Shown one piece after another: positions 1 to 64,000 of a stretch of 64,000 nt of DNA (position 1 is the stretch's first letter; every line of letters begins with the position of its first letter). The position numbers and the translations under genes are program-made. Under the pieces are notes generated by a model. It made no database searches. It was not told the origin of the DNA and was given only the letters and a program-made list of their open reading frames with translations. The stretch comes from Blastococcus sp. TBT05-19 (GTDB lineage: Bacteria; Actinomycetota; Actinomycetes; Mycobacteriales; Geodermatophilaceae): NCBI RefSeq assembly GCF_003319095.1, contig NZ_QOHI01000004.1, forward strand, positions 1-64,000, read 5' to 3'.

Positions 1-4
1 ACAG

Positions 5-124
5 AGTTACGGCGGTCATGGCGAGAGGGAAACGCCCGGCAACATTCCGAACCCGGAAGCTAAGCCTCTCAGCGCCGATGGTACTGCCCTGGAGACGGGG
101 TGGGAGAGTAGGACGCCGCCGGAC
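5..124 (+). rRNA. rrf: 5S ribosomal RNA
   Basis: This is 5S rRNA, the last gene of an rRNA operon whose 16S and 23S genes lie left of the window. The conserved internal blocks are present: the segment around 26-40 (gagagggaaacgcccgg), the loop C/helix III segment around 50-75, and the 3' segment gtgggagagtaggacgccg. The 5' GGCGG near 11-15 pairs with CCGCC near 116-120 to close helix I. Ends are accurate to a few nucleotides. A strong terminator follows at 138-180. Confidence 0.93.
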
Positions 125-137
125 AACACTTCAACGG

Positions 138-180
138 ATGGGGGTCAGAGCCACGTGCTCTGACCCCCATTCGTTTTCTT
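138..180 (+). terminator. Rho-independent terminator of the rRNA operon
   Basis: A perfect 14-bp stem (138-151 pairing with 157-170) closes a 5-nt loop and is followed by a T-rich stretch (tcgttttctt). It lies just after the 5S gene and fits an intrinsic terminator for the rrn operon. The rest of 125-238 shows no gene. Confidence 0.9.
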
Positions 181-238
181 ACGTCTGCCGCCAGCAGGAG
201 GCTGTGCGCGGCGTCGAGCGAAGAGGTAACGCCAAATC

Positions 239-2353
239 ATGACTGCTCCGCGACGCGGTTCCAGTAGCTCCGGGTCAGGGCGCGGTCCCCGCGATGGTCG
301 TCAGCCGTACCGAGGCGACCGGCCTCAAGACGGCTCCCGTGGCGCTCTCGGTGGCAATGCCCGCGGTGACCGCCCTCAGCGTGGCGACTCGCAGGACCGG
401 CGCCCCCATGGCGACCGTCCTCAGCGTCCGCAGGGTGATCGTCCCCGTGGTGACTGGCTGGACCGTCGTCCGCAGGGGGACCGTCCTCAGCGTCCGCAGG
501 GTGATCGTCCCCGTGGCGATTGGCAGGACCGTCGTCCGCAGGGGGACCGTCCTCAGCGTCCGCAGGGTGATCGTCCCCGTGGTGACTGGCAGGACCGTCG
601 TCCGCAAGGGGACCGTCCTCAGCGTCCGCAGGGTGATCGTCCCCGTGGCGACTGGCAGGACCGTCGTCCGCAAGGGGACCGTCCTCAGCGTCCGCAGGGT
701 GATCGTCCCCGTGGCGATTGGCAGGACCGTCGTCCGCAGGGTGAACGTCCCCAGCGCGGCGATTGGCAGGACCGTCGTCCGCAGGGGGACCGTCCTCAGC
801 GTCCGCAGGGTGATCGTCCCCGTGATGACTGGCAGGACCGTCGTCCGCAGGGGGACCGCCCGCAGCGTCCGCAAGGCGATCGTCCCCGTGGCGATTGGCA
901 GGACCGTCGTCCGCAGGGGGACCGCCCGCAGCGTCCGCAAGGCGATCGTCCCCGTGGCGATTGGCAGGACCGTCGTCCGCAAGGTGACCGTCCCCATCGT
1001 CCGCAGGGTGACCGTCCCCGTGGCGATTGGCAGGACCGTCGTCCGCAAGGTGACCGTCCTCAGCGTCCGCAGGGCGACCGGCCCCGTGGCAATTGGCAGG
1101 ACCGCCGTCCCGTCGGTGACCGACCGCAGCGTCCGCAGGGTGATCGTCCCCGTGGTGACTGGCAGGACCGCCGTCCGCAGGGGGACCGTCCCCGTGGCGA
1201 TTGGCAGGACCGCCGTCCCGCCGGTGACCGACCGCAGCGTCCGCAGGGGGACCGTCCCCGTGGCGATTGGCAGGACCGTCGTCCGCAGGGGGACCGTCCT
1301 CAGCGTCCGCAGGGTGATCGTCCCCGTGGTGACTGGCAGGACCGTCGTCCGCAGGGGGACCGTCCCCGTGGCGATTGGCGGGACCGCCGGCCGTCCGACG
1401 ACCGTCGCGGTGGGGCCGCGACGTCCGACCGTCGCCCGCCCGTGCCGGCTGGGCCGGAGATCCCCGAGTGGGCGGACCCCCGTGAGCTCGACCCCAGCAT
1501 CCGTGCCGCGCTGCGCGGCCTGGACGCGCGGAACGCCACGCAGGTGGCGGGCCACCTCGTCGTCGCCGGCACCCTCGTCGACGAGGACCCCGTCACGGCG
1601 CTGGCCCACGCCCGCGCGGCACGGGACAGGGCGTCCCGGCTGGCCGTCGTCCGCGAGGCCGTCGGTGTCGCCGCGTACCACGCTGAGGACTACGCCGAGG
1701 CCGCCCGCGAGCTCCGTGCGTACCGGCGGATGAGTGGTGACCCGGGATACCGGGCCGTGCTCGCCGACTGCGAGCGAGCCATGGGCCGGCCCGAGGTGGC
1801 GCTGCGGCTCGTCGCCGAGGCTCTGGCGGAGAACCCCGACGCCGAGGAGACCGTCGAGCTCCGGCTCGTGGAGGCCGGAGCGCGACGCGATCTCGGTGAG
1901 CACGCGGCCGCCCGCATCGTCCTCGAGACCGCTCTCGGGGGCCGACCCGACCCGGCAGCCCTGGACGCGACCGACGAGGGGCAGCTGCGCATCGCCGCCG
2001 CCTACGCCGACCTGCTGCGCGACCAGGGTGACGAGGAGCGGGCCGACCAGTGGCTGGCCGCGGTCGCCGCCATCGATCCGGAGCTCGCCGGTGAGGACCT
2101 GCGCGTCGAGTTCACCGAGGTCGAGTTCTCCGAGTTCGACGACGAGGGGGGCGACGCCCTCGAGGACGGCCCCGAGGACGTGGCAGAGGATGCCGACGCC
2201 CTCGAGACGGTCGCCTCCGACGAGGCGGAGAACTCGGAGGTCGCCGGCGAGGCCCCGGCGCGCAGCTCGATGTCCTTCGACGAGGAGGTCGAGGCCGAGG
2301 TCGCCGAGCTCCTCGGCGAGACCACCCCGGACACCGGCGACACCGAGAACTGA
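239..2353 (+). CDS. Repeat-rich Arg/Asp/Gln protein with C-terminal TPR-like domain
   Basis: The 704-residue product has three parts. Residues about 1-57 are a Gly/Ser/Arg-rich leader. Residues about 58-386 are a tandem array based on a 22-residue unit (core [14 protein letters not shown]), with 13 full and 3 shortened copies. Residues about 395-600 are a helical Ala/Glu-rich region that looks like tetratricopeptide repeats, followed by a very acidic tail to 704. There is no signal peptide or membrane segment, so it should be cytoplasmic. The alternating basic and acidic, proline-rich array is almost certainly disordered and could bind nucleic acid or self-associate; that is inference. TPR-type proteins at this position, upstream of tlyA-nadK-recN, are usual in actinobacteria. 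The gene starts right after the rRNA operon. Function unknown. Confidence 0.85.
410..1396 (+). repeat. 66-bp tandem repeat array inside the coding region
   Basis: Thirteen full 66-bp units (22 codons) and three shorter units of 14-15 codons run head to tail and stay in frame. Copies are close to identical in DNA, differing mostly at synonymous third positions (gac/gat, cag/caa, cgt/cgc) and at a few residues (Q to H, D to N, Q to V or A). Such a low-divergence array suggests recent expansion by slippage or unequal recombination. The same composition keeps other frames on both strands open. Confidence 0.93.
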
Positions 2354-2447
2354 GCGCGGGACGCCGGGTCCGTCCACATGCGGGCGCGGCGTCCACAGTC
2401 CGCCGGGACCGACCCCGGAACGGCGGGGGAACGGTCAGGCTCCGGTC

Positions 2448-2807
2448 ATGACCATGGCCGTGATCGATCGCAACGACGTGGTGCTGCGCGGGCGGGTGTC
2501 CGCTCCTGCAGAGCTGCGCACGCTGCCCAGTGGTGACACCCTCCTGACCTTCCGGCTGATCGTGCGCCGGCCGGCTCCACGAGTGCGGGGGCAGTCCGTC
2601 GACGTGCTCACCTGCATCACCTACGACCGGGGTCTGCAGCGCCGCATGGCCGCCTGGCAGCCCGGGGACGTCGTCGAGGTGGAGGGCGCGCTGCAGCGCC
2701 GCTTCTGGCGCACCGGCTCGGGCACCGCCTCGGTGTGCGAGGTGAACTGCCGCCGCGGTCGGAAGGTCCCGCGCTCCGCCATCCGGAACGCCGAAGAGAC
2801 GGCCTGA
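2448..2807 (+). CDS. Single-stranded DNA-binding (SSB-like) OB-fold protein
   Basis: This 119-residue protein has the SSB OB-fold pattern. It begins NDVVLRGRVSAPAELRTLPS and continues with GDTLLTFRLIVRR, a strand ending in DVLTCITYD, then GDVVEVEGALQRRFWR. It is shorter than the main SSB (usually 150-180 aa) and lacks the long Gly/Pro linker and acidic tip that recruits partners. It is therefore more likely an accessory SSB than the replication SSB. The ATG at 2448 follows a purine-rich gggggaa tract; upstream codons in this frame are shadow coding of the previous gene. It converges with the DUF1015 gene on the other strand, 8 nt apart. Confidence 0.8.
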   Translation: MTMAVIDRNDVVLRGRVSAPAELRTLPSGDTLLTFRLIVRRPAPRVRGQSVDVLTCITYDRGLQRRMAAWQPGDVVEVEGALQRRFWRTGSGTASVCEVNCRRGRKVPRSAIRNAEETA

Positions 2808-2815
2808 CCGTGGGC

Positions 2816-4129
2816 TCAGTCCGCCAGCGGCCGGAACACCAGCCCGGTCCGGGGCTTCGGCACGAAGAGCGTGGACTTGCGCGGCATCCGCGCCCCCGCG
2901 CGCGCCACGGCGGCCACGTCGGTGGGCGAGGGAGCCCGCAGCAGCAGCGCGACACCGTTGCTGCGGACAGCCCCGCGCAGGGCGTCCTCGAGCCCGTGGG
3001 CGATCACGATCGAGTCCACGGTGTCGGGCCGCTGCCACAGGCGGCCGATCAATCCGTGGTGAGCGAGGACCACGTCCAGGTCCCGCCAGGCCGGCGGTGC
3101 CTCCGCCGGAACCGCGTCGCGCACCTCCTGCGAGGGCGCGGTCAGCCTGACGAGCCGCCGGCCGTCGGTGAGCAGGAAGCCGCGCTCGGCCGGATCGGCG
3201 AGCCACCTCCGCGCGGCCACGGCGACCGCATCGGGCGTCGAGCCGTCCTCCACGGGAACCTCGGCGGTGACGAAACCCGCGGCGGCGGAAGCCACGGCGC
3301 TCTCCAGCGTCAGCTCCGGAACCACGCGGTGGATCGGGTCCACGCGCAGGCCGCCGGCGCCCATCGGGGTCACCAGCGCCAGCACCGCGTCGCTGCCGCC
3401 GGCGCCCCGCTCGGTCCGGGCGTGGGCCCGCGCGGCCGCGAACCGGTGGTGTCCGTCGGCGATGACCGCATCGGTGCGCTCCAGCGCCTCGCGCACCGTC
3501 GTCACGACCTCCAGGTCGGTCACGCGCCAGAGACGGTGCCGGACGCCGTCGGCGTCCGTGAGCTCCAGCGTGGGCGGAGCGCTCCGGACGGCGGCGCCGA
3601 TCTCGGTGAGGGCCGGCTCCGGGTCGTGCGCCAGGACGATCGGCTCCAGATCGGTGCCGGTGGCCGCGAGCAGAGCGCGCCGCCCCTCGACCGCGTCGGG
3701 GAACGTGTCCTCGTGCGGGAGCACCGCGGTGGATTCCGGGGGAGGCAGCGTGACGGCGCCCAGCCAGCCGCTGGTCACCGCACCGCCGTCGGCCGGAGCC
3801 AGGTCGTAGAGCCACAGTGCCGGGACGTCGTCGCGCTCCAGCACCCCGTCGGCCTGCCACTGGTGGAGCGTGGCGGCGGCCAGCTGGGTGGAGGAGCCGT
3901 TCCGGCCGGTCGGGACGTCCACGCGCGGCAGGATGAGCCGGACGACGTTGTGCGGGTCGGCGTCGGCCAGCCGATCCCGGCCCGCAGGCGTCACGAGGTC
4001 GTAGGCTGGCGAGCTGACGCGGGCCAGGTAGGCCGGGTCCCGGTGCCGGTAGGTCAAGGCCCGGAAGGGCCGGATCTGCAGTCCCGGTCCCGGCCGGTGC
4101 GACGGGGATCCTGCCGACGACGGGTGCAC
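2816..4129 (-). CDS. DUF1015 family protein
   Basis: The 437-residue product matches the DUF1015 family along its length. It opens with IRPFRALTYRHRDPAYLARV, has DADPHNVVRLILPR near residues 65-80, the central DGHHRFAAA motif, and ends KPRTGLVFRP. The family is widespread, soluble and of unknown biochemical role. The GTG at 4129 is favoured because a TACGAT -10 box (4137-4142 on this strand) ends 7 nt before it, as expected for a leaderless mRNA. It is divergent from the TPR gene at 4225. Confidence 0.88.
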   Translation of the reverse strand: MHPSSAGSPSHRPGPGLQIRPFRALTYRHRDPAYLARVSSPAYDLVTPAGRDRLADADPHNVVRLILPRVDVPTGRNGSSTQLAAATLHQWQADGVLERDDVPALWLYDLAPADGGAVTSGWLGAVTLPPPESTAVLPHEDTFPDAVEGRRALLAATGTDLEPIVLAHDPEPALTEIGAAVRSAPPTLELTDADGVRHRLWRVTDLEVVTTVREALERTDAVIADGHHRFAAARAHARTERGAGGSDAVLALVTPMGAGGLRVDPIHRVVPELTLESAVASAAAGFVTAEVPVEDGSTPDAVAVAARRWLADPAERGFLLTDGRRLVRLTAPSQEVRDAVPAEAPPAWRDLDVVLAHHGLIGRLWQRPDTVDSIVIAHGLEDALRGAVRSNGVALLLRAPSPTDVAAVARAGARMPRKSTLFVPKPRTGLVFRPLAD

Positions 4130-4224
4130 GACCAGAATCGTAGGAGCGGCACGTCCGGTCGCGGACGGGCGATCCCGCCGGAGCGGCGGGACCGGGTGCC
4201 GGAGGCCGACGGAGGGGGACTGCG

Positions 4225-4644
4225 ATGCCGGACGCGGATCACTCGCGGGACGCGGCGGAACCGACTCCGGACGGCGGCGTCTACGAGTGGTACCAGCGCG
4301 GGCTCCAGCTCCTCACCGACCGCAACCCCGACGCCGCCGCGACGATCCTGGCGCGCGCCTCGGCCGCCGAGCCCGGGTCGCGGAGCATCCGCGAGGCGCT
4401 GGCGCGGGCGCAGTACGACGCCGGCCGCTACCGGGACGCGATCGACAGCTTCACGACCCTCATCGCGCTCAACCCGACCGACGACTACGCGCAGTTCGGG
4501 CTCGGCCTCGCCGCCGGTCGGGCGGGGGAGCTCGCGCTCGCGGCCGAGCACCTCGCCCTGGCTGCGGCCATGCGGCCCGACCTGCCGCACTACGCGCGGG
4601 CGCTCCGCGGTATCCGGGCCCGCCTCCTGCGGGAGACGGCGTGA
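4225..4644 (+). CDS. Tetratricopeptide repeat protein
   Basis: A 139-residue soluble protein with about three TPR-like helical hairpins: YEWYQRGLQLLTDRNPDAAA, IREALARAQYDAGRYRDAID and YAQFGLGLAAGRAGELALAA. It has no signal peptide. The ATG follows a good GGAGGGGG ribosome-binding site. Its stop overlaps the GTG of the downstream HAD phosphatase by 4 nt, so the two are translationally coupled. A small TPR protein next to this HAD phosphatase is also found upstream of tlyA in mycobacteria. It is probably a protein-protein interaction scaffold; partner unknown. Confidence 0.85.
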   Translation: MPDADHSRDAAEPTPDGGVYEWYQRGLQLLTDRNPDAAATILARASAAEPGSRSIREALARAQYDAGRYRDAIDSFTTLIALNPTDDYAQFGLGLAAGRAGELALAAEHLALAAAMRPDLPHYARALRGIRARLLRETA

Positions 4645-5732
4645 GCGACCCCGCGGCGACGCCCGTGCCCCTCGCGGCCGGCTGCGAGCACCCGCCGTGC
4701 ACCCGCTACGACGTCGCGCTGCTCGACCTCGACGGGGTGGTCTACATCGGCCCGGACGCCGTTCCGGGGGTCCCGGCCGCCCTGGCGTCGGCCCGTCGCG
4801 ACGGCATGCGGCTCGGCTACGTCACGAACAACGCGTCTCGGACCCCCGAGGAGGTGGCCGCCCACCTCTCGGAACTCGGCGTGCAGGCCGCGGCGGAGGA
4901 CGTCATCACCAGCTCGCAGGCGGCGGCGACCGTCGTGGCGCAACTGCTCGGTCCCGGCGGCCGGGTGCTCCCGGTCGGGGGGCCCGGCGTGCCCGCTGCC
5001 CTCACCGCAGCCGGCCTGACGCTCGTGACCTCGGCCGACGACGGTCCGGACGCCGTGGTCCAGGGCTACGGCAGGGAGGTCGGGTGGGCCCAGATCGCCG
5101 AAGCGGTCGTCGCCGTCCGCAACGGCGCCCGGCACGTGGCCACCAACGCCGACCCGACCGTCCCCTCCCCGCGAGGTCCGCTGCCGGGCAACGGGGCGCT
5201 GGTGGCGGTGGTCGAGGGGGTCACCGGAGTGCCGCCCCTGGTCACCGGGAAGCCGGACCCGGCGATGCACGCCGAGTGCGTCCGGCGTACCGGCGCGCGA
5301 CGGCCGCTGGTGGTCGGCGACCGCCTGGACACCGACATCGAGGGGGCCCGGCGCGCGGACGCGGCCAGCCTCCTGGTGCTCACCGGGGTCACCGGTCCGG
5401 CGCAGCTCCTGGCCGCACGGCCCGATCGGCGCCCCGACCTGCTCGCCCCGGACGCCGCCGGTCTCCTCGTGCCGCACCCGCCCGTCGACGTCGACGGTCG
5501 GTCCTGGCGCTGCGGCGCGTGGACGGTCCGCGTCGGCGAAGCTGCGGTGCTCGAGCTCTCCGCCGGCGAGGAGCAGCCGACGGACGGCGACGGGCTCGAC
5601 GGTCTCCGGGCGCTGTGCGTGGCCCACTGGAGCGCTCACCCGGACGACGGCGCACCCGCACGCGTCGTGGGGGCCGACGGCCGGGCGGCGGGGGTGCTGG
5701 ACGACTGGGGCCTCACCGGCGACCACAGCTGA
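4641..5732 (+). CDS. HAD-superfamily subfamily IIA phosphatase (NagD-like)
   Basis: The 363-residue product carries all HAD motifs of the NagD / p-nitrophenyl phosphatase group. Motif I is DLDGVVYIG (nucleophile and acid/base Asp), motif II is VTNNAS, the conserved Lys sits in TGKPDPAMH, and motif IV is VVGDRLDTDIEGA. A C2-type cap lies between motifs II and III. About 90 residues after motif IV form an extra C-terminal domain of unknown role. Members hydrolyse small phosphate esters such as 2-phosphoglycolate or nucleotides; the substrate cannot be read from sequence. The start is the GTG in a GTGA overlap with the TPR gene. Confidence 0.88.
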   Translation: MSDPAATPVPLAAGCEHPPCTRYDVALLDLDGVVYIGPDAVPGVPAALASARRDGMRLGYVTNNASRTPEEVAAHLSELGVQAAAEDVITSSQAAATVVAQLLGPGGRVLPVGGPGVPAALTAAGLTLVTSADDGPDAVVQGYGREVGWAQIAEAVVAVRNGARHVATNADPTVPSPRGPLPGNGALVAVVEGVTGVPPLVTGKPDPAMHAECVRRTGARRPLVVGDRLDTDIEGARRADAASLLVLTGVTGPAQLLAARPDRRPDLLAPDAAGLLVPHPPVDVDGRSWRCGAWTVRVGEAAVLELSAGEEQPTDGDGLDGLRALCVAHWSAHPDDGAPARVVGADGRAAGVLDDWGLTGDHS

Positions 5733-5746
5733 CCCGCGGCGCCCGG

Positions 5747-6085
5747 TCAGAGCAGCTTGCGCAGCCTCAGCAGGTCCCGCAGGCCGGCTTCGAGCTTCAC
5801 CCGACCGTCCTTCCAGGCGTCCCCGAACGCCAGCCGCCCGTCGGTGAGAGCGACCAGGTCGTCGCTGCTCATCGTCAGCCGGATGTCGGCCCTCGGGACG
5901 TCGGCCCCGTCGGGGACCGGGCGCAGATCCCGCACCGAGCCGGAGCTGAGCCGTCCGAGGACCACCTGCTCCAGGTCGGGGAGCCGGCAGGAGACGTTGC
6001 GGTCCAGGCCCGCCGCCGCCGGGTGCGCGGCGAGATCACCGAGGATCCCGGTGAGGGCGGTCATGCACTGGTCCATGGTGGCCAC
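5747..6085 (-). CDS. SCP2 sterol-binding domain protein
   Basis: About 112 residues form a single SCP2-like domain, including the typical ADIRLTMSSDDLVALTDGRL and the final GRVKLEAGLRDLLRLRKLL. SCP2 domains bind lipids or acyl chains in a hydrophobic tunnel, and stand-alone bacterial members are mostly uncharacterised. The GTG at 6085 is chosen because GGGAG lies 10 nt upstream, and a TAGCGT -10 box (6131-6136 on this strand) lies about 45 nt upstream. The open frame extends further to 6262 but that part looks non-coding. It converges with the HAD gene. Confidence 0.82.
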   Translation of the reverse strand: MATMDQCMTALTGILGDLAAHPAAAGLDRNVSCRLPDLEQVVLGRLSSGSVRDLRPVPDGADVPRADIRLTMSSDDLVALTDGRLAFGDAWKDGRVKLEAGLRDLLRLRKLL

Positions 6086-6260
6086 GGAGGCGGGTCTCCC
6101 GGGAGTGGGCGGCTGTTTCGGTCCACTGGACGCTATCGCGCCCTGCCGCCGACCTCGTCCCGTCGTGCCGGGCCGGTAGCCTCCGCAGGGGACGACGGGT
6201 GCGCGACCTGCCCTGCCGAACGCGTCCGGACGACCGCACCGACCACCCGAGAGGCGCACC

Positions 6261-6479
6261 ATGACCGAGCCGAGCGCGCAGCGACCGGTGCCGGGCCCAC
6301 CGCGGCCCGCGCCGCCGTCGACGCCCGCCCCGGACGCGCGCCCCGACCCCGCTCCGGGCGGTGCTCAGCAGGACCGGCTCGCCGGGCTGGAGGAGCTCCC
6401 CGTCGCCGAGCACGTCGCCGTCTTCGAGGCGGAGCACGAGCGGCTCCAGCGCGAGCTCGGCACGATCGACCCCCTCTGA
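6261..6479 (+). CDS. Small conserved actinobacterial protein upstream of tlyA
   Basis: A 72-residue protein with a Pro/Ala-rich N-terminal half and a helical C-terminal half (EELPVAEHVAVFEAEHERLQ). A short protein of this type, ending in a VFE...LH/LQ helix, is regularly found just before tlyA in actinobacteria; its function is unknown. A TAGCCT -10 box at about 6177 and a GAGAGG ribosome-binding site support transcription and start. The stop TGATG overlaps the ATG of tlyA by one base, so it leads the tlyA-nadK-recN operon. Confidence 0.75.
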   Translation: MTEPSAQRPVPGPPRPAPPSTPAPDARPDPAPGGAQQDRLAGLEELPVAEHVAVFEAEHERLQRELGTIDPL

Positions 6480-7276
6480 TGGCCCGTCGCTCCCGGCTCG
6501 ACGCCGAACTCGTCCGCCGCGGTCTCGCCCGCTCCCGCGAGCACGCGGTCGCGCTGATCTCCGAAGGCCGGGTGACCGTCGGCGGCCAGGCCGCGACCAA
6601 GCCGGCCACCGGCGTCGAGGCCGGCACACCGGTCGTCGTGCGCACCGACCCCGACCAGCCCACCTTCGTCTCGCGCGGGGCGCACAAGCTGCTCGGCGCG
6701 CTGGAGGCACTCCCGGTGCCCGTGGAGGGCCGCCGCGCGCTGGACGCCGGCGCGTCCACCGGGGGCTTCACCGACGTGCTGCTCCGCCGGGGTGCGGCCG
6801 AGGTGGTCGCCGTCGACGTCGGCTACGGGGAGCTGGCCTGGTCGCTGCGCACCGACGAGCGGGTGCGGCTGTACGAGCGCACCAACGTCCGCACGCTGAC
6901 CCCGGAGGAGATCGACGGGCCGGTGGACCTCGTCGTCGCCGATCTGTCGTTCATCTCGCTGCCCAAGGTGCTGCCCGCGCTCACCGCCTGCGCCCGGCCG
7001 GGCGCCGACCTGCTGCCGATGGTGAAGCCGCAGTTCGAGGTCGGGAAGGCGCGGCTGCCCGCCGGAGGCGTGGTGCGCGATCCCGAGCTGCGGGTGCAGG
7101 CCGTGCTCGAGGTGGGCCGCGCCGCCCAGGAGCTGGGCTGGGGGACCGCCGGGGTGGTGGCCAGCCCGCTGCCGGGCCCGGCAGGGAACGTGGAGTTCTT
7201 CCTCTGGCTGCGGTCCGACGCCGGGCCCATCCAGGAGGACGCCGTCCGACGAGCAGTCCAGGAGGGACCTCAGTGA
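6479..7276 (+). CDS. tlyA: TlyA family rRNA 2'-O-methyltransferase
   Basis: The 265-residue protein has an N-terminal S4 RNA-binding domain (about 4-65, starting RLDAELVRRGLARSREHA) and an FtsJ-type Rossmann methyltransferase domain. The SAM motif is ALDAGASTGGFTDVLLRRG, and the acidic DLVVADLSFISL and MVKPQFEVGK supply catalytic residues. In mycobacteria TlyA 2'-O-methylates 16S C1409 and 23S C1920 and sets capreomycin/viomycin sensitivity. The length is typical. It overlaps the preceding small gene by 1 nt and the next gene (nadK) by 4 nt. Confidence 0.95.
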   Translation: MARRSRLDAELVRRGLARSREHAVALISEGRVTVGGQAATKPATGVEAGTPVVVRTDPDQPTFVSRGAHKLLGALEALPVPVEGRRALDAGASTGGFTDVLLRRGAAEVVAVDVGYGELAWSLRTDERVRLYERTNVRTLTPEEIDGPVDLVVADLSFISLPKVLPALTACARPGADLLPMVKPQFEVGKARLPAGGVVRDPELRVQAVLEVGRAAQELGWGTAGVVASPLPGPAGNVEFFLWLRSDAGPIQEDAVRRAVQEGPQ

Positions 7277-8310
7277 GCGACTCGAGCACGGCAGGGCAGC
7301 AGGGCGAGGAGCGCCGCGTCCTCCTGGCCGTCCACACCGGCCGGAGCGACATCGTCGACCTCGCCCGCACCTCGGCCACCCGCCTGATGGAGGGCGGCAT
7401 CGGGGTGCGCCTGCTGGACGACGAGGCCGAGGCGCTGGACATCCCGGGCGCCGAGGTGGTGGCGCCCGACGAGGCCGCGGCGAAGGGCGCCGAGATCGTC
7501 ATGGTCTTCGGGGGTGACGGCACCTTCCTGCGAGCGGCCGAGCTGGCCCGCTACACCGACGCCGCGCTCATGGGCGTGAACCTGGGCCGTGTGGGCTTCC
7601 TCGCCGAGACCGAGCCGGAGGCGGTCGAGGAGACCCTCATCGCCATCGAGCGCTGCGAGTACTCCGTGGAGGAGCGGCTGGCCATCCGGGTCGACGTCCT
7701 GGACCGCGACGGCACCGTCGTCGGCGGCACGTGGGCGCTCAACGAGGTCTCGGTGGAGAAGGCCGAGCGCTCCCGCGTGCTCGACGTCGTCATCGCGATC
7801 GACGGCCGGCCGCTGACCAGCTTCGGCTGCGACGGCGTGCTCTGCGCGACACCCACCGGGTCGACCGCCTACGCCTTCTCCGCCGGCGGCCCTGTGGTCT
7901 GGCCCGACGTCGAGGCGCTGCTGCTCGTGCCCACCAACGCGCACGCCCTCTTCGCGCGCCCCCTGGTCACCTCGCCGAACTCGGTCCTCACCGTCGCGGT
8001 GCCCGCCGACGGGAACACCGCACGGGTGTCGGCCGACGGCCGCCGCACGGTCGAGGTGCCCGACGGCGGGCGGGTCGACGTCCGCCGCGCGAACCGCCCG
8101 GTGCGCATCGCCCGGGTGCACGCCGCGACCTTCGGCGACCGCCTCGTCGCCAAGTTCGGGCTCCCCGTGCGCGGCTTCCGCGACGCCCGGCACGCAGGGC
8201 CGGGCCACGAGCTGTTCACCAGCCGCAACGTGCTGGCCCGCGACGTCGTCACGGTCGACGGCGCGGGCGGGAGGGAGGTGGGCGGTGGCGACCCGCACGG
8301 CGACTCCTGA
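7273..8310 (+). CDS. nadK: NAD kinase
   Basis: The 345-residue enzyme phosphorylates NAD to NADP using ATP or polyphosphate. Family motifs are present: FGGDGTFLRAAEL, GVNLGRVGFLAE, the conserved WALNEVSVEK, and GDGVLCATPTGSTAYAFSAG. Its C-terminal 40 residues extend past the usual family end. The GTG at 7273 overlaps the tlyA stop (GTGA) and has GGAGGG upstream. Its 3' end overlaps recN by 26 nt, so the tlyA-nadK-recN order known from many actinobacteria is preserved. Confidence 0.95.
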   Translation: MSDSSTAGQQGEERRVLLAVHTGRSDIVDLARTSATRLMEGGIGVRLLDDEAEALDIPGAEVVAPDEAAAKGAEIVMVFGGDGTFLRAAELARYTDAALMGVNLGRVGFLAETEPEAVEETLIAIERCEYSVEERLAIRVDVLDRDGTVVGGTWALNEVSVEKAERSRVLDVVIAIDGRPLTSFGCDGVLCATPTGSTAYAFSAGGPVVWPDVEALLLVPTNAHALFARPLVTSPNSVLTVAVPADGNTARVSADGRRTVEVPDGGRVDVRRANRPVRIARVHAATFGDRLVAKFGLPVRGFRDARHAGPGHELFTSRNVLARDVVTVDGAGGREVGGGDPHGDS

Positions 8311-10072
8311 CGCCCGTCCGGCACCCGCAGCGGGCCGACCGGCGCCCGGACGCCTCTCCGAGCTGCGCATCCGCGGTCTCGGGGCGATCGACGACGTCAC
8401 CCTCGAGCTCGGGTCCGGGCTGACCGTCGTCACCGGTGAGACCGGTGCCGGCAAGACCATGGTCGTGACCGGGCTGACCCTGCTCTTCGGCGGCCGGGCC
8501 GACCCGGGGCGCGTGCGCGCCAGCGGGCGCGCCGGCGTCGAGGGCCGGCTGGAGCTCCCGCCCGGCTCGCCGGTCTGGGAGCGGGCGGCCGATGCCGGCG
8601 CCGACCCCGATGACGACGGCAGCCTGATCCTGGCCCGCACCGTCAGCGCGGAGGGACGCTCCCGCGCCTACCTCGGCGGGCGCAGCGTCCCGGTCGGGGT
8701 GGTCGCCGAGCTCTCCGAGAGCCTGCTCGCCGTGCACGGGCAGACCGACCAGCTCCGGCTGTCCCGTCCCGCCGAGCAGCGCCGCGCGCTGGACCGCTAC
8801 GCCGGCCCCGCGCACCTCGACCTGCTCGAGCGCTACCGGGAGGCCCACCAGCGCTGGCGCGCGCTCACGGCGGACCTCGACCGGCGCCGCGGGCAGGCGC
8901 GCGAGCTCGCCCAGGCGGCCGACGTGCTGCGGCACGGCCTGGAGGAGATCGCCGCCGTCGCGCCCGAGCCCGGTGAGGACGAGGCGCTGGACACCCAGGC
9001 CAAGCGGCTGGCCGACGCCGACGCGCTGCGGGCCGCCGCCGACGAGGCGCGCCTCGCCCTGGTCGGCGACGTCACCGGCGACCTCGGTGGCACCGAGGCC
9101 CCCCAGGACGCCACCGCCGCGCTGGCCATCGCGGAGCGGGCGCTGGCCTCCTCCGACGACCCGACGCTGGTGATGCTGGCCCAGGACCTGGCCGACGCCG
9201 TCGCCGTCGTCTCCGACGTCTCCGCCCAGCTGGCCGGCTACGTCTCCGACCTGGACGCCGACCCGGCCCGGCTCGCCGAGGTGCTGGACCGCCGGGCGGC
9301 GATCACCGCGCTCGTGCGCAAGTACGCCGAGGCCGGCCAGGGCGCGTCCGGCGTGCTGGCCTGGGCCGAGGAGGCGCAGGAGAAGCTCGCACAGCTCGAC
9401 GTCTCCGACGAGGCGCTCGACGCGCTGGCCGCCGACCGGGACGCCGCGCGCGCCGAGGTCGACCGGCTCGGCGGCGAGCTGTCGGCCGGGCGGCGCGCCG
9501 CCGCCGAAGGGTTCGCGGCCGAGGTGGGCGCGGAGCTGGCCGGCCTGGCGATGAAGAGCGCCCGCGTCTCCTTCTCCATCGACAGCCACCCCGAGGAGCC
9601 GGGGCCCGACGGGATCGACGACGTCGCCCTGCTGCTGGCCGCACACCCGGGCGCTCCGGCCCGGCCCGTGCACAAGGGGGCGTCCGGCGGTGAGCTGTCC
9701 CGCGTCATGCTGGCCATCGAGGTCGTGTTCGCCGGTGCCGATCCCGTGCCGGTCATGGTCTTCGACGAGGTCGACGCCGGCGTCGGTGGTCAGGCGGCCG
9801 GCGAGATCGGCCGCCGGCTGGCCCGCCTCGCCCGGGACCACCAGGTCGTCGTGGTCACCCACCTGGCGCAGGTCGCCGCCTTCGCCGACACGCACCTCGT
9901 CGTGGACAAGTCACCGGACACCGGCGCGGGCGTGACGGCCACCGACATCCGGTCGGTCCAGGAGGAGGACCGGGTCCGGGAACTGGCCCGGATGCTCTCC
10001 GGGCTGGCCGACAGCGACACCGGTCAGGCGCACGCCCGGGAGCTGCTGGCCGTCGCCGCGTCCGCTCGGTGA
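8285..10072 (+). CDS. recN: DNA repair protein RecN
   Basis: The 595-residue SMC-like ATPase acts in double-strand break repair. Walker A is TGETGAGKTMVV near residue 55. Two coiled-coil stretches follow (about 155-370), then the ABC signature SGGELSRVMLAIEVV and Walker B PVMVFDEVDAGVGG. The length is typical. The GTG start lies inside the nadK gene (26-nt overlap) with a gggaggtggg ribosome-binding tract, indicating tight coupling. No LexA box is visible because the gene is internal to the operon. Confidence 0.95.
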   Translation: MATRTATPDARPAPAAGRPAPGRLSELRIRGLGAIDDVTLELGSGLTVVTGETGAGKTMVVTGLTLLFGGRADPGRVRASGRAGVEGRLELPPGSPVWERAADAGADPDDDGSLILARTVSAEGRSRAYLGGRSVPVGVVAELSESLLAVHGQTDQLRLSRPAEQRRALDRYAGPAHLDLLERYREAHQRWRALTADLDRRRGQARELAQAADVLRHGLEEIAAVAPEPGEDEALDTQAKRLADADALRAAADEARLALVGDVTGDLGGTEAPQDATAALAIAERALASSDDPTLVMLAQDLADAVAVVSDVSAQLAGYVSDLDADPARLAEVLDRRAAITALVRKYAEAGQGASGVLAWAEEAQEKLAQLDVSDEALDALAADRDAARAEVDRLGGELSAGRRAAAEGFAAEVGAELAGLAMKSARVSFSIDSHPEEPGPDGIDDVALLLAAHPGAPARPVHKGASGGELSRVMLAIEVVFAGADPVPVMVFDEVDAGVGGQAAGEIGRRLARLARDHQVVVVTHLAQVAAFADTHLVVDKSPDTGAGVTATDIRSVQEEDRVRELARMLSGLADSDTGQAHARELLAVAASAR

Positions 10073-10133
10073 CCCGGACCCCGGTCGGGTGACCGGGGGC
10101 TTGCGCCGGGGAGGGCGGGGGTAGGGCCGAGCG

Positions 10134-10850
10134 GTGAGTTGCTTCTCCTCGGTCGACGAGTCCGCGCACTACGGCTTCTCGGTCTGCATGCTCCTCGACC
10201 AGTACCGCGACCAGCTGCGGTGGGAGGACGGCGGGGTCGACGAGCTCGGCTCCGGGGACGCCACGGTCATCGCCGACGTCGTCCGCTCGCTGCCCGGGCT
10301 GCACGTGCACGGCCACGACATCAGCGCCCCGTCGGTGGAGAAGGCGCGCGAGAACATCGCCGAGCGCGGTGTGCCCGACCGGTACACCGTCGAGCTGGGC
10401 GACTTCTTCGACCAGGCCGACTCGGCCGGGGGCGTCCAGGCCCGCACCGTCATCTCCAACCCGCCCTACATCCCGGCACCCGACCGCGACATCCTCATGC
10501 CGGAGCTGTGGGGTGGGGTGCGCGGCAACGACCTGCTGCTGCAGCTGCTCAAGGCCGGCTACGACAACGTCATCGCCGCGGTGGCGAGCTACTCCGACCC
10601 GGCCGGCACCGTGCGCACGGCCGAGGACCTCGGCTACCGGGTGGTCAACTTCCTCGCCATGGCGCTGGACTTCGGGCCCTACAGCAGCGAGCCGAAGGTG
10701 CGCGAGCACATCCGCCGGCTGTGCGCCGAGGGTCACGGCTGGGCGGGGGAGGACGGGTACATGGTCGCCGTCGCCCTCTTCACCCGGGACGCCGACCTCC
10801 CCGCCGACCGCGGCGAGCAGCTGCTGCGTTGTCTCCAGATCACTGCGTGA
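10134..10850 (+). CDS. Class I SAM-dependent methyltransferase with NPPY motif
   Basis: The 238-residue protein carries a Rossmann-type methyltransferase core: VDELGSGDATVIADVVRSL as motif I, VHGHDISAPSVEKARENI as motif II, and SNPPYIPAP as motif IV. NPPY is shared by HemK/PrmC-type glutamine methyltransferases and N6-adenine or N2-guanine enzymes, so the target atom is an amide or exocyclic amine; the substrate is not identifiable. Motif I departs from the usual DLGxGxG. A TAGGGC -10 box lies 6 nt before the GTG, suggesting a leaderless mRNA independent of recN. Confidence 0.78.
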   Translation: MSCFSSVDESAHYGFSVCMLLDQYRDQLRWEDGGVDELGSGDATVIADVVRSLPGLHVHGHDISAPSVEKARENIAERGVPDRYTVELGDFFDQADSAGGVQARTVISNPPYIPAPDRDILMPELWGGVRGNDLLLQLLKAGYDNVIAAVASYSDPAGTVRTAEDLGYRVVNFLAMALDFGPYSSEPKVREHIRRLCAEGHGWAGEDGYMVAVALFTRDADLPADRGEQLLRCLQITA

Positions 10851-10920
10851 GCTGACCGCGGCCAGGAGCCGTTCCCCGACTGCGCTGAGCCGTTCCCGAC
10901 CCTTCTCGGGGACCCTCCGG

Positions 10921-10999
10921 GCCCGCCTCGGCGGGCCGCCTCGCGGGGCGGCTCCGTGACTCGCCTCGGGGAGCCTCCGGCCCCCGCTCGGCGAGTCAC
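10921..10999. terminator. Hairpin cluster between convergent genes
   Basis: The 145-nt gap between the convergent methyltransferase and TetR genes contains stacked GC-rich hairpins. One is a 7-bp stem at 10921-10936 with a 2-nt loop. Another pairs 10956-10965 (GTGACTCGCC) with 10990-10999 (GGCGAGTCAC). The second hairpin overlaps the TetR stop codon. There is no T tract; they may act as a bidirectional terminator of the kind common in high-GC genomes. Confidence 0.5.
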
Positions 11000-11904
11000 C
11001 GGCGCTTGGCGTACCCGGCGAGGCCGAACTGCAACAGGGCCAAGCCGCGACGTCCCTGACGGCGCAGCTCCGCCGCGAGCTCCGGCCCGCTGACGCCCGA
11101 GAGGACCCGGTCGCGGGCCAGCTCCAGCAGCGACGCGTAGAGCCCGAGCACCGCGTGCGCGGCCAGCCACGGCTCGATCTGCCCCGGACGGGCGCCGGTC
11201 TCCTCGGCGATCAGCTCGGCCAGCGAGTCGGTGAGCTCGCCCAGGATCTCCCGCTCGCGGGTCAGCAGCGTGCGGCTGCCCCGGATCACCCGGGCCATCT
11301 GCGCCACGCCGTCGGCGGCCTCCGGTGTGCCGAGCAGGCTCACCGCGGCCACCACGAAGCTGCCCGCGGCCGCGGCCACCGACTCGCCGGCCGGCCGGCG
11401 GCGCACCGCGTCGAGCAGGGCCGCGCGCATCGGCGGGTCGGCGTCGAAGACCAGCCCCTCCTTGACCGGGAAGTGGTTGAACACCGTCTTCTCGACGACG
11501 CCGGCGCGCTGGGCGATCTCCACGACGCTCACCGAGTCGAACCCGCGCTCGGCGAACAGGTCGGTGGCGGCGTCCACGATCCGCGCGCGGGTCTGCTGGC
11601 GGCGGCGCTCCCGGATGCCGGCGCCCCGCGTGCGCCGGGCCCGCGGAGGACCGGTCGGCTCGCCGTCGGTCACCGGTACCGGGGGAGCGGTCGCCACGAC
11701 CTCGCCGGCCGGCTGCGCCGCCGGTGCCTGCGGGACCTCGGGAGCGGGGGCCGACGGCGCCTCGACCGACGGGGCTCCGACCGCGTTCGGCTCGACGGGA
11801 CCGGGAACCGCCCTGATCCGGGCAGGCCCGACCGGCTCGGCCACGTCCTCCTCGTCCCGCTGGAGATCCATCGCCGTCGTCAGGGCACCCGCCACACCAG
11901 TCAC
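10996..11904 (-). CDS. TetR family transcriptional regulator with long N-terminal extension
   Basis: The 302-residue product has a Pro/Ala/Glu-rich, probably disordered N-terminal stretch of about 100 residues. The TetR HTH then follows (ARIVDAATDLFAERGFDSVS, VVEIAQRAGVVEKTVFNHF) and a helical ligand-binding domain. The extension makes it longer than the usual 200 aa. A TAGCGT -10 box (11912-11917 on this strand) ends 7 nt before the GTG at 11904, favouring that leaderless start; an ATG at 11871 is the alternative. It is divergent from steA. The effector is unknown. Confidence 0.82.
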   Translation of the reverse strand: MTGVAGALTTAMDLQRDEEDVAEPVGPARIRAVPGPVEPNAVGAPSVEAPSAPAPEVPQAPAAQPAGEVVATAPPVPVTDGEPTGPPRARRTRGAGIRERRRQQTRARIVDAATDLFAERGFDSVSVVEIAQRAGVVEKTVFNHFPVKEGLVFDADPPMRAALLDAVRRRPAGESVAAAAGSFVVAAVSLLGTPEAADGVAQMARVIRGSRTLLTREREILGELTDSLAELIAEETGARPGQIEPWLAAHAVLGLYASLLELARDRVLSGVSGPELAAELRRQGRRGLALLQFGLAGYAKRR

Positions 11905-12069
11905 GTGCGCAACGCTAGTCACGACTCGGTAACGGTCCCGCTGGACCGCCGACACGGTCACGACGGGCGTGTCGGCCCTTCGTGGTGTCGGGCACTGTGC
12001 GTGACTGAGAGATCGCTGACGCGCGTCGGAGGGTCGTCCCCACAGCTGACCGTGGCAGCATGCAACCTC

Positions 12070-13257
12070 ATGCGCATCGGCACCGTTCGCCGCGGCCGGG
12101 CCCAGGAAGCGGAGCCCGGCATCTCGGGCACCGCACGGCTGGACCGCCGCACGAAGAACCTGACGAAACGACTGCGCCCTGGCGACATCGCCGTCATCGA
12201 CCACGTCGACATCGACCGGGTCAGCGCCGACGCCCTCGTCGGCTGCAAGGTCGCCGCGGTGGTGAACGCCGCGCCCAGCATCTCCGGCCGCTACCCGAAC
12301 CTGGGGCCCGAGATCCTGATCAACGCCGGCATCCCGCTGCTCGACGAGGTGGGCAAGGACGTCTTCGGCAAGCTCAAGGAAGGCACCCACGTCCGGCTCG
12401 ACGGCAACCAGCTGATCGACGACGCCGGCACGGTCGTCGCGGAAGGCACGGCGCACGACACCGCCTCGGTGACCGCCGCCATGACCGAGGCCAAGGCCGG
12501 GCTCTCCGTGCAGCTCGAGGCGTTCGCCGCCAACACCATGGAGTACATGAAGCGGGAGCGCGCGCTCCTGCTCGACGGCGTCGGCGTCCCCGACGTCACC
12601 ACCTCCCTCGAGGGCCGGCACGCCCTCGTCGTGGTCCGCGGCTACGACTACAAGGAGGACCTGCACGCCCTCCGCCCCTACATCCGCGACTACCGGCCCG
12701 TGCTCATCGGCGTGGACGGCGGAGCGGACGCGCTCATCGAGGCCGGTTACCAGCCGGACATGATCGTCGGCGACATGGACTCGGTCAGCGACGACTCGCT
12801 GACCAGCGGAGCCGAGGTCGTCGTGCACGCCTACGCCGACGGGCGCGCCCCCGGCCTGGCCCGCGTGCAGGACCTCGGCGTGGAGGCGATCACCTTCCCG
12901 GCGTCGGCGACCAGCGAGGACATCGCGATGCTCCTGGCCGACGAGAAGGGCGCCAAGCTCATCGTCGCCGTCGGCACGCACGCCACCCTGGTCGAGTTCC
13001 TCGACAAGGGGCGCGGCGGCATGGCCTCCACCTTCCTCACCCGGCTGCGCCTGGGCGGCAAGCTCGTCGACGCCAAGGGCGTCAGCCGGCTCTACCGCAG
13101 CCGCATCTCGACCGCAGCCCTCGTGGTCCTCGTCCTCGCCGCCTTCGTCGCGATCGGGTCGGCCCTCGCCGTCTCCGCGGCCGGGCGCGTCTACCTGGAC
13201 CTGCTGCTCGACCAATGGAACAGCTTCATGTTCTGGCTGGAGAACCTCCTCTCGTGA
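12070..13257 (+). CDS. steA: SteA-type cytokinetic-ring membrane protein
   Basis: The 395-residue protein resembles actinobacterial SteA (M. tuberculosis Rv1697). A soluble domain related to thiamin pyrophosphokinase carries VLIGVDGGADALIEAGYQPD followed by VGDMDSVSD. One transmembrane helix lies near 340-365 (ALVVLVLAAFVAIGSALA), with a short C-terminal tail. In Corynebacterium SteA works with SteB at the division septum to regulate peptidoglycan cleavage. The ATG at 12070 is chosen because the SteA-like sequence begins there; the ribosome-binding site is weak. It overlaps steB by 4 nt. Confidence 0.87.
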   Translation: MRIGTVRRGRAQEAEPGISGTARLDRRTKNLTKRLRPGDIAVIDHVDIDRVSADALVGCKVAAVVNAAPSISGRYPNLGPEILINAGIPLLDEVGKDVFGKLKEGTHVRLDGNQLIDDAGTVVAEGTAHDTASVTAAMTEAKAGLSVQLEAFAANTMEYMKRERALLLDGVGVPDVTTSLEGRHALVVVRGYDYKEDLHALRPYIRDYRPVLIGVDGGADALIEAGYQPDMIVGDMDSVSDDSLTSGAEVVVHAYADGRAPGLARVQDLGVEAITFPASATSEDIAMLLADEKGAKLIVAVGTHATLVEFLDKGRGGMASTFLTRLRLGGKLVDAKGVSRLYRSRISTAALVVLVLAAFVAIGSALAVSAAGRVYLDLLLDQWNSFMFWLENLLS

Positions 13258-14201
13258 TCGACTTCCGCTACCACCTGGTCTCGCTGATCGCCGTCTTCCT
13301 GGCGGTGGCGCTGGGCATCGTCATCGGGACGACGCAGCTGAACCAGCCGATCCTCAACGACATCGAGAACCAGGTCACCGCCCTCGAGAAGGACAAGCGC
13401 TCGCTGGAGGACCGCACCCAGCAGCTGCAGGCCGAGCTCGACACCGCGGAGGGCTTCCAGGAGGCCGTCGCGCCGACGCTGGTCGCCGGTGCCCTCGCCG
13501 ACCGCTCGGTCCTGCTGCTCGCCGCCGACGAGGAGGTCGCGCCGGAGACCGTGGAGCTGGTGACCGCGCTGATCCAGGAGGCCGGTGGCTCGGTCAGCGG
13601 CGTCCTCCGGCTCCGCCCGGAGTACACCGACCCGTCGACGGCGACCAGCCTGCAGAACTACGTCAACGGCAGCGGCCGGCCGGCCGGCGTCGAGCTCCCC
13701 GAGGACGGCGACGCGAGCGTGCTCGTCGCCTCGCTGCTCTCCCAGGTCCTGATGATCCCGCCGGGCGCCCCCGCTCCGGACACCGCCGCCATCTCCTCGG
13801 TCGTCTCCGGGCTGAGCTCGCTGGACGTCCTCCGGCAGGAGAGCTCCTCGGTCGCCCCGGCCAACCACGCGGTCGTCCTGACCTCGGGTGAGATCGAGGG
13901 CGAGGACGTCGACACCCGCACCGCCGCGCTGGTCGAGCTGGTCCGCGCCCTCGACGGCGCGGGCTCCGGGGCCGTCGTCGCCGGGGACGGCGTCTCGGCG
14001 CGCGAGACCGGACTGGTCGGCGTCGTGCGCGCCGACCCGGCGCTGGCCGCGGCCGTCTCGACCGTGGACAACGTCGAGACGGCCGTCGGGCGCATCAGCA
14101 CGGTGCTGGCCCTGGGCCGCGAAGGCCAGGGGACGTCGGGCAAGTACGGCACGGGCGACGACACCCAGCCCGTGCCGCCGGTGCCCGCCGCCGCGCAGTG
14201 A
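13254..14201 (+). CDS. steB: SteB/MctB family membrane-anchored coiled-coil protein
   Basis: The 315-residue protein opens IDFRYHLVSLIAVFLAVALG, the signature of the family that includes mycobacterial MctB (Rv1698) and corynebacterial SteB. A single N-terminal membrane segment (about 8-27) is followed by a coiled coil (about 38-65) and an extracytoplasmic domain. MctB is reported to affect copper tolerance, while SteB is the SteA partner at the septum. The direct steA overlap argues for the SteB role here. The C-terminal 25 residues are Gly/Pro-rich. Confidence 0.87.
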   Translation: MIDFRYHLVSLIAVFLAVALGIVIGTTQLNQPILNDIENQVTALEKDKRSLEDRTQQLQAELDTAEGFQEAVAPTLVAGALADRSVLLLAADEEVAPETVELVTALIQEAGGSVSGVLRLRPEYTDPSTATSLQNYVNGSGRPAGVELPEDGDASVLVASLLSQVLMIPPGAPAPDTAAISSVVSGLSSLDVLRQESSSVAPANHAVVLTSGEIEGEDVDTRTAALVELVRALDGAGSGAVVAGDGVSARETGLVGVVRADPALAAAVSTVDNVETAVGRISTVLALGREGQGTSGKYGTGDDTQPVPPVPAAAQ

Positions 14202-15049
14202 CCGCGCCGAGGACCGGCGCGAGCCGGCTGCTGCCGGCGCTGGCCGGGGCAGGCGCCGCGCAGGTCGCGCTGGCCGGCGCGCGCTCGCTCACCGGGCGTC
14301 CCGCCGGTGCCCCCTGGCGGCGCACGAACTACGCCGGGCGGCCGGTCACCCTCCTCGGCGGGCCGGCGCTGGCGCTGTCGGCCACGGCCACGGCGGTGCT
14401 CGGCGCGCCGACCGGCACCCGCGCCGCCGCCGCCGTCGTCGGCACCGTGTCGGGGTTGGTCGGCGGCTACGACGACCTCGCCGGCGCGCGCCCGGAGCAG
14501 GCCCGGGACAAGGGCCTGGCCGGGCACCTGCGCGCGCTGCGCGCGGGCCGCGTGTCGGCCGGCGCGGTGAAGGTCGCCGGCATCGGCGCGGCCGCCGCCG
14601 TCGCCGCCCTGCTGACCCGCGACCGCGGCCGGGGCGCCGGTGCACTCGTCGACGGCGTGCTGACGACCGGCCTGGTGGCCGGCACCGCCAACCTGCTCAA
14701 CCTGCTGGACCTGCGCCCGGGGCGGGCGGCGAAGGTCGGGGCCATCGCGGCCGCCACGGCGCTCGGCGGGCCGGCGGGTGGGCTCGTCAGCGGCCCGCTC
14801 GGCGCGACCCTGGCCGTGCTGCCCAGCGACCTCGGCGAGCGGGTCATGCTCGGCGACTGCGGCGCCAACGCGCTGGGCTCACTGCTGGGCCTGCGGCTCG
14901 CGGCGATGCCGCACCGCGGCGCGCGGGCCACCGCCCTGGCCGTGATCACCGGTCTCACGCTGGCGAGCGAGAAGGTCAGCTTCACCCGGGTCATCGAGGC
15001 GACGCCGGGTCTGCGGGAACTGGACCGGCTCGGCCGCCTGCCCACGTGA
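14198..15049 (+). CDS. Polyprenyl-phosphate sugar-1-phosphate transferase-like (PNPT/MraY-WecA family) membrane protein
   Basis: The 283-residue, Ala/Gly-rich polytopic protein has degenerate PNPT signatures. VGGYDDLAG matches the catalytic DDxx motif, GTANLLNLLDLRPGRA corresponds to NxxNxxDG, and GERVMLGDCGANALGSLLGL corresponds to the LGDxGs loop. Family enzymes load a sugar phosphate onto polyprenyl phosphate on the inner membrane face. The usual HxH cytoplasmic loop is not evident and the protein is shorter than MraY. It could be a divergent enzyme or a non-catalytic relative. It overlaps steB and the flippase by 4 nt each. Confidence 0.72.
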   Translation: MTAPRTGASRLLPALAGAGAAQVALAGARSLTGRPAGAPWRRTNYAGRPVTLLGGPALALSATATAVLGAPTGTRAAAAVVGTVSGLVGGYDDLAGARPEQARDKGLAGHLRALRAGRVSAGAVKVAGIGAAAAVAALLTRDRGRGAGALVDGVLTTGLVAGTANLLNLLDLRPGRAAKVGAIAAATALGGPAGGLVSGPLGATLAVLPSDLGERVMLGDCGANALGSLLGLRLAAMPHRGARATALAVITGLTLASEKVSFTRVIEATPGLRELDRLGRLPT

Positions 15050-16671
15050 GCGCCCGCCAGGTGGCCCGCGGGGTGGCCGGGGCCGCGGCGCTGATCGCCG
15101 TGCTCACCGTGCTGGCCCGCATCGCCGGGTTCGGCCGCACGCTGGTCTTCACCAACACCGTGGGCGCGGGCAGCACCGGCGACGTCTACCTGGCGGCGAA
15201 CAACGTCCCGAACATCGTCTTCGAGGTCGTCGCCGGGGGGGCGCTGGCCAGCCTGGTCGTGCCCATGCTCGCCGGCGGCATCGCCTCGGGCGACCGCGAC
15301 CAGGTGCGGCGGACGGCGTCGGCGCTGCTCGGCTGGACGCTGCTGGTCCTCACCCCGCTGGCCGTGCTGCTGGCCCTGTTCGCCGAGCCGGTGGCCCGGC
15401 TGCTGCTGGGCGGCGGGGACGAGGCCGAGGTCGCGCTGGCCGCCCGGTTCCTGCTCGTGTTCGCGCCCCAGGTCGTGCTCTACGGCATCGGCATCGTGCT
15501 CACCGGCGTCCTGCAGGCGCACCGCCGCTTCGCCGGACCGGCCCTCGCGCCGCTGATCTCCAGCCTCGTCGTCGCCGGGGCGTACCTGACCTTCGCCGCG
15601 ATCGGGGGCGGCCGCTCCGTCGACGACCTCGGCACGCCGGCCGAGCTCGTCCTCGGCGTCGGGACGACGCTCGGCGTGGTGGCCCTGAGCCTGAGCCTCC
15701 TGCTGCCGATGCGCGGGCTGCGGCTGGGCCTGCGCCCGACGCTGCGCTTCCCGGTCGGCGCCGCGCCGCGGGTGCGCCGCCTGGCCGTCGCCGGCGTCCT
15801 CACCCTCGCCGGCCAGCAGCTGGTGGCGGCGGTCGCGATCCGGCTGGCCAACGACGGCGCTCCCGATGGCACCCAGGTCGCCTACACCGCCGCGCTGACC
15901 GTGTTCCTCCTGCCCTGGGCGGCGCTGGCGGTGCCGCTGGCCACCTCGGCCTACCCGGGGCTCGTGGAGCGCGCCGAGAGCGGCGACGAGCCCGGTTACC
16001 GCCGCGCGCTGGCGCCGGTCGTCGTCCTCACCGTGGCCGCCTCGGCGGTCGCCGCCGCCGCGATCGCCGCGGCCGCCGGACCGCTCGCGCGGGTCTTCCT
16101 CGGTGCGGGGTCGACCGACCAGGTCGCCGCCCTCCGGGACGCGATCCTCGCCTTCATGCCCGGCCTGGTCGGCTACGGCCTGGTCGCCGTGCTCACCCGG
16201 GCGCTCTACGCCCGGGGACTGTGGAAGGCACCGACCGTCTGCGTGCTCGGCGGCTGGCTCCTGGCCGTGGCAGCGGACCTGGTGCTCGCCGGCGCGCTGC
16301 CGGCCGGCGACCGGGCCCTGGCCCTCGCCGCCGGGCACTCGATCGGCGTCACGGCGGCCGGTCTCGGCCTGCTGGTCGTGGTCGCCCGCGTCTCGGGCGG
16401 AGCGGCCCTGCAGGGCCTGCCCCGGGCGGGGCTCGGCGCCCTCGCGGGGGCAGCACTGGGCACCGCGGCCGGGCTGGGCGTGGCCCGGGCCCTCGACGCG
16501 GACCCGGTGCCCGAGGGTGGCCTGCTCGGCACGCTGCTGGCCGGGGTCCTCACCGGGGGCACCGTGCTCCTGGTCGCCGGGGCGGTCATGATGGGCACGG
16601 CGCGCGGGCCGTTGGGCCGCGCGCTCCGGGAGTTGCGGTCGTCGGGCGGTCAGGAGGTGCGCGGTGGCTGA
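15046..16671 (+). CDS. MurJ/MviN-like lipid-linked oligosaccharide flippase
   Basis: The 541-residue polytopic protein belongs to the MOP/MviN superfamily. Its N-terminus LARIAGFGRTLVFTNTVGAG, followed by GDVYLAANNVPNIVFEVVAGG, is the MurJ hallmark. About 14 membrane segments can be counted. Family members move polyprenyl-diphosphate-linked sugars across the membrane. Because its neighbours include a PNPT-like and a GT4 glycosyltransferase, I infer a dedicated envelope-glycan flippase rather than the essential peptidoglycan MurJ. It overlaps both neighbours (GTGA start, 8-nt overlap at the 3' end). Confidence 0.85.
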   Translation: MSARQVARGVAGAAALIAVLTVLARIAGFGRTLVFTNTVGAGSTGDVYLAANNVPNIVFEVVAGGALASLVVPMLAGGIASGDRDQVRRTASALLGWTLLVLTPLAVLLALFAEPVARLLLGGGDEAEVALAARFLLVFAPQVVLYGIGIVLTGVLQAHRRFAGPALAPLISSLVVAGAYLTFAAIGGGRSVDDLGTPAELVLGVGTTLGVVALSLSLLLPMRGLRLGLRPTLRFPVGAAPRVRRLAVAGVLTLAGQQLVAAVAIRLANDGAPDGTQVAYTAALTVFLLPWAALAVPLATSAYPGLVERAESGDEPGYRRALAPVVVLTVAASAVAAAAIAAAAGPLARVFLGAGSTDQVAALRDAILAFMPGLVGYGLVAVLTRALYARGLWKAPTVCVLGGWLLAVAADLVLAGALPAGDRALALAAGHSIGVTAAGLGLLVVVARVSGGAALQGLPRAGLGALAGAALGTAAGLGVARALDADPVPEGGLLGTLLAGVLTGGTVLLVAGAVMMGTARGPLGRALRELRSSGGQEVRGG

Positions 16672-17805
16672 GCAGCTCCTGCTCGACCACCGGGTCACCG
16701 AGGTGCTGGCGACCAGCACCGGCGGGGTGGGCACCCACGTCCGGTCCGTCGTCCCCTCCCTGGTCGCGGCCGGTGCGCGCGTGCAGGTCTGCGGCCCCCG
16801 GGCGACCGACGAGCTCTTCGGGTTCTCGGTCCGCGGCGCCGACTTCACCGCCGTCGAGATCTCCGCCGGCCTCGCCCCGGCCGCCGACGCCCGCGCCGTC
16901 ACGGCCCTCCGGGCTGCTCTCGCCGGCACGGACGTGGTGCACGCGCACGGGCTGCGGGCCGGCCTCGTCGCCGCGGCGGGACGCCGGCTGGCCGGCAGCC
17001 CCGCGCGGCTGGTGCTCACGCTGCACAACGCGCTGCCCGAGGGGGGCGGCCTGCGCCGGCGGGTCCTCGAGCAGGCGGAGCGGGCCACCGTCCGCGCGGC
17101 CGACGTCGTCCTCGCCGCCTCCTCCGACCTCGCCGATAACGCGCGCCGCCTCGGGGCCCGCGACGTCCGGCTGGCCCCGGTGTCCGCCCCGCCCCTCCCG
17201 CCGGCCGGTCGCAGCCGCACCGAGGTGCGAGAGGAGCTCGGTCTCGTCGACGACCGGGCGTTGGTCGTCGCGGTGGGGCGGTTGCACCCGCAGAAGGGCT
17301 ACGACGTCCTGCTCGACGCCGTCGCCCGCTGGTCGGCCGACCTGCGCGTGCGCCCCGCCCCGCTGGTGGTGGTGGCCGGCGACGGCCCGCTGCACGACGA
17401 GCTCGCCGCCCGCATCCGGGACGAGCTGCTGCCGGTGACCCTCCTGGGCCGCCGGGACGACGTCGCCGACCTGCTGGGCGCCGCCGACCTGTGCGTGCTG
17501 CCCTCGCGCTGGGAGGCGCGCTCGCTGACCGCCCAGGAGGCGCTGCGGACCGGGCTCCCGCTGGTGGCGACCGCGGTGGGCGGCCTGCCGGAGCTGCTCG
17601 GCGACGCCGCGGAGCTCGTCCCCGTCGGCGACGCGCGAGCGCTCGCCGAGGCCGTCGTCCGGGTGCTCTGCGACAGCGCCCACGCCGCCGACCTGACCGA
17701 GCGGGGACTGCGCCGCGCGGCGGAGTGGCCCGACGAGGCGGCCACCGCCGCGCACCTGGTGCACCTCTACCGCGAGCTGCTCGACGCGCCGCCCCGGTCG
17801 GGGTC

Positions 17806-17809
<4 letters not shown>
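16664..17809 (+). CDS. GT4-type glycosyltransferase
   Basis: The 381-residue cytoplasmic protein has the GT-B fold of family 4. TSTGGVGTHVRSVVPSL is the N-terminal glycine loop. VVAVGRLHPQKGYDVLLDAV begins the nucleotide-sugar domain. LPSRWEARSLTAQEALRTG has an EARSLTAQE in place of the usual EGFGLVxxE, keeping both acidic residues. The donor and acceptor are unknown. The start GTG overlaps the flippase gene by 8 nt and its stop overlaps the next ATG by 4 nt, so it belongs to the same transcription unit. Confidence 0.85.
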
Positions 17810-21822
<4,013 letters not shown>

Positions 21823-21823
<1 letters not shown>

Positions 21824-21906
21824 TGGGCAGCGAGAACGACAGCGAGCGAGCATCGCAGGGAGCGCCAGCGACCGAGGAGCGGAACGAGCGCGGAGTCGAG
21901 CAGTGA
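21823..21906 (+). CDS. Possible 27-residue coupling ORF between pyrG and the Nudix gene
   Basis: An ATG overlaps the pyrG stop (TGATG) and the reading frame ends at TGA overlapping the Nudix GTG (GTGA). The predicted peptide is charged and Ser/Glu/Arg-rich (begins MGSENDSERASQ). The DNA consists of short GCGAGC/GAGCG-like units, so it may be a repeat-derived spacer that keeps ribosomes moving rather than a functional peptide. No homology is claimed. Confidence 0.3.
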
Positions 21907-22502
21907 ACACCGACCCGGCCCCGCACGAGTACCGCCTGCTCGAGAGCGAGACGATCCACGAGGGCCGGGTCATCACCCTGCTGCGCGACACCGTCGCCAT
22001 GCCCGCGGGAGGCGACAGCGAGCGGGACGTCGTCCGGCACCCGGGCGCCGTCGCCGTCGTGGCGCTGGACGACGACGGCCAGGTCGTGCTGCTCCGCCAG
22101 TACCGGCACCCGGTCGGCCAGTACCTGTGGGAGCTGCCGGCCGGGCTGCGCGACGCCGACGGCGAGCCGCCGCTGGAGACCGCCAAGCGGGAGCTGGCCG
22201 AAGAGGCCGAACTGGCGGCCGAACGCTGGTCGCTGCTCACCACCCACTTCAGCAGCCCCGGGTTCTGCGACGAGATGGTGCTGATCTACCTGGCCGAGGG
22301 GCTCTCGCCCGTCGGACGGCCGGACGGCTTCGAGGTGGAGCACGAGGAGCTCGACATGACCGTCGAGCGGGTGCCGCTGGCCGACGCCGTGCAGCGGGTG
22401 TTCGACGGCGGCATCCGCAACGCCGCCGCCGTCGTGGGGCTGCTCGCAGCCGCGCAGGCCCGGGCGACGTCGCCCCGGCTGCGTCCGGTGGACGCTCGCT
22501 AG
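21903..22502 (+). CDS. Nudix hydrolase, ADP-ribose pyrophosphatase type
   Basis: The 199-residue protein has the Nudix box spread over LPAGLRDADGEPPLETAKRE and LAEEAEL. The ADPRase-type LLRQYRHPVGQYLWELPAG precedes it and a HFSSPGFCDEM segment follows. Such enzymes cleave ADP-ribose or related nucleoside diphosphates. It corresponds in position to Rv1700, between pyrG and xerD. Its 3' end overlaps the 3' end of the opposing membrane protein gene by 4 nt. Confidence 0.9.
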   Translation: MNTDPAPHEYRLLESETIHEGRVITLLRDTVAMPAGGDSERDVVRHPGAVAVVALDDDGQVVLLRQYRHPVGQYLWELPAGLRDADGEPPLETAKRELAEEAELAAERWSLLTTHFSSPGFCDEMVLIYLAEGLSPVGRPDGFEVEHEELDMTVERVPLADAVQRVFDGGIRNAAAVVGLLAAAQARATSPRLRPVDAR

Positions 22503-23134
22503 AACGCTTCGGTCGCGGTCGCCCCGCTGCCGGCGGGCAGCCGCAGACCGAGCCGGCCCAGCTCCAGCTCGGCCAGCGCGCGGGTGGCGGCGGGGTCGCC
22601 GGCCCGCCAGGCCGCACCGGTCCCCGCCGGGAGCGCGGCGAGCCGGGGGAGGGGTGCGGTCGCCACGGCCCGGGCCGCCAGGAGCTCCACGTCCGGGACG
22701 CCGGTGAGCATGCGCCGCGCGGCACCGGCCTCCTGGGCGTAGCGCAACCGCCCCGGCAGCCAGCGCAGCAGCAGCCACCCCACCGGCAGCACGACCAGCA
22801 CGACGGCGAGCACCAGGGCGAGGGTGTCGACGGCGTCCTGCGCCGACTGCCCGGCCCCGCGGACCGACCCGGCGGCTCCGGACAAGCCCTCGAAGGGGGC
22901 GGCCAGCTCGTCGCCGACCACCGGCACGTCCTCCGCGGCCGAGGCTGCCGAGTCCATGGAGCCCGCGACCGACCGGCCGAGGTCCTCCACGGCCCTGCCC
23001 GGCTCGGCCAGCACCAGGACGGCGCCGTGCACCACCCGGGCGACCAGCACCCACAGCACCGTCCAGAGCAGCATGCCCAGATCGGCGGCCACCTGGCGGG
23101 TGCGCAGGGCGGGGTGCTGGGCGTAGAAGCGCAT
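22499..23134 (-). CDS. Membrane protein of unknown function
   Basis: A 211-residue protein with two strong hydrophobic segments: one near residues 18-45 (LGMLLWTVLWVLVARVVHGA) and one near 103-128 (LALVLAVVLVVLPVGWLLL). A Ser/Ala/Gly-rich region lies between them, with an Ala/Leu-rich C-terminal part. The ATG at 23134 has a clear GGAGG ribosome-binding site. It is divergent from ald. I do not recognise the family. Confidence 0.75.
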   Translation of the reverse strand: MRFYAQHPALRTRQVAADLGMLLWTVLWVLVARVVHGAVLVLAEPGRAVEDLGRSVAGSMDSAASAAEDVPVVGDELAAPFEGLSGAAGSVRGAGQSAQDAVDTLALVLAVVLVVLPVGWLLLRWLPGRLRYAQEAGAARRMLTGVPDVELLAARAVATAPLPRLAALPAGTGAAWRAGDPAATRALAELELGRLGLRLPAGSGATATEAF

Positions 23135-23361
23135 GGACGATCCTCCGGGAGACGGGTGGGACCCCGTCATCGTCGGCCAGCGGGCGCTCTCCGGCAGGAC
23201 GGGTCGGAGATCCCGGGCGGTCACGAAATGACCCACGTCACGGGTCCGGGCCGGATCCGTGCCTAGACTCCGCCCGAGGCGCGCCCCGAACGGGCCGCCC
23301 ACGACGCGGTGGGGGGCTCCGTCACCCTCGGGGTCCGCCCGCCGGGACCAGGAGCGAAGCG

Positions 23362-24477
23362 ATGCGGGTCGGGGTTCCCCGAGAGGTCAAGAACCGGGAG
23401 TACCGGGTGGCGCTCACCCCTGCCGGGGTGACGGAGCTGGCCCGGGCCGGGCACGAGGTGCTCGTGGAGCGCGGCGCGGGGGAGGGCTCCTCCATCCCGG
23501 ACGAGGACTTCGTCGCCGCCGGTGCGCGCATCCTCGACTCGGCCGACGACGTCTGGGCCGACGCCGACCTGCTGCTCAAGGTCAAGGAGCCGATCGCCGA
23601 GGAGTACGGCCGGCTGCGCGCGGACCAGACCCTGTTCACCTACCTGCACCTGGCCGCCTCGCGCGAGTGCACCGACGCGCTGGTCGCCTCCGGGACGACG
23701 GCGATCGCCTACGAGACGGTGCAGACCGCCGGCGGTGCGCTGCCGCTGCTGGCCCCCATGTCGGAGGTCGCCGGGCGCATGGCGCCGCAGGTGGGCGCGC
23801 ACAGCCTCGAACGGGCGCACGGCGGGCGCGGGGTGCTGCTCGGCGGCGTCTCGGGGGTCTACGCGGCCAAGGTCGTCGTCATCGGCGCGGGCGTCTCGGG
23901 CATGAACGCCGCCGCGATCGCCCTCGGCATGCAGGCCGAGGTGGTGGTGCTCGACCGCGACATCGACAAGCTGCGCGTCGCGGACCGGATCTACCAGGGG
24001 CACCTGCAGACGGTCGCCTCCAACGCCTACGAGCTGGAGCGCGCGGTCCTCGACGCCGACCTGGTGATCGGCGCGGTGCTCGTCCCCGGCGCCAAGGCCC
24101 CGACCCTGGTCAGCAACGAGCTGGTGTCGCGGATGAAGCCGGGCTCGGTGCTCGTCGACATCGCGGTGGACCAGGGCGGCTGCTTCGAGGACACCCGGCC
24201 CACCACGCACGACGAGCCGACGTTCCGGGTGCACGAGTCGGTCTTCTACTGCGTGGCCAACATGCCCGGCGCGGTGCCCAACACCTCGACGCACGCGCTG
24301 ACCAACGTGACGCTGCCCTACGTCATGGCCCTGGCCAACGAGGGCACCTCGGCCGCCGTGCGGCGCGACCAGGCCCTGGCGCACGGCGTGAACGTCGTGG
24401 CCGGGAGCGTGGTCCTGCCCGAGGTCGCCGAGGCCCACGGCATGGCCGCCGTCCCGCTCCCGGAGGTCCTGCCCTGA
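23362..24477 (+). CDS. ald: Alanine dehydrogenase
   Basis: The 371-residue enzyme interconverts L-alanine and pyruvate plus ammonia with NAD. Family features are [20 protein letters not shown] at the N-terminus, KVKEP with a substrate-binding Lys, the TYLHLAA His segment, the NAD-binding [19 protein letters not shown], and [21 protein letters not shown] -10 box lies near 23270, giving a leader of about 80 nt. The length is typical. Its TGA overlaps the unusual CTG start proposed for xerD. Confidence 0.95.
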
Positions 24478-25424
24478 CGAGCACCCTCGACGCCGGTCCC
24501 GCGGTCGAGCGGGTCGTCACGGGCTACCTCGACCACCTCACCGTCGAGCGCGGCCTGGCGGCGAACACCATCGCCTCCTACCGGCGCGACCTCCGGCGCT
24601 ACACCGAGTACCTCGGCGCGGCCGGCGTCCGCGGGCTCGGGGAGGTGGCCGAGTCCGACGTCTCCGGTTTCCTCGCGGCCCTGCGGCGGGGCGACGACGA
24701 GCACCCGCCGCTGTCGGCGACGTCGGCGGCGCGCGCCGTCGTCGCCGTCCGGGGGCTGCACAAGTTCGCGCTGCTCGACGGGCTCGTCGTCGACGACGTG
24801 GCGCACGAGGTGCGCCCGCCCGCCCCCGCCCGCCGGCTGCCCAAGGCGGTGCCGGTCGAGTCCGTGGTCGCGCTGATCGAGGCGGCCGGGTCGCTGGAGG
24901 GGCCCAGGGGACTGCGGGACCGGGCGCTGCTGGAGGTGCTGTACGGCACCGGCGCACGCATCTCCGAGGCGGTCGGGCTCGCCGTCGACGACCTGGACCG
25001 CGGCCAGGCCACCGTGCGGCTGTCGGGCAAGGGCGGCAAGGAGCGGATCGTGCCGGTCGGCAGCTTCGCCCTGCGCGCCGTCGAGGAGTACCTGGTGCGC
25101 GCCCGCCCGGCCCTGGCCGCGAACAGCCGGGGCGGGGTGCGCGGAGGAGCGCTGTTCCTCAACGTGCGCGGCGGGCCGCTGTCGCGGCAGAGCGCGTGGT
25201 CGATCCTGCGCACGGCGGCCGAGCGGGCCGGCCTCGGCGACGTCTCGCCGCACACCCTGCGGCACTGCTTCGCCACCCACCTGCTCGAGGGCGGGGCCGA
25301 CGTGCGCGTGGTCCAGGAGCTGCTCGGCCACGCCTCGGTGACGACCACGCAGGTGTACACGCTGGTCACCGTCGACCGGCTCCGCGAGGTCTACGCGACC
25401 AGCCATCCCCGGGCGCTGACCTGA
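24474..25424 (+). CDS. xerD: Site-specific tyrosine recombinase XerD
   Basis: The 316-residue recombinase resolves chromosome dimers at dif with XerC and FtsK. It has the N-terminal SAM-like domain ([20 protein letters not shown]). The catalytic residues are all visible: Arg in GTGARISE, Lys in KGGKER, His-x-x-Arg in [10 protein letters not shown], His in [10 protein letters not shown], and nucleophile Tyr in QVYTLV. No ATG, GTG or TTG precedes the conserved N-terminus in frame. CTG at 24474, 7 nt after GGAGG and overlapping the ald stop, is the best start. The first in-frame GTG (about 24646) would remove much of the DNA-clamp domain. Position matches Rv1701. Confidence 0.92.
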
Positions 25425-25528
25425 CATGCTGACGGCCAAGGCTTGGGCAGGATCTGCGCTCAGTTCGGCTTGAGCAGTCACACCTGTTGGCATGCGTCGC
25501 CATGTCGACACGTCGACGGCGTGCCGCC

Positions 25529-25557
25529 TTGGGAAGCTTTCGTCCTCTCCTTAACGT
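25529..25557 (+). promoter_or_regulatory. Probable promoter of the parA-like operon
   Basis: TTGGGA (25529-25534) and TAACGT (25552-25557) are separated by 17 bp, a plausible sigma-70-type promoter. The leader would be about 70 nt, ending in a GAGGTGGAGG ribosome-binding tract before the ATG at 25636. An imperfect dyad around 25490-25525 lies just upstream. The rest of 25425-25635 holds no gene. Confidence 0.45.
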
Positions 25558-25635
25558 CTCTGTCACCCGAGCGGACGCTGACGGCTGACCGCACCCGGAA
25601 CGTCCGGACGGGTACGAGGTGGAGGCGACAGACCC

Positions 25636-26541
25636 ATGGCGATCCGAGCGGACGCGGCACACGCCGTCGCGCGCCCGCACGACACCGACCCCGAGATGGG
25701 GGCGGCGGCGCTGCGGCTGGATCCGGCCAAGGCGCGCCAGCGCCGGCTGCCGGACCCGAAGCCGCTGACCCAGCACGGCCCGGCGCACATCATCGCGATG
25801 TGCAACCAGAAGGGTGGCGTCGGCAAGACGACGTCGACCATCAACCTGGGTGCCGCGCTGGTGGAGTTCGGCCGCAAGGTGCTGCTCATCGACCTCGACC
25901 CGCAGGGCGCGCTGTCCGTGGGCCTGGGCGTGCCGGCGCAGAACATGGACCGGACCATCTACAACGCCCTCATGGAGCGGCGCACCAGCCTGCGCGACGT
26001 GCTGGTGCACACCGACATCCCGGGCCTGGACCTGGTGCCGAGCAACATCGACCTGTCCGCCGCCGAGGTGCAGCTGGTCAGCGAGGTCGCCCGCGAGCAG
26101 ACCCTGCTGCGCGTGCTGGCCGACGTCCGCGACGACTACGACTACATCCTCATCGACTGCCAGCCCTCGCTCGGCCTGCTGACGGTCAACGCGCTCACGG
26201 CCGCCCAGGGCGTCGTGATCCCGCTGGAGTGCGAGTTCTTCTCGCTGCGCGGCGTGGCCCTCCTCGTCGACACGATCGACAAGGTCAAGGAGCGGCTCAA
26301 CCCCGACCTCGAGATCAACGGCATCCTCGCCACCATGTACGACTCCCGGACCGTGCACTGCCGGGAGGTGTTCAGCCGGGTCGTGGAGGCCTTCGGCGAC
26401 ACCGTGTTCCAGACCGTCATCCAGCGCACCGTGCGCTTCCCGGAGACCACCGTCGCCGGCCAGCCGATCACCACGTGGGCCCCCACGTCCACGGGCGCCT
26501 CGGCGTACCGCGATCTCGCCAAGGAGGTTCTGGCACTGTGA
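25636..26541 (+). CDS. ParA-family ATPase
   Basis: The 301-residue protein has the deviant Walker A CNQKGGVGKTTSTINLG, the A' segment KVLLIDLDPQGALSVGLG, and Walker B DYILIDCQPSLGLLTV. These place it among ParA/Soj-like ATPases. It corresponds to Rv1708 and to the ParA-like gene before scpA in Streptomyces, distinct from the origin-proximal ParA. A disordered N-terminal stretch of about 50 residues precedes the ATPase domain. No ParB is encoded nearby; a small partner follows with a 4-nt overlap. It probably works in chromosome organisation with ScpAB, which is inference from position. Confidence 0.9.
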   Translation: MAIRADAAHAVARPHDTDPEMGAAALRLDPAKARQRRLPDPKPLTQHGPAHIIAMCNQKGGVGKTTSTINLGAALVEFGRKVLLIDLDPQGALSVGLGVPAQNMDRTIYNALMERRTSLRDVLVHTDIPGLDLVPSNIDLSAAEVQLVSEVAREQTLLRVLADVRDDYDYILIDCQPSLGLLTVNALTAAQGVVIPLECEFFSLRGVALLVDTIDKVKERLNPDLEINGILATMYDSRTVHCREVFSRVVEAFGDTVFQTVIQRTVRFPETTVAGQPITTWAPTSTGASAYRDLAKEVLAL

Positions 26542-27053
26542 CGCGCCGGCCCGTTCTCCCCGGTGCCTCGGAGCTGTTCCGCCGCACCGATGCCGCCGCC
26601 GCCCCCGAGGTGACGGAGCTCCCGAGCCTGCCCACGCCGGCCAGCTCGCCGGCGCTGCGCAGCGCCGGGGCCGCCCGCCGCTCCGCCGACACCGAGCAGG
26701 CCATGCCGCTGACCCTGGTGCCCGGCGGTGCCGAGTCCGGCGACGACGCCTTGGCGGCGTTCCGCGGTGGCCCGGCCGAGCCGGTCCAGCCCGCGGTCCT
26801 CCAGCCGCGGGTGGCCACCCGCGGCCGTCCGGCCCGCGGCAAGGCCGAGCGCACGAAGCACGACGAGAAGATCACCGTCTACATCTCGGCCGACGAGCTG
26901 CTGGCGCTGGAGTCCGCGCGGCTGGCGCTGCGCGCGCAGCACGGCCTGGCCGCCGACCGCGGCCGGATCGTCCGCGAGGCGGTGTCGGTCCTGCTGGCCG
27001 ATCTGACCGAGCGCGGCGAGGACTCCGTCCTCGTCCGCCGGCTGCGCAGCTGA
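26538..27053 (+). CDS. Putative ribbon-helix-helix partner of the ParA-like ATPase
   Basis: A 171-residue protein. Its N-terminal 100 residues are low-complexity Ala/Pro. The conserved C-terminal 70 residues run KHDEKITVYISADELLALES then ARLALRAQHGLAADRGRIVR and AVSVLLADLTERGEDSVLV. The strand plus two helices resembles RHH (CopG/ParG-like) DNA-binding proteins, which often serve as centromere-binding partners of ParA. The GTG overlaps the parA-like stop (GTGA). Functional assignment is inference. Confidence 0.7.
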   Translation: MTRRPVLPGASELFRRTDAAAAPEVTELPSLPTPASSPALRSAGAARRSADTEQAMPLTLVPGGAESGDDALAAFRGGPAEPVQPAVLQPRVATRGRPARGKAERTKHDEKITVYISADELLALESARLALRAQHGLAADRGRIVREAVSVLLADLTERGEDSVLVRRLRS

Positions 27054-27081
27054 GCGGGTCCGCTCACTAGGCTCGCACCCC

Positions 27082-27918
27082 GTGAGCCCTGACGCTGGAG
27101 CGGTTCCGGCGGCCGAACCGGCCGACGGGACCGCTCCGGCGCGTTTCACCGTCCGGCTCACCAACTTCGAGGGCCCGTTCGACCTCCTGCTCCAGCTGAT
27201 CGGCAAGCACAAGCTCGACGTCACCGAGATCGCGCTGTCGCAGGTCACCGACGAGTTCATCGCCCACCTCCGGGCGCTCGGCGACGAGCTGGACCTGGAC
27301 CAGGCCAGCGAGTTCCTCGTCGTCGCCTCCACGTTGCTCGACCTCAAGGCCGCCCGGCTGCTGCCGGCGGCCGAGGTCGACGACGAGGAGGACCTCGAGC
27401 TGCTGGAGGCCCGCGACCTGCTCTTCGCCCGGCTGCTGCAGTACAAGGCCTACAAGCTGGCCGCCGGCTTCCTGCGCGAACGCGAGGGGCAGGCCGCGCT
27501 CCGGCATCCCCGGCAGGCGGCGCTGGAGCCGCGCTTCGCCGAGCTGGTGCCCGAGGTGCTGCTGGACCTCACGCCGGAGCAGTTCGTCGCCATCGCCGCC
27601 CGGGCGCTCGCCCCCAAGGTGCCCGAGACCGTCAGCGTCGCCCACCTGCACGCGCCGCCGGTCAGCGTGTCCGAGCAGCTGCTGCTGGTGCGCGAGCACC
27701 TCGTCCGCTCCGGGACGGTGAGCTTCCGGGCGCTGTCGGCGGACTGCGAGCACACCCTGGAGGTCGTGGCGCGGTTCCTCGCGCTGCTGGAGCTCTACCG
27801 CCAGCAGCGGGTGGTGTTCGAGCAGCTGACCCCGCTGGGCGAGCTGCACGTGCGGTGGACCGGTGACCCGGGTTCCGACGACGAGGCAGCCCCTGACGCC
27901 GACGAGGAGTACCGGTGA
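27082..27918 (+). CDS. scpA: Segregation and condensation protein A
   Basis: The 278-residue kleisin subunit bridges SMC heads. The N-terminal signature FEGPFDLLLQLIGKHKLDVT and ALSQVTDEFIAHL are clear, and a C-terminal winged-helix region ends near LHVRWT. A TAGGCT -10 box (27068-27073) ends 8 nt before the GTG, so it has its own probable leaderless promoter despite following the parA-like pair by 28 nt. It overlaps scpB by 4 nt. Confidence 0.95.
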   Translation: MSPDAGAVPAAEPADGTAPARFTVRLTNFEGPFDLLLQLIGKHKLDVTEIALSQVTDEFIAHLRALGDELDLDQASEFLVVASTLLDLKAARLLPAAEVDDEEDLELLEARDLLFARLLQYKAYKLAAGFLREREGQAALRHPRQAALEPRFAELVPEVLLDLTPEQFVAIAARALAPKVPETVSVAHLHAPPVSVSEQLLLVREHLVRSGTVSFRALSADCEHTLEVVARFLALLELYRQQRVVFEQLTPLGELHVRWTGDPGSDDEAAPDADEEYR

Positions 27919-28745
27919 CCGAGGACCGACCCGACCAGGAGCGGGCACCCATCTCCTGGGACGCGCTCGCCGCGGAGCTCGAGGCCACCCGGCGGGAGGC
28001 CGAGGAGCGGGGCGAGGCCGACCCGGTCGCGTGGGACGCCGTCGCCGCCGAGCTCGCGGCCCGGGTGGGGGAGCGGCCGGCCGAGGAGCTGCCGGTGCCG
28101 GCGGTCCCCACCGAGGACCAGCTGCCGCTGGCCGCCGCGCCGGAACCGGAGCAGGAGGCGGAACCGGAGATCGAGCCCGAGCCGCTCGAGCTGCTGGACC
28201 CCGTCGTGCTGCTCGGTGGCCTGGAGGCGTTGCTCTTCGTCGTCGACGACCCGGTCGACGAGGAGACCCTCGCCGCCGCGCTGCGCTGCTCGGAGGAGCA
28301 GGTGCGCGAAGGGCTGGCCGCCCTGGCGTCGGGCTACGACGCCCGCTCGGCCGGCATCGCGCTGCACCGGGTGGGGGAGGGGTGGCGCCTCTACACCCGC
28401 GACGACCACGCCGCCGTCGTCGAGCGGTACCTCGGGGAGGGGCAGCGCAGCCGGCTCACGCAGGCGGCGCTGGAGACCCTCGCCGTCATCGCCTACCGGC
28501 AGCCGGTCACCCGGGCGCGGGTCGCGGGCATCCGCGGGGTCGGCGTCGACGGCGTCATGCGCACGCTGATCACCCGCGGGCTGGTGCGCGAGGTCGGTTC
28601 GGACCCCGACACCGGCGGTGGGCTCTACGTCACCACGCCGCTGTTCCTGGAACGCCTCGGGCTCACGAGCCTGGAGGAGCTGCCCGCGCTCGCGCCGCTG
28701 CTGCCGGAGACCTCGACGGTGCTGGACGAGCACCCCGACGCCTGA
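27915..28745 (+). CDS. scpB: Segregation and condensation protein B
   Basis: The 276-residue condensin accessory subunit has a long acidic, disordered N-terminal extension (about 1-90). The twin winged-helix ScpB core follows: GGLEALLFVVDDPVDEETLA, then QAALETLAVIAYRQPVTRAR, and VRTLI-type GVDGVMRTLITRGLVREVG. The start GTG overlaps scpA. Position and order match Rv1709-Rv1710. Confidence 0.95.
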   Translation: MTEDRPDQERAPISWDALAAELEATRREAEERGEADPVAWDAVAAELAARVGERPAEELPVPAVPTEDQLPLAAAPEPEQEAEPEIEPEPLELLDPVVLLGGLEALLFVVDDPVDEETLAAALRCSEEQVREGLAALASGYDARSAGIALHRVGEGWRLYTRDDHAAVVERYLGEGQRSRLTQAALETLAVIAYRQPVTRARVAGIRGVGVDGVMRTLITRGLVREVGSDPDTGGGLYVTTPLFLERLGLTSLEELPALAPLLPETSTVLDEHPDA

Positions 28746-28751
28746 GCGGGG

Positions 28752-29168
28752 TCACTCCCGCGCGTACTCCGGGCGCTCGCGGAGGGCCGCTCCCACCGTC
28801 GCCACCAGCGCGACGGCCGCGGCGAGCGCGACCGCCGCCCGCAGCCCCCCGGGGACGTCGACCCAGTTCGCCGCCACGTTCAGCAGGACGCCCAGCCCCC
28901 ACAGCAGCAGGAAGGCGTCCGACAGCCGTTGCCCGGCACGAGCGGGTCCCGTGCCGGGGGAGCCCGGCTCCGACCACACCCGGCGCAGGAAGACGACGGC
29001 GAGCAGACCGGCGAGCAGTCCCGGGAGGGCGAGCGAGACGTACCCGGCCGCCTCGCGGCCGGCGACCAGCCGGACGACGACGGCCGCGCTGACCAGCACG
29101 GCAGCCGGGATCCCGAGGGCCAGGCCGATCCGCCGCCAGGCCCGCAGGGTCCGCGGTGACGCCGTCAC
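28752..29168 (-). CDS. Small four-helix membrane protein
   Basis: A 138-residue protein with about four hydrophobic segments, including IGLALGIPAAVLVSAAVVVR, YVSLALPGLLAGLLAVVFL and FLLLWGLGVLLNVAANWV, and short loops. The GTG at 29168 overlaps the stop of the upstream membrane gene (GTGA), so the two form an operon. I do not recognise the family; the paired small membrane proteins might form one complex. Confidence 0.68.
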   Translation of the reverse strand: MTASPRTLRAWRRIGLALGIPAAVLVSAAVVVRLVAGREAAGYVSLALPGLLAGLLAVVFLRRVWSEPGSPGTGPARAGQRLSDAFLLLWGLGVLLNVAANWVDVPGGLRAAVALAAAVALVATVGAALRERPEYARE

Positions 29169-29569
29169 CGGCGGGAGCTGCGCGACGGGACGAAGAGGCC
29201 CGCGGCCGCGAGAAAGGTGAGGACGGCGCCGCCGAGCGCGGCGAGCAGCGCGGTCTCCGTCGACAGCGACTCCGCCGAGCCGCTGAGCACCCAGGAGACG
29301 GCGAACAGGACGAGCGAGACGACGGCCAAGGGCGCGCCGATGCGTGCGTCCCGGCCCCGGCGCCCGGCCGCCGCGGTGCTGCTCCGCACCGAGACCAGCA
29401 GCAGGACCAGCGAGGCGACCGAGAGCGGCACGGCGAGCAGGCCGATCAGACCCGCGCCGATGGTGGCGCCCTGGCCGGCGGGGGTGGCGAGCACCATGAC
29501 CACGAACACGAGCCACAGCACGGCCGCTGCGGCCGCGAGGGCGAGACCGGTCCTCCGCTTGCCGTCCAC
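29165..29569 (-). CDS. Small membrane protein
   Basis: A 134-residue protein with four predicted membrane helices (for example GLALAAAAAVLWLVFVVMVL and LIGLLAVPLSVASLVLLLVS) and a basic C-terminal tail. The start at GTG 29569 gives the N-terminus VDGKRRTGL right before the first helix. The longer open frame to 29788 reads through the region opposite rluB and is unlikely to be coding. No ribosome-binding site is obvious. Function unknown. Confidence 0.62.
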   Translation of the reverse strand: MDGKRRTGLALAAAAAVLWLVFVVMVLATPAGQGATIGAGLIGLLAVPLSVASLVLLLVSVRSSTAAAGRRGRDARIGAPLAVVSLVLFAVSWVLSGSAESLSTETALLAALGGAVLTFLAAAGLFVPSRSSRR

Positions 29570-29682
29570 GGGGCGGATCGTGCGCCGGACGTGTGCCGTG
29601 CACCACCTGTCCGGCCCACCGTCACCCGGTTCAGCGGTGGGACGGTCGGCCGACCGGGTGAGCGGTGGGAGACTGGACGGCG

Positions 29683-30528
29683 ATGAGCAACGCGACCCCG
29701 AACGACGAGAGCACCACCGCGGCCGGCGAGGGCTGGTCCGAGGACATGGAGCTCGCCCCGGCGCACCCCGGTGACCGCGCCCCCGCACCCGCCGGCGACG
29801 ACCGCGAGGGGGAGCGGCTGCAGAAGGTCCTGGCCCGTGCCGGTGTCGCCTCCCGCCGCGTCGTCGAGGAGATGATCGACGCCGGCCGGATCAGCGTGAA
29901 CGGCGCCCTCGTGCAGGTCCAGGGCATGCGGGTCGACGCGCTGCGCGACAAGATCGCCGTCGACGGCGTCCGGCTCGAGATCCGCGACGACCGGGTCACC
30001 TACGCGATCAACAAGCCCAGCGGCGTCATCACCGCCATGAGCGACGACCGCGCCCGCCCGACCATCGGCGACATGGTCGGCGACCTCGCGCCGGGCCTGG
30101 TGCACGTGGGCCGGCTCGACCAGGACACCGAGGGCCTGCTGCTGGTCACCAACGACGGCGAGCTCGCCCACCGGCTGGCCCACCCGTCCTACGGCGTGAG
30201 GAAGACCTACCTCGCGCAGGTGTCGGGCAAGGTGCCGCGCGACCTGGCCCGCCGGCTCCGCAGCGGGGTCGAGCTCGAGGACGGGCCGGTCACGGTCGAC
30301 TCGTTCCGGGTCGTGGACGCCCACGCCGGTCAGTCCGTCGTCGAGGTCGTGCTGCACGAGGGCCGGAAGCACATCGTCCGCCGGCTGCTGGCGCACGTCG
30401 GGCTGCCGGTCTCGCGGCTGACCCGCACCGCCGTGGGCCCGGTCGAGCTGCAGCGCATGCGCAGCGGCTCCATCCGCAAGCTGACCCGCCAGGAGGTCGG
30501 ACAGCTCGAGGAGCTCGTCGGCCTCTGA
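29683..30528 (+). CDS. rluB: Ribosomal large subunit pseudouridine synthase (RluB type)
   Basis: The 281-residue enzyme has an N-terminal S4 domain (ERLQKVLARAGVASRRVVEE) after a disordered 45-residue leader. The catalytic RsuA-family domain has VHVGRLDQDTEGLLLVTNDG, containing the nucleophile Asp, and a conserved EGRKHIVRRLLAHVG. It modifies 23S rRNA near helix 89 in relatives. The ATG at 29683 has GGGAG about 10 nt upstream. Order scpB-rluB matches Rv1710-Rv1711, here interrupted by the two opposing membrane genes. Confidence 0.92.
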   Translation: MSNATPNDESTTAAGEGWSEDMELAPAHPGDRAPAPAGDDREGERLQKVLARAGVASRRVVEEMIDAGRISVNGALVQVQGMRVDALRDKIAVDGVRLEIRDDRVTYAINKPSGVITAMSDDRARPTIGDMVGDLAPGLVHVGRLDQDTEGLLLVTNDGELAHRLAHPSYGVRKTYLAQVSGKVPRDLARRLRSGVELEDGPVTVDSFRVVDAHAGQSVVEVVLHEGRKHIVRRLLAHVGLPVSRLTRTAVGPVELQRMRSGSIRKLTRQEVGQLEELVGL

Positions 30529-30545
30529 GCGGGTCCGCAGGTCGC

Positions 30546-31106
30546 TCAGGCCTGCGGCGGGTCCTCGCCGACCAGGCCGTCGATCGCCTCGCGCAGGAGG
30601 TCGGCGTGGCCGACGTGGCGGGCGTACTCGTCGGTCAGGTCCACCAGGATCCGGCGCAGGGCGGGGGAGCTGCCGTCGTCGTCCGCGGTGAACCTCGCCG
30701 GCTCGTCCAGCCCGCCGCCGGCGAGGGCGGCGGACCAGGCCTCGCGGCAGCGGGCGACGGTCTCCCGCCAGAGGGCGTAGAGCTGCTCCGCGGTGTCGTC
30801 GGCGGCCGAGGTCCAGTCCCAGCCGGGGGTGGCGTCCCAGTCCACCGAGCGCCACGGCTCGGCGGGCGGCCGGCCGGTGACGTCGATCGCGTAGCGCTCC
30901 TCGACCCACGCGAGGTGCTTCAGCAGCCCGGCGAGCGTCATGGACGACGCCCCGACGGTGCGCCGCAGGGCGGCGTCGTCCAGACCGCCGGCCTTCCAGG
31001 CGAACTGGGCCCGCGAGCGGTCCAGGGAGAACAGCAGCAGCTCCGCCTCGCCGGCGTCCGGGGCGGGCTCGCCGATGCGGGTGTCGAGGGCGATCTCGGC
31101 GGTCAT
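30546..31106 (-). CDS. DinB-family (DUF664-like) putative metal-dependent protein
   Basis: The 186-residue protein has the four-helix DinB fold pattern with conserved His residues in GLLKHLAWVEERYAI and EYARHVGHADLLREAIDG, plus a WRSVDWD segment typical of the actinobacterial DUF664 subgroup. Some DinB proteins are mycothiol- or bacillithiol-dependent transferases; the substrate here is unknown. A TACCCT -10 box (31114-31119 on this strand) ends 7 nt before the ATG, indicating a leaderless mRNA. It is divergent from the chorismate mutase gene. Confidence 0.85.
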   Translation of the reverse strand: MTAEIALDTRIGEPAPDAGEAELLLFSLDRSRAQFAWKAGGLDDAALRRTVGASSMTLAGLLKHLAWVEERYAIDVTGRPPAEPWRSVDWDATPGWDWTSAADDTAEQLYALWRETVARCREAWSAALAGGGLDEPARFTADDDGSSPALRRILVDLTDEYARHVGHADLLREAIDGLVGEDPPQA

Positions 31107-31264
31107 GCGGCGGAGGGTAGGGCCGTTCCGGGCCCCCTGGTAGGCCGTCGGCCACCGCCGGGGAACGGGTGGCTGACCCGGACGGGGGAGGGCGGTGGCG
31201 CGCGCTCCCTAGACTCGACCGAGGCGCCCGGCGATCCGGGGGTGCGATCGAACGAGGAGAGTGC

Positions 31265-31627
31265 ATGGCCGTCCGAGCCATCCGGGGCGCGACGCAGGTC
31301 GAGGCCGACGACCGGGAGCAGGTGCTCGAGGCGACCCGCGAGCTGGTGCAGACGGTCATGGAGCGCAACGAGCTGAGCTCCGAGGACCTGATCAGCATCC
31401 TCTTCACGGCGACCCCCGACCTCGTGTCGGAGTTCCCCGCCCTGGCCGCGCGCGAGCTCGGCCTGGGCGACGTGCCGCTGATGTGCGCCACCGAGATCGC
31501 GGTGCCGCACGCCCTCCCGCGGGTGCTGCGGCTCATGGCGCACGCCGAGACGCCGAAGTCCCGCCCCGACATCCAGCACGTCTACCTGCGGGGCGCGGTC
31601 GCGCTGCGCAGGGACATCGCGCAGTGA
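31265..31627 (+). CDS. aroH: Chorismate mutase, AroH class
   Basis: A 120-residue trimeric-type chorismate mutase converting chorismate to prephenate. The N-terminus VRAIRGATQVEADDREQVLE, the LISILFTATPDLVSEFPA segment and the end IQHVYLRGAVALRRD closely follow the B. subtilis AroH pattern. A TAGACT -10 box near 31210 and GAGGAGA just before the ATG support the start. It leads an apparent aroH-cmk-der operon, linking aromatic amino acid synthesis to housekeeping genes only by position. Confidence 0.92.
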   Translation: MAVRAIRGATQVEADDREQVLEATRELVQTVMERNELSSEDLISILFTATPDLVSEFPALAARELGLGDVPLMCATEIAVPHALPRVLRLMAHAETPKSRPDIQHVYLRGAVALRRDIAQ

Positions 31628-31644
31628 GCGCACCCGAGAGAGCA

Positions 31645-32342
31645 GTGAGTGAGCAGATGAGCTTCCGAGGCCAGGTGACCCTCGACGGACCGTCGGGCAC
31701 CGGCAAGTCCAGCGTGGCGCGAGGAGTCGCCGCCCGCCTGGGCGCCGCCTACCTCGACACCGGCGCCATGTACCGGGCGGCCACCGTCGCGGTGCTCGAC
31801 GCCGGGGTCGACCCCGAGGACGCCGACTCCGTGGCACGCACCGTCGCCGCCGCCCGCATCGAGGTCGGCACCGGGTCCGCCACCGAGCTGGTGACCGTCG
31901 ACGGCGTCGACGTCGCCGAGCGCATCCGCGGCGTCGAGGTGACCCGGACGGTCTCCGCCGTCTCCGCGGTCCCCGCCGTCCGCCGCCAGCTGGTCGACCA
32001 GCAGCGCGCGCTGGTGGCGGCGGCCGACGCCGTCGTCGTCGAGGGCCGGGACATCGGCACCGTCGTCCTCCCCGACGCGACGCTGAAGGTCTACCTGACC
32101 GCCGCTCCGGAGGCCCGCGCGCAGCGGCGCGCCGGGCAGCTGGGCATCACCGAGCCGGCCGAGATCGCCGTGCTCGCCGCCGACCTGCGCCGCCGGGACG
32201 AGTACGACAGCAGCCGCGCGGACAGCCCGCTGCGGCCGGCCGCCGACGCCGTCGTCGTGGACAGCACCGAGCTCGATCAGCAGGCCGTCGTCGAGCGCGT
32301 CGTCGCGCTGGCGCAGTCGGCCGTACCGGCGGGGGAGCGGGC

Positions 32343-32346
<4 letters not shown>
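31645..32346 (+). CDS. cmk: Cytidylate kinase
   Basis: The enzyme (about 233 aa) phosphorylates CMP and dCMP. The P-loop is [18 protein letters not shown], the CMP-binding region follows [15 protein letters not shown], and [15 protein letters not shown] is diagnostic. GTG at 31645 is preferred because GAGAG lies 5-6 nt upstream; GTG at 31624 (overlapping the aroH stop) and ATG at 31657 are alternatives. It overlaps der by 4 nt (ATGA). Confidence 0.93.
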
Positions 32347-33683
<1,337 letters not shown>

Positions 33684-33783
33684 CCGGCGGGGGAGAACCA
33701 CCGGTCGGAGCCGCAGAACGCGTGCGGTAACCTTCCGGAGCGGTCGAACGCGGCCCGGGGACTTCCCGGGAGGCGGACGACGG

Positions 33784-33857
<74 letters not shown>

Positions 33858-33869
33858 CAGAGCACGTAC

Positions 33870-33910
33870 AGGGGTCGTTCCCGGGGGACCGGGAACGACC
33901 CCTTCGTCGT
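33870..33910 (+). terminator. Intrinsic terminator after tRNA-Pro
   Basis: AGGGGTCGTTCCC (33870-33882) pairs perfectly with 33891-33903, extended by two G-C pairs around a GGGA tetraloop, and is followed by ttcgtcgt. The position just after the tRNA fits transcription termination. Confidence 0.85.
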
Positions 33911-33934
33911 CCCGTCCGGGGGGAGGAGAACGCG

Positions 33935-34444
33935 GTGATCCTCCCGCCGGTGCGCGATCCGCGGTTTGTGACGATCCGCCGCGGCGGCACCCTGACCGAC
34001 GCCGACCACCACCTGCTCGCCTCGTGGGCGGCCCTCTGCGCGGAGCACGTGCTGCCCCTGTTCGAGTCGGCGCGGCCGGCCGACCCGCGGCCGCGGGAGG
34101 CGATCGAGAACGCTCGCGCGTGGGCGGCCGGGGACGTGGCGATGATGCGGGCCCGCGCGGCCGGGGGACACGCCATGGCTGCCGCCCGTGACCTGCGCGG
34201 AGCGGCACGGCACGCCGCGTACGCCGCCGGTCAGGCCGCCGTGGTCGCGCACGTCGCCGCGCACGAGCTGGGCGCCGCCGCGTACGCGATCAAGGCCGCC
34301 CGTGCCGCCGCGGGGGAGGACGAGGCTGCCGGGCGCCGCGAGTGCCGATGGCAGCGCGACCGGCTGCCCGGGCCGATCCGCGAGCTCGTCCTCGACGACC
34401 AGCGGCTGCGCAACGAACTGTGCTGGTCGGTGTTCGACTGCTGA
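33935..34444 (+). CDS. Imm5-like putative immunity protein
   Basis: The 169-residue Ala-rich helical protein resembles the Imm5-like family found as putative immunity proteins in actinobacteria. Recognisable parts are LLASWAALCAEHVLPLFESA, PREAIENARAWAAGDVAMM and HAAYAAGQAAVVAHVAAHEL followed by GAAAYAIKAARAA. No toxin gene is adjacent, so an immunity role is unproven. The GTG at 33935 has a strong GGGAGGAG ribosome-binding site; the longer open frame would run back into the tRNA gene. It lies directly downstream of a tRNA terminator, a common entry point for accessory genes. Confidence 0.65.
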   Translation: MILPPVRDPRFVTIRRGGTLTDADHHLLASWAALCAEHVLPLFESARPADPRPREAIENARAWAAGDVAMMRARAAGGHAMAAARDLRGAARHAAYAAGQAAVVAHVAAHELGAAAYAIKAARAAAGEDEAAGRRECRWQRDRLPGPIRELVLDDQRLRNELCWSVFDC

Positions 34445-34452
34445 GGCGGGCC

Positions 34453-34842
34453 CTACTTCATCGTGGCGAGCTGGATGAGGTTCCCGCAGGTGTCGTCGAG
34501 GACGGCGACGACGACGGTGCCGTAGTCGACCGGGTCCTGGGTGAAGACGACGCCGAGCCCCTTGAGCCGCTCGGTCTCGGCGTGCACGTCGTCCACCGCG
34601 AACTGGGTGAACGGGATGCCGTCGGCCACGAGCGCCTCCTTGTAGACCTTCGCGGCCGGGTGGCCCGTGGGCTCCAGCAGCAGCTCGACGCCGTCGGAGT
34701 CGGCGGGGGAGACGACGGTGAGCCACCGTGCCTCGCCGGCGGGGACGTCCGTCTTCTTCTCGAACCCGAGCTTCTCGGTGTAGAACGCCAGCGCCTTCGC
34801 CTGGTCGTCGACGTACACGCTGGTGACGTTGATCCGGATCAC
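34453..34842 (-). CDS. VOC-family (glyoxalase/bleomycin-resistance fold) protein
   Basis: The 129-residue protein has the paired beta-alpha-beta-beta-beta modules of the VOC superfamily: NVTSVYVDDQAKALAFYTEK, LGFEKK, and the C-terminal VVAVLDDTCGNLIQLATMK with a metal-ligand-like position. Substrate unknown. The GTG at 34842 overlaps the ArsR stop (GTGA) and has an AGAGGA ribosome-binding site, so it is co-transcribed with and probably controlled by the ArsR regulator. Confidence 0.88.
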   Translation of the reverse strand: MIRINVTSVYVDDQAKALAFYTEKLGFEKKTDVPAGEARWLTVVSPADSDGVELLLEPTGHPAAKVYKEALVADGIPFTQFAVDDVHAETERLKGLGVVFTQDPVDYGTVVVAVLDDTCGNLIQLATMK

Positions 34843-35132
34843 GGGAGGTCCTCTCGGTCGATGGGCCACCGGTCGACGAGCGCACGCAGCGGGCTCGTGT
34901 CGAGGTGGTGGAACTTGTAGCGGCCCTCCCGCCGGGTGCGCACCAGCCCGGCCTCCTCGAGCACCGCGAGGTGCTGGGAGATGGCCTGGCGCGAGGAGGT
35001 GAGGCCGTGCTTCATGGCCAGCCGACCGCAGATCTCGAACAGCGTCTGGCCGTCGCGCTCGGTCAGCTCGTCGAGGATCGTCCGGCGCGTGGCGTCACCG
35101 AGGGCCCTGAACAGCTCCGGGTCGGTGTCCAC
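34839..35132 (-). CDS. ArsR-family transcriptional regulator
   Basis: The 97-residue winged-helix protein has FRALGDATRRTILDELTERD, the recognition helix region TSSRQAISQHLAVLEEAGLV, and RREGRYKFHHLDTSPLRAL. No CxC metal-binding motif is present, so it is of the non-metal-sensing subgroup often paired with VOC or SRPBCC genes. GTG at 35132 is preferred; TTG at 35150 would start inside the operator. The palindrome at 35145-35164 lies immediately upstream and suggests autoregulation of the arsR-VOC pair. Confidence 0.87.
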   Translation of the reverse strand: MDTDPELFRALGDATRRTILDELTERDGQTLFEICGRLAMKHGLTSSRQAISQHLAVLEEAGLVRTRREGRYKFHHLDTSPLRALVDRWPIDREDLP

Positions 35133-35144
35133 GCCGGCCAGTAA

Positions 35145-35164
35145 AGGCAAGTGGAAACTTGCCT
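35145..35164. promoter_or_regulatory. Probable ArsR operator
   Basis: AGGCAAGT and ACTTGCCT are perfect 8-bp inverted arms around GGAA, 12 nt upstream of the ArsR GTG. The size (20 bp) and symmetry fit a dimeric ArsR-type regulator. Its placement at the 5' end of the arsR-VOC operon supports negative autoregulation. Confidence 0.75.
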
Positions 35165-35206
35165 GTCAAGACGGAGTCGCCCGTGGTCCCCGTGACCGGG
35201 CGTCGG

Positions 35207-35410
35207 TCAGTCCTCGGTCAGCCGGCGGCAGTCCGGGCACGGCTTCGCCGAGCCCAGGCCTCGGGGGCCGTCCCAGCGGCCCTGGACCACGTCGACCGAC
35301 GCGCCGCAGATCCCCGCCCACGGGGCGGGCAGGTCCGCCGTGCTGCGCAGGACGGCGTGGGCCGTGCCCGTTCCCTGGTCCCGGCCGGCGGCGTGGTCGT
35401 TCGCGGTCAT
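35207..35410 (-). CDS. Small hypothetical protein with CPDC motif
   Basis: A 67-residue protein without membrane segment. It contains a C-terminal KPCPDCRRLTED, one CxxC pair, and a further single Cys in GICGAS, so a metal site is possible only if shared. The ATG at 35410 is preceded at 6 nt by CATGCT, a -10-like box compatible with leaderless expression. It is divergent from the DUF2243 gene. No family recognised. Confidence 0.6.
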   Translation of the reverse strand: MTANDHAAGRDQGTGTAHAVLRSTADLPAPWAGICGASVDVVQGRWDGPRGLGSAKPCPDCRRLTED

Positions 35411-35464
35411 GCGCCCAGCATGCGCGGGCGGGTGCCGACGCCGGCGCGGGGGTAGCGGCCAGGC

Positions 35465-35992
35465 ATGGCCACCCCCGACCCGCACACCCCCCACCCGCGC
35501 ACCGCCGGCCGGATGCCCTCGCGGGCGACGGGCCTGCTGTACGGGCTGGGGTTCGGCGGTTTCGTCGACGGCATCGTGCTGCACCAGATCCTGCAGTGGC
35601 ACCACATGGTCAGCGCGGTGGAGGCACCGACCACGCTGGCCGGGCTCGAGCTGAACACGACCGCCGACGGGCTCTTCCACGCCGCCACCTGGGTGCTGGC
35701 GTTCGCCGGCACGCTCACCGCTCTCGTCGCCTGGCGGCAGGGCCGGATCGCCCCGAGCTGGAGCTTCCACCTGGGGCTCGTCGTGGCCGGCTGGGGCCTG
35801 TTCAACCTCGTCGAGGGCCTCATCGACCACCAGCTGCTGGGCGTCCACCACGTGCGCGACGACCTCGGCGGGCCGCTCTCCTGGGACCTCGCGTTCCTCG
35901 CCTCGGGGGTGGTGCTCATCGCCGGGGGCTGGCTGCTGCACCGGCGCGGCGTCCGGTCCATGGTGCGCCCGCACGGCGCCGCCGCGCGCTGA
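35465..35992 (+). CDS. DUF2243 family membrane protein
   Basis: The 175-residue protein has four membrane helices and the DUF2243 hallmark GLGFGGFVDGIVLHQILQWH followed by HM, with later His residues in IDHQLLGVHHVRDD. Conserved membrane-embedded His suggests metal or haem binding, which is inference; function is unknown. A TAGCGG -10 box lies 6 nt before the ATG, so the mRNA is probably leaderless. It is followed by strong hairpins. Confidence 0.88.
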   Translation: MATPDPHTPHPRTAGRMPSRATGLLYGLGFGGFVDGIVLHQILQWHHMVSAVEAPTTLAGLELNTTADGLFHAATWVLAFAGTLTALVAWRQGRIAPSWSFHLGLVVAGWGLFNLVEGLIDHQLLGVHHVRDDLGGPLSWDLAFLASGVVLIAGGWLLHRRGVRSMVRPHGAAAR

Positions 35993-36005
35993 GCCGGGCG
36001 GGCGC

Positions 36006-36097
36006 CCGGGGCGCCGCCCTGCCGGACGGCGCCCCGGGGTGCCGCCCGCGGAGGGCGGCGCACGGAGGCGGTGCGCACGCGCGCCGGCACCGCCTCC
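36006..36097. terminator. Two GC-rich hairpins between convergent genes
   Basis: The gap 35993-36121 between DUF2243 (+) and the GGDEF-EAL gene (-) holds two perfect 11-bp stems. CCGGGGCGCCG (36006-36016) pairs with 36027-36037. GGAGGCGGTGC (36064-36074) pairs with 36087-36097. No T tracts are present. They probably act as a bidirectional transcription barrier. Confidence 0.6.
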
Positions 36098-36121
36098 GGC
36101 GTCAGGGGGTCGTTCGCCGCG

Positions 36122-38545
36122 CTACTCCCGACCGGACCGCTGCAGCTCGACGAGGTCGCCGGGGCAGAGGGCGCGGGGTCGTCCCGACCCGTCGACCAGC
36201 GGCGACAGGACCTCGGCGTGGACCACCCCGCGCCGCGGGGCCTTGCCGCCGTCGGCCGATGCCGAGGCGCGGCGGATCTGGTGGGCCAGAACCCGCGCGA
36301 CGCTCGCCCGCTGCCAGGGCAGGCCGGCGGGGCTGCGCAGCCCGTCGGCGTCCAGGGCGGCGACGATCTCGTCGACCGAGGCGCCGGACCGGTGCAGCGC
36401 GAGGAGCCGCCGGATGCCCTCCGCGACACCGGCGTCGCCCGTCGCGCACGCGTTCGCCGGTTCCGCGGGGAGCCCGACCCATGCGTTGGGCGCACCGGTC
36501 CACCCGCAGCCGCCGATCAGCTCCGAGCAGGGGAGCGCCTGGCTCCAGAGCCAGCCCTGCGCGGTGACGACGCCGATCCGGTGCAGCAGCGCCCGCTGCT
36601 CCGGCGTCTCCACCCCCTCGGCGACGACGTCGACGCCGACCGCCTCGCCCAGCCGCACGATCGAGGCGACGATCGCCAGGACGTCGGGGTGCTCGGTGAT
36701 GCCGGACACGAAGCTGCGGTCGATCTTCAGCGCCGAGATCGGCAGGTCGCGCAGGTAGGCCAGCGAGCTGTACCCGGTGCCGAAGTCGTCCAGGGCGACG
36801 CGGAACCCCTGGTCGCGCAGCCGGCGCAGGAGCCGCACCGCGAGGTCGGTGTTCTGCATGACCGCGGTCTCGGTGATCTCCAGGACCACCTGGGTCGGAG
36901 GCAGACCGGCTTCCTCGGTCCAGCGGACCAGGTCCTCCACGGCGAAGGCCTCGGTGAGGTTCGTGACCGACAGGTTCACCGCCACGTAGGCATCGGCCGG
37001 CACGGTGCCCGCCGCGCGCATGGCGGCCATCTCCTGGACCGCACGCCGGGCGACCCACCGGTCGAGCTCGGGCGCCAGGCCCGTCAGCTCGGCCACGGGG
37101 ACGAAGCTCGCCGGCGGCACCGGGCCCCGCTCGGGGTGGGTCCAGCGCGCCAGTGCCTCCAGGCCGATGACGTCGCCGGTCCGCAGGTCCACGACCGGCT
37201 GGTACTCGAGGTGCAGTGCCTCCTCGGCCAGCGCCGCCCGGAGCTCGGCGGACAGGGCGTAGCGGTGCTCGACGTCCTTGCCGAGCGTGTCCTCGAAGAC
37301 GTGCACCCGGCCGCGGCCGCTGCCCTTCGCCGCGTGCACGGCCGTGTCGGCCTGGCGCAGCAGGTCCACCGCCGACGTGCCGGACCCGGCCGGGGCCACG
37401 GCGACACCGACGGACGCGGTGACGTGCACCGACGCGCCGTCGATCGTCAGGGGCCCGTCGAGGGCGGCCAGCACCACCCGGGCCAGCTCGTGCGCCCCGC
37501 ACTCGTCGGTGTCCTCGCAGACGACCGCGAACTCGTCCCCGCCGAAGCGGGCGACGGTCAGGTCGCCGGGCACTGCCGCGACCAGGCGATCGGCGACCCC
37601 GACCAGCAGCTCGTCCCCGACGTCGTGGCCGCGCGAGTCGTTGACCATGCGGAAGTGGTCGAGGTCGAGGAGGAGAACCGCCGTGCCGCGGCGGGCCCGG
37701 CCGAGCGCGGCCGACAGCCGGTCGACGAGCAGGGCCCGGTTCGGCAGCTGCGTCAGACCGTCCTGCAGCTCGGCGGTGCGCAGCGCCTCCTCCACCCGCC
37801 GGACGTCGGTGATGTCGGTGATCATCGCGACGGTGGCCTCGGGCGTGCCGTCCTCCGCGTGCAGCGAGGCGGCCACGACCCGGAGGCGGCGCTCGTGACC
37901 GTCCGGGTGGGCGTAGGGGAACTCGACGCGCTGGGGGTCGCGTCCGCGGGAGGAGCGACGCCGGCCGGAGAGCGCCGGGTCGGTGCCGAACACCTCGAGC
38001 AGGGCGGCGTCGCGCACCCGCTCCGGCGGCATCCCGAGGATCTCCGCCAGGCGGTCGTTCGCGTACAGCGTCCGGGCCGTGGGGCTGACGACCCAGATGC
38101 CCTCCTCGGAGGTGTCGGCGACGGCCCGCAGCATCGCCGTGGAGGCCCAGCGCTCCCGCTCCGGCGCGCCACCGGGGGAGCCGGGAGCCGTCCCGGCCGC
38201 CGTCGCCGGGCCGACGAAGACCACCTGCGGTTCCGTCCCGGAGCCGGCCAGCACCGACCACGCCAGCTCGACCTCGACGCCCGTGCCGTCGACCCGCAGG
38301 AGGGTGAAGACGGCGCTGCCGGAGGCGGCACGGTCGGCCGCCGCCCGCAGGGCGCGGCGCAGCCGGGCACGGGACGCCGGGTGGAAGAGCTCTTCCGCGC
38401 CGGTGCCTGCGGCGAGGCCGGCGGGGTTCCCCGAGAGCCGGCCGAGCGCGGTGCCGACGCCGAGCACCCGGCCCGACGGCGTGCAGGAGAAGAGCGCGAC
38501 CGGGCCGGTGCCCCGCTCCGGTGCGTCGTCGTCTGGCCTGGCCAC
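36122..38545 (-). CDS. PAS-GGDEF-EAL cyclic-di-GMP enzyme with C-terminal recombinase-like helical domain
   Basis: The 807-residue cytoplasmic protein has two PAS-like regions (about 12-105 and 130-255), a GGDEF domain (DGLTQLPNRALLVDRL; intact FGGDEF at about 334), and an EAL domain (GLEALARW at about 461, later ALDDFGTGYSSLAYLRDLP). Both catalytic signatures look intact, so it could make and break c-di-GMP. After EAL, residues about 705-757 read GIRRLLALHRSGASVDEIVA then ALDADGLRSPAGLPWQRASV and ARVLAHQIRR. This resembles the helical segment after the catalytic domain of large serine recombinases, an unusual fusion. The GTG at 38545 has an AGGAG site 8 nt upstream. A perfect palindrome lies at 38574-38595. 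Confidence 0.88.
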   Translation of the reverse strand: MARPDDDAPERGTGPVALFSCTPSGRVLGVGTALGRLSGNPAGLAAGTGAEELFHPASRARLRRALRAAADRAASGSAVFTLLRVDGTGVEVELAWSVLAGSGTEPQVVFVGPATAAGTAPGSPGGAPERERWASTAMLRAVADTSEEGIWVVSPTARTLYANDRLAEILGMPPERVRDAALLEVFGTDPALSGRRRSSRGRDPQRVEFPYAHPDGHERRLRVVAASLHAEDGTPEATVAMITDITDVRRVEEALRTAELQDGLTQLPNRALLVDRLSAALGRARRGTAVLLLDLDHFRMVNDSRGHDVGDELLVGVADRLVAAVPGDLTVARFGGDEFAVVCEDTDECGAHELARVVLAALDGPLTIDGASVHVTASVGVAVAPAGSGTSAVDLLRQADTAVHAAKGSGRGRVHVFEDTLGKDVEHRYALSAELRAALAEEALHLEYQPVVDLRTGDVIGLEALARWTHPERGPVPPASFVPVAELTGLAPELDRWVARRAVQEMAAMRAAGTVPADAYVAVNLSVTNLTEAFAVEDLVRWTEEAGLPPTQVVLEITETAVMQNTDLAVRLLRRLRDQGFRVALDDFGTGYSSLAYLRDLPISALKIDRSFVSGITEHPDVLAIVASIVRLGEAVGVDVVAEGVETPEQRALLHRIGVVTAQGWLWSQALPCSELIGGCGWTGAPNAWVGLPAEPANACATGDAGVAEGIRRLLALHRSGASVDEIVAALDADGLRSPAGLPWQRASVARVLAHQIRRASASADGGKAPRRGVVHAEVLSPLVDGSGRPRALCPGDLVELQRSGRE

Positions 38546-38573
38546 GTGATCGCTCCTGGATGGCTCTCGCGAT

Positions 38574-38595
38574 CCGGTGAGCGATCGCTCACCGG
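38574..38595. promoter_or_regulatory. 22-bp perfect palindrome upstream of the GGDEF-EAL gene
   Basis: Each half is CCGGTGAGCGA and its exact reverse complement follows with no spacer. It lies 29-50 nt upstream of the GTG of the c-di-GMP gene and about 105 nt after the end of the NarL-type gene. The placement fits an operator for a dimeric regulator; a terminator is less likely because there is no loop or T tract. The rest of 38546-38701 holds no gene. Confidence 0.6.
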
Positions 38596-38701
38596 GCGTC
38601 ATCCATGCTCGTCGTGGTCGGTGGTGCACAACCAGATGCGCCCGCGCCAACCGCCTAGTGCGCATGCACCATCGGCCGGCCGGCCGTGCGGGGGAGGGGG
38701 C

Positions 38702-39376
38702 TCAGCCCCCGTCGACCAGGCCCTCGCGCACGGCGATGGAGAGCACCTCGAGCTTGGAGTGCGCGCCGAGCTTGGCCGACAGGTTGGCCACGTGGTTCCG
38801 GACGGTGTGCACGCTGATGGTGAGCTGCTGGGCGATGTCGGCGTTCGACAACCCGGTGGCGAGCAGGTCCAGGATCTCCCGCTCCCGCTCGGTGAGCTCG
38901 GCCCCGCGCCCGCCGCCCTGCCGGCGCAGGCGCGGCAGCAGCCGGTTCAGCAGCTTGGCGCTGACCACGGACTCGCCCTGGGCGGCCGACCGGACGCCCG
39001 CGACGACGTCGTCGAGCGGCTGGGTCTTGGCGATGAACCCGGCGGCGCCGGCCTCCATGGCCGCGACCAGCACCCGGTCGGAGGCGGTGGCGGTCAGGAC
39101 GACGATCTGCGCGGAGGGCCGCAGGCCGTGCAGCCCGGCGATCGCGGTGACGCCGTCACCGTCGGGCAGCCGGTGGTCGAGCAGGACGACGTCCGGAGCG
39201 GCGGAGGTGATGAGCTTCCGGGCCTCGGCGAGCGAGGCCGCCTGGCCGACGACCAGCAGGTCGGCCTCCGACCCCAGCGCGTGCGCCAGGCTCCCCGCGA
39301 ACACCTGGTGGTCGTCGACGACGAGCACCCGGATCCTGGCGGGGGGCATCCCCTCAGGTGCGTCCGCCCGCGTCAC
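38702..39376 (-). CDS. NarL/FixJ-type response regulator
   Basis: The 224-residue protein has a receiver domain with acidic pocket VVDDHQVF, phospho-acceptor Asp in VVLLDHRLPDGDG, and Lys in FIAKTQPLD. The LuxR-type HTH follows (ELTEREREILDLLATGLSNA, DIAQQLTISVHTVRNHVANL). It likely regulates transcription on phosphorylation, probably by the histidine kinase at 39757-41574. The start is taken at GTG 39376, with CAGACT 6 nt upstream as a possible leaderless -10; ATG 39349 is the alternative. A 15-bp inverted repeat lies 39-72 nt upstream. Confidence 0.9.
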   Translation of the reverse strand: MTRADAPEGMPPARIRVLVVDDHQVFAGSLAHALGSEADLLVVGQAASLAEARKLITSAAPDVVLLDHRLPDGDGVTAIAGLHGLRPSAQIVVLTATASDRVLVAAMEAGAAGFIAKTQPLDDVVAGVRSAAQGESVVSAKLLNRLLPRLRRQGGGRGAELTEREREILDLLATGLSNADIAQQLTISVHTVRNHVANLSAKLGAHSKLEVLSIAVREGLVDGG

Positions 39377-39414
39377 CGCCCGAGTCTGTCACGCCCCGGG
39401 CCCTCCGGTGGTGC

Positions 39415-39448
39415 CCCGGTGCGTAGTGCCTCCGCACTACGCACCGGG
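39415..39448. promoter_or_regulatory. 15-bp perfect inverted repeat in the divergent regulator region
   Basis: CCCGGTGCGTAGTGC (39415-39429) and its exact complement (39434-39448) flank CTCC. The element sits between the divergent NarL-type gene and the lone receiver gene. Such symmetry suits a dimeric LuxR-type HTH protein, making autoregulation by the neighbouring response regulator likely. An RNA hairpin acting on the receiver transcript is the alternative. Confidence 0.7.
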
Positions 39449-39477
39449 TGCGCGCGCATCACGACAAGCGCGGCTCG

Positions 39478-39933
39478 GTGGACGACCGTGCTGCTGTGCC
39501 CAGCGCTGCCCGCGACGAGATCACCGTGGTCGTCGCGGACGACGACGACCGGATCGGTTCCGCCGTGGCGGAGCTGCTGTCCCAGGAGCCGGACTTCCGG
39601 GTCGTCGCGCAGGTCGCGCGGGGCGAGGAGGCGCTCGCCGCGGCGCGGGAGCACCGGGCTGCCCTGGTCCTCACCGACGTGCGGATGCCCGGTGGCGGAC
39701 CGGAGCTCGTGCGGCAGCTCGTCGCGCTGCCGCACCGGCCGGTCGTCGTCGGCTTCTCAGGACAGGCGGACTCCGCCTCCTGGACGCGCCTGATCGCCGC
39801 GGGGGGCTCCGGCTACCTGCTCAAGGGGAGCGGCGGCGACCTCCCCGTGGTGCTGCGCCGATGCGTGCGTGGGCAGCTCGTGATCGGCGTGCCCGGCGCG
39901 CCGGACCTCCTCCGGCCGCTGCTCGCCCGCTGA
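39478..39933 (+). CDS. Stand-alone receiver-domain protein
   Basis: About 151 residues form a single CheY-like domain: ITVVVADDDDRIGSAVAELL (acidic pocket), LVLTDVRMPGGGPEL (phospho-acceptor Asp), and SGYLLKGSGGDLP (Lys). There is no output domain; about 30 residues follow. It may act as a phosphate sink or a single-domain signalling partner of the adjacent kinase. GTG 39478 is chosen because the alternative GTG at 39448 lies within the inverted repeat. The last 177 nt overlap the kinase gene on the opposite strand. Confidence 0.78.
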   Translation: MDDRAAVPSAARDEITVVVADDDDRIGSAVAELLSQEPDFRVVAQVARGEEALAAAREHRAALVLTDVRMPGGGPELVRQLVALPHRPVVVGFSGQADSASWTRLIAAGGSGYLLKGSGGDLPVVLRRCVRGQLVIGVPGAPDLLRPLLAR

Positions 39934-41574
39934 CCCACCCGCACCCGCCCGGCCTCCGCCGGGGGCGGCGCCCGGCACCGGCAGGAAGAACGAGACCTCC
40001 GTGCCCACCCCGTCCGGGCCCGGCCGCGACCGCCACCGGCCACCGGAGGCCAGCGCGCGGTCGCGCATCCCCACGACACCGGAGTGGCGGCGACCCGAGG
40101 GCGTCGCCGTCGTGCTGCCGACACCGACGCCGTCGTCGACGACGTGCACCGCCACGCCGCGGTCGGTGGCGTCGATCGTGACGGTGACGGTGCGCGCGCG
40201 GGCGTGCTTCCGGACGTTCACCAGGGCCTCCCGGGCGATGCGGTAGGCCGACACGCGCACCTGCTGGGGGAGGGGCGCCCCGCCCCGCTCCTCGACCGAC
40301 CACACGACGTCGGACTCGTCGAAGACCTGCGCCGACGCGTCCCGGAGCCCCTCGGCCAGGGACGCGTCGAGGACGGGGGTCTCCAGCTCGAACAGCAGGT
40401 GGCGCAGCCGCCCGCTGGCCCCGTGGATGGCGTCCAGCGCCGCCTCCACCGCGGGGAGCTCCTCCGGCGCCCGGTCGCGCAGCCGGTTGCGCAGCGAGCT
40501 GAGCCGCAGGTCGACGGCTGCGCAGGCCTGGATGGAGTCGTCGTGGACGTCGGCGGCGATGCGCGCGCGCTCGTCGTCCTGCGCCTCGACCAGGCGTTCG
40601 CTGAGCGCCCGCTCCCGGAGCCGGGTCAGGGTCCGCAGCTCGCGGAAGGTGAGCGCGGTCCGCCCGATCATGAGCACCCCGGCGCACAGCGCGGCGACGG
40701 AGGCGAACTGGTCGGCCTCCGGGGGGATGGCGTCGAAGAGCAGCGCGAGCACGGCGAGGCCGCAGACGCCGGGGAGGACCAGCACGGTGAGCCCCTCCAG
40801 GTCCACGCTGCGCGACTCCGCCGACCGCAGCGAGGCCACCGCGGCCAGGGCCAGCAGCACGCGGGCGATCAGCCAGCCGACGTCCACCGGCTCGCCGCCG
40901 ACGTAGCGGTCGGCCGCGACCAGGTACGCGTAGTAGGTGTCGGTCACGAAGAAGACCACGAAGGAGGCGCAGAGCAGCCACCAGGACCGTCCGGCGCCGG
41001 CGCCGAGGACGACCAGGGCGGCGACCGCCAGGGCCAGGAGCAGCAGGTCGGCGACCGGGTAGGCGGTGGTCAGCGTCGTGATGTCCTCCTCGCCCAGGGG
41101 CACCCGGGCGCCGGGGAGGTAGGTCTCGGCCAGGGCGGCGACGGTGAGGCTGGCGATGAGGCCGTCGAGCGACAGGCTGAAGGGCAGGCGCCGCGCCCGG
41201 TCGCGCAGCCGCAGGAAGAGCCCGACGCCGAGCAGGAGGTAGAAGGCCAGCCACCCGGCGTCCGCCCACGAGGGGCTGGGGATGGGGTCGAGGTGCTGGT
41301 AGTGGGCGAAGTACGTCGTGCTCGCCGCGAAGGCGGCGACCAGGCCGGCGGTCATGACCAGCCAGGCGGCCCGGTCCCGGCGGTCGGCCACGGTCCGGAG
41401 CGCCAGGACGGCGATGACGAGGGCGTCGACGGCCATGTTGAGCCACCAGTCGATGGCCGTGTCGTAGCCCGCGGGGCCGATCCCCGGGATCAGGGTGACG
41501 GCGTAGACGCCACCCAGGACCAGCATCGACCAGCAGGCGATCCGCATCAGCGGAGCGGCTCCGACGTGCGGCAC
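39757..41574 (-). CDS. Membrane sensor histidine kinase (NarL-cognate, HisKA_3 type)
   Basis: The 605-residue protein has an N-terminal membrane domain with about eight to nine helices (12-310), then a HisKA_3 dimerisation segment (DDERARIAADVHDDSIQACA, phospho-His about 344), and a HATPase domain (REALVNVRKHARA, VVDDGVGVG, HSGVVGMRDRALASGG). The catalytic domain ends near FFLPV. The frame continues for about 80 further residues, low-complexity then charged, antisense to the receiver gene. Start GTG 41574 has an AGGGAG site. It probably phosphorylates the NarL-type regulator and/or the lone receiver. Confidence 0.88.
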   Translation of the reverse strand: MPHVGAAPLMRIACWSMLVLGGVYAVTLIPGIGPAGYDTAIDWWLNMAVDALVIAVLALRTVADRRDRAAWLVMTAGLVAAFAASTTYFAHYQHLDPIPSPSWADAGWLAFYLLLGVGLFLRLRDRARRLPFSLSLDGLIASLTVAALAETYLPGARVPLGEEDITTLTTAYPVADLLLLALAVAALVVLGAGAGRSWWLLCASFVVFFVTDTYYAYLVAADRYVGGEPVDVGWLIARVLLALAAVASLRSAESRSVDLEGLTVLVLPGVCGLAVLALLFDAIPPEADQFASVAALCAGVLMIGRTALTFRELRTLTRLRERALSERLVEAQDDERARIAADVHDDSIQACAAVDLRLSSLRNRLRDRAPEELPAVEAALDAIHGASGRLRHLLFELETPVLDASLAEGLRDASAQVFDESDVVWSVEERGGAPLPQQVRVSAYRIAREALVNVRKHARARTVTVTIDATDRGVAVHVVDDGVGVGSTTATPSGRRHSGVVGMRDRALASGGRWRSRPGPDGVGTEVSFFLPVPGAAPGGGRAGAGGSAGEQRPEEVRRAGHADHELPTHASAQHHGEVAAAPLEQVAGAPRGDQARPGGGVRLS

Positions 41575-41785
41575 GGCGTCTCCCTGCTGCCGGTCGGCCG
41601 GTCCCTCCGGAGGACGCCGGCGGGACCGGCCGCAGTGCTCACGGGCTGGCGCCCCGAGCGTCCCACAGGCGGTGCCCGCGCGGGTCGCGCCGGGGAACCG
41701 CCCCGTCCGTTCCCAGGACCCTTGATCGGGGTCGCCCCGAGGGGCAGGCTGTGAGCCAGGTCACGATCGCGTCCGGGAGGTCGCC

Positions 41786-41986
41786 GTGGAAGCTCATGCC
41801 GGGGATCGCATCGTCGTGCGCTCCACCCACCAGGGAGAGCCCGAGCGGATCGGCGAGGTCGTCGGGTGCACCGAACCCGGCGGCGCACCGCCCTACCGCG
41901 TGCGCTGGCAGCCCGACGGGCACGAAGGCCTCTTCTACCCGGCCGGCACCGCCACGGTGCTCCGTGCCGGGACCGCGCGCGGCTGA
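41786..41986 (+). CDS. DUF1918 small protein
   Basis: The 66-residue protein matches the DUF1918 family, an SH3-like barrel common in actinobacteria: HAGDRIVVRSTHQGEPERIG, EVVG, PPYRVRWQPDGHEGLFYP. Its role is unknown. The GTG at 41786 has GGGAGG 6 nt upstream. It lies 12 nt before the EF-G-like gene. The 211-nt region 41575-41785 upstream contains the divergent promoters and no gene. Confidence 0.85.
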   Translation: MEAHAGDRIVVRSTHQGEPERIGEVVGCTEPGGAPPYRVRWQPDGHEGLFYPAGTATVLRAGTARG

Positions 41987-41998
41987 GGACCCGGGACC

Positions 41999-44071
41999 GT
42001 GGCGAGGGACACCGGGACGGCGCCGGCCCCGCGGCCGGCCGCGCACGTGCGCAACGTGGCCCTGGTCGGTCACGCCGGAGCGGGCAAGACGACGCTCGCC
42101 GAAGCGCTGCTCGCCGCCACCGGGGCGGTGACCCGTGCCGGGCGCGTGGAGGACGGCACGACCTGCCTGGACACCGAGGCCGTCGAGGTCCGCCAGCAGC
42201 GCTCGGTCTCCCTCGGCGTCGCCACGGTCGAGCACGCCGGCACCCGGATCACGCTGCTGGACACCCCGGGGTCGCCGGACTTCGTGGGCGAGGTGCGGGC
42301 CGGGCTGCGGGCGGCGGACTCCGCGCTCTTCGTCGTCTCCGCGGTCAACGGCGTCGACGCCGCCACGGTCCAGCTGTGGGAGGAGTGCGCGGCGGTCGGC
42401 ATGCCGCGCGCCGTCGTCGTCACCCAGATCGACCGGGCGCGCGCCGACGTCGACGAGGCCGTGCGGCTGGCCCAGCTGATGCTGGGGGAGGGGGTCTACC
42501 CCCTGCACCTGGTCGACCGGGGCGCCGACGGCGCGGCACGCGGGCTGCAGTCGCTCCTGGAGCCCGGCAGCGTCGGCGGAGCGGTGCAGGACGCCGACCG
42601 CCTCCGCGCCGAGCTCATCGAGGGCATCATCGGCGAGAGCGAGGACGAGACGCTCATGGAGCGCTACCTCGCCGGCGACGAGCTGGCGGTGGCCGACCTC
42701 GTCGCCGATCTGGAGACCGCCGTCGCCCGGGGGCACTTCCACCCGGTGCTGTGCGCCGCGCCGCTCACCGGCGTCGGCGTACCCGAGCTGCTGGACCTGC
42801 TCGTCGCCGCGTTCCCGTGCCCGACCGAGCACGGCTGCCCGCAGGTGACCCGGCCCGACGGATCCGCCGCCCCGGCGCTCGCCTGCGACCCCGACGGCCC
42901 GCTGGTCGCCGAGGTGGTCAAGACGACGACCGACCCCTACGTCGGCCGCGTCTCCCTGGTCCGCGTCTTCTCCGGCACCCTGCGCCCCGACGTCGCGGTG
43001 CACGTGTCCGGGCACGGGCTCGCCGACCGGGGACACCCCGACCACGACGCCGACGAGCGGATCGGCGTGCTCACCTCGCCCCTGGGTGCGGCGCTGCGAC
43101 CGGTCAGCCACTGCCCGGCCGGCGACATCTGCGCCGTCGCCCGGCTGGCCACCGCGGAGACCGGCGACACCCTCAGCTCGCCCGACGACCCGCGGCTGGT
43201 GCCGCCGTGGGACCTCCCGGTGCCCCAGCTCCCGGTGGCGGTCGAGGCCGCGTCGCACGCCGACGAGGACCGGATGGCCACCGCGCTGTCCCGGCTGGTC
43301 GCCGAGGACCCGACCGTCCGGCTGGAGCGCCGCGCGGACACCGGCCAGCTGATCCTCTGGTGCGTCGGGGACGGGCACGCCGAGGTGCTGCTCGACCGGC
43401 TCCGGACCCGCCACGGCGTCGCCGTGGTCGCGGTGCCGGTGCGGGTGCCGCTGGTCGAGACGCTGTGCGGGCCGGCCCGGGTGACCGGCCGGCACGTGAA
43501 GCAGTCCGGTGGGCACGGCCAGTACGCGGTCGTCGTCGTGGAGGGCGAGCCGGGCCCGGTGGGCTCGGGCATCGTCTTCGACCAGCGGATCGTCGGCGGC
43601 ACCGTCCCGGTCCAGTACCACTCGAGCGTGGAGAAGGGGATCCGCGCGCAGGCGGAGCGCGGCGTGCACGGTGACCGGCCGGTCGTCGACATCCGCGTCA
43701 CGCTGGTCGACGGGAAGGCGCACAGCGTGGACTCCTCGGATGCGGCGTTCCAGTCCGCGGGGGCACTCGCCCTGCGCGAGCTCGTCGCGGCCGTGGGGAC
43801 CCAGGTGCTCGAGCCGTGGTGCGAGATCGAGGTGCGGGTCCCGGCGGAGTTCGTCGGGGCGGTCATGAGCGACCTCTCGTCCCGCCGCGCCCGGGTGACC
43901 GGCAGCGAGGCCGACCCCGAACGGGACAGGGCCACCGTGCGGGCCGAGGTGCCGGAGGTGGAGCTGCTCGGCTATCCCGGGGTGCTGCGCTCGGTCACCC
44001 ACGGCACGGCGACCTTCGACCGGCGGCCCCTCCGCTACGAGCCGGCCCCGGCGGCTCTGACCCCCGCCTGA
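41999..44071 (+). CDS. Elongation factor G-like GTPase (EF-G2 type)
   Basis: The 690-residue protein has the EF-G architecture. Its P-loop is VGHAGAGKTTLAEALLAATG, G3 is LLDTPGSPDFVGEVRAGLRA, G4 is TQID in place of NKxD, and domains II-V end in VTHGTATFDRRPLRYEP. These changes match the actinobacterial EF-G-like group (M. tuberculosis Rv0120c), which is separate from the translocase encoded near rpsL. The true function is unsettled. The start is GTG at 41999. A GC-rich hairpin follows. Confidence 0.9.
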   Translation: MARDTGTAPAPRPAAHVRNVALVGHAGAGKTTLAEALLAATGAVTRAGRVEDGTTCLDTEAVEVRQQRSVSLGVATVEHAGTRITLLDTPGSPDFVGEVRAGLRAADSALFVVSAVNGVDAATVQLWEECAAVGMPRAVVVTQIDRARADVDEAVRLAQLMLGEGVYPLHLVDRGADGAARGLQSLLEPGSVGGAVQDADRLRAELIEGIIGESEDETLMERYLAGDELAVADLVADLETAVARGHFHPVLCAAPLTGVGVPELLDLLVAAFPCPTEHGCPQVTRPDGSAAPALACDPDGPLVAEVVKTTTDPYVGRVSLVRVFSGTLRPDVAVHVSGHGLADRGHPDHDADERIGVLTSPLGAALRPVSHCPAGDICAVARLATAETGDTLSSPDDPRLVPPWDLPVPQLPVAVEAASHADEDRMATALSRLVAEDPTVRLERRADTGQLILWCVGDGHAEVLLDRLRTRHGVAVVAVPVRVPLVETLCGPARVTGRHVKQSGGHGQYAVVVVEGEPGPVGSGIVFDQRIVGGTVPVQYHSSVEKGIRAQAERGVHGDRPVVDIRVTLVDGKAHSVDSSDAAFQSAGALALRELVAAVGTQVLEPWCEIEVRVPAEFVGAVMSDLSSRRARVTGSEADPERDRATVRAEVPEVELLGYPGVLRSVTHGTATFDRRPLRYEPAPAALTPA

Positions 44072-44077
44072 CCGGTC

Positions 44078-44130
44078 GGCCCCCGGCAGGGACCCGCCAC
44101 GAGCATGCGAGTGGTGGGGGGCCGGGGGTC
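44078..44130 (+). terminator. Hairpin downstream of the EF-G-like gene
   Basis: CCCCCGGC (44080-44087) pairs with GCCGGGGG (44121-44128), and an inner CCAC/GTGG stem can form. It lies between the EF-G-like stop and the TAGCCT -10 box (about 44138) of the pgsA operon, so it probably separates the two transcription units. No T tract. Confidence 0.5.
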
Positions 44131-44174
44131 CTTCCACTAGCCTCGGGAGCGGTGGTGCAGGGGCTGGAGGGATC

Positions 44175-44834
44175 GTGACGTCGTCCAACGGGCAGTCGGC
44201 GCTCCCGGTCGTACCTGGCGCCGGCTCGGGACGCCCCCGGGTCGGGAACCGCGAGGACCTGCCCGACCGCATCTGGACCGTCCCGAACGCCCTGTCGGTG
44301 CTGCGGCTGCTCGGCGTGCCGCTCTTCCTGTGGCTCCTGCTGGGGCCCGAGGAGGACCTCTGGGCGATGGTCGTGCTGATGGCCGCGGGCATCTCCGACT
44401 GGGCCGACGGCAAGCTGGCCCGCTGGCTGGACCAGGGGAGCCGGCTCGGCGCCCTGCTCGACCCGGCGGCCGACCGGCTCTACATCGTCTGCACGCTGGT
44501 CGCCCTGGCCCTCCGGGAGTTCGTCCCGGTGTGGCTCGTGGCCCTGCTGGTGGGCCGGGAGCTGGTCCTGGGCGTGATGCTGCTGATCCTGCGGGCCCAC
44601 GGCTACCCGCCGCTGCAGGTCCACTACCTGGGCAAGGCCGCCACGTTCCTGCTGCTCTACGCGTTCCCGGGGCTGCTGCTCGCCGACGGCGACGGCTGGC
44701 TGGCCGCGATCGCCGAGCCCTTCGCCTGGGCCTTCACCATCTGGGGGACGGCGCTCTACCTGCTGGCTGGCGTCCTGTACGTCGTGCAGGTGGTCGGGAT
44801 CGTCGCCCGCGACCGGGCGACGAGCCGGGCGTGA
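44175..44834 (+). CDS. pgsA: CDP-alcohol phosphatidyltransferase (PgsA-like)
   Basis: The 219-residue membrane enzyme has the full CDP-alcohol motif in SDWADGKLARWLDQGSRLGA followed by LLDPAADR, with all Asp and Gly positions present. About five to six helices are visible. It likely makes phosphatidylglycerophosphate or a related phospholipid (M. tuberculosis PgsA2, Rv1822, is the positional counterpart). GTG at 44175 follows ggctggaggg; a TAGCCT -10 box lies near 44138. It overlaps the next gene by 4 nt. Confidence 0.88.
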   Translation: MTSSNGQSALPVVPGAGSGRPRVGNREDLPDRIWTVPNALSVLRLLGVPLFLWLLLGPEEDLWAMVVLMAAGISDWADGKLARWLDQGSRLGALLDPAADRLYIVCTLVALALREFVPVWLVALLVGRELVLGVMLLILRAHGYPPLQVHYLGKAATFLLLYAFPGLLLADGDGWLAAIAEPFAWAFTIWGTALYLLAGVLYVVQVVGIVARDRATSRA

Positions 44835-45733
44835 CCGGCAGCCGGCGGCCGGGCGGGGTCCGGTCCCTGGGCGCTTCCCTGCTCGACGACGTGCTCGCCG
44901 AGACCCTCGATCCCGCCTACGCCCAGGCCGCCGCGGCCCGCGCCGCGCGCGAGGAGCCCGCCCGCCCGCGACGCCGGGGGCAGGTGCTCGTGGCCCTCAC
45001 CATGGCGGTCGCCGGGCTGCTGATCGCTGTCACCTACAACCAGGCGGCGGCCAAGGAGCAGGGCCGGCAGGAGATCCGCACCGCCCTGGTGCGCGACATC
45101 CAGGACGAGTCGGCCCTCAGCGACGAGCTCACCGCCCAGCTCGAGGACCTCCGGGCCGAGGTCGGCCGCACCAGCGACGACCTGCTCGCCGCCACCGCCG
45201 TCGGCCAGCGGGCGCTGGACGCGCTGGCCCGCGCCGAGCAGGGCACCGCCGCCGTGGCCGTCACCGGGCCGGGGCTGCTGGTCACCCTGGCCAACGCGGA
45301 CGCCGACGCCGACGACGACCCGGTCGGCGGCTCCTCGGGCGCCAGCGGCGAGCGGGTGCAGGACGGCGACCTGCAGAAGGTGGTCAACGCCCTGTGGGCG
45401 TCCGGCGCCGAGGCGGTCAGCATCAACGGCCAGCGGCTGGGCCCCACCAGCGCCATCCGGTTCGCCGGCGAGGCGGTGCTGGTCGACTTCCGGCCGGTCA
45501 CCAACCCCTACGAGATCAGCGCCATCGGCGAGCCCGACGAGCTCGCCGCGGCGTTCCTGCTCGATCCCGAGGTGCGGTCGGTGGCGTGGGTGTCGAAGAA
45601 CTACGGCCTGCGCTTCGACTTCGCCAAGGAGGACGAGCTGTCCCTGCCCGCGGCCAGCCCGCCCGAGCTCCGCTTCGCCGAACCGCTCGGCAACCGCCGG
45701 GACCCCGGCGCCGACCCCTCACCCGGAGGCTGA
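44831..45733 (+). CDS. DUF881 family membrane-anchored protein
   Basis: The 300-residue protein has a cytoplasmic basic N-terminus, one membrane helix (about 54-75, VLVALTMAVAGLLIAVTYNQ), a coiled coil (about 85-135), and the DUF881 extracytoplasmic domain. Typical pieces are VAVTGPGLLVTLANADA, LQKVVNALWASGAEAVSING and NPYEISAIGEPDELAAAFL. Function unknown; it matches Rv1823 in position. With sbp and a second DUF881 protein it forms a conserved cassette, and co-operation at the membrane is inferred. Confidence 0.88.
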   Translation: MTGSRRPGGVRSLGASLLDDVLAETLDPAYAQAAAARAAREEPARPRRRGQVLVALTMAVAGLLIAVTYNQAAAKEQGRQEIRTALVRDIQDESALSDELTAQLEDLRAEVGRTSDDLLAATAVGQRALDALARAEQGTAAVAVTGPGLLVTLANADADADDDPVGGSSGASGERVQDGDLQKVVNALWASGAEAVSINGQRLGPTSAIRFAGEAVLVDFRPVTNPYEISAIGEPDELAAAFLLDPEVRSVAWVSKNYGLRFDFAKEDELSLPAASPPELRFAEPLGNRRDPGADPSPGG

Positions 45734-45737
45734 CCCC

Positions 45738-46070
45738 GTGATCCCGATCCTCGGACTCGCGGCGGGCATCCTCCTCGGGCTGCTCGTCGACCCGACGGTG
45801 CCGCTGTGGCTGCAGCCCTACCTGCCGATCGCCGTCGTCGCCGCCCTGGACGCCGTCTTCGGCGGGTTCCGCGCCCGCCTCGACGGCATCTTCGACGCCA
45901 AGGTCTTCGTCATCTCGTTCGTGTCGAACGTCGTGGTGGCCGCGCTCATCGTCTTCCTGGGCGACCAGCTCGGCGTCGGCGCGCAGCTGTCGACGGCGGT
46001 CGTCGTGGTCCTGGGCATCCGCATCTTCGGCAACGCCGCGGCCATCCGGCGGCACGTCTTCCGCGCATGA
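45738..46070 (+). CDS. sbp: Small basic protein (DUF1290 family)
   Basis: A 110-residue three-helix membrane protein: IPILGLAAGILLGLLVDPTV at the start, the conserved YLPIAVVAALDAVFGGFRAR, then FDAKVFVISFVSNVVVAALI. B. subtilis Sbp is encoded next to divisome genes, and the mycobacterial counterpart is Rv1824. The biochemical role is unknown. It starts at GTG 45738, 4 nt after the DUF881 stop, and overlaps the second DUF881 gene by 4 nt (ATGA). Confidence 0.9.
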   Translation: MIPILGLAAGILLGLLVDPTVPLWLQPYLPIAVVAALDAVFGGFRARLDGIFDAKVFVISFVSNVVVAALIVFLGDQLGVGAQLSTAVVVVLGIRIFGNAAAIRRHVFRA

Positions 46071-46852
46071 CCGAGCAGGAGGCGGCCGGCCCCACCCCGC
46101 CGGCGGAGCCGGCCGCCGACGAGCCCCGGCAGATCCCGGCCGCCGGGCGTGGCGGGGGACGCCGGCGGCGCGACCTGGTCGCCGCGGCGCTCATCGGCGT
46201 CCTCACCCTCGTCCTCGGCTTCGCCCTGGCCGTGCAGGTCCGCAACGCCGACGAGGCCCAGGTGCTGGCCGGCGCCCGCGAGGAGGACCTCGTGCGGATC
46301 CTCGACGAGCTGAACTCGCGGGAGGACCGGCTGCGTGCCCAGATCGCCGAGCAGCGGACCGCGCTGCAGGAGCTCTCCGGCTCCGGCAGCCGCACCGGCA
46401 CCGCGCTCCAGGAGGCCCGCGGCCAGGCCGAGGCGCTGGGCATCCTCAACGGCACCCTCCCGGCGCAGGGCCCGGGCATCACCCTGACCGTCCGGGACCC
46501 CTCCGCCGAGGTCCGCGTGCAGGACCTGCTCGACGTCATCCAGGAGTTGCGCGGCGCCGGGGCCGAGACCATGCAGGTCGACGGCGTCCGGATCGGGCTC
46601 TCCACCGCCGTCACCGGCACGGCCGGCGGCCTCCGAGTCGACGGCACCTCGCTGAGCGAGCCCTACGAGTTCCTGGTGATCGGCGACCCGCAGGGCATCG
46701 AGACGGCGATGAACATCCCGGGCGGTGTGGTGCAGGCCATCGGCAACCGCGGGGGCAGCGTCACCATCGAGCAGTCGCAGCTGCTGGAGGTGGACGCGTT
46801 GCGGCCCCTGGACCGGCCTCAATACGCTGCCCCGGACGACGGCGGTCGATGA
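46067..46852 (+). CDS. DUF881 family membrane-anchored protein, second copy
   Basis: The 261-residue paralogue of the gene two positions upstream has a Pro-rich cytoplasmic N-terminus, one membrane helix (about 38-58), a coiled coil (about 68-115), and the DUF881 domain ([58 protein letters not shown]). It matches Rv1825. Two related anchors flanking Sbp suggest a heteromeric complex. Confidence 0.88.
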
Positions 46853-46892
46853 ACGCCGCGCCGTCCCCTCACGATCTGGAGACGACCACCGC

Positions 46893-47297
46893 ATGAGCAC
46901 GCCCGACGACCGCCGCTACACCGACCAGCACGAGTGGGCGCTGGTGCAGGGGACCGACGGCACCTCCACCGTCGTCCGGATCGGCATCACCGACCACGCC
47001 CAGGACGCCCTGGGGGACATCGTGTTCGTGCAGCTGCCCGACGTGGGCGCCGAGGTGGACCCCGGGACGGCGATCGGCGAGGTCGAGTCGACCAAGTCGG
47101 TGTCGGACTTCTACGCGCCCGTGGCCGGTGTCGTGGCCGCGGTGAACGAGCGGCTCGCCGACGCGCCCGAGACGATCAACAGCGATCCATACGGCGAGGG
47201 GTGGCTGCTGGACATCGCGGTGCCGGGGGAGGGCGGGGACCCGGTGGGTCAGCTGCTCGACGCCGCCGCCTACCAGGCGCTGGTCGAGGGCTCGTGA
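46893..47297 (+). CDS. gcvH: Glycine cleavage system H protein
   Basis: The 134-residue lipoyl carrier shuttles the aminomethyl group from GcvP to GcvT. The lipoylated Lys lies in [24 protein letters not shown] and [18 protein letters not shown] are typical. Start ATG 46893 has GGAG upstream. It is separate from gcvP (50456) and gcvT is not in the window. The 264-nt gap after it (47298-47561) contains no gene; a near-symmetric GGTTGACC / GGTCGACC element lies about 47404-47423 and could be part of the garA promoter. Confidence 0.95.
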
Positions 47298-47561
47298 CCG
47301 GCCCGCCGGGAGGCTGACTCCCGGCATGGATCACTATGATCGCGTCGGGACGAGAGCTCGGGGGGTTCCCTCCGCGAGACCCGCTCGTCCCACCCTGCAC
47401 ATCAGGTTGACCCTCGGGTCGACCGACTGGTTCCATGACCAACGGTCCGCCGCCCACAGCGGTGGCCGACCCGCGACGGGCTGACCGGCCCGTCGTCAGC
47501 CGGCCGCCCGCGGCCCGTTCCGAGGCCCGCGGCGGGCCCCTCGCACCGGAGGAGACGCAAC

Positions 47562-48077
47562 GTGCACTGCACTCGATGTGGCCACGAGAACCCCGAGGGC
47601 AGTCGCTTCTGCGCGCAGTGCGGTGCGGCCCTGGCCGCCGAGCGCGTCGGCGACGCGACCAGCGTGATCCCGAAGGTCGGCGGCGAGGACTCGGCCGAGC
47701 AGCCCGAGACCGGCGAGGCCGCGGACGTGCACGCCGGCGCCGTCGAGTCGCTGCCCGCGGGCTCCGCCCTGCTGGTGGTCAAGCGCGGCCCGAACGCCGG
47801 CAGCCGGTTCCTGCTCGACCAGGACGTCACCACGGCCGGCCGGCACCCCGACAGCGACATCTTCCTCGACGACGTCACGGTCAGCCGCCGGCACGTCGAG
47901 TTCCACCGCGAGGGCGCCGGCTTCTCGGTGCACGACGTCGGCAGCCTGAACGGCACCTACGTCAACCGCGAGCCGGTCGACGTGGCGAACCTGGCGGGCG
48001 GTGACGAGGTGCAGATCGGCAAGTTCCGGCTCGTGTACCTCACCGGCCCGCGCACCGGCGAGCCGGCCGCTCGCTAG
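47562..48077 (+). CDS. garA: FHA-domain regulator GarA with N-terminal zinc ribbon
   Basis: The 171-residue protein has a FHA domain (about 65-160) nearly identical to mycobacterial GarA: LVVKRGPNAGSRFLLDQ, GRHPDSDIFLDDVTVSRRHV, DVGSLNGTYVNREPVD. GarA controls 2-oxoglutarate metabolism and is switched by serine/threonine kinases. The N-terminus is unusual: CTRCGHENPEGSRFCAQCG forms a four-Cys zinc ribbon. The usual ETTSVF phospho-motif is reduced to DATSVI, with a single Thr (Thr33). GTG 47562 has a GGAGGAG site. It is followed by ftsR with a 1-nt overlap. Confidence 0.92.
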   Translation: MHCTRCGHENPEGSRFCAQCGAALAAERVGDATSVIPKVGGEDSAEQPETGEAADVHAGAVESLPAGSALLVVKRGPNAGSRFLLDQDVTTAGRHPDSDIFLDDVTVSRRHVEFHREGAGFSVHDVGSLNGTYVNREPVDVANLAGGDEVQIGKFRLVYLTGPRTGEPAAR

Positions 48078-48805
48078 TGGGCACCCCCGAGCGCGACCGC
48101 GCGCTCGGGGACGCCGCCGACCAGCACACGCCACGCCTGACCATCGGTGAGGTGCTGGCTGTTCTTCGCGACGACTTCCCCGACGTGACGATCAGCAAGA
48201 TCCGCTACCTGGAGTCCGAGGACCTGGTCCACCCGCAGCGCACGCCGTCGGGGTACCGCAAGTTCTCCCGGGCCGACGTGAGCCGGCTGCGCTACGTCCT
48301 GACGGCGCAGCGGGACCACTACCTGCCGCTGCGGGTCATCAAGGACCACCTCGACGCGCTGGACCGCGGCGAGCCGCTCCCCGGCACCGGTGGAGCGGCC
48401 CCGCTGCCCCCGGCGTCGACGGCCGACGGCGAGGAGGCTCCGCTCACCCCGGAGCAGTTCGCCCGGGCCGCTGGCCTCGAGCCCGACCAGCTGGCCGACT
48501 GCGTGCAGTTCGGCCTGCTGTCCACCGACGCCGAGGGGCGGCACCCGGCCGGCGACCTGCCGATCGCGCGGGCCGCCGCAGGGCTGGCGCGGCACGGGAT
48601 CGAGCCGCGGCACCTGCGGGTCTACCGCAGCGCCGTGGAGCGCGAGGCCGGTCTCGTGGAGCAGCTCGTCGCGCCGGTCCTCCGGGCCCGCTCCGAGGAG
48701 GCGCGCGCCCGCGCGACTGAGAAGCTGGGGGAGCTGGCGGCGCTGTCCGCGCAGTTGCACACGGCATTGCTCGAGACGCGCCTCCGGGACCTCCTGCGGC
48801 CCTGA
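48077..48805 (+). CDS. ftsR: MerR-family regulator FtsR-like
   Basis: The 242-residue protein has a MerR-type HTH in LTIGEVLAVLRDDFPDVTIS then KIRYLESEDLVHPQRTPSGY and RKFSRADVSRLRYVL. A long C-terminal helical region follows. It corresponds to Rv1828 and corynebacterial FtsR, an activator of ftsZ. The downstream gene order (nuclease, second MerR, gcvP) supports the assignment. Start GTG 48077 uses the last base of the garA stop. Confidence 0.88.
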   Translation: MGTPERDRALGDAADQHTPRLTIGEVLAVLRDDFPDVTISKIRYLESEDLVHPQRTPSGYRKFSRADVSRLRYVLTAQRDHYLPLRVIKDHLDALDRGEPLPGTGGAAPLPPASTADGEEAPLTPEQFARAAGLEPDQLADCVQFGLLSTDAEGRHPAGDLPIARAAAGLARHGIEPRHLRVYRSAVEREAGLVEQLVAPVLRARSEEARARATEKLGELAALSAQLHTALLETRLRDLLRP

Positions 48806-48921
48806 CCGGGCGTACCGTGAGGACGTCGCCGTCCGAGCCCGACCGACGTCCCGACCCGTCACCGGCCGCCTGACCAGACCGTTCCGCCCGACCCCCCGGG
48901 CCGCAGCCGAGGAGCCGCACC

Positions 48922-49413
48922 GTGCAGGAGCTCAGAGTCGTCGGCGTCCGCGTCGAACTGCCGGGCAACCAGCCCATCCTGCTGCTCAAGGAGACGCAGG
49001 GTGAGCGGTACCTGCCCATCTGGATCGGCGCCGTCGAGGCCGCCGCGATCGCCTTCGAGCAGCAGGGCGTCCGTCCCGCCCGCCCCATGACCCACGACCT
49101 GCTGCGCGAGGTCGTGCGCACGCTGGGAGCGGAGCTGGAGGCGGTCAACATCACCGAGATGCGCGACGGGATCTACATCGCCGAGCTGGTGTTCGGCGAC
49201 GACCGCATCGTCAGCGCCCGCCCCTCGGACGCCGTCGCCCTCGCCGTGCGCACCGGTGCGCCGATCTTCGGCGCCGAGGACCTGCTCGACGAGGTGGGCA
49301 TCGAGATCCCCGACGAGCAGGAGGACGAGGTCGAGAAGTTCCGCGAGTTCCTCGACCAGATCTCCCCGGAGGACTTCGGCGCGGGCTCCGGCTCCGGCGG
49401 CGGACCCGCCTAG
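48922..49413 (+). CDS. Bifunctional nuclease family protein (DUF151)
   Basis: The 163-residue protein matches the DUF151/BFN family: LRVVGVRVELPGNQPILLLK, RYLPIWIGAVEAAAIAFEQQ, RPMTHDLLREVV and ARPSDAVALAVRTGAPIF. An acidic tail follows. Plant homologues have nuclease activity; the bacterial role is unknown (Rv1829 counterpart). The GTG start follows gaggagccgcacc. A TACCGT -10-like box lies near 48809. Confidence 0.9.
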   Translation: MQELRVVGVRVELPGNQPILLLKETQGERYLPIWIGAVEAAAIAFEQQGVRPARPMTHDLLREVVRTLGAELEAVNITEMRDGIYIAELVFGDDRIVSARPSDAVALAVRTGAPIFGAEDLLDEVGIEIPDEQEDEVEKFREFLDQISPEDFGAGSGSGGGPA

Positions 49414-49494
49414 GCCCAACAGGTCCCTATCGGCAGGTCGGGGCGGAACATCACTCGAAATGAGTCCAGCCGCCCGACACGCCGCCCCGCTCAG

Positions 49495-49523
49495 TTGACC
49501 GGCCCCCCGGCCCAGCTTACCGT
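49495..49523 (+). promoter_or_regulatory. Probable promoter of the MerR gene
   Basis: TTGACC (49495-49500) and TACCGT (49518-49523) are separated by 17 bp, matching actinobacterial sigma-A promoters. A GTGAC/GTCAC inverted repeat with a 7-nt spacer follows at about 49540-49556, within the leader. The leader to the GTG at 49616 is about 85 nt. Confidence 0.6.
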
Positions 49524-49615
49524 CGGCGGACAACAACGGTGTGACACCTGAGGTCACGAGGGTGGAGACCGTCGACCTGCCACGGTCCGTGGCGGGACAG
49601 AGGAGGACGCTGGAC

Positions 49616-50191
49616 GTGAGCGACCAGGACAACGGTTCCCAGGGTCAGCTGTTCAGCGACGCCGCCGTCGGGGCGCCGTCGTACGACGACGTGGACACCG
49701 ATCTCGTCGGTTACCGCGGCCCGACCGCGTGCGCCGCGGCCGGGATCACCTACCGGCAGCTGGACTACTGGGCCCGCACCGGGCTCGTGGCCCCCTCGGT
49801 GCGCAGCGCCACGGGCTCGGGCACGCAGCGGCTGTACTCCTTCCGCGACATCCTGGTGCTCAAGGTCGTCAAGCGGCTCCTGGACACCGGCGTCTCCCTG
49901 CAGAACATCCGCAAGGCCGTCGACCACCTCCGTCAGCGCGGGGTGAAGGAGCTGGCCAACGTCACGCTCTTCTCCGACGGCGCCACGGTCTACGAGTGCA
50001 CCTCGGCCGAGGAGGTCGTCGACCTGCTCGCCGGCGGCCAGGGCGTGTTCGGCATCGCCGTCTCCGGTGCGCTCCGCGAGCTCTCCGGCGAGCTCGCCGA
50101 GCTGCCCGCCGAGCGGATCGACGGCGGCCAGGTCGTGCCGTCGGACGACGAGCTGTCGATGCGGCGCCGCCGCCGGGCCGCCACCGCCTGA
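49616..50191 (+). CDS. MerR-family transcriptional regulator (Rv1830-like)
   Basis: The 191-residue protein has the MerR HTH GITYRQLDYWARTGLVAPSV preceded by GYRGPTACAAA, then GTQRLYSFRDILVLKVVKRL and a dimerisation helix NIRKAVDHLRQRG. It matches the conserved MerR between the DUF151 nuclease and gcvP (Rv1830 in M. tuberculosis). GTG 49616 has AGGAGG at 9 nt; a longer frame from 49541 lacks such a site. A hairpin follows. Confidence 0.9.
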   Translation: MSDQDNGSQGQLFSDAAVGAPSYDDVDTDLVGYRGPTACAAAGITYRQLDYWARTGLVAPSVRSATGSGTQRLYSFRDILVLKVVKRLLDTGVSLQNIRKAVDHLRQRGVKELANVTLFSDGATVYECTSAEEVVDLLAGGQGVFGIAVSGALRELSGELAELPAERIDGGQVVPSDDELSMRRRRRAATA

Positions 50192-50214
50192 GGCCGATCG
50201 CACCGACGTACCGG

Positions 50215-50251
50215 CGTCGTCCCGCCTCGTGACCTCGCGAGGCGGACGACG
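50215..50251 (+). terminator. Hairpin downstream of the MerR gene
   Basis: A 14-bp stem with one bulged C pairs CGTCGTCCCGCCTCG (50215-50229) with 50238-50251. It follows the MerR stop by 24 nt and precedes the gcvP promoter. No T tract. The remainder of 50252-50455 holds no gene, and I see no glycine-riboswitch core. Confidence 0.55.
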
Positions 50252-50455
50252 GGAGAAGGCACCCCTGTGAGGACCTCCGTCGCCGGCTGCACCGGTGCCG
50301 CGACCTCCGCAGGCTGGTCCCCGCGGCACGTCGACGCCGCCGCGGGGTGGCGTGCCATGGCCGCCGACCTGCCTCGTTGACGTCGTGGACGCGGGACGTC
50401 CGGTGGGCCATCGGGCCGCCGGGATACGTCAAATGTCGCTGGTAGCGTTCCGGCA

Positions 50456-53497
<3,042 letters not shown>

Positions 53498-53547
53498 GTC
53501 TCAGCCGGACCGGGTGGAGCGTGCCGCCCAGCCGGGCGGCGGGGTGG

Positions 53548-53751
53548 TCAGGCGCTGACGAGCTCGGGAGCCAGCCACACGTGGTGGTCGGGTACCGCGC
53601 GGCCGTCGGGGAGCAGCTCGCCGTCGTCGTCGAAGAGCACGACGCCGTTGCACAGCAGCCGCCAGCCCTGCTCGGGGTGGCTGCTCACGACGGCGGCGAG
53701 GTCACGCGCCTCGCTGGTGGCCTCGGGGCAGGGGGTGCGGTGGGCGCACAT
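53548..53751 (-). CDS. DUF5999 small protein
   Basis: The 67-residue protein starts MCAHRTPCPEATSEARDLAA and contains HPEQGWRLLCNGVVLFDDDG then ELLPDGRAV, the whole pattern of the DUF5999 family found in actinobacteria. Function unknown. ATG 53751 is chosen because the family begins at this Met and AAGGAA lies about 10 nt upstream. The 205-nt region 53752-53956 upstream holds no gene but has two TCACGTGAT copies. Confidence 0.85.
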   Translation of the reverse strand: MCAHRTPCPEATSEARDLAAVVSSHPEQGWRLLCNGVVLFDDDGELLPDGRAVPDHHVWLAPELVSA

Positions 53752-53849
53752 GGCGATCACTTCCTTCAGCCGGGGGGAAGCCGGCAATCACTGGCTGTAC
53801 TTGGCCGCTTACGCGTCCCACCTAGTGTCGGCACGTTGGGCGCCGCAGG

Positions 53850-53872
53850 TCACGTGATTCACCTCACGTGAT
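53850..53872. promoter_or_regulatory. Tandem TCACGTGA palindromes upstream of the DUF5999 gene
   Basis: TCACGTGAT occurs at 53850-53858 and again at 53864-53872, 14 nt apart. Each core is an 8-bp palindrome. They lie about 100-120 nt upstream of the DUF5999 start. Repetition in a non-coding region suggests a regulator-binding region. Confidence 0.45.
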
Positions 53873-53956
53873 CACCCGAAGGAGTTGTCAGGTCCTGCCG
53901 TGGCGGGGGCCGGCGATCAGGGGATCACCCGGTGGCACCGGCGTGTCGGCCGGAGA

Positions 53957-54919
53957 TCAGAGCTTGCGCAGCAGCACGCGGCGCACCGAGTGGTCGGACG
54001 CCTTCTGCAGCACCAGCCGCGCCCGCGACCGGGTCGGGGCGATGTTGTCCCGGAGATTCGGGCCGTTGACCGCCGACCAGATGCTCAGCGCCGTCTCCCG
54101 CGCCTCCTCCTCGGTGAGGGCGGCGAACCGGTGGAAGTAGGCGGAGGTGTCCTGGAAGGCGGTGCGGCGCAGGGCCTGGAAACGCTCGACGTACCAGCGC
54201 TGGATGTCGGCCTCGGCGGCGTCGACGTACACGGAGAAGTCGAAGAAGTCCGACAGGAACACCTCGGGAGCCGACCCGTCGGTCCGGCGTCCGGCCTGGA
54301 GCACGTTGAGCCCCTCGACCACGAGGATGTCGGGCCGGTCCACCACCTGCACCCGGTCGGGGACGACGTCGTAGGACTGGTGGTCGTACACCGGGGCGAC
54401 GACCTCCTCGCGGCCGGACTTCACGTCGGCGAGGAAGCGCAGCAGCGCGCGCCGGTCGTAGCTCTCCGGGAAGCCCTTGCGGCCGAGCAGGCCGCGCTCC
54501 TCCAGGACCGCGTTGGGCATCAGGAAGCCGTCGGTGGTGACCAGGTCGACCCGCGGCGACCCGGGGCCGGCGGCCAGGAGCGTCTGCAGCAGCCGGGAGG
54601 TGGTGCTCTTGCCCACCGCGACGCTGCCGGCGACGGCGACGACGAACGGGACCTTGGCCGTGGAGTCGCCGAGGAACTCGCTCTGCGCGGCCCACAGCCG
54701 GCGTCCGGCGGCCACGTGCAGGTCGAGCAGGCGGGCCAGGGGGAGGTAGACGGTCGCGACCTCGTCGAGGTCGATGCGGTCGCCGAGGGAGGCCAGCGCC
54801 TCCAGATCGGCCTGGTCCAGCGGCAGCCGGTCACCGGCCGCGAGCGCCCGCCACGAGGTGCGGTCGAACACCGCATAGGGCGAGATGGAGCCGCGTGTCC
54901 CTGCCGTCACGGCACCCAT
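53957..54919 (-). CDS. coaA: Type I pantothenate kinase
   Basis: The 320-residue kinase catalyses the first step of CoA synthesis. P-loop [59 protein letters not shown] and [20 protein letters not shown] are family signatures. Start ATG 54919 gives [20 protein letters not shown]; upstream in-frame sequence to 54958 looks non-coding. It is divergent from the GNAT gene. Confidence 0.95.
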
Positions 54920-55032
54920 CGTGCCGTCATGCCTGCCGGTCGAGTGCGCTCGGGTCACCCGGGCGGGTGGGCGGGGGCCCCGCGACGGGCGCCGGGGCGC
55001 CCGTCGCGCCCGGACGCGTCTAGGGTTCTGAC

Positions 55033-55842
55033 GTGTCTTCCCGCCCGGGACCGCTCGAGTGCATCGAGCGCTACTTCGCCGCCGCGCCGCTGCTCGACGC
55101 GCGCATCGAGCGGGCGGGTGCCCTCGACGTCCCGATCGCGGACCCGGCCTGGCCGTACCCCGCGCGGCCGAGCCGCGACGGCGGCGAGCCGGTCACGGTG
55201 GCGGACGTGCGCGCGGCGATCGACCTGCAGCGGCAGGCCGGGCTGCCCGCCGCCCTGGAGTGGATCCCGGAGTGCTCGCCGGAGATGACGGCGGCGACCC
55301 GGGCCGCCGGGCTGCCCGTCGAGGAGCTCCCGCTGCTGGTCGCCGACCACGCGGTCGACCTCGTGCTGCCGGCCGGCGTCCGGCTGTTCCTCGTCGGCGC
55401 CGACGACCCGCAGCTGCCCGAGTACCAGCGCGTCGCCGACGTCGCGTTCGCCCACCCCGGGGGTCAGGCCGACGTGCGCGAGGCACCGCTGGACACCTCG
55501 CCCGAGGCCCGCGCCCGCACCGCCGCGCTCCGCGAGCGGATCGCGACCGGCCGCACGGTGATGATGGTCGCCATCGAGGACGGCCGGCCCGTGGCGGTGG
55601 GCTCGCACCAGCCGCTCGACCTCGACGGCACCGAGGTGAGCGAGATCGTCGGGGTCGCCACCCTGCTCCGGCTGCGAGCTCGCGGCCTGGGGGCCGGCAT
55701 CGCCTCCGCGCTGGTCGCCCACGCTCGCGAGACCGCCGATCTGGTCTTCCTCGCCGCCGGGGACGACGACGTGGCCCGCGTCTACGAGCGGGTGGGCTTC
55801 GCCCGCCTCGCCACCACCTGCGTCGCCGAACTGCCCGGGTGA
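55033..55842 (+). CDS. GNAT-family N-acetyltransferase
   Basis: The 269-residue protein has a C-terminal GNAT domain: [20 protein letters not shown] with the acetyl-CoA loop [17 protein letters not shown], then [20 protein letters not shown]. The N-terminal 120 residues are a second, degenerate acyltransferase-like region ([20 protein letters not shown]). Substrate unknown. TAGGGT (55021-55026) ends 6 nt before the GTG, so the mRNA is probably leaderless. Confidence 0.85.
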
Positions 55843-55879
55843 CCGTCCTCCCCGCGTGACCGGGGAGGACGGCTGCGGT

Positions 55880-56425
55880 TCAGTCCTGGGTGTAGGTGGC
55901 GACCAGGGTGGCGCGCGCCAGCGTGTGGAAGAACAGGTTGAAGCCCAGGACCGCCGGCGTGGTGTCCGCGTCGACGTCGAGGGTCTCGGTGTCCACCGCG
56001 TGCACGACGACGAAGTAGCGGTGGGGGCCGTGCCCGGCCGGGGGAGCGGCGCCCACGAAGCCCGCGAAGCCGCCGTCGTTGCGCAGCTGCAGCGCGCCGG
56101 AGGGCAGCTGCGGCGCGTCCTTGTCACCCGCGCCCGAGGGCAGCTCGGTGGTGGTGACGGGGATGTTGGCGACGGCCCAGTGCCAGAACCCGCTGGCCGT
56201 GGGGGCGTCGGGGTCGTAGACGGTGACCGCGAAGCTCATCGTCCCCTCGGGGAAGCCGGACCAGGACAGCTGCGGGGAGCGGTCCTCGCCGCCGGCACCC
56301 ATCACGCCGCTCACCTGCGGCATCGGCAGGACCGAGCCGTCGGTGACGTCGCTGCTGGTCACGGTGAAGCCGGGCACCTGCGGCAGGAAGTCGTACGGGT
56401 TCGGTGGGGTGGGCCGGTCGGCCAT
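55880..56425 (-). CDS. YbhB/YbcL family (PEBP-like) protein
   Basis: The 181-residue protein has the phosphatidylethanolamine-binding-like fold: [20 protein letters not shown] then [20 protein letters not shown], and [20 protein letters not shown]. The DPDAP and GPxHRY motifs form the anion site. No signal peptide, so cytoplasmic. Start at ATG 56425 follows a ggagg site. It converges with the GNAT gene. Bacterial roles are mostly unknown. Confidence 0.9.
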
Positions 56426-56593
56426 GGGAGTCCTCCGTCGGTCGCTGGGGGTCGCCCGCCCTGCTGCGGGTCACGTCCCCGGAGCGACCCTAGGCAGCGC
56501 CGGGGGGAGCCGCGCGTCGGCGTCGCCGTCGCCGGAAGGCGGTCGCCGCCGCTCCGACACGTGCACGACGCCGTCCGCCGGTAGCGTCGCGCC

Positions 56594-57340
56594 GTGGCCA
56601 CTCCGCGAGCGCTCGGACTGCCGGACGGCGTCCGGGCCTGCCTCTTCGACCTCGACGGCGTCCTGACCCGGACCGCCACCGTGCACATGGCGGCCTGGAA
56701 GCGCACCTTCGACGAGTTCCTGCGCGCCACGGACCCGGCGCTGCCCGAGTTCTCGCAGGAGGACTACAACCGCTACGTCGACGGCAAGCCCCGGGCCGAC
56801 GGGGTCCGCGACTTCCTCGCCGGGCGCGGTCTCGACGTGCCGGAGGGATCGGCCGGGGACGGCCCGGACGCCCGGACGGTGCAGGGCATCGCGACCCGCA
56901 AGAACGAGCTGGTGCTGCGCGAGCTCGACGAGCACGGCGTCGAGGTCTACGAGGGCTCGGTCCGCTACCTGCGCGCGGTGAAGGAGGCGGGCCTGGCGAC
57001 CGCGGTGGTGACGGCCTCGGCGAACGGCGAGCAGGTGGTGGCCGCCGGTGGGTTCGCCGACCTGATCGACACCCGCGTCGACGGCGTCGTAGCCGCGCGC
57101 GAGGGGCTGCGCGGCAAGCCCGCTCCCGACACCTTCCTCGCCGGCGCCCGCGCCCTGGGCGTGCAGCCGCACGAGGCGGTGGTGTTCGAGGACGCGCTGG
57201 CCGGCGTGGCCGCCGGACGGGCCGGCGGCTTCGCGTTCGTCGTCGGCGTCGACCGGGTGGGTCAGGCCGACGAGCTGGCCTCCTCGGGCGCCGACGTCGT
57301 CGTCCCGGACCTGGACCGGCTGCTGGGCGACGGGTCGTGA
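56594..57340 (+). CDS. Beta-phosphoglucomutase family HAD hydrolase
   Basis: The 248-residue HAD protein has motif I CLFDLDGVLTRTATVHMAAW, motif II VVTASANG, Lys in LRGKPAPDTFLAGAR and motif IV VVFEDALAGVAAGRAGG. This matches the beta-phosphoglucomutase group that follows GH65 phosphorylases. It would convert beta-glucose 1-phosphate to glucose 6-phosphate. TAGCGT (56582-56587) lies 6 nt before the GTG (leaderless). It overlaps the GH65 gene by 4 nt. Confidence 0.9.
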   Translation: MATPRALGLPDGVRACLFDLDGVLTRTATVHMAAWKRTFDEFLRATDPALPEFSQEDYNRYVDGKPRADGVRDFLAGRGLDVPEGSAGDGPDARTVQGIATRKNELVLRELDEHGVEVYEGSVRYLRAVKEAGLATAVVTASANGEQVVAAGGFADLIDTRVDGVVAAREGLRGKPAPDTFLAGARALGVQPHEAVVFEDALAGVAAGRAGGFAFVVGVDRVGQADELASSGADVVVPDLDRLLGDGS

Positions 57341-59706
57341 CCGAGGGCCGCGCGGTCTTCCCGGTCGAGCCCTGGGCGCTGACCGAGGTGGGCCTGGACC
57401 ACGGCTCCCTCGGCGTGCACGAGTCGGTGTTCGCCCTGGCCAACGGGCACATCGGCATGCGGGGCTCGTTCGAGGAGGGCGAGCCGGTCGCCGTGCCCGG
57501 CACCTACCTCAACGGGTTCTTCGAGGAGAGGCCGCTGCCCTACGCCGAGGCCGGCTACGGGTTCCCCGAGATGGGCCAGACCGTCGTCAACGTGACCGAC
57601 GGCAAGCTCATCCGGCTCCTGGTCAACGACTCACCGCTGGACCTCACCTACGGCGAGATCATCGACCACCAGCGGACGCTGGACCTCAAGGCCGGGGTGC
57701 TGCGCCGGGCCACGGAGTGGCGCTCGCCGGGTGGCCGGACGGTGCGGGTGACCAGCACCCGGCTGGTGTCGCTGGTGCGCCGCTCCATCGCCGCCGTCGA
57801 GTACAAGGTCGAGGTGGTCGACGACCTCGGTGACCTCTACGTCGCCCTGCAGTCGGACCTGCTGGCCAACGACGACGGCATCCCGGCGGGGGAGGAGGAC
57901 GACCCGCGCGCCGCCGCGGCCCTGGCCCACCCCCTGCAGTGCGAGCTGGCCGCCGCGCGGGGCCGCAAGGCGGTGCTGGTGCACCACACCAAGCGGAGCA
58001 GGCTGCGGGTGGCCGCCGGCATGGACCACGTCATCGAGGTCCCCGACAGCTGCACCGAGGACGTCGAGGCCGTCGGCGACCTCGCCCGCTACTCGCTGGC
58101 CGCCCGCATCCCGCCCGGCGGCTCCCTCACCCTCGTGAAGTTCCTGGCCTACGGCTGGTCCTCCCGCCGCTCGGCCCCGGCGCTGCGCGACCAGGTGGAG
58201 GCGGCGCTGTCCACCGCCAAGTTGGCCGGGTTCGACCGGCTGCTGCGCGAGCAGCGGGAGCTCCTCGCCCAGCACTGGGACGAGGCCGACGTCGAGATCG
58301 AGGGCGACGACGAGCTGCAGCAGGCCGTGCGGGTGGGCATGTTCCACGTCCTGCAGGCGGGGCTGCGCGCCGAGCGGCAGGCCATCCCGGCCAAGGGGCT
58401 GACCGGGCCCGGGTACGACGGGCACACCTTCTGGGACACCGAGACCTACGTGCTGCCGGTGCTCACCTACACCGCGCCGCAGGCGGTCCGCGACGCGCTG
58501 CTCTGGCGGCACTCGACCCTCGGCCTGGCGCGCGACCGGGCGCGGGTGCTCGGGCTGCGCGGGGCGGCGTTCCCGTGGCGGACCATCCGGGGCGAGGAGA
58601 CGTCGGGCTACTGGCCGGCGGGGACGGCGGCCTTCCACATCAACGCCGACATCGCCGACGCCGTCATCCGCTACCACTCCGCCACGCTGGACGAGTCCTT
58701 CGACCGCGACTACGGCGCGGAGCTGCTGCTGGAGACGGCGCGGCTGTGGGCGTCCCTGGGCCACTTCGACGCCGAGCACGGCTTCCGCATCGACGGGGTC
58801 ACCGGGCCGGACGAGTACACCGCCGTGGTGGACAACAACGTCTACACGAACCTCATGGCGCAGCGGAACCTGCGCGAGGCGGCCGCGGCGGTGGGCCGGC
58901 AGCCCGAGGTGGCCGCCCGCCTCGGGATCACCGACGACGAGGTGGAGGAGTGGCTGCGGGCGGCATCCCTCATGGCCGTGCCCTACGACACCCAGCGCGG
59001 CGTGCACATGCAGTCCGACGGGTTCACCCACCACGAGGAGTGGGACTTCGCGGGCACGCCGCGCGAGAAGTACCCGCTGCTGCTGCACTACCCGTACTTC
59101 GAGATCTACCGCAAGCAGGTGGTGAAGCAGGCCGACCTGGTCATGGCGCTGCACCTGCGCGGCGACGCGTTCACCCTCGAGGAGAAGATCGCCGACTTCG
59201 CCTACTACGAGCCCCGCACCACGCGCGACTCGTCGCTGTCGGCCACCCAGCAGGCCGTCATGGCGGCCGAGACCGGTCACCTGGAGCTCGCCCTCCAGTA
59301 CTGGGCCGAGGCTGCGCTCACCGACATCCAGAACCTGCACCACAACTCCGGCCACGGGCTGCACATCGCCTCGCTGGCCGGTGGGTGGACCGTCGCCGTC
59401 GCCGGTTTCGGTGGGCTCCGGGACCACGAGGGGGAGCTGACCTTCGCGCCGCGGCTCCCGGAGAGGCTCACCCGGCTGCGCTTCCGGGTCGTCTACCGCG
59501 GACGCAAGCTCACCGTCACCGTCGAGCAGGACCGGGCCACCTACCGGCTGGTCGACGGCGACGCGCTGACCATCCGCCACCACGGCCGGCAGGTGACGAT
59601 CGACCACGCCGACCTCGTGCTCGAGGTGCCGCCGCCGCCCGCGGTCGAGCCGGTGTCGCAGCCGCCCGGTCGCGAGCCGCGCCGGCGGTCCCGCTCCGGC
59701 CGCTGA
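57337..59706 (+). CDS. GH65 family disaccharide phosphorylase (maltose/trehalose/kojibiose type)
   Basis: The 789-residue protein matches glycoside hydrolase family 65. It has an N-terminal super-sandwich domain (HESVFALANGHIGMRGSFEE). In the (alpha/alpha)6 barrel are YDGHTFWDTETYVLPVLTYT and the catalytic Glu in IDGVTGPDEYTAVVDNNVYT, with phosphate-site residues near NSGHGLHIASLAGGW. It cleaves an alpha-linked glucose disaccharide with phosphate, yielding beta-glucose 1-phosphate for the upstream mutase. Which disaccharide cannot be decided by eye. A 24-residue Pro/Arg tail is extra. Confidence 0.92.
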   Translation: MTEGRAVFPVEPWALTEVGLDHGSLGVHESVFALANGHIGMRGSFEEGEPVAVPGTYLNGFFEERPLPYAEAGYGFPEMGQTVVNVTDGKLIRLLVNDSPLDLTYGEIIDHQRTLDLKAGVLRRATEWRSPGGRTVRVTSTRLVSLVRRSIAAVEYKVEVVDDLGDLYVALQSDLLANDDGIPAGEEDDPRAAAALAHPLQCELAAARGRKAVLVHHTKRSRLRVAAGMDHVIEVPDSCTEDVEAVGDLARYSLAARIPPGGSLTLVKFLAYGWSSRRSAPALRDQVEAALSTAKLAGFDRLLREQRELLAQHWDEADVEIEGDDELQQAVRVGMFHVLQAGLRAERQAIPAKGLTGPGYDGHTFWDTETYVLPVLTYTAPQAVRDALLWRHSTLGLARDRARVLGLRGAAFPWRTIRGEETSGYWPAGTAAFHINADIADAVIRYHSATLDESFDRDYGAELLLETARLWASLGHFDAEHGFRIDGVTGPDEYTAVVDNNVYTNLMAQRNLREAAAAVGRQPEVAARLGITDDEVEEWLRAASLMAVPYDTQRGVHMQSDGFTHHEEWDFAGTPREKYPLLLHYPYFEIYRKQVVKQADLVMALHLRGDAFTLEEKIADFAYYEPRTTRDSSLSATQQAVMAAETGHLELALQYWAEAALTDIQNLHHNSGHGLHIASLAGGWTVAVAGFGGLRDHEGELTFAPRLPERLTRLRFRVVYRGRKLTVTVEQDRATYRLVDGDALTIRHHGRQVTIDHADLVLEVPPPPAVEPVSQPPGREPRRRSRSGR

Positions 59707-59732
59707 CCCCCTCGGGGCGCGGGGCGCGCTCT

Positions 59733-59792
59733 GCGGGTGTTCCTCGAGCTGTGCCGGTCCTGCAGGACTGCCAGGGCACGAGGAGGACCCGC
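59733..59792. terminator. Long imperfect hairpin between convergent genes
   Basis: GCGGGTGTTCCTCG (59733-59746) pairs with 59779-59792 with two mismatches. An inner GTGCC/GGCAC stem and a 12-bp palindrome GTCCTGCAGGAC complete a 60-nt hairpin. It lies between GH65 (+) and the M50-like gene (-) and probably terminates both. The rest of 59707-59868 shows nothing else. Confidence 0.55.
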
Positions 59793-59868
59793 ACAGCGGG
59801 GCGCGGTCGTCCGGGCACGCCGGTGGTACGACCGTTATCCCCAACACCGAGCCGACACAACCGGTGGT

Positions 59869-60573
59869 TCAGCCGAGCAGCCACCTCGCGCCCAGGACGA
59901 GGGCACCGACGTCGACGAGCAGGAAGAACCCCACCCAGAAGAGCGCCGGCAGGCGGGTGAGCCGGGCCAGCTGGTCGGCGTCGGAGTCCGACGCCGAGCG
60001 ACGACGGCGCGCGGTCTGCAGCTCCAGGACGGCGCGGGGAGCGGCGAGCAGCAGGAACCAGGTGGCCAGCGCGGCGAAGGCGGCCTGCCCGTCCGGGGGG
60101 AGCCACCAGGTGGCCGCGAAGACGATGCCGCCGGTGACGAGCACCGACCACAACCCGTACCAGTTGCGGATCTGGACCAGCAGCAGCGCCAGCAGGACCA
60201 GCAGCGCCCAGAGCAGGCCCACGGCGTGCCCGGCCGCGAGCAGCGCGGCGGCGCCCAGGCCGAACAGCGCCGGTCCGGTGTAGCCGGCGGCGCAGGTCAG
60301 CACCATGCCGAGCCCGGTCGGCCGCCCGGCGGAGACGGTCAGGCCGGAGGTGTCGGAGTGCAGCCGGATGCCGGCCAGGCGCCGGCCGGCGGCGAGCGCC
60401 ACGAGACCGTGGGCGCCCTCGTGCGCGATGGTCACGACGTTGCGGGCCGGGCGCCACAGGGCGGGGGAGAGGACCAGGAGCGCGGCGGCGGCGGCCGTGG
60501 CCAGCAGCACCGTCGTCGACAGGTCCGGGACCGTCGCGGTGACGCGCGCCCAGAACCGGCCGAGGAGCTCCAC
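59869..60573 (-). CDS. M50-like membrane metallopeptidase
   Basis: The 234-residue protein has about six membrane helices and the zinc motif HEGAH in VVTIAHEGAHGLVALAAGRR near residue 51. A second conserved site is less clear (possible Asp in QIRNWYGLWSVL). Actinobacterial M50-type proteins of this size are common but uncharacterised; intramembrane proteolysis is possible. Start GTG 60573. It is divergent from the ABM-type gene. Confidence 0.85.
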   Translation of the reverse strand: MELLGRFWARVTATVPDLSTTVLLATAAAAALLVLSPALWRPARNVVTIAHEGAHGLVALAAGRRLAGIRLHSDTSGLTVSAGRPTGLGMVLTCAAGYTGPALFGLGAAALLAAGHAVGLLWALLVLLALLLVQIRNWYGLWSVLVTGGIVFAATWWLPPDGQAAFAALATWFLLLAAPRAVLELQTARRRRSASDSDADQLARLTRLPALFWVGFFLLVDVGALVLGARWLLG

Positions 60574-60698
60574 GCCGCGCAGTCAACCGCACCGGCCTGG
60601 CAGGACCGGGGGAGCGGAACCGTGTCGGCGGGGACGGAGGCGCGACTCACACCGGCTCGGGGGACCCGTACCCGGGGGAGAGGCCCGATGCTTGGGGG

Positions 60699-61325
60699 AT
60701 GACGACGTCCACCGCCGTGCTCCGGGACGACCTCCCGGTGACGGTGTCCTTCACGCGGCGCGCCGACCCGGCGCACGCGCGCGAGATGACGGCGTGGATC
60801 CGCGCCGGTCTCAGCATGGCCGAGAGCTTCCCCGGGTTCCTCGGCGGCGGCTGGGTGCGCTCCCGCCGCGACGCCGACGAGTGGCACATGCTCGCCCGCT
60901 TCGCCGACCACACGGCCCTGGCCGGCTGGGAGGCGTCCGCGGAGCGTCAGTGGTGGCTGCGGTCGGCCCAGGGGCTGGCCGAGATCACCCGGACCGAGCG
61001 CCGCACCGGCATCGAGGGCTGGTTCGACGCTCCGGTTGCCGAGGAGGTCAGCGCCGTGCCGGCGAGCGCGCCGCCCCGGTGGAAGCAGTCGATCACGATC
61101 TGGCTGGTCTTCTTCCCGATGAACCTGCTCGCCACCGTGACCCTCGGCGCGGCCATGGCCGACGTCCACGTCGTGCTGCGCGTGCTCGTGATGACCGCGG
61201 TCCTCACGCCGCTCATGGTCTTCGTGGTGCTGCCGTGGATCACCGCGCGACTGGCGTGGTGGCTGCAGGGCGCCGGACGGCTCAGGTCAGCCGGCTCCGC
61301 AGGGTCGGGACGCCGCCGCCGCTGA
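60699..61325 (+). CDS. ABM-superfamily protein with C-terminal membrane helices
   Basis: The 208-residue protein has an N-terminal antibiotic-biosynthesis-monooxygenase-like ferredoxin fold (VTVSFTRRADPAHAREMTAW, FPGFLGGGWVRSRRDADEWH, LARFADHTALAGWEAS). Two membrane helices follow (WLVFFPMNLLATVTLGAAMA and VLVMTAVLTPLMVFVVLPWI). This fused layout is typical of actinobacterial proteins of unknown role. The last 44 nt overlap the 3' end of the opposing frameshifted gene. Confidence 0.83.
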   Translation: MTTSTAVLRDDLPVTVSFTRRADPAHAREMTAWIRAGLSMAESFPGFLGGGWVRSRRDADEWHMLARFADHTALAGWEASAERQWWLRSAQGLAEITRTERRTGIEGWFDAPVAEEVSAVPASAPPRWKQSITIWLVFFPMNLLATVTLGAAMADVHVVLRVLVMTAVLTPLMVFVVLPWITARLAWWLQGAGRLRSAGSAGSGRRRR

Positions 61326-61907
61326 GCCGGTCGAGCGCGACGCTGCGTCCGGTCATGGCCAGCAGCAGCGCCTCGGCGCCGCCGCGGACGACGGAGCCGC
61401 TGCCGGCGGCCCAGTCGAGGTCGTCGGCCTCGAACCGGAGCCCGCTCACCGTGCGCTTGCTGCCGAAGCCGCCGGAGGCAACGAAGGCCAGCGACGTGCG
61501 CAGGCGCTCCTCGGGGATCTCGCGCGGCAGGCCCAGCGGCAGGCGGATGTCCAGGCCGTGCACCAGCAGATCGGTGAGCGGCGCCTCGGGGCCCGACCCG
61601 GGCGGGGTGAACCGCGAGCCGGCCTTCCGTCCAGCACGTCGAGGAGCTCGCCGAAGGGCCGCCGCGCCTGCTCGCGAGCCACCCGGACGTTGGCCCGGTC
61701 GAAGTTGCCGCGGCAGGCGAGCATCGCCAGCACGAACCGCGGGGTGCTCACCTCCAGGGGCACGACGAGGTGCGCGACCACGTCGTGCACGGTCCACGCG
61801 CTGCACAGGCTCTGCGTCACCTGCTGCTCGTCGGTCAGCCCTGACAGCAGCGCGGCCAGCCCGCGTCGCTCGTCGGCGATGTGCGCGAACGTGTCCACGG
61901 CCCGCAT
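61282..61907 (-). pseudogene. Frameshifted maleylpyruvate isomerase-like (mycothiol-dependent) gene
   Basis: Two reading frames together encode one protein. From 61907 the first frame reads MRAVDTFAHIADERRGLAAL and SLCSAWTVHDVVAHLVVPLE to about 61628 (LLDVLDG). The second frame continues from there with RKAGSRFTPPGSGPEAPLTD, LLVHGLDIRLPLGLPREIPE and LDWAAGSGSVVRGGAEALLL to the stop at 61282. The join needs a shift near 61625-61630, consistent with one missing base. The whole resembles the DinB-like mycothiol-dependent maleylpyruvate isomerase family (about 205 aa). It could be a true pseudogene, a sequencing error or frameshifting. Confidence 0.82.
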
Positions 61908-61937
61908 CCTGCCCGAGCAGCGCGGGGGAGCGGGCCC

Positions 61938-62126
61938 TCAGTTGCCCGGCTTGACGGCCTTGCCGCGCTCCTGCTCGTCCTCGTCGGCCTGGTAGGCACC
62001 GGGCACGGCCTTCGCCGAGCCGTCGTCGCCGGGGGAGAGGGGGCGATCGGTGAGGTTGTCCGGGCTGGGGGACGGCGTGCCGCCGGGCTCGTCCTGCTCG
62101 TCGGTGTCGGGGCGCTGCTCGGTCAT
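61938..62126 (-). CDS. Small acidic disordered protein
   Basis: A 62-residue hydrophilic protein rich in Asp, Glu, Pro and Ser (MTEQRPDTDEQDEPGGTPSP), without Cys, Trp or hydrophobic core; predicted disordered. ATG 62126 has a strong GGAGGAG ribosome-binding site, which is the main support for it being translated. No family recognised. Confidence 0.65.
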   Translation of the reverse strand: MTEQRPDTDEQDEPGGTPSPSPDNLTDRPLSPGDDGSAKAVPGAYQADEDEQERGKAVKPGN

Positions 62127-62192
62127 GTCTCCTCCTCGGTCGGGCGTTCCCCGACCGCTACCCGTGGACCTGCGGGGGAACCGGCGAACCGG

Positions 62193-62555
62193 TCACAGCT
62201 GCTGCGTCAGGTTGAGCGCGTTGCCGTCGGGATCGGAGACGTGCGCGACCCGCTGACCCCACGGCATGTCGTTCGACGGCGCCGGCGCCGAGCCGCCGAG
62301 TTCGCGGACGCGGGGGAGCAGCGCGTCGACGTCGGGCACCTCGATGCTCAGCAGCACGCGCCCCGGCGACCCGGCCGTCACGTCGGCGTCGGCGACGAGC
62401 CCGAGCCGGGAGTCGCCGATGCCCAGGCCGAGGTAGAACAGCGGCCCCTCCGCGGGGACGCGCTCCTCCTCGGCGGCGTCGAGCAGGCCGACGTAGAACG
62501 CGCGCAGGCGCTCGATGTCGGGCGTGACGACGATCGCGCTGACGGTGCCGGGCAC
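62193..62555 (-). CDS. VOC-family (glyoxalase fold) protein
   Basis: The 120-residue protein has VOC motifs VSAIVVTPDIERLRAFYVGL and VLLSIEVPDVDALLPRVREL, ending RVAHVSDPDGNALNLTQQL, which carries the usual DPDGN turn and C-terminal metal-ligand-like region. Substrate unknown. The ATG is preceded by a ggaggt site (62559-62565 on this strand). Confidence 0.88.
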   Translation of the reverse strand: MPGTVSAIVVTPDIERLRAFYVGLLDAAEEERVPAEGPLFYLGLGIGDSRLGLVADADVTAGSPGRVLLSIEVPDVDALLPRVRELGGSAPAPSNDMPWGQRVAHVSDPDGNALNLTQQL

Positions 62556-62610
62556 GGGACCTCCGGGGGAGATGGGCGGCTGTGGGTAGGACCGCCGCCT
62601 GTGACGAAAG

Positions 62611-63204
62611 TCAGCGGTCGGTGCGGGTGAACAGCCACCGGGCGAACGCGGCGTCCTCGGCGAGCTCGGTGCGCCAGAGCACCGACAGCCCGAAGGTGCC
62701 CGGCGGGACGACGAGCAGCGGGCTGCCCGGGTCGAGGACGTCGTCGTCCAGGTCGTCGGTGTGCGGCGTCGGCCCGGGGGACTCGGGCATCAGCAGCGCG
62801 CCGTCGTCGCCGGTGCCGTCGAGGGCCGCGCTGATGAAGGCCAGCCGGCCGCTGGGCACCGCGACGGGATCGCCGGCCTGATCACCGGTGACCGGGAAGC
62901 GCAGGGCGAGCTCCAGCGTCCCGCGGTAGTCGTCGGCGTTCGCCTGGACGACGGCGACGCTGCCGTCGTCGGCGCGGAAGACCTCGAGCCAGCCTTCGTC
63001 GCCGATCTCCGGGTCGGTGAGGACGATCGCCGCGGTCCCGCTGCCGACCGGGACGCCAGTGAGCTCGTAGTCCAGCCGGGGGACGAGCGCCTCGTAGGCC
63101 TGGCCGGACATCCCGCGCCACTCCGGCAGCAAGGTCTCGTCCAGGGCCAGGAACGGCTCACCGTTGGTCCAGAAGCGGCCGACGTGCGTCCAGGCGACAG
63201 GCAT
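62611..63204 (-). CDS. Protein of unknown function
   Basis: The 197-residue soluble protein has WTNGEPFLALDETLLPEWRG near the start, YELTGVPVGSGTAAIVLTDP, GWLEVFRADDGSVAVVQANA and a C-terminal WRTELAEDAAFARWLFTRTD. I do not recognise a family with confidence; the layout faintly recalls Imm21-type proteins. Start ATG 63204 is the first Met before the compact domain. A longer open frame to 63690 is shadow. The region upstream, 63205-63798, is non-coding. Confidence 0.7.
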   Translation of the reverse strand: MPVAWTHVGRFWTNGEPFLALDETLLPEWRGMSGQAYEALVPRLDYELTGVPVGSGTAAIVLTDPEIGDEGWLEVFRADDGSVAVVQANADDYRGTLELALRFPVTGDQAGDPVAVPSGRLAFISAALDGTGDDGALLMPESPGPTPHTDDLDDDVLDPGSPLLVVPPGTFGLSVLWRTELAEDAAFARWLFTRTDR

Positions 63205-63323
63205 GCCGTCATCGTCTCCCGGCCGCCCGGTGACCAGCCGGTCGGGGCGGTGTCCACGCCGGCGGTCCCTGCCGAGAGAGAGGGAGTGCCCTGCGCGGCC
63301 GTGTCCCGGCTCCTCTCCAGATG

Positions 63324-63351
63324 AGTTGACATAACGTCGATTATCGGCGTG
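63324..63351 (-). other. dif: Candidate dif site (XerCD recombination site)
   Basis: Read on the minus strand: an 11-bp XerC-type arm CACGCCGATAA, a 6-bp centre TCGACG, and an 11-bp XerD-type arm TTATGTCAACT. The 11-6-11 architecture, the inner GATAA and TTATGTCAA match the actinobacterial dif pattern as I know it, and resemble E. coli dif (XerD arm TTATGTTAAAT). The site lies in a gene-free region, as expected. It would mark the replication terminus. Confidence 0.75.
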
Positions 63352-63702
63352 ACATCCAGGCGGGCCGAGAGGGGTTGATGATCTTGCCGACCAGCTCGCC
63401 ATGACCAGCTCGCTATCGCCGAGATCCTGCACCGCGACGCCCGTCGCCGTGCGACGTCGGCGGTCCACGTCGCTCGGCAGGCCGGTGGTCGGTCGACAGG
63501 TCACACTCGCCGTGGTCGCCGGCCCGCGCCGCGCGGCCGGCGACGCTCGGCTGGTCCGGATCCCGGCCTGCCGACCCCCGCCCGACTCCCCCGTCGTCGA
63601 TCGTGATCTCTGTTGATCTTGATGCAGCCATCGGGCGTCTCGATCGTGCGCCTGTCGCCCGCCCGAGCCCCGTCGGCCGCTCGGGTCCACCCCTCTCCCC
63701 GT

Positions 63703-63757
63703 CCGCCTACACCCTGGTAATTACGTAACGGTGACGTAATTACCAGGGTGTAGGCGG
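63703..63757. repeat. 24-bp perfect inverted repeat with AT-rich core
   Basis: Arms at 63703-63726 and 63734-63757 are exact complements around a 7-nt loop (aacggtg). The inner part (GGTAATTACGT) is unusually AT-rich for this genome; the outer part is GC-rich (CCGCCTACACCC). No T tract follows on either side. It ends 41 nt before the lipoprotein ATG. Confidence 0.85.
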
Positions 63758-63798
63758 CTCGACGGGCGCCGGGCGGCTGGTGTTCGTAGGGTCGAGGC

Positions 63799-64000
63799 AT
63801 GCACATCAGACGACCGCTCGCCGCGCTGTTCACCGCTCTGGCGCTCTTCGGTGGCGGCGCCACGATGACCGCCTGCCAGGCCGCGGGGCAGGACCAGAAC
63901 GACGGGACGACCGACGACAGCGAGAACACCGGCGGCAACGATCCGGGCAGCGAGGAGCAGGGCAACCTGCCCGACAACAGCCAGCCGGACACCGAAGGCG
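63799..64000 (+). CDS. Putative lipoprotein, truncated by the window end
   Basis: Only the first 67 residues are visible. They begin MHIRRPLAALFTALALFGGG with a type II signal peptide and a lipobox ending MTAC, so the mature protein would be lipid-anchored at the Cys near residue 26. The following stretch is Asp/Asn/Gly/Glu-rich and probably a flexible linker. TAGGGT (63787-63792) ends 6 nt before the ATG, suggesting a leaderless mRNA. The C-terminal domain lies outside the window. Confidence 0.75.
   Translation, partial: MHIRRPLAALFTALALFGGGATMTACQAAGQDQNDGTTDDSENTGGNDPGSEEQGNLPDNSQPDTEG

Follow-up and report, generated by a model that had tools for sequence, protein, structure and literature searches.

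A predicted chromosomal dif site of Blastococcus and the GGGGGAG strand switch around it

Introduction

The dif site published for Frankia alni is a 28-bp element in which two 11-bp arms flank a 6-bp centre (Kono et al. 2011, PMC3025954). According to that article no actinobacterial dif had been confirmed experimentally at the time, and its main text, the organism tables of the supplement aside, names neither Blastococcus nor the Geodermatophilaceae. In Corynebacterium the architecture imparting sequences G(A/T/C)GGGGGA and (T/C)GGGGGAG have been described, and these octamers have already served to locate the dif sites of Corynebacterium aurimucosum and C. resistens (PMC2830990, PMC3350403). 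The function of most architecture imparting sequences has been called unknown (PMC5993296). For E. coli, the KOPS motif GGGNAGGG is described together with its role (PMC13342612).

Here we analyzed a 64,000-nucleotide stretch of Blastococcus sp. TBT05-19 DNA (the window), near the right end of which a sequence-only reading had proposed a dif site. A literature search, run without supplements, returned no paper in which Blastococcus and 'dif site' both occur. From sequence comparison we conclude, with very little doubt, that the 28-mer at this position is the chromosomal dif of Blastococcus, at which Xer recombinases would separate fused sister chromosomes. The element belongs to a well-known kind; what is added here is its sharp placement by polar motifs and the description of its neighbourhood.

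Results and Discussion

A 28-mer with the layout of dif

The candidate had been drawn as an 11-6-11 layout on the minus strand, and this layout proved to be real, with arms and centre as claimed. On the minus strand of positions 63324-63351 the site CACGCCGATAATCGACGTTATGTCAACT consists of the XerC-type arm CACGCCGATAA (63341-63351), the central hexamer TCGACG (63335-63340) and the XerD-type arm TTATGTCAACT (63324-63334). It shares its length of 28 bp and the 11-6-11 layout with the Frankia alni dif, to which it is identical at 24 of 28 bases: 11/11 in the XerC arm, an arm assigned by analogy, and 10/11 in the XerD arm, whose columns are strongly conserved. Unlike the arms, the centre agrees with that of F. 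alni at 3 of 6 bases only. The centre is the variable part of the site among relatives, in which CGACG, GCACA, CAACG, CCACA and other variants were seen.

One copy per genome, and no better candidate elsewhere, had been predicted together with the layout. Both predictions held in the draft genome (G000; 3,924,978 bases in 25 contigs), where the full 28-mer was the sole match at up to three mismatches and the degenerate dif pattern CCGATAATNNNNNTTATGTCAA gave no second match at the same threshold. The 28-mer was likewise the sole match at up to three mismatches in the window, with none in 100 shuffles. In a collection of named genomes, seven stretches, all from Blastococcus, matched the final 24 bases of the 28-mer exactly.

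The survey of relatives covered 60 genomes, our own included, and used the pattern NNNNCCGATAATNNNNNTTATGTCAANT with at most one mismatch. Fifty genomes carried a match, each exactly one: 23/23 in the genus, 12/13 in the rest of the family and 15/24 among other members of the order. The reversed control of the pattern matched once in the 60 genomes (G058). No match to NNNNCCGATAATNNNNNTTATGTCAANT at this threshold was found in nine genomes, all from outside the family. The lone miss within the family was G024, from another genus (locus L063), which has a diverged dif-like site, TCCTCCGATAAGACACGTTATGACAAGT, found beside the palindrome that is described below.

Polar GGGGGAG repeats

The strongest evidence for dif is a strand switch of the heptamer GGGGGAG, which the sequence-only reading had not foreseen; the heptamer is contained in octamers of the kind that located dif in Corynebacterium. 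To the left of dif the window holds 44 copies on the plus strand and none on the minus strand (3738-62571, the last at 62565-62571), all pointing at dif; these are raw positions, counted with no split assumed. The first reversed copy lies just to the right of dif, on the minus strand at 63586-63592, and 14 stretches of 20 kb farther right on the same contig held 2 plus and 123 minus copies. The switch in this genome thereby falls within a 1-kb interval that contains dif. Permuted heptamers that were numerous in the window showed less bias (GGAGGGG 10:10, GGGAGGG 13:8, GGGGAGG 20:5), and two rare ones were also one-sided (GGGGGGA 6:0, AGGGGGG 2:0). Six stretches on other contigs of this genome, contigs not assigned to a replichore, were mostly one-sided for GGGGGAG.

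Samples of two relatives, G008 and G017, whose replichores were divided at dif, were used to rank octamers by strand bias; our own contig served as the test. The most polar octamer, CGGGGGAG, counted 134:16 in the two relatives together and 109:0 in our contig, and the third in rank, TGGGGGAG, counted 31:0 in our contig. The second, GCTGGCCG, had no polarity there (163:164), and the same was true of several others. GGGGGAG changed strand in G008 between the stretches sampled at 2440 and 2684 kb, with dif at 2523 kb, and in G017 between those at 1665 and 1850 kb, with dif at 1834 kb; in the samples of both genomes the bias faded far from dif, towards the origin. This was further supported by 20 dif-centred loci of 20 kb each, from 16 genomes of the genus (our own included) and four others of the family, out of 36 family genomes surveyed. 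The counts were 154:3 on one side of dif and 0:152 on the other, with 3 of 309 copies misplaced, and the best switch interval included dif in all 20 loci.

As in Corynebacterium, CGGGGGAG and TGGGGGAG are polar here and locate dif; unlike the Corynebacterium case, the setting is another actinobacterial family with higher G+C, and the motifs turned up unsought. With the Corynebacterium octamers, the dif of Blastococcus can be placed with a precision of about 1 kb. Strong strand bias and a switch at dif, the properties by which architecture imparting sequences are recognized, were both found for GGGGGAG. The heptamer also resembles the E. coli KOPS in being G-rich, in pointing from the origin to dif and in switching at dif. 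Judged by these sequence patterns, GGGGGAG is likely an FtsK-orienting or other architecture sequence of the Geodermatophilaceae. KOPS itself, GGGNAGGG, was not polar in the G008 samples (42:46) and little so in those of G017 (59:45), and its excess in our own genome (71:26) came mostly from GGGGAGGG (38:5). Neither GGGNAGGG nor GAGAAGGG, a B. subtilis motif, showed consistent polarity, and both were rejected as polar guides.

Position of the terminus

The proposal had also placed the replication terminus at the right end of the window. This part was borne out by the GGGGGAG strand switch and by the location of dif opposite dnaA in 11 relatives, rather than by the GC skew on which it was to be judged, which is weak. 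The arc from dnaA to dif made up 46.4-53.8% of the chromosome in all 11 relatives checked, which were chosen for having dif on a contig that spans the whole or nearly the whole chromosome (G042 is in three contigs, the others in one). For G024 the position of dif was that of the diverged site linked to its palindrome. The arc was measured in the relatives, since dnaA and dif of our own genome are on separate contigs. G008, G017 and G021, relatives assembled as one contig each, have the site as their only match to the pattern, and it lies opposite dnaA in all three.

No extremum of GC skew was seen within the 64-kb window alone, and on our own contig the skew was weak, -0.003 left of dif (63 kb) and -0.011 right of it (280 kb). 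Across 20 sampled stretches of roughly 20 kb each, mean skew was +0.009 to the left and -0.012 to the right in G008 (Mann-Whitney p = 0.03), and +0.010 and -0.001 in G017 (p = 0.14, not significant). GC skew was rejected as proof of the terminus, being too weak in the window, in the 280 kb of our contig right of dif and in the two single-contig relatives sampled. Dif almost certainly sits where the two replicated halves of the chromosome meet, and the terminus is placed although this chromosome has too little GC skew to reveal it.

Genes, palindrome and pyrimidine tract beside dif

The gene-free setting first described for the site was correct: about 594 bp around dif (63205-63798) separate two divergent conserved genes. 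Dif is crossed by a mechanically called open reading frame of 359 aa (62611-63690, minus strand), in which the conserved protein begins only at 63204. This protein (197 aa, MPVAWTHVGRFWTNGEP...), on the XerD side of dif, is encoded at 62611-63204 on the minus strand and belongs to no Pfam family. On the XerC side a small gene begins at 63799 on the plus strand and continues past the window end at 64000; its 78-aa product is lipoprotein-like by look alone and likewise has no Pfam family. TAGGGT at 63787-63792 on the plus strand, 6 bp before the ATG of this gene, is a possible -10 element, and most aligned rows of relatives show TTCGTAGG(G/C)TCG followed by ATG. Relatives of both gene products are also encoded next to the dif of other genomes.

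Between dif and the lipoprotein-like gene lies a near-perfect palindrome of 55 bp (63703-63757), about 350 bp from dif and about 69 bp upstream of the gene, with its core TTACGTAACGGTGACGTAA at 63721-63739. At no more than one mismatch the core occurred once each in 19 of the 60 genomes (genus 15/23, other family 3/13, other order members 1/24), and the reversed control of the core pattern matched in one (G048). Comparison at more mismatches covered 32 family loci, with G027, G028, G030 and G032 left out. Our script recognized a lipoprotein start in 30 loci; its ATG was 69-71 bp from the centre of the palindrome in 28 of these, and 84 and 90 bp in the other two. The distance from this centre to dif was 317-412 bp in 30 of the 32 loci, 488 bp in G004 and 1370 bp in G019. 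No lipoprotein start was recognized by the script in G019 and G025; in G019 it was seen by eye next to the palindrome, where it normally lies.

Judged by these spacings, the palindrome probably serves to regulate the lipoprotein gene from upstream, rather than being a part of dif. Could it instead be an accessory site of dif, acting in synapsis, as a roadblock or in organizing the terminus from about 350 bp away on the XerC side? Its position is consistent with such a role, as the core lies on the XerC side in 18 of the 19 genomes (in the exception, G042, it is on another contig), in 16 of them at 366-407 bp from dif; the 30 loci at 317-412 bp point the same way, as does G025, where the palindrome is near dif without a recognized lipoprotein start beside it. 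We nevertheless find an accessory role unlikely, because the distance to the lipoprotein start is kept much more tightly than that to dif. Two further observations argue against it: in G019 the palindrome is 1370 bp from dif yet remains close upstream of the lipoprotein start, and a shorter core, CGTCACNGTGACG, occurs twice in our own genome, both times away from dif. Among ten genus genomes tested, the shorter core was present in 0 to 7 copies per genome.

The palindrome has arms that pair better within than between genomes, with 3.28 vs 2.07 of 6 positions at 10-15, 3.88 vs 3.08 at 16-21 and 3.69 vs 2.87 at 22-27. We make no firm claim of a hairpin, because the arms are near-perfect in some loci and poorly paired in others. 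A few relatives (3 of the 20 dif-centred loci) have extra cores on the XerD side, some of which adjoin the apparent end of a reverse-strand gene. No paper containing the sequence letters of the palindrome was found.

Fifteen bp outside the XerC arm lies a pyrimidine tract, GAGAGGGG on the plus strand at 63367-63374 (CCCCTCTC in the orientation of dif). CCCYTYYC starting 24-21 bp before dif was found in 18 of 23 genus loci and in 5 of 10 other family loci, a count that omits three further family genomes (G027, G030, G032). By eye, 13 dif loci from other families (of 15 such matches) had no shared palindrome or pyrimidine tract. Dif in this family may be more than a bare 28-mer and belong to a small control locus that is conserved, in which the tract is held nearly fixed outside the XerC arm and the palindrome stands by a lipoprotein gene that is kept at the terminus; a palindrome-binding protein would then couple recombination at dif, or the arrival of FtsK, to the expression at division of an envelope protein. 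We offer this as an improbable speculation.

Xer and FtsK genes and the reading of the 28-mer

The sequence-only reading had reported xerD in the same window, and an XerD-like gene is indeed present at about 24.5-25.4 kb. This tyrosine recombinase gene (24525-25424, plus strand, start provisional; TIGR02225, PF00589, PF02899) matched TIGR02225 at 24525-25415 of contig C14 with 322.7 bits, just below the cut-off of 329.6 and the best of eight matches in the genome. The second-best match to the XerD model (C20:42757, 263.3 bits) is, at a guess from its rank, XerC. The genome has one FtsK gamma domain, on contig C18, so that XerD-like, XerC-like and FtsK-gamma genes are all present. Around xerD we read by eye what are presumably pyrG, a Nudix hydrolase gene, ald, parA, scpA and scpB, and such a gene order around xerD is usual in actinobacteria. 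Since xerD is surrounded by its usual actinobacterial neighbours, its lying 38 kb from dif is no evidence for the terminus.

With these genes, resolution could proceed as follows. XerC and XerD would bind the two 11-bp arms of each of the two dif sites in a chromosome dimer. Exchange at the TCGACG centre would be triggered by FtsK, the motor located at the division septum, and would yield two monomers. The GGGGGAG repeats, aimed at dif from both sides, may lead FtsK or another machine that reads polarity.

Mobile elements that use XerCD, phages among them, carry dif-like sites, and the genome has eight tyrosine-recombinase matches; the 28-mer might accordingly be the dif-like attachment site of such an element after integration. 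We regard this as highly improbable. The site is present in one copy, vs the two expected from an integrated element, and GGGGGAG switches strand at exactly this spot. Furthermore, the flanking genes are conserved, with relatives of the XerC-side gene in all 19 other dif-centred loci and of the XerD-side gene in at least 14 of the 19, among the matches listed. A reading of the 28-mer as an operator or a chance match, with the true dif elsewhere or in one of the gaps in which a 25-contig assembly could hide a second site, is scarcely credible given the lack of a second candidate at up to three mismatches, the polarity switch within 1 kb, and G008, G017 and G021, in which the site is the sole pattern match and faces dnaA. 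The 28-mer is best read as dif, and with dif and the switch both in hand it becomes directly testable whether an actinobacterial FtsK reads GGGGGAG.

Among the genes near dif in relatives, weak side matches to the DnaA model were seen 4-32 kb from the site in two genomes (G038:C1:4137085-4144634 and G042:C1:3237462-3241557). These are perhaps insertion-sequence ATPases, and in either genome further matches of this type occur a long way from dif.
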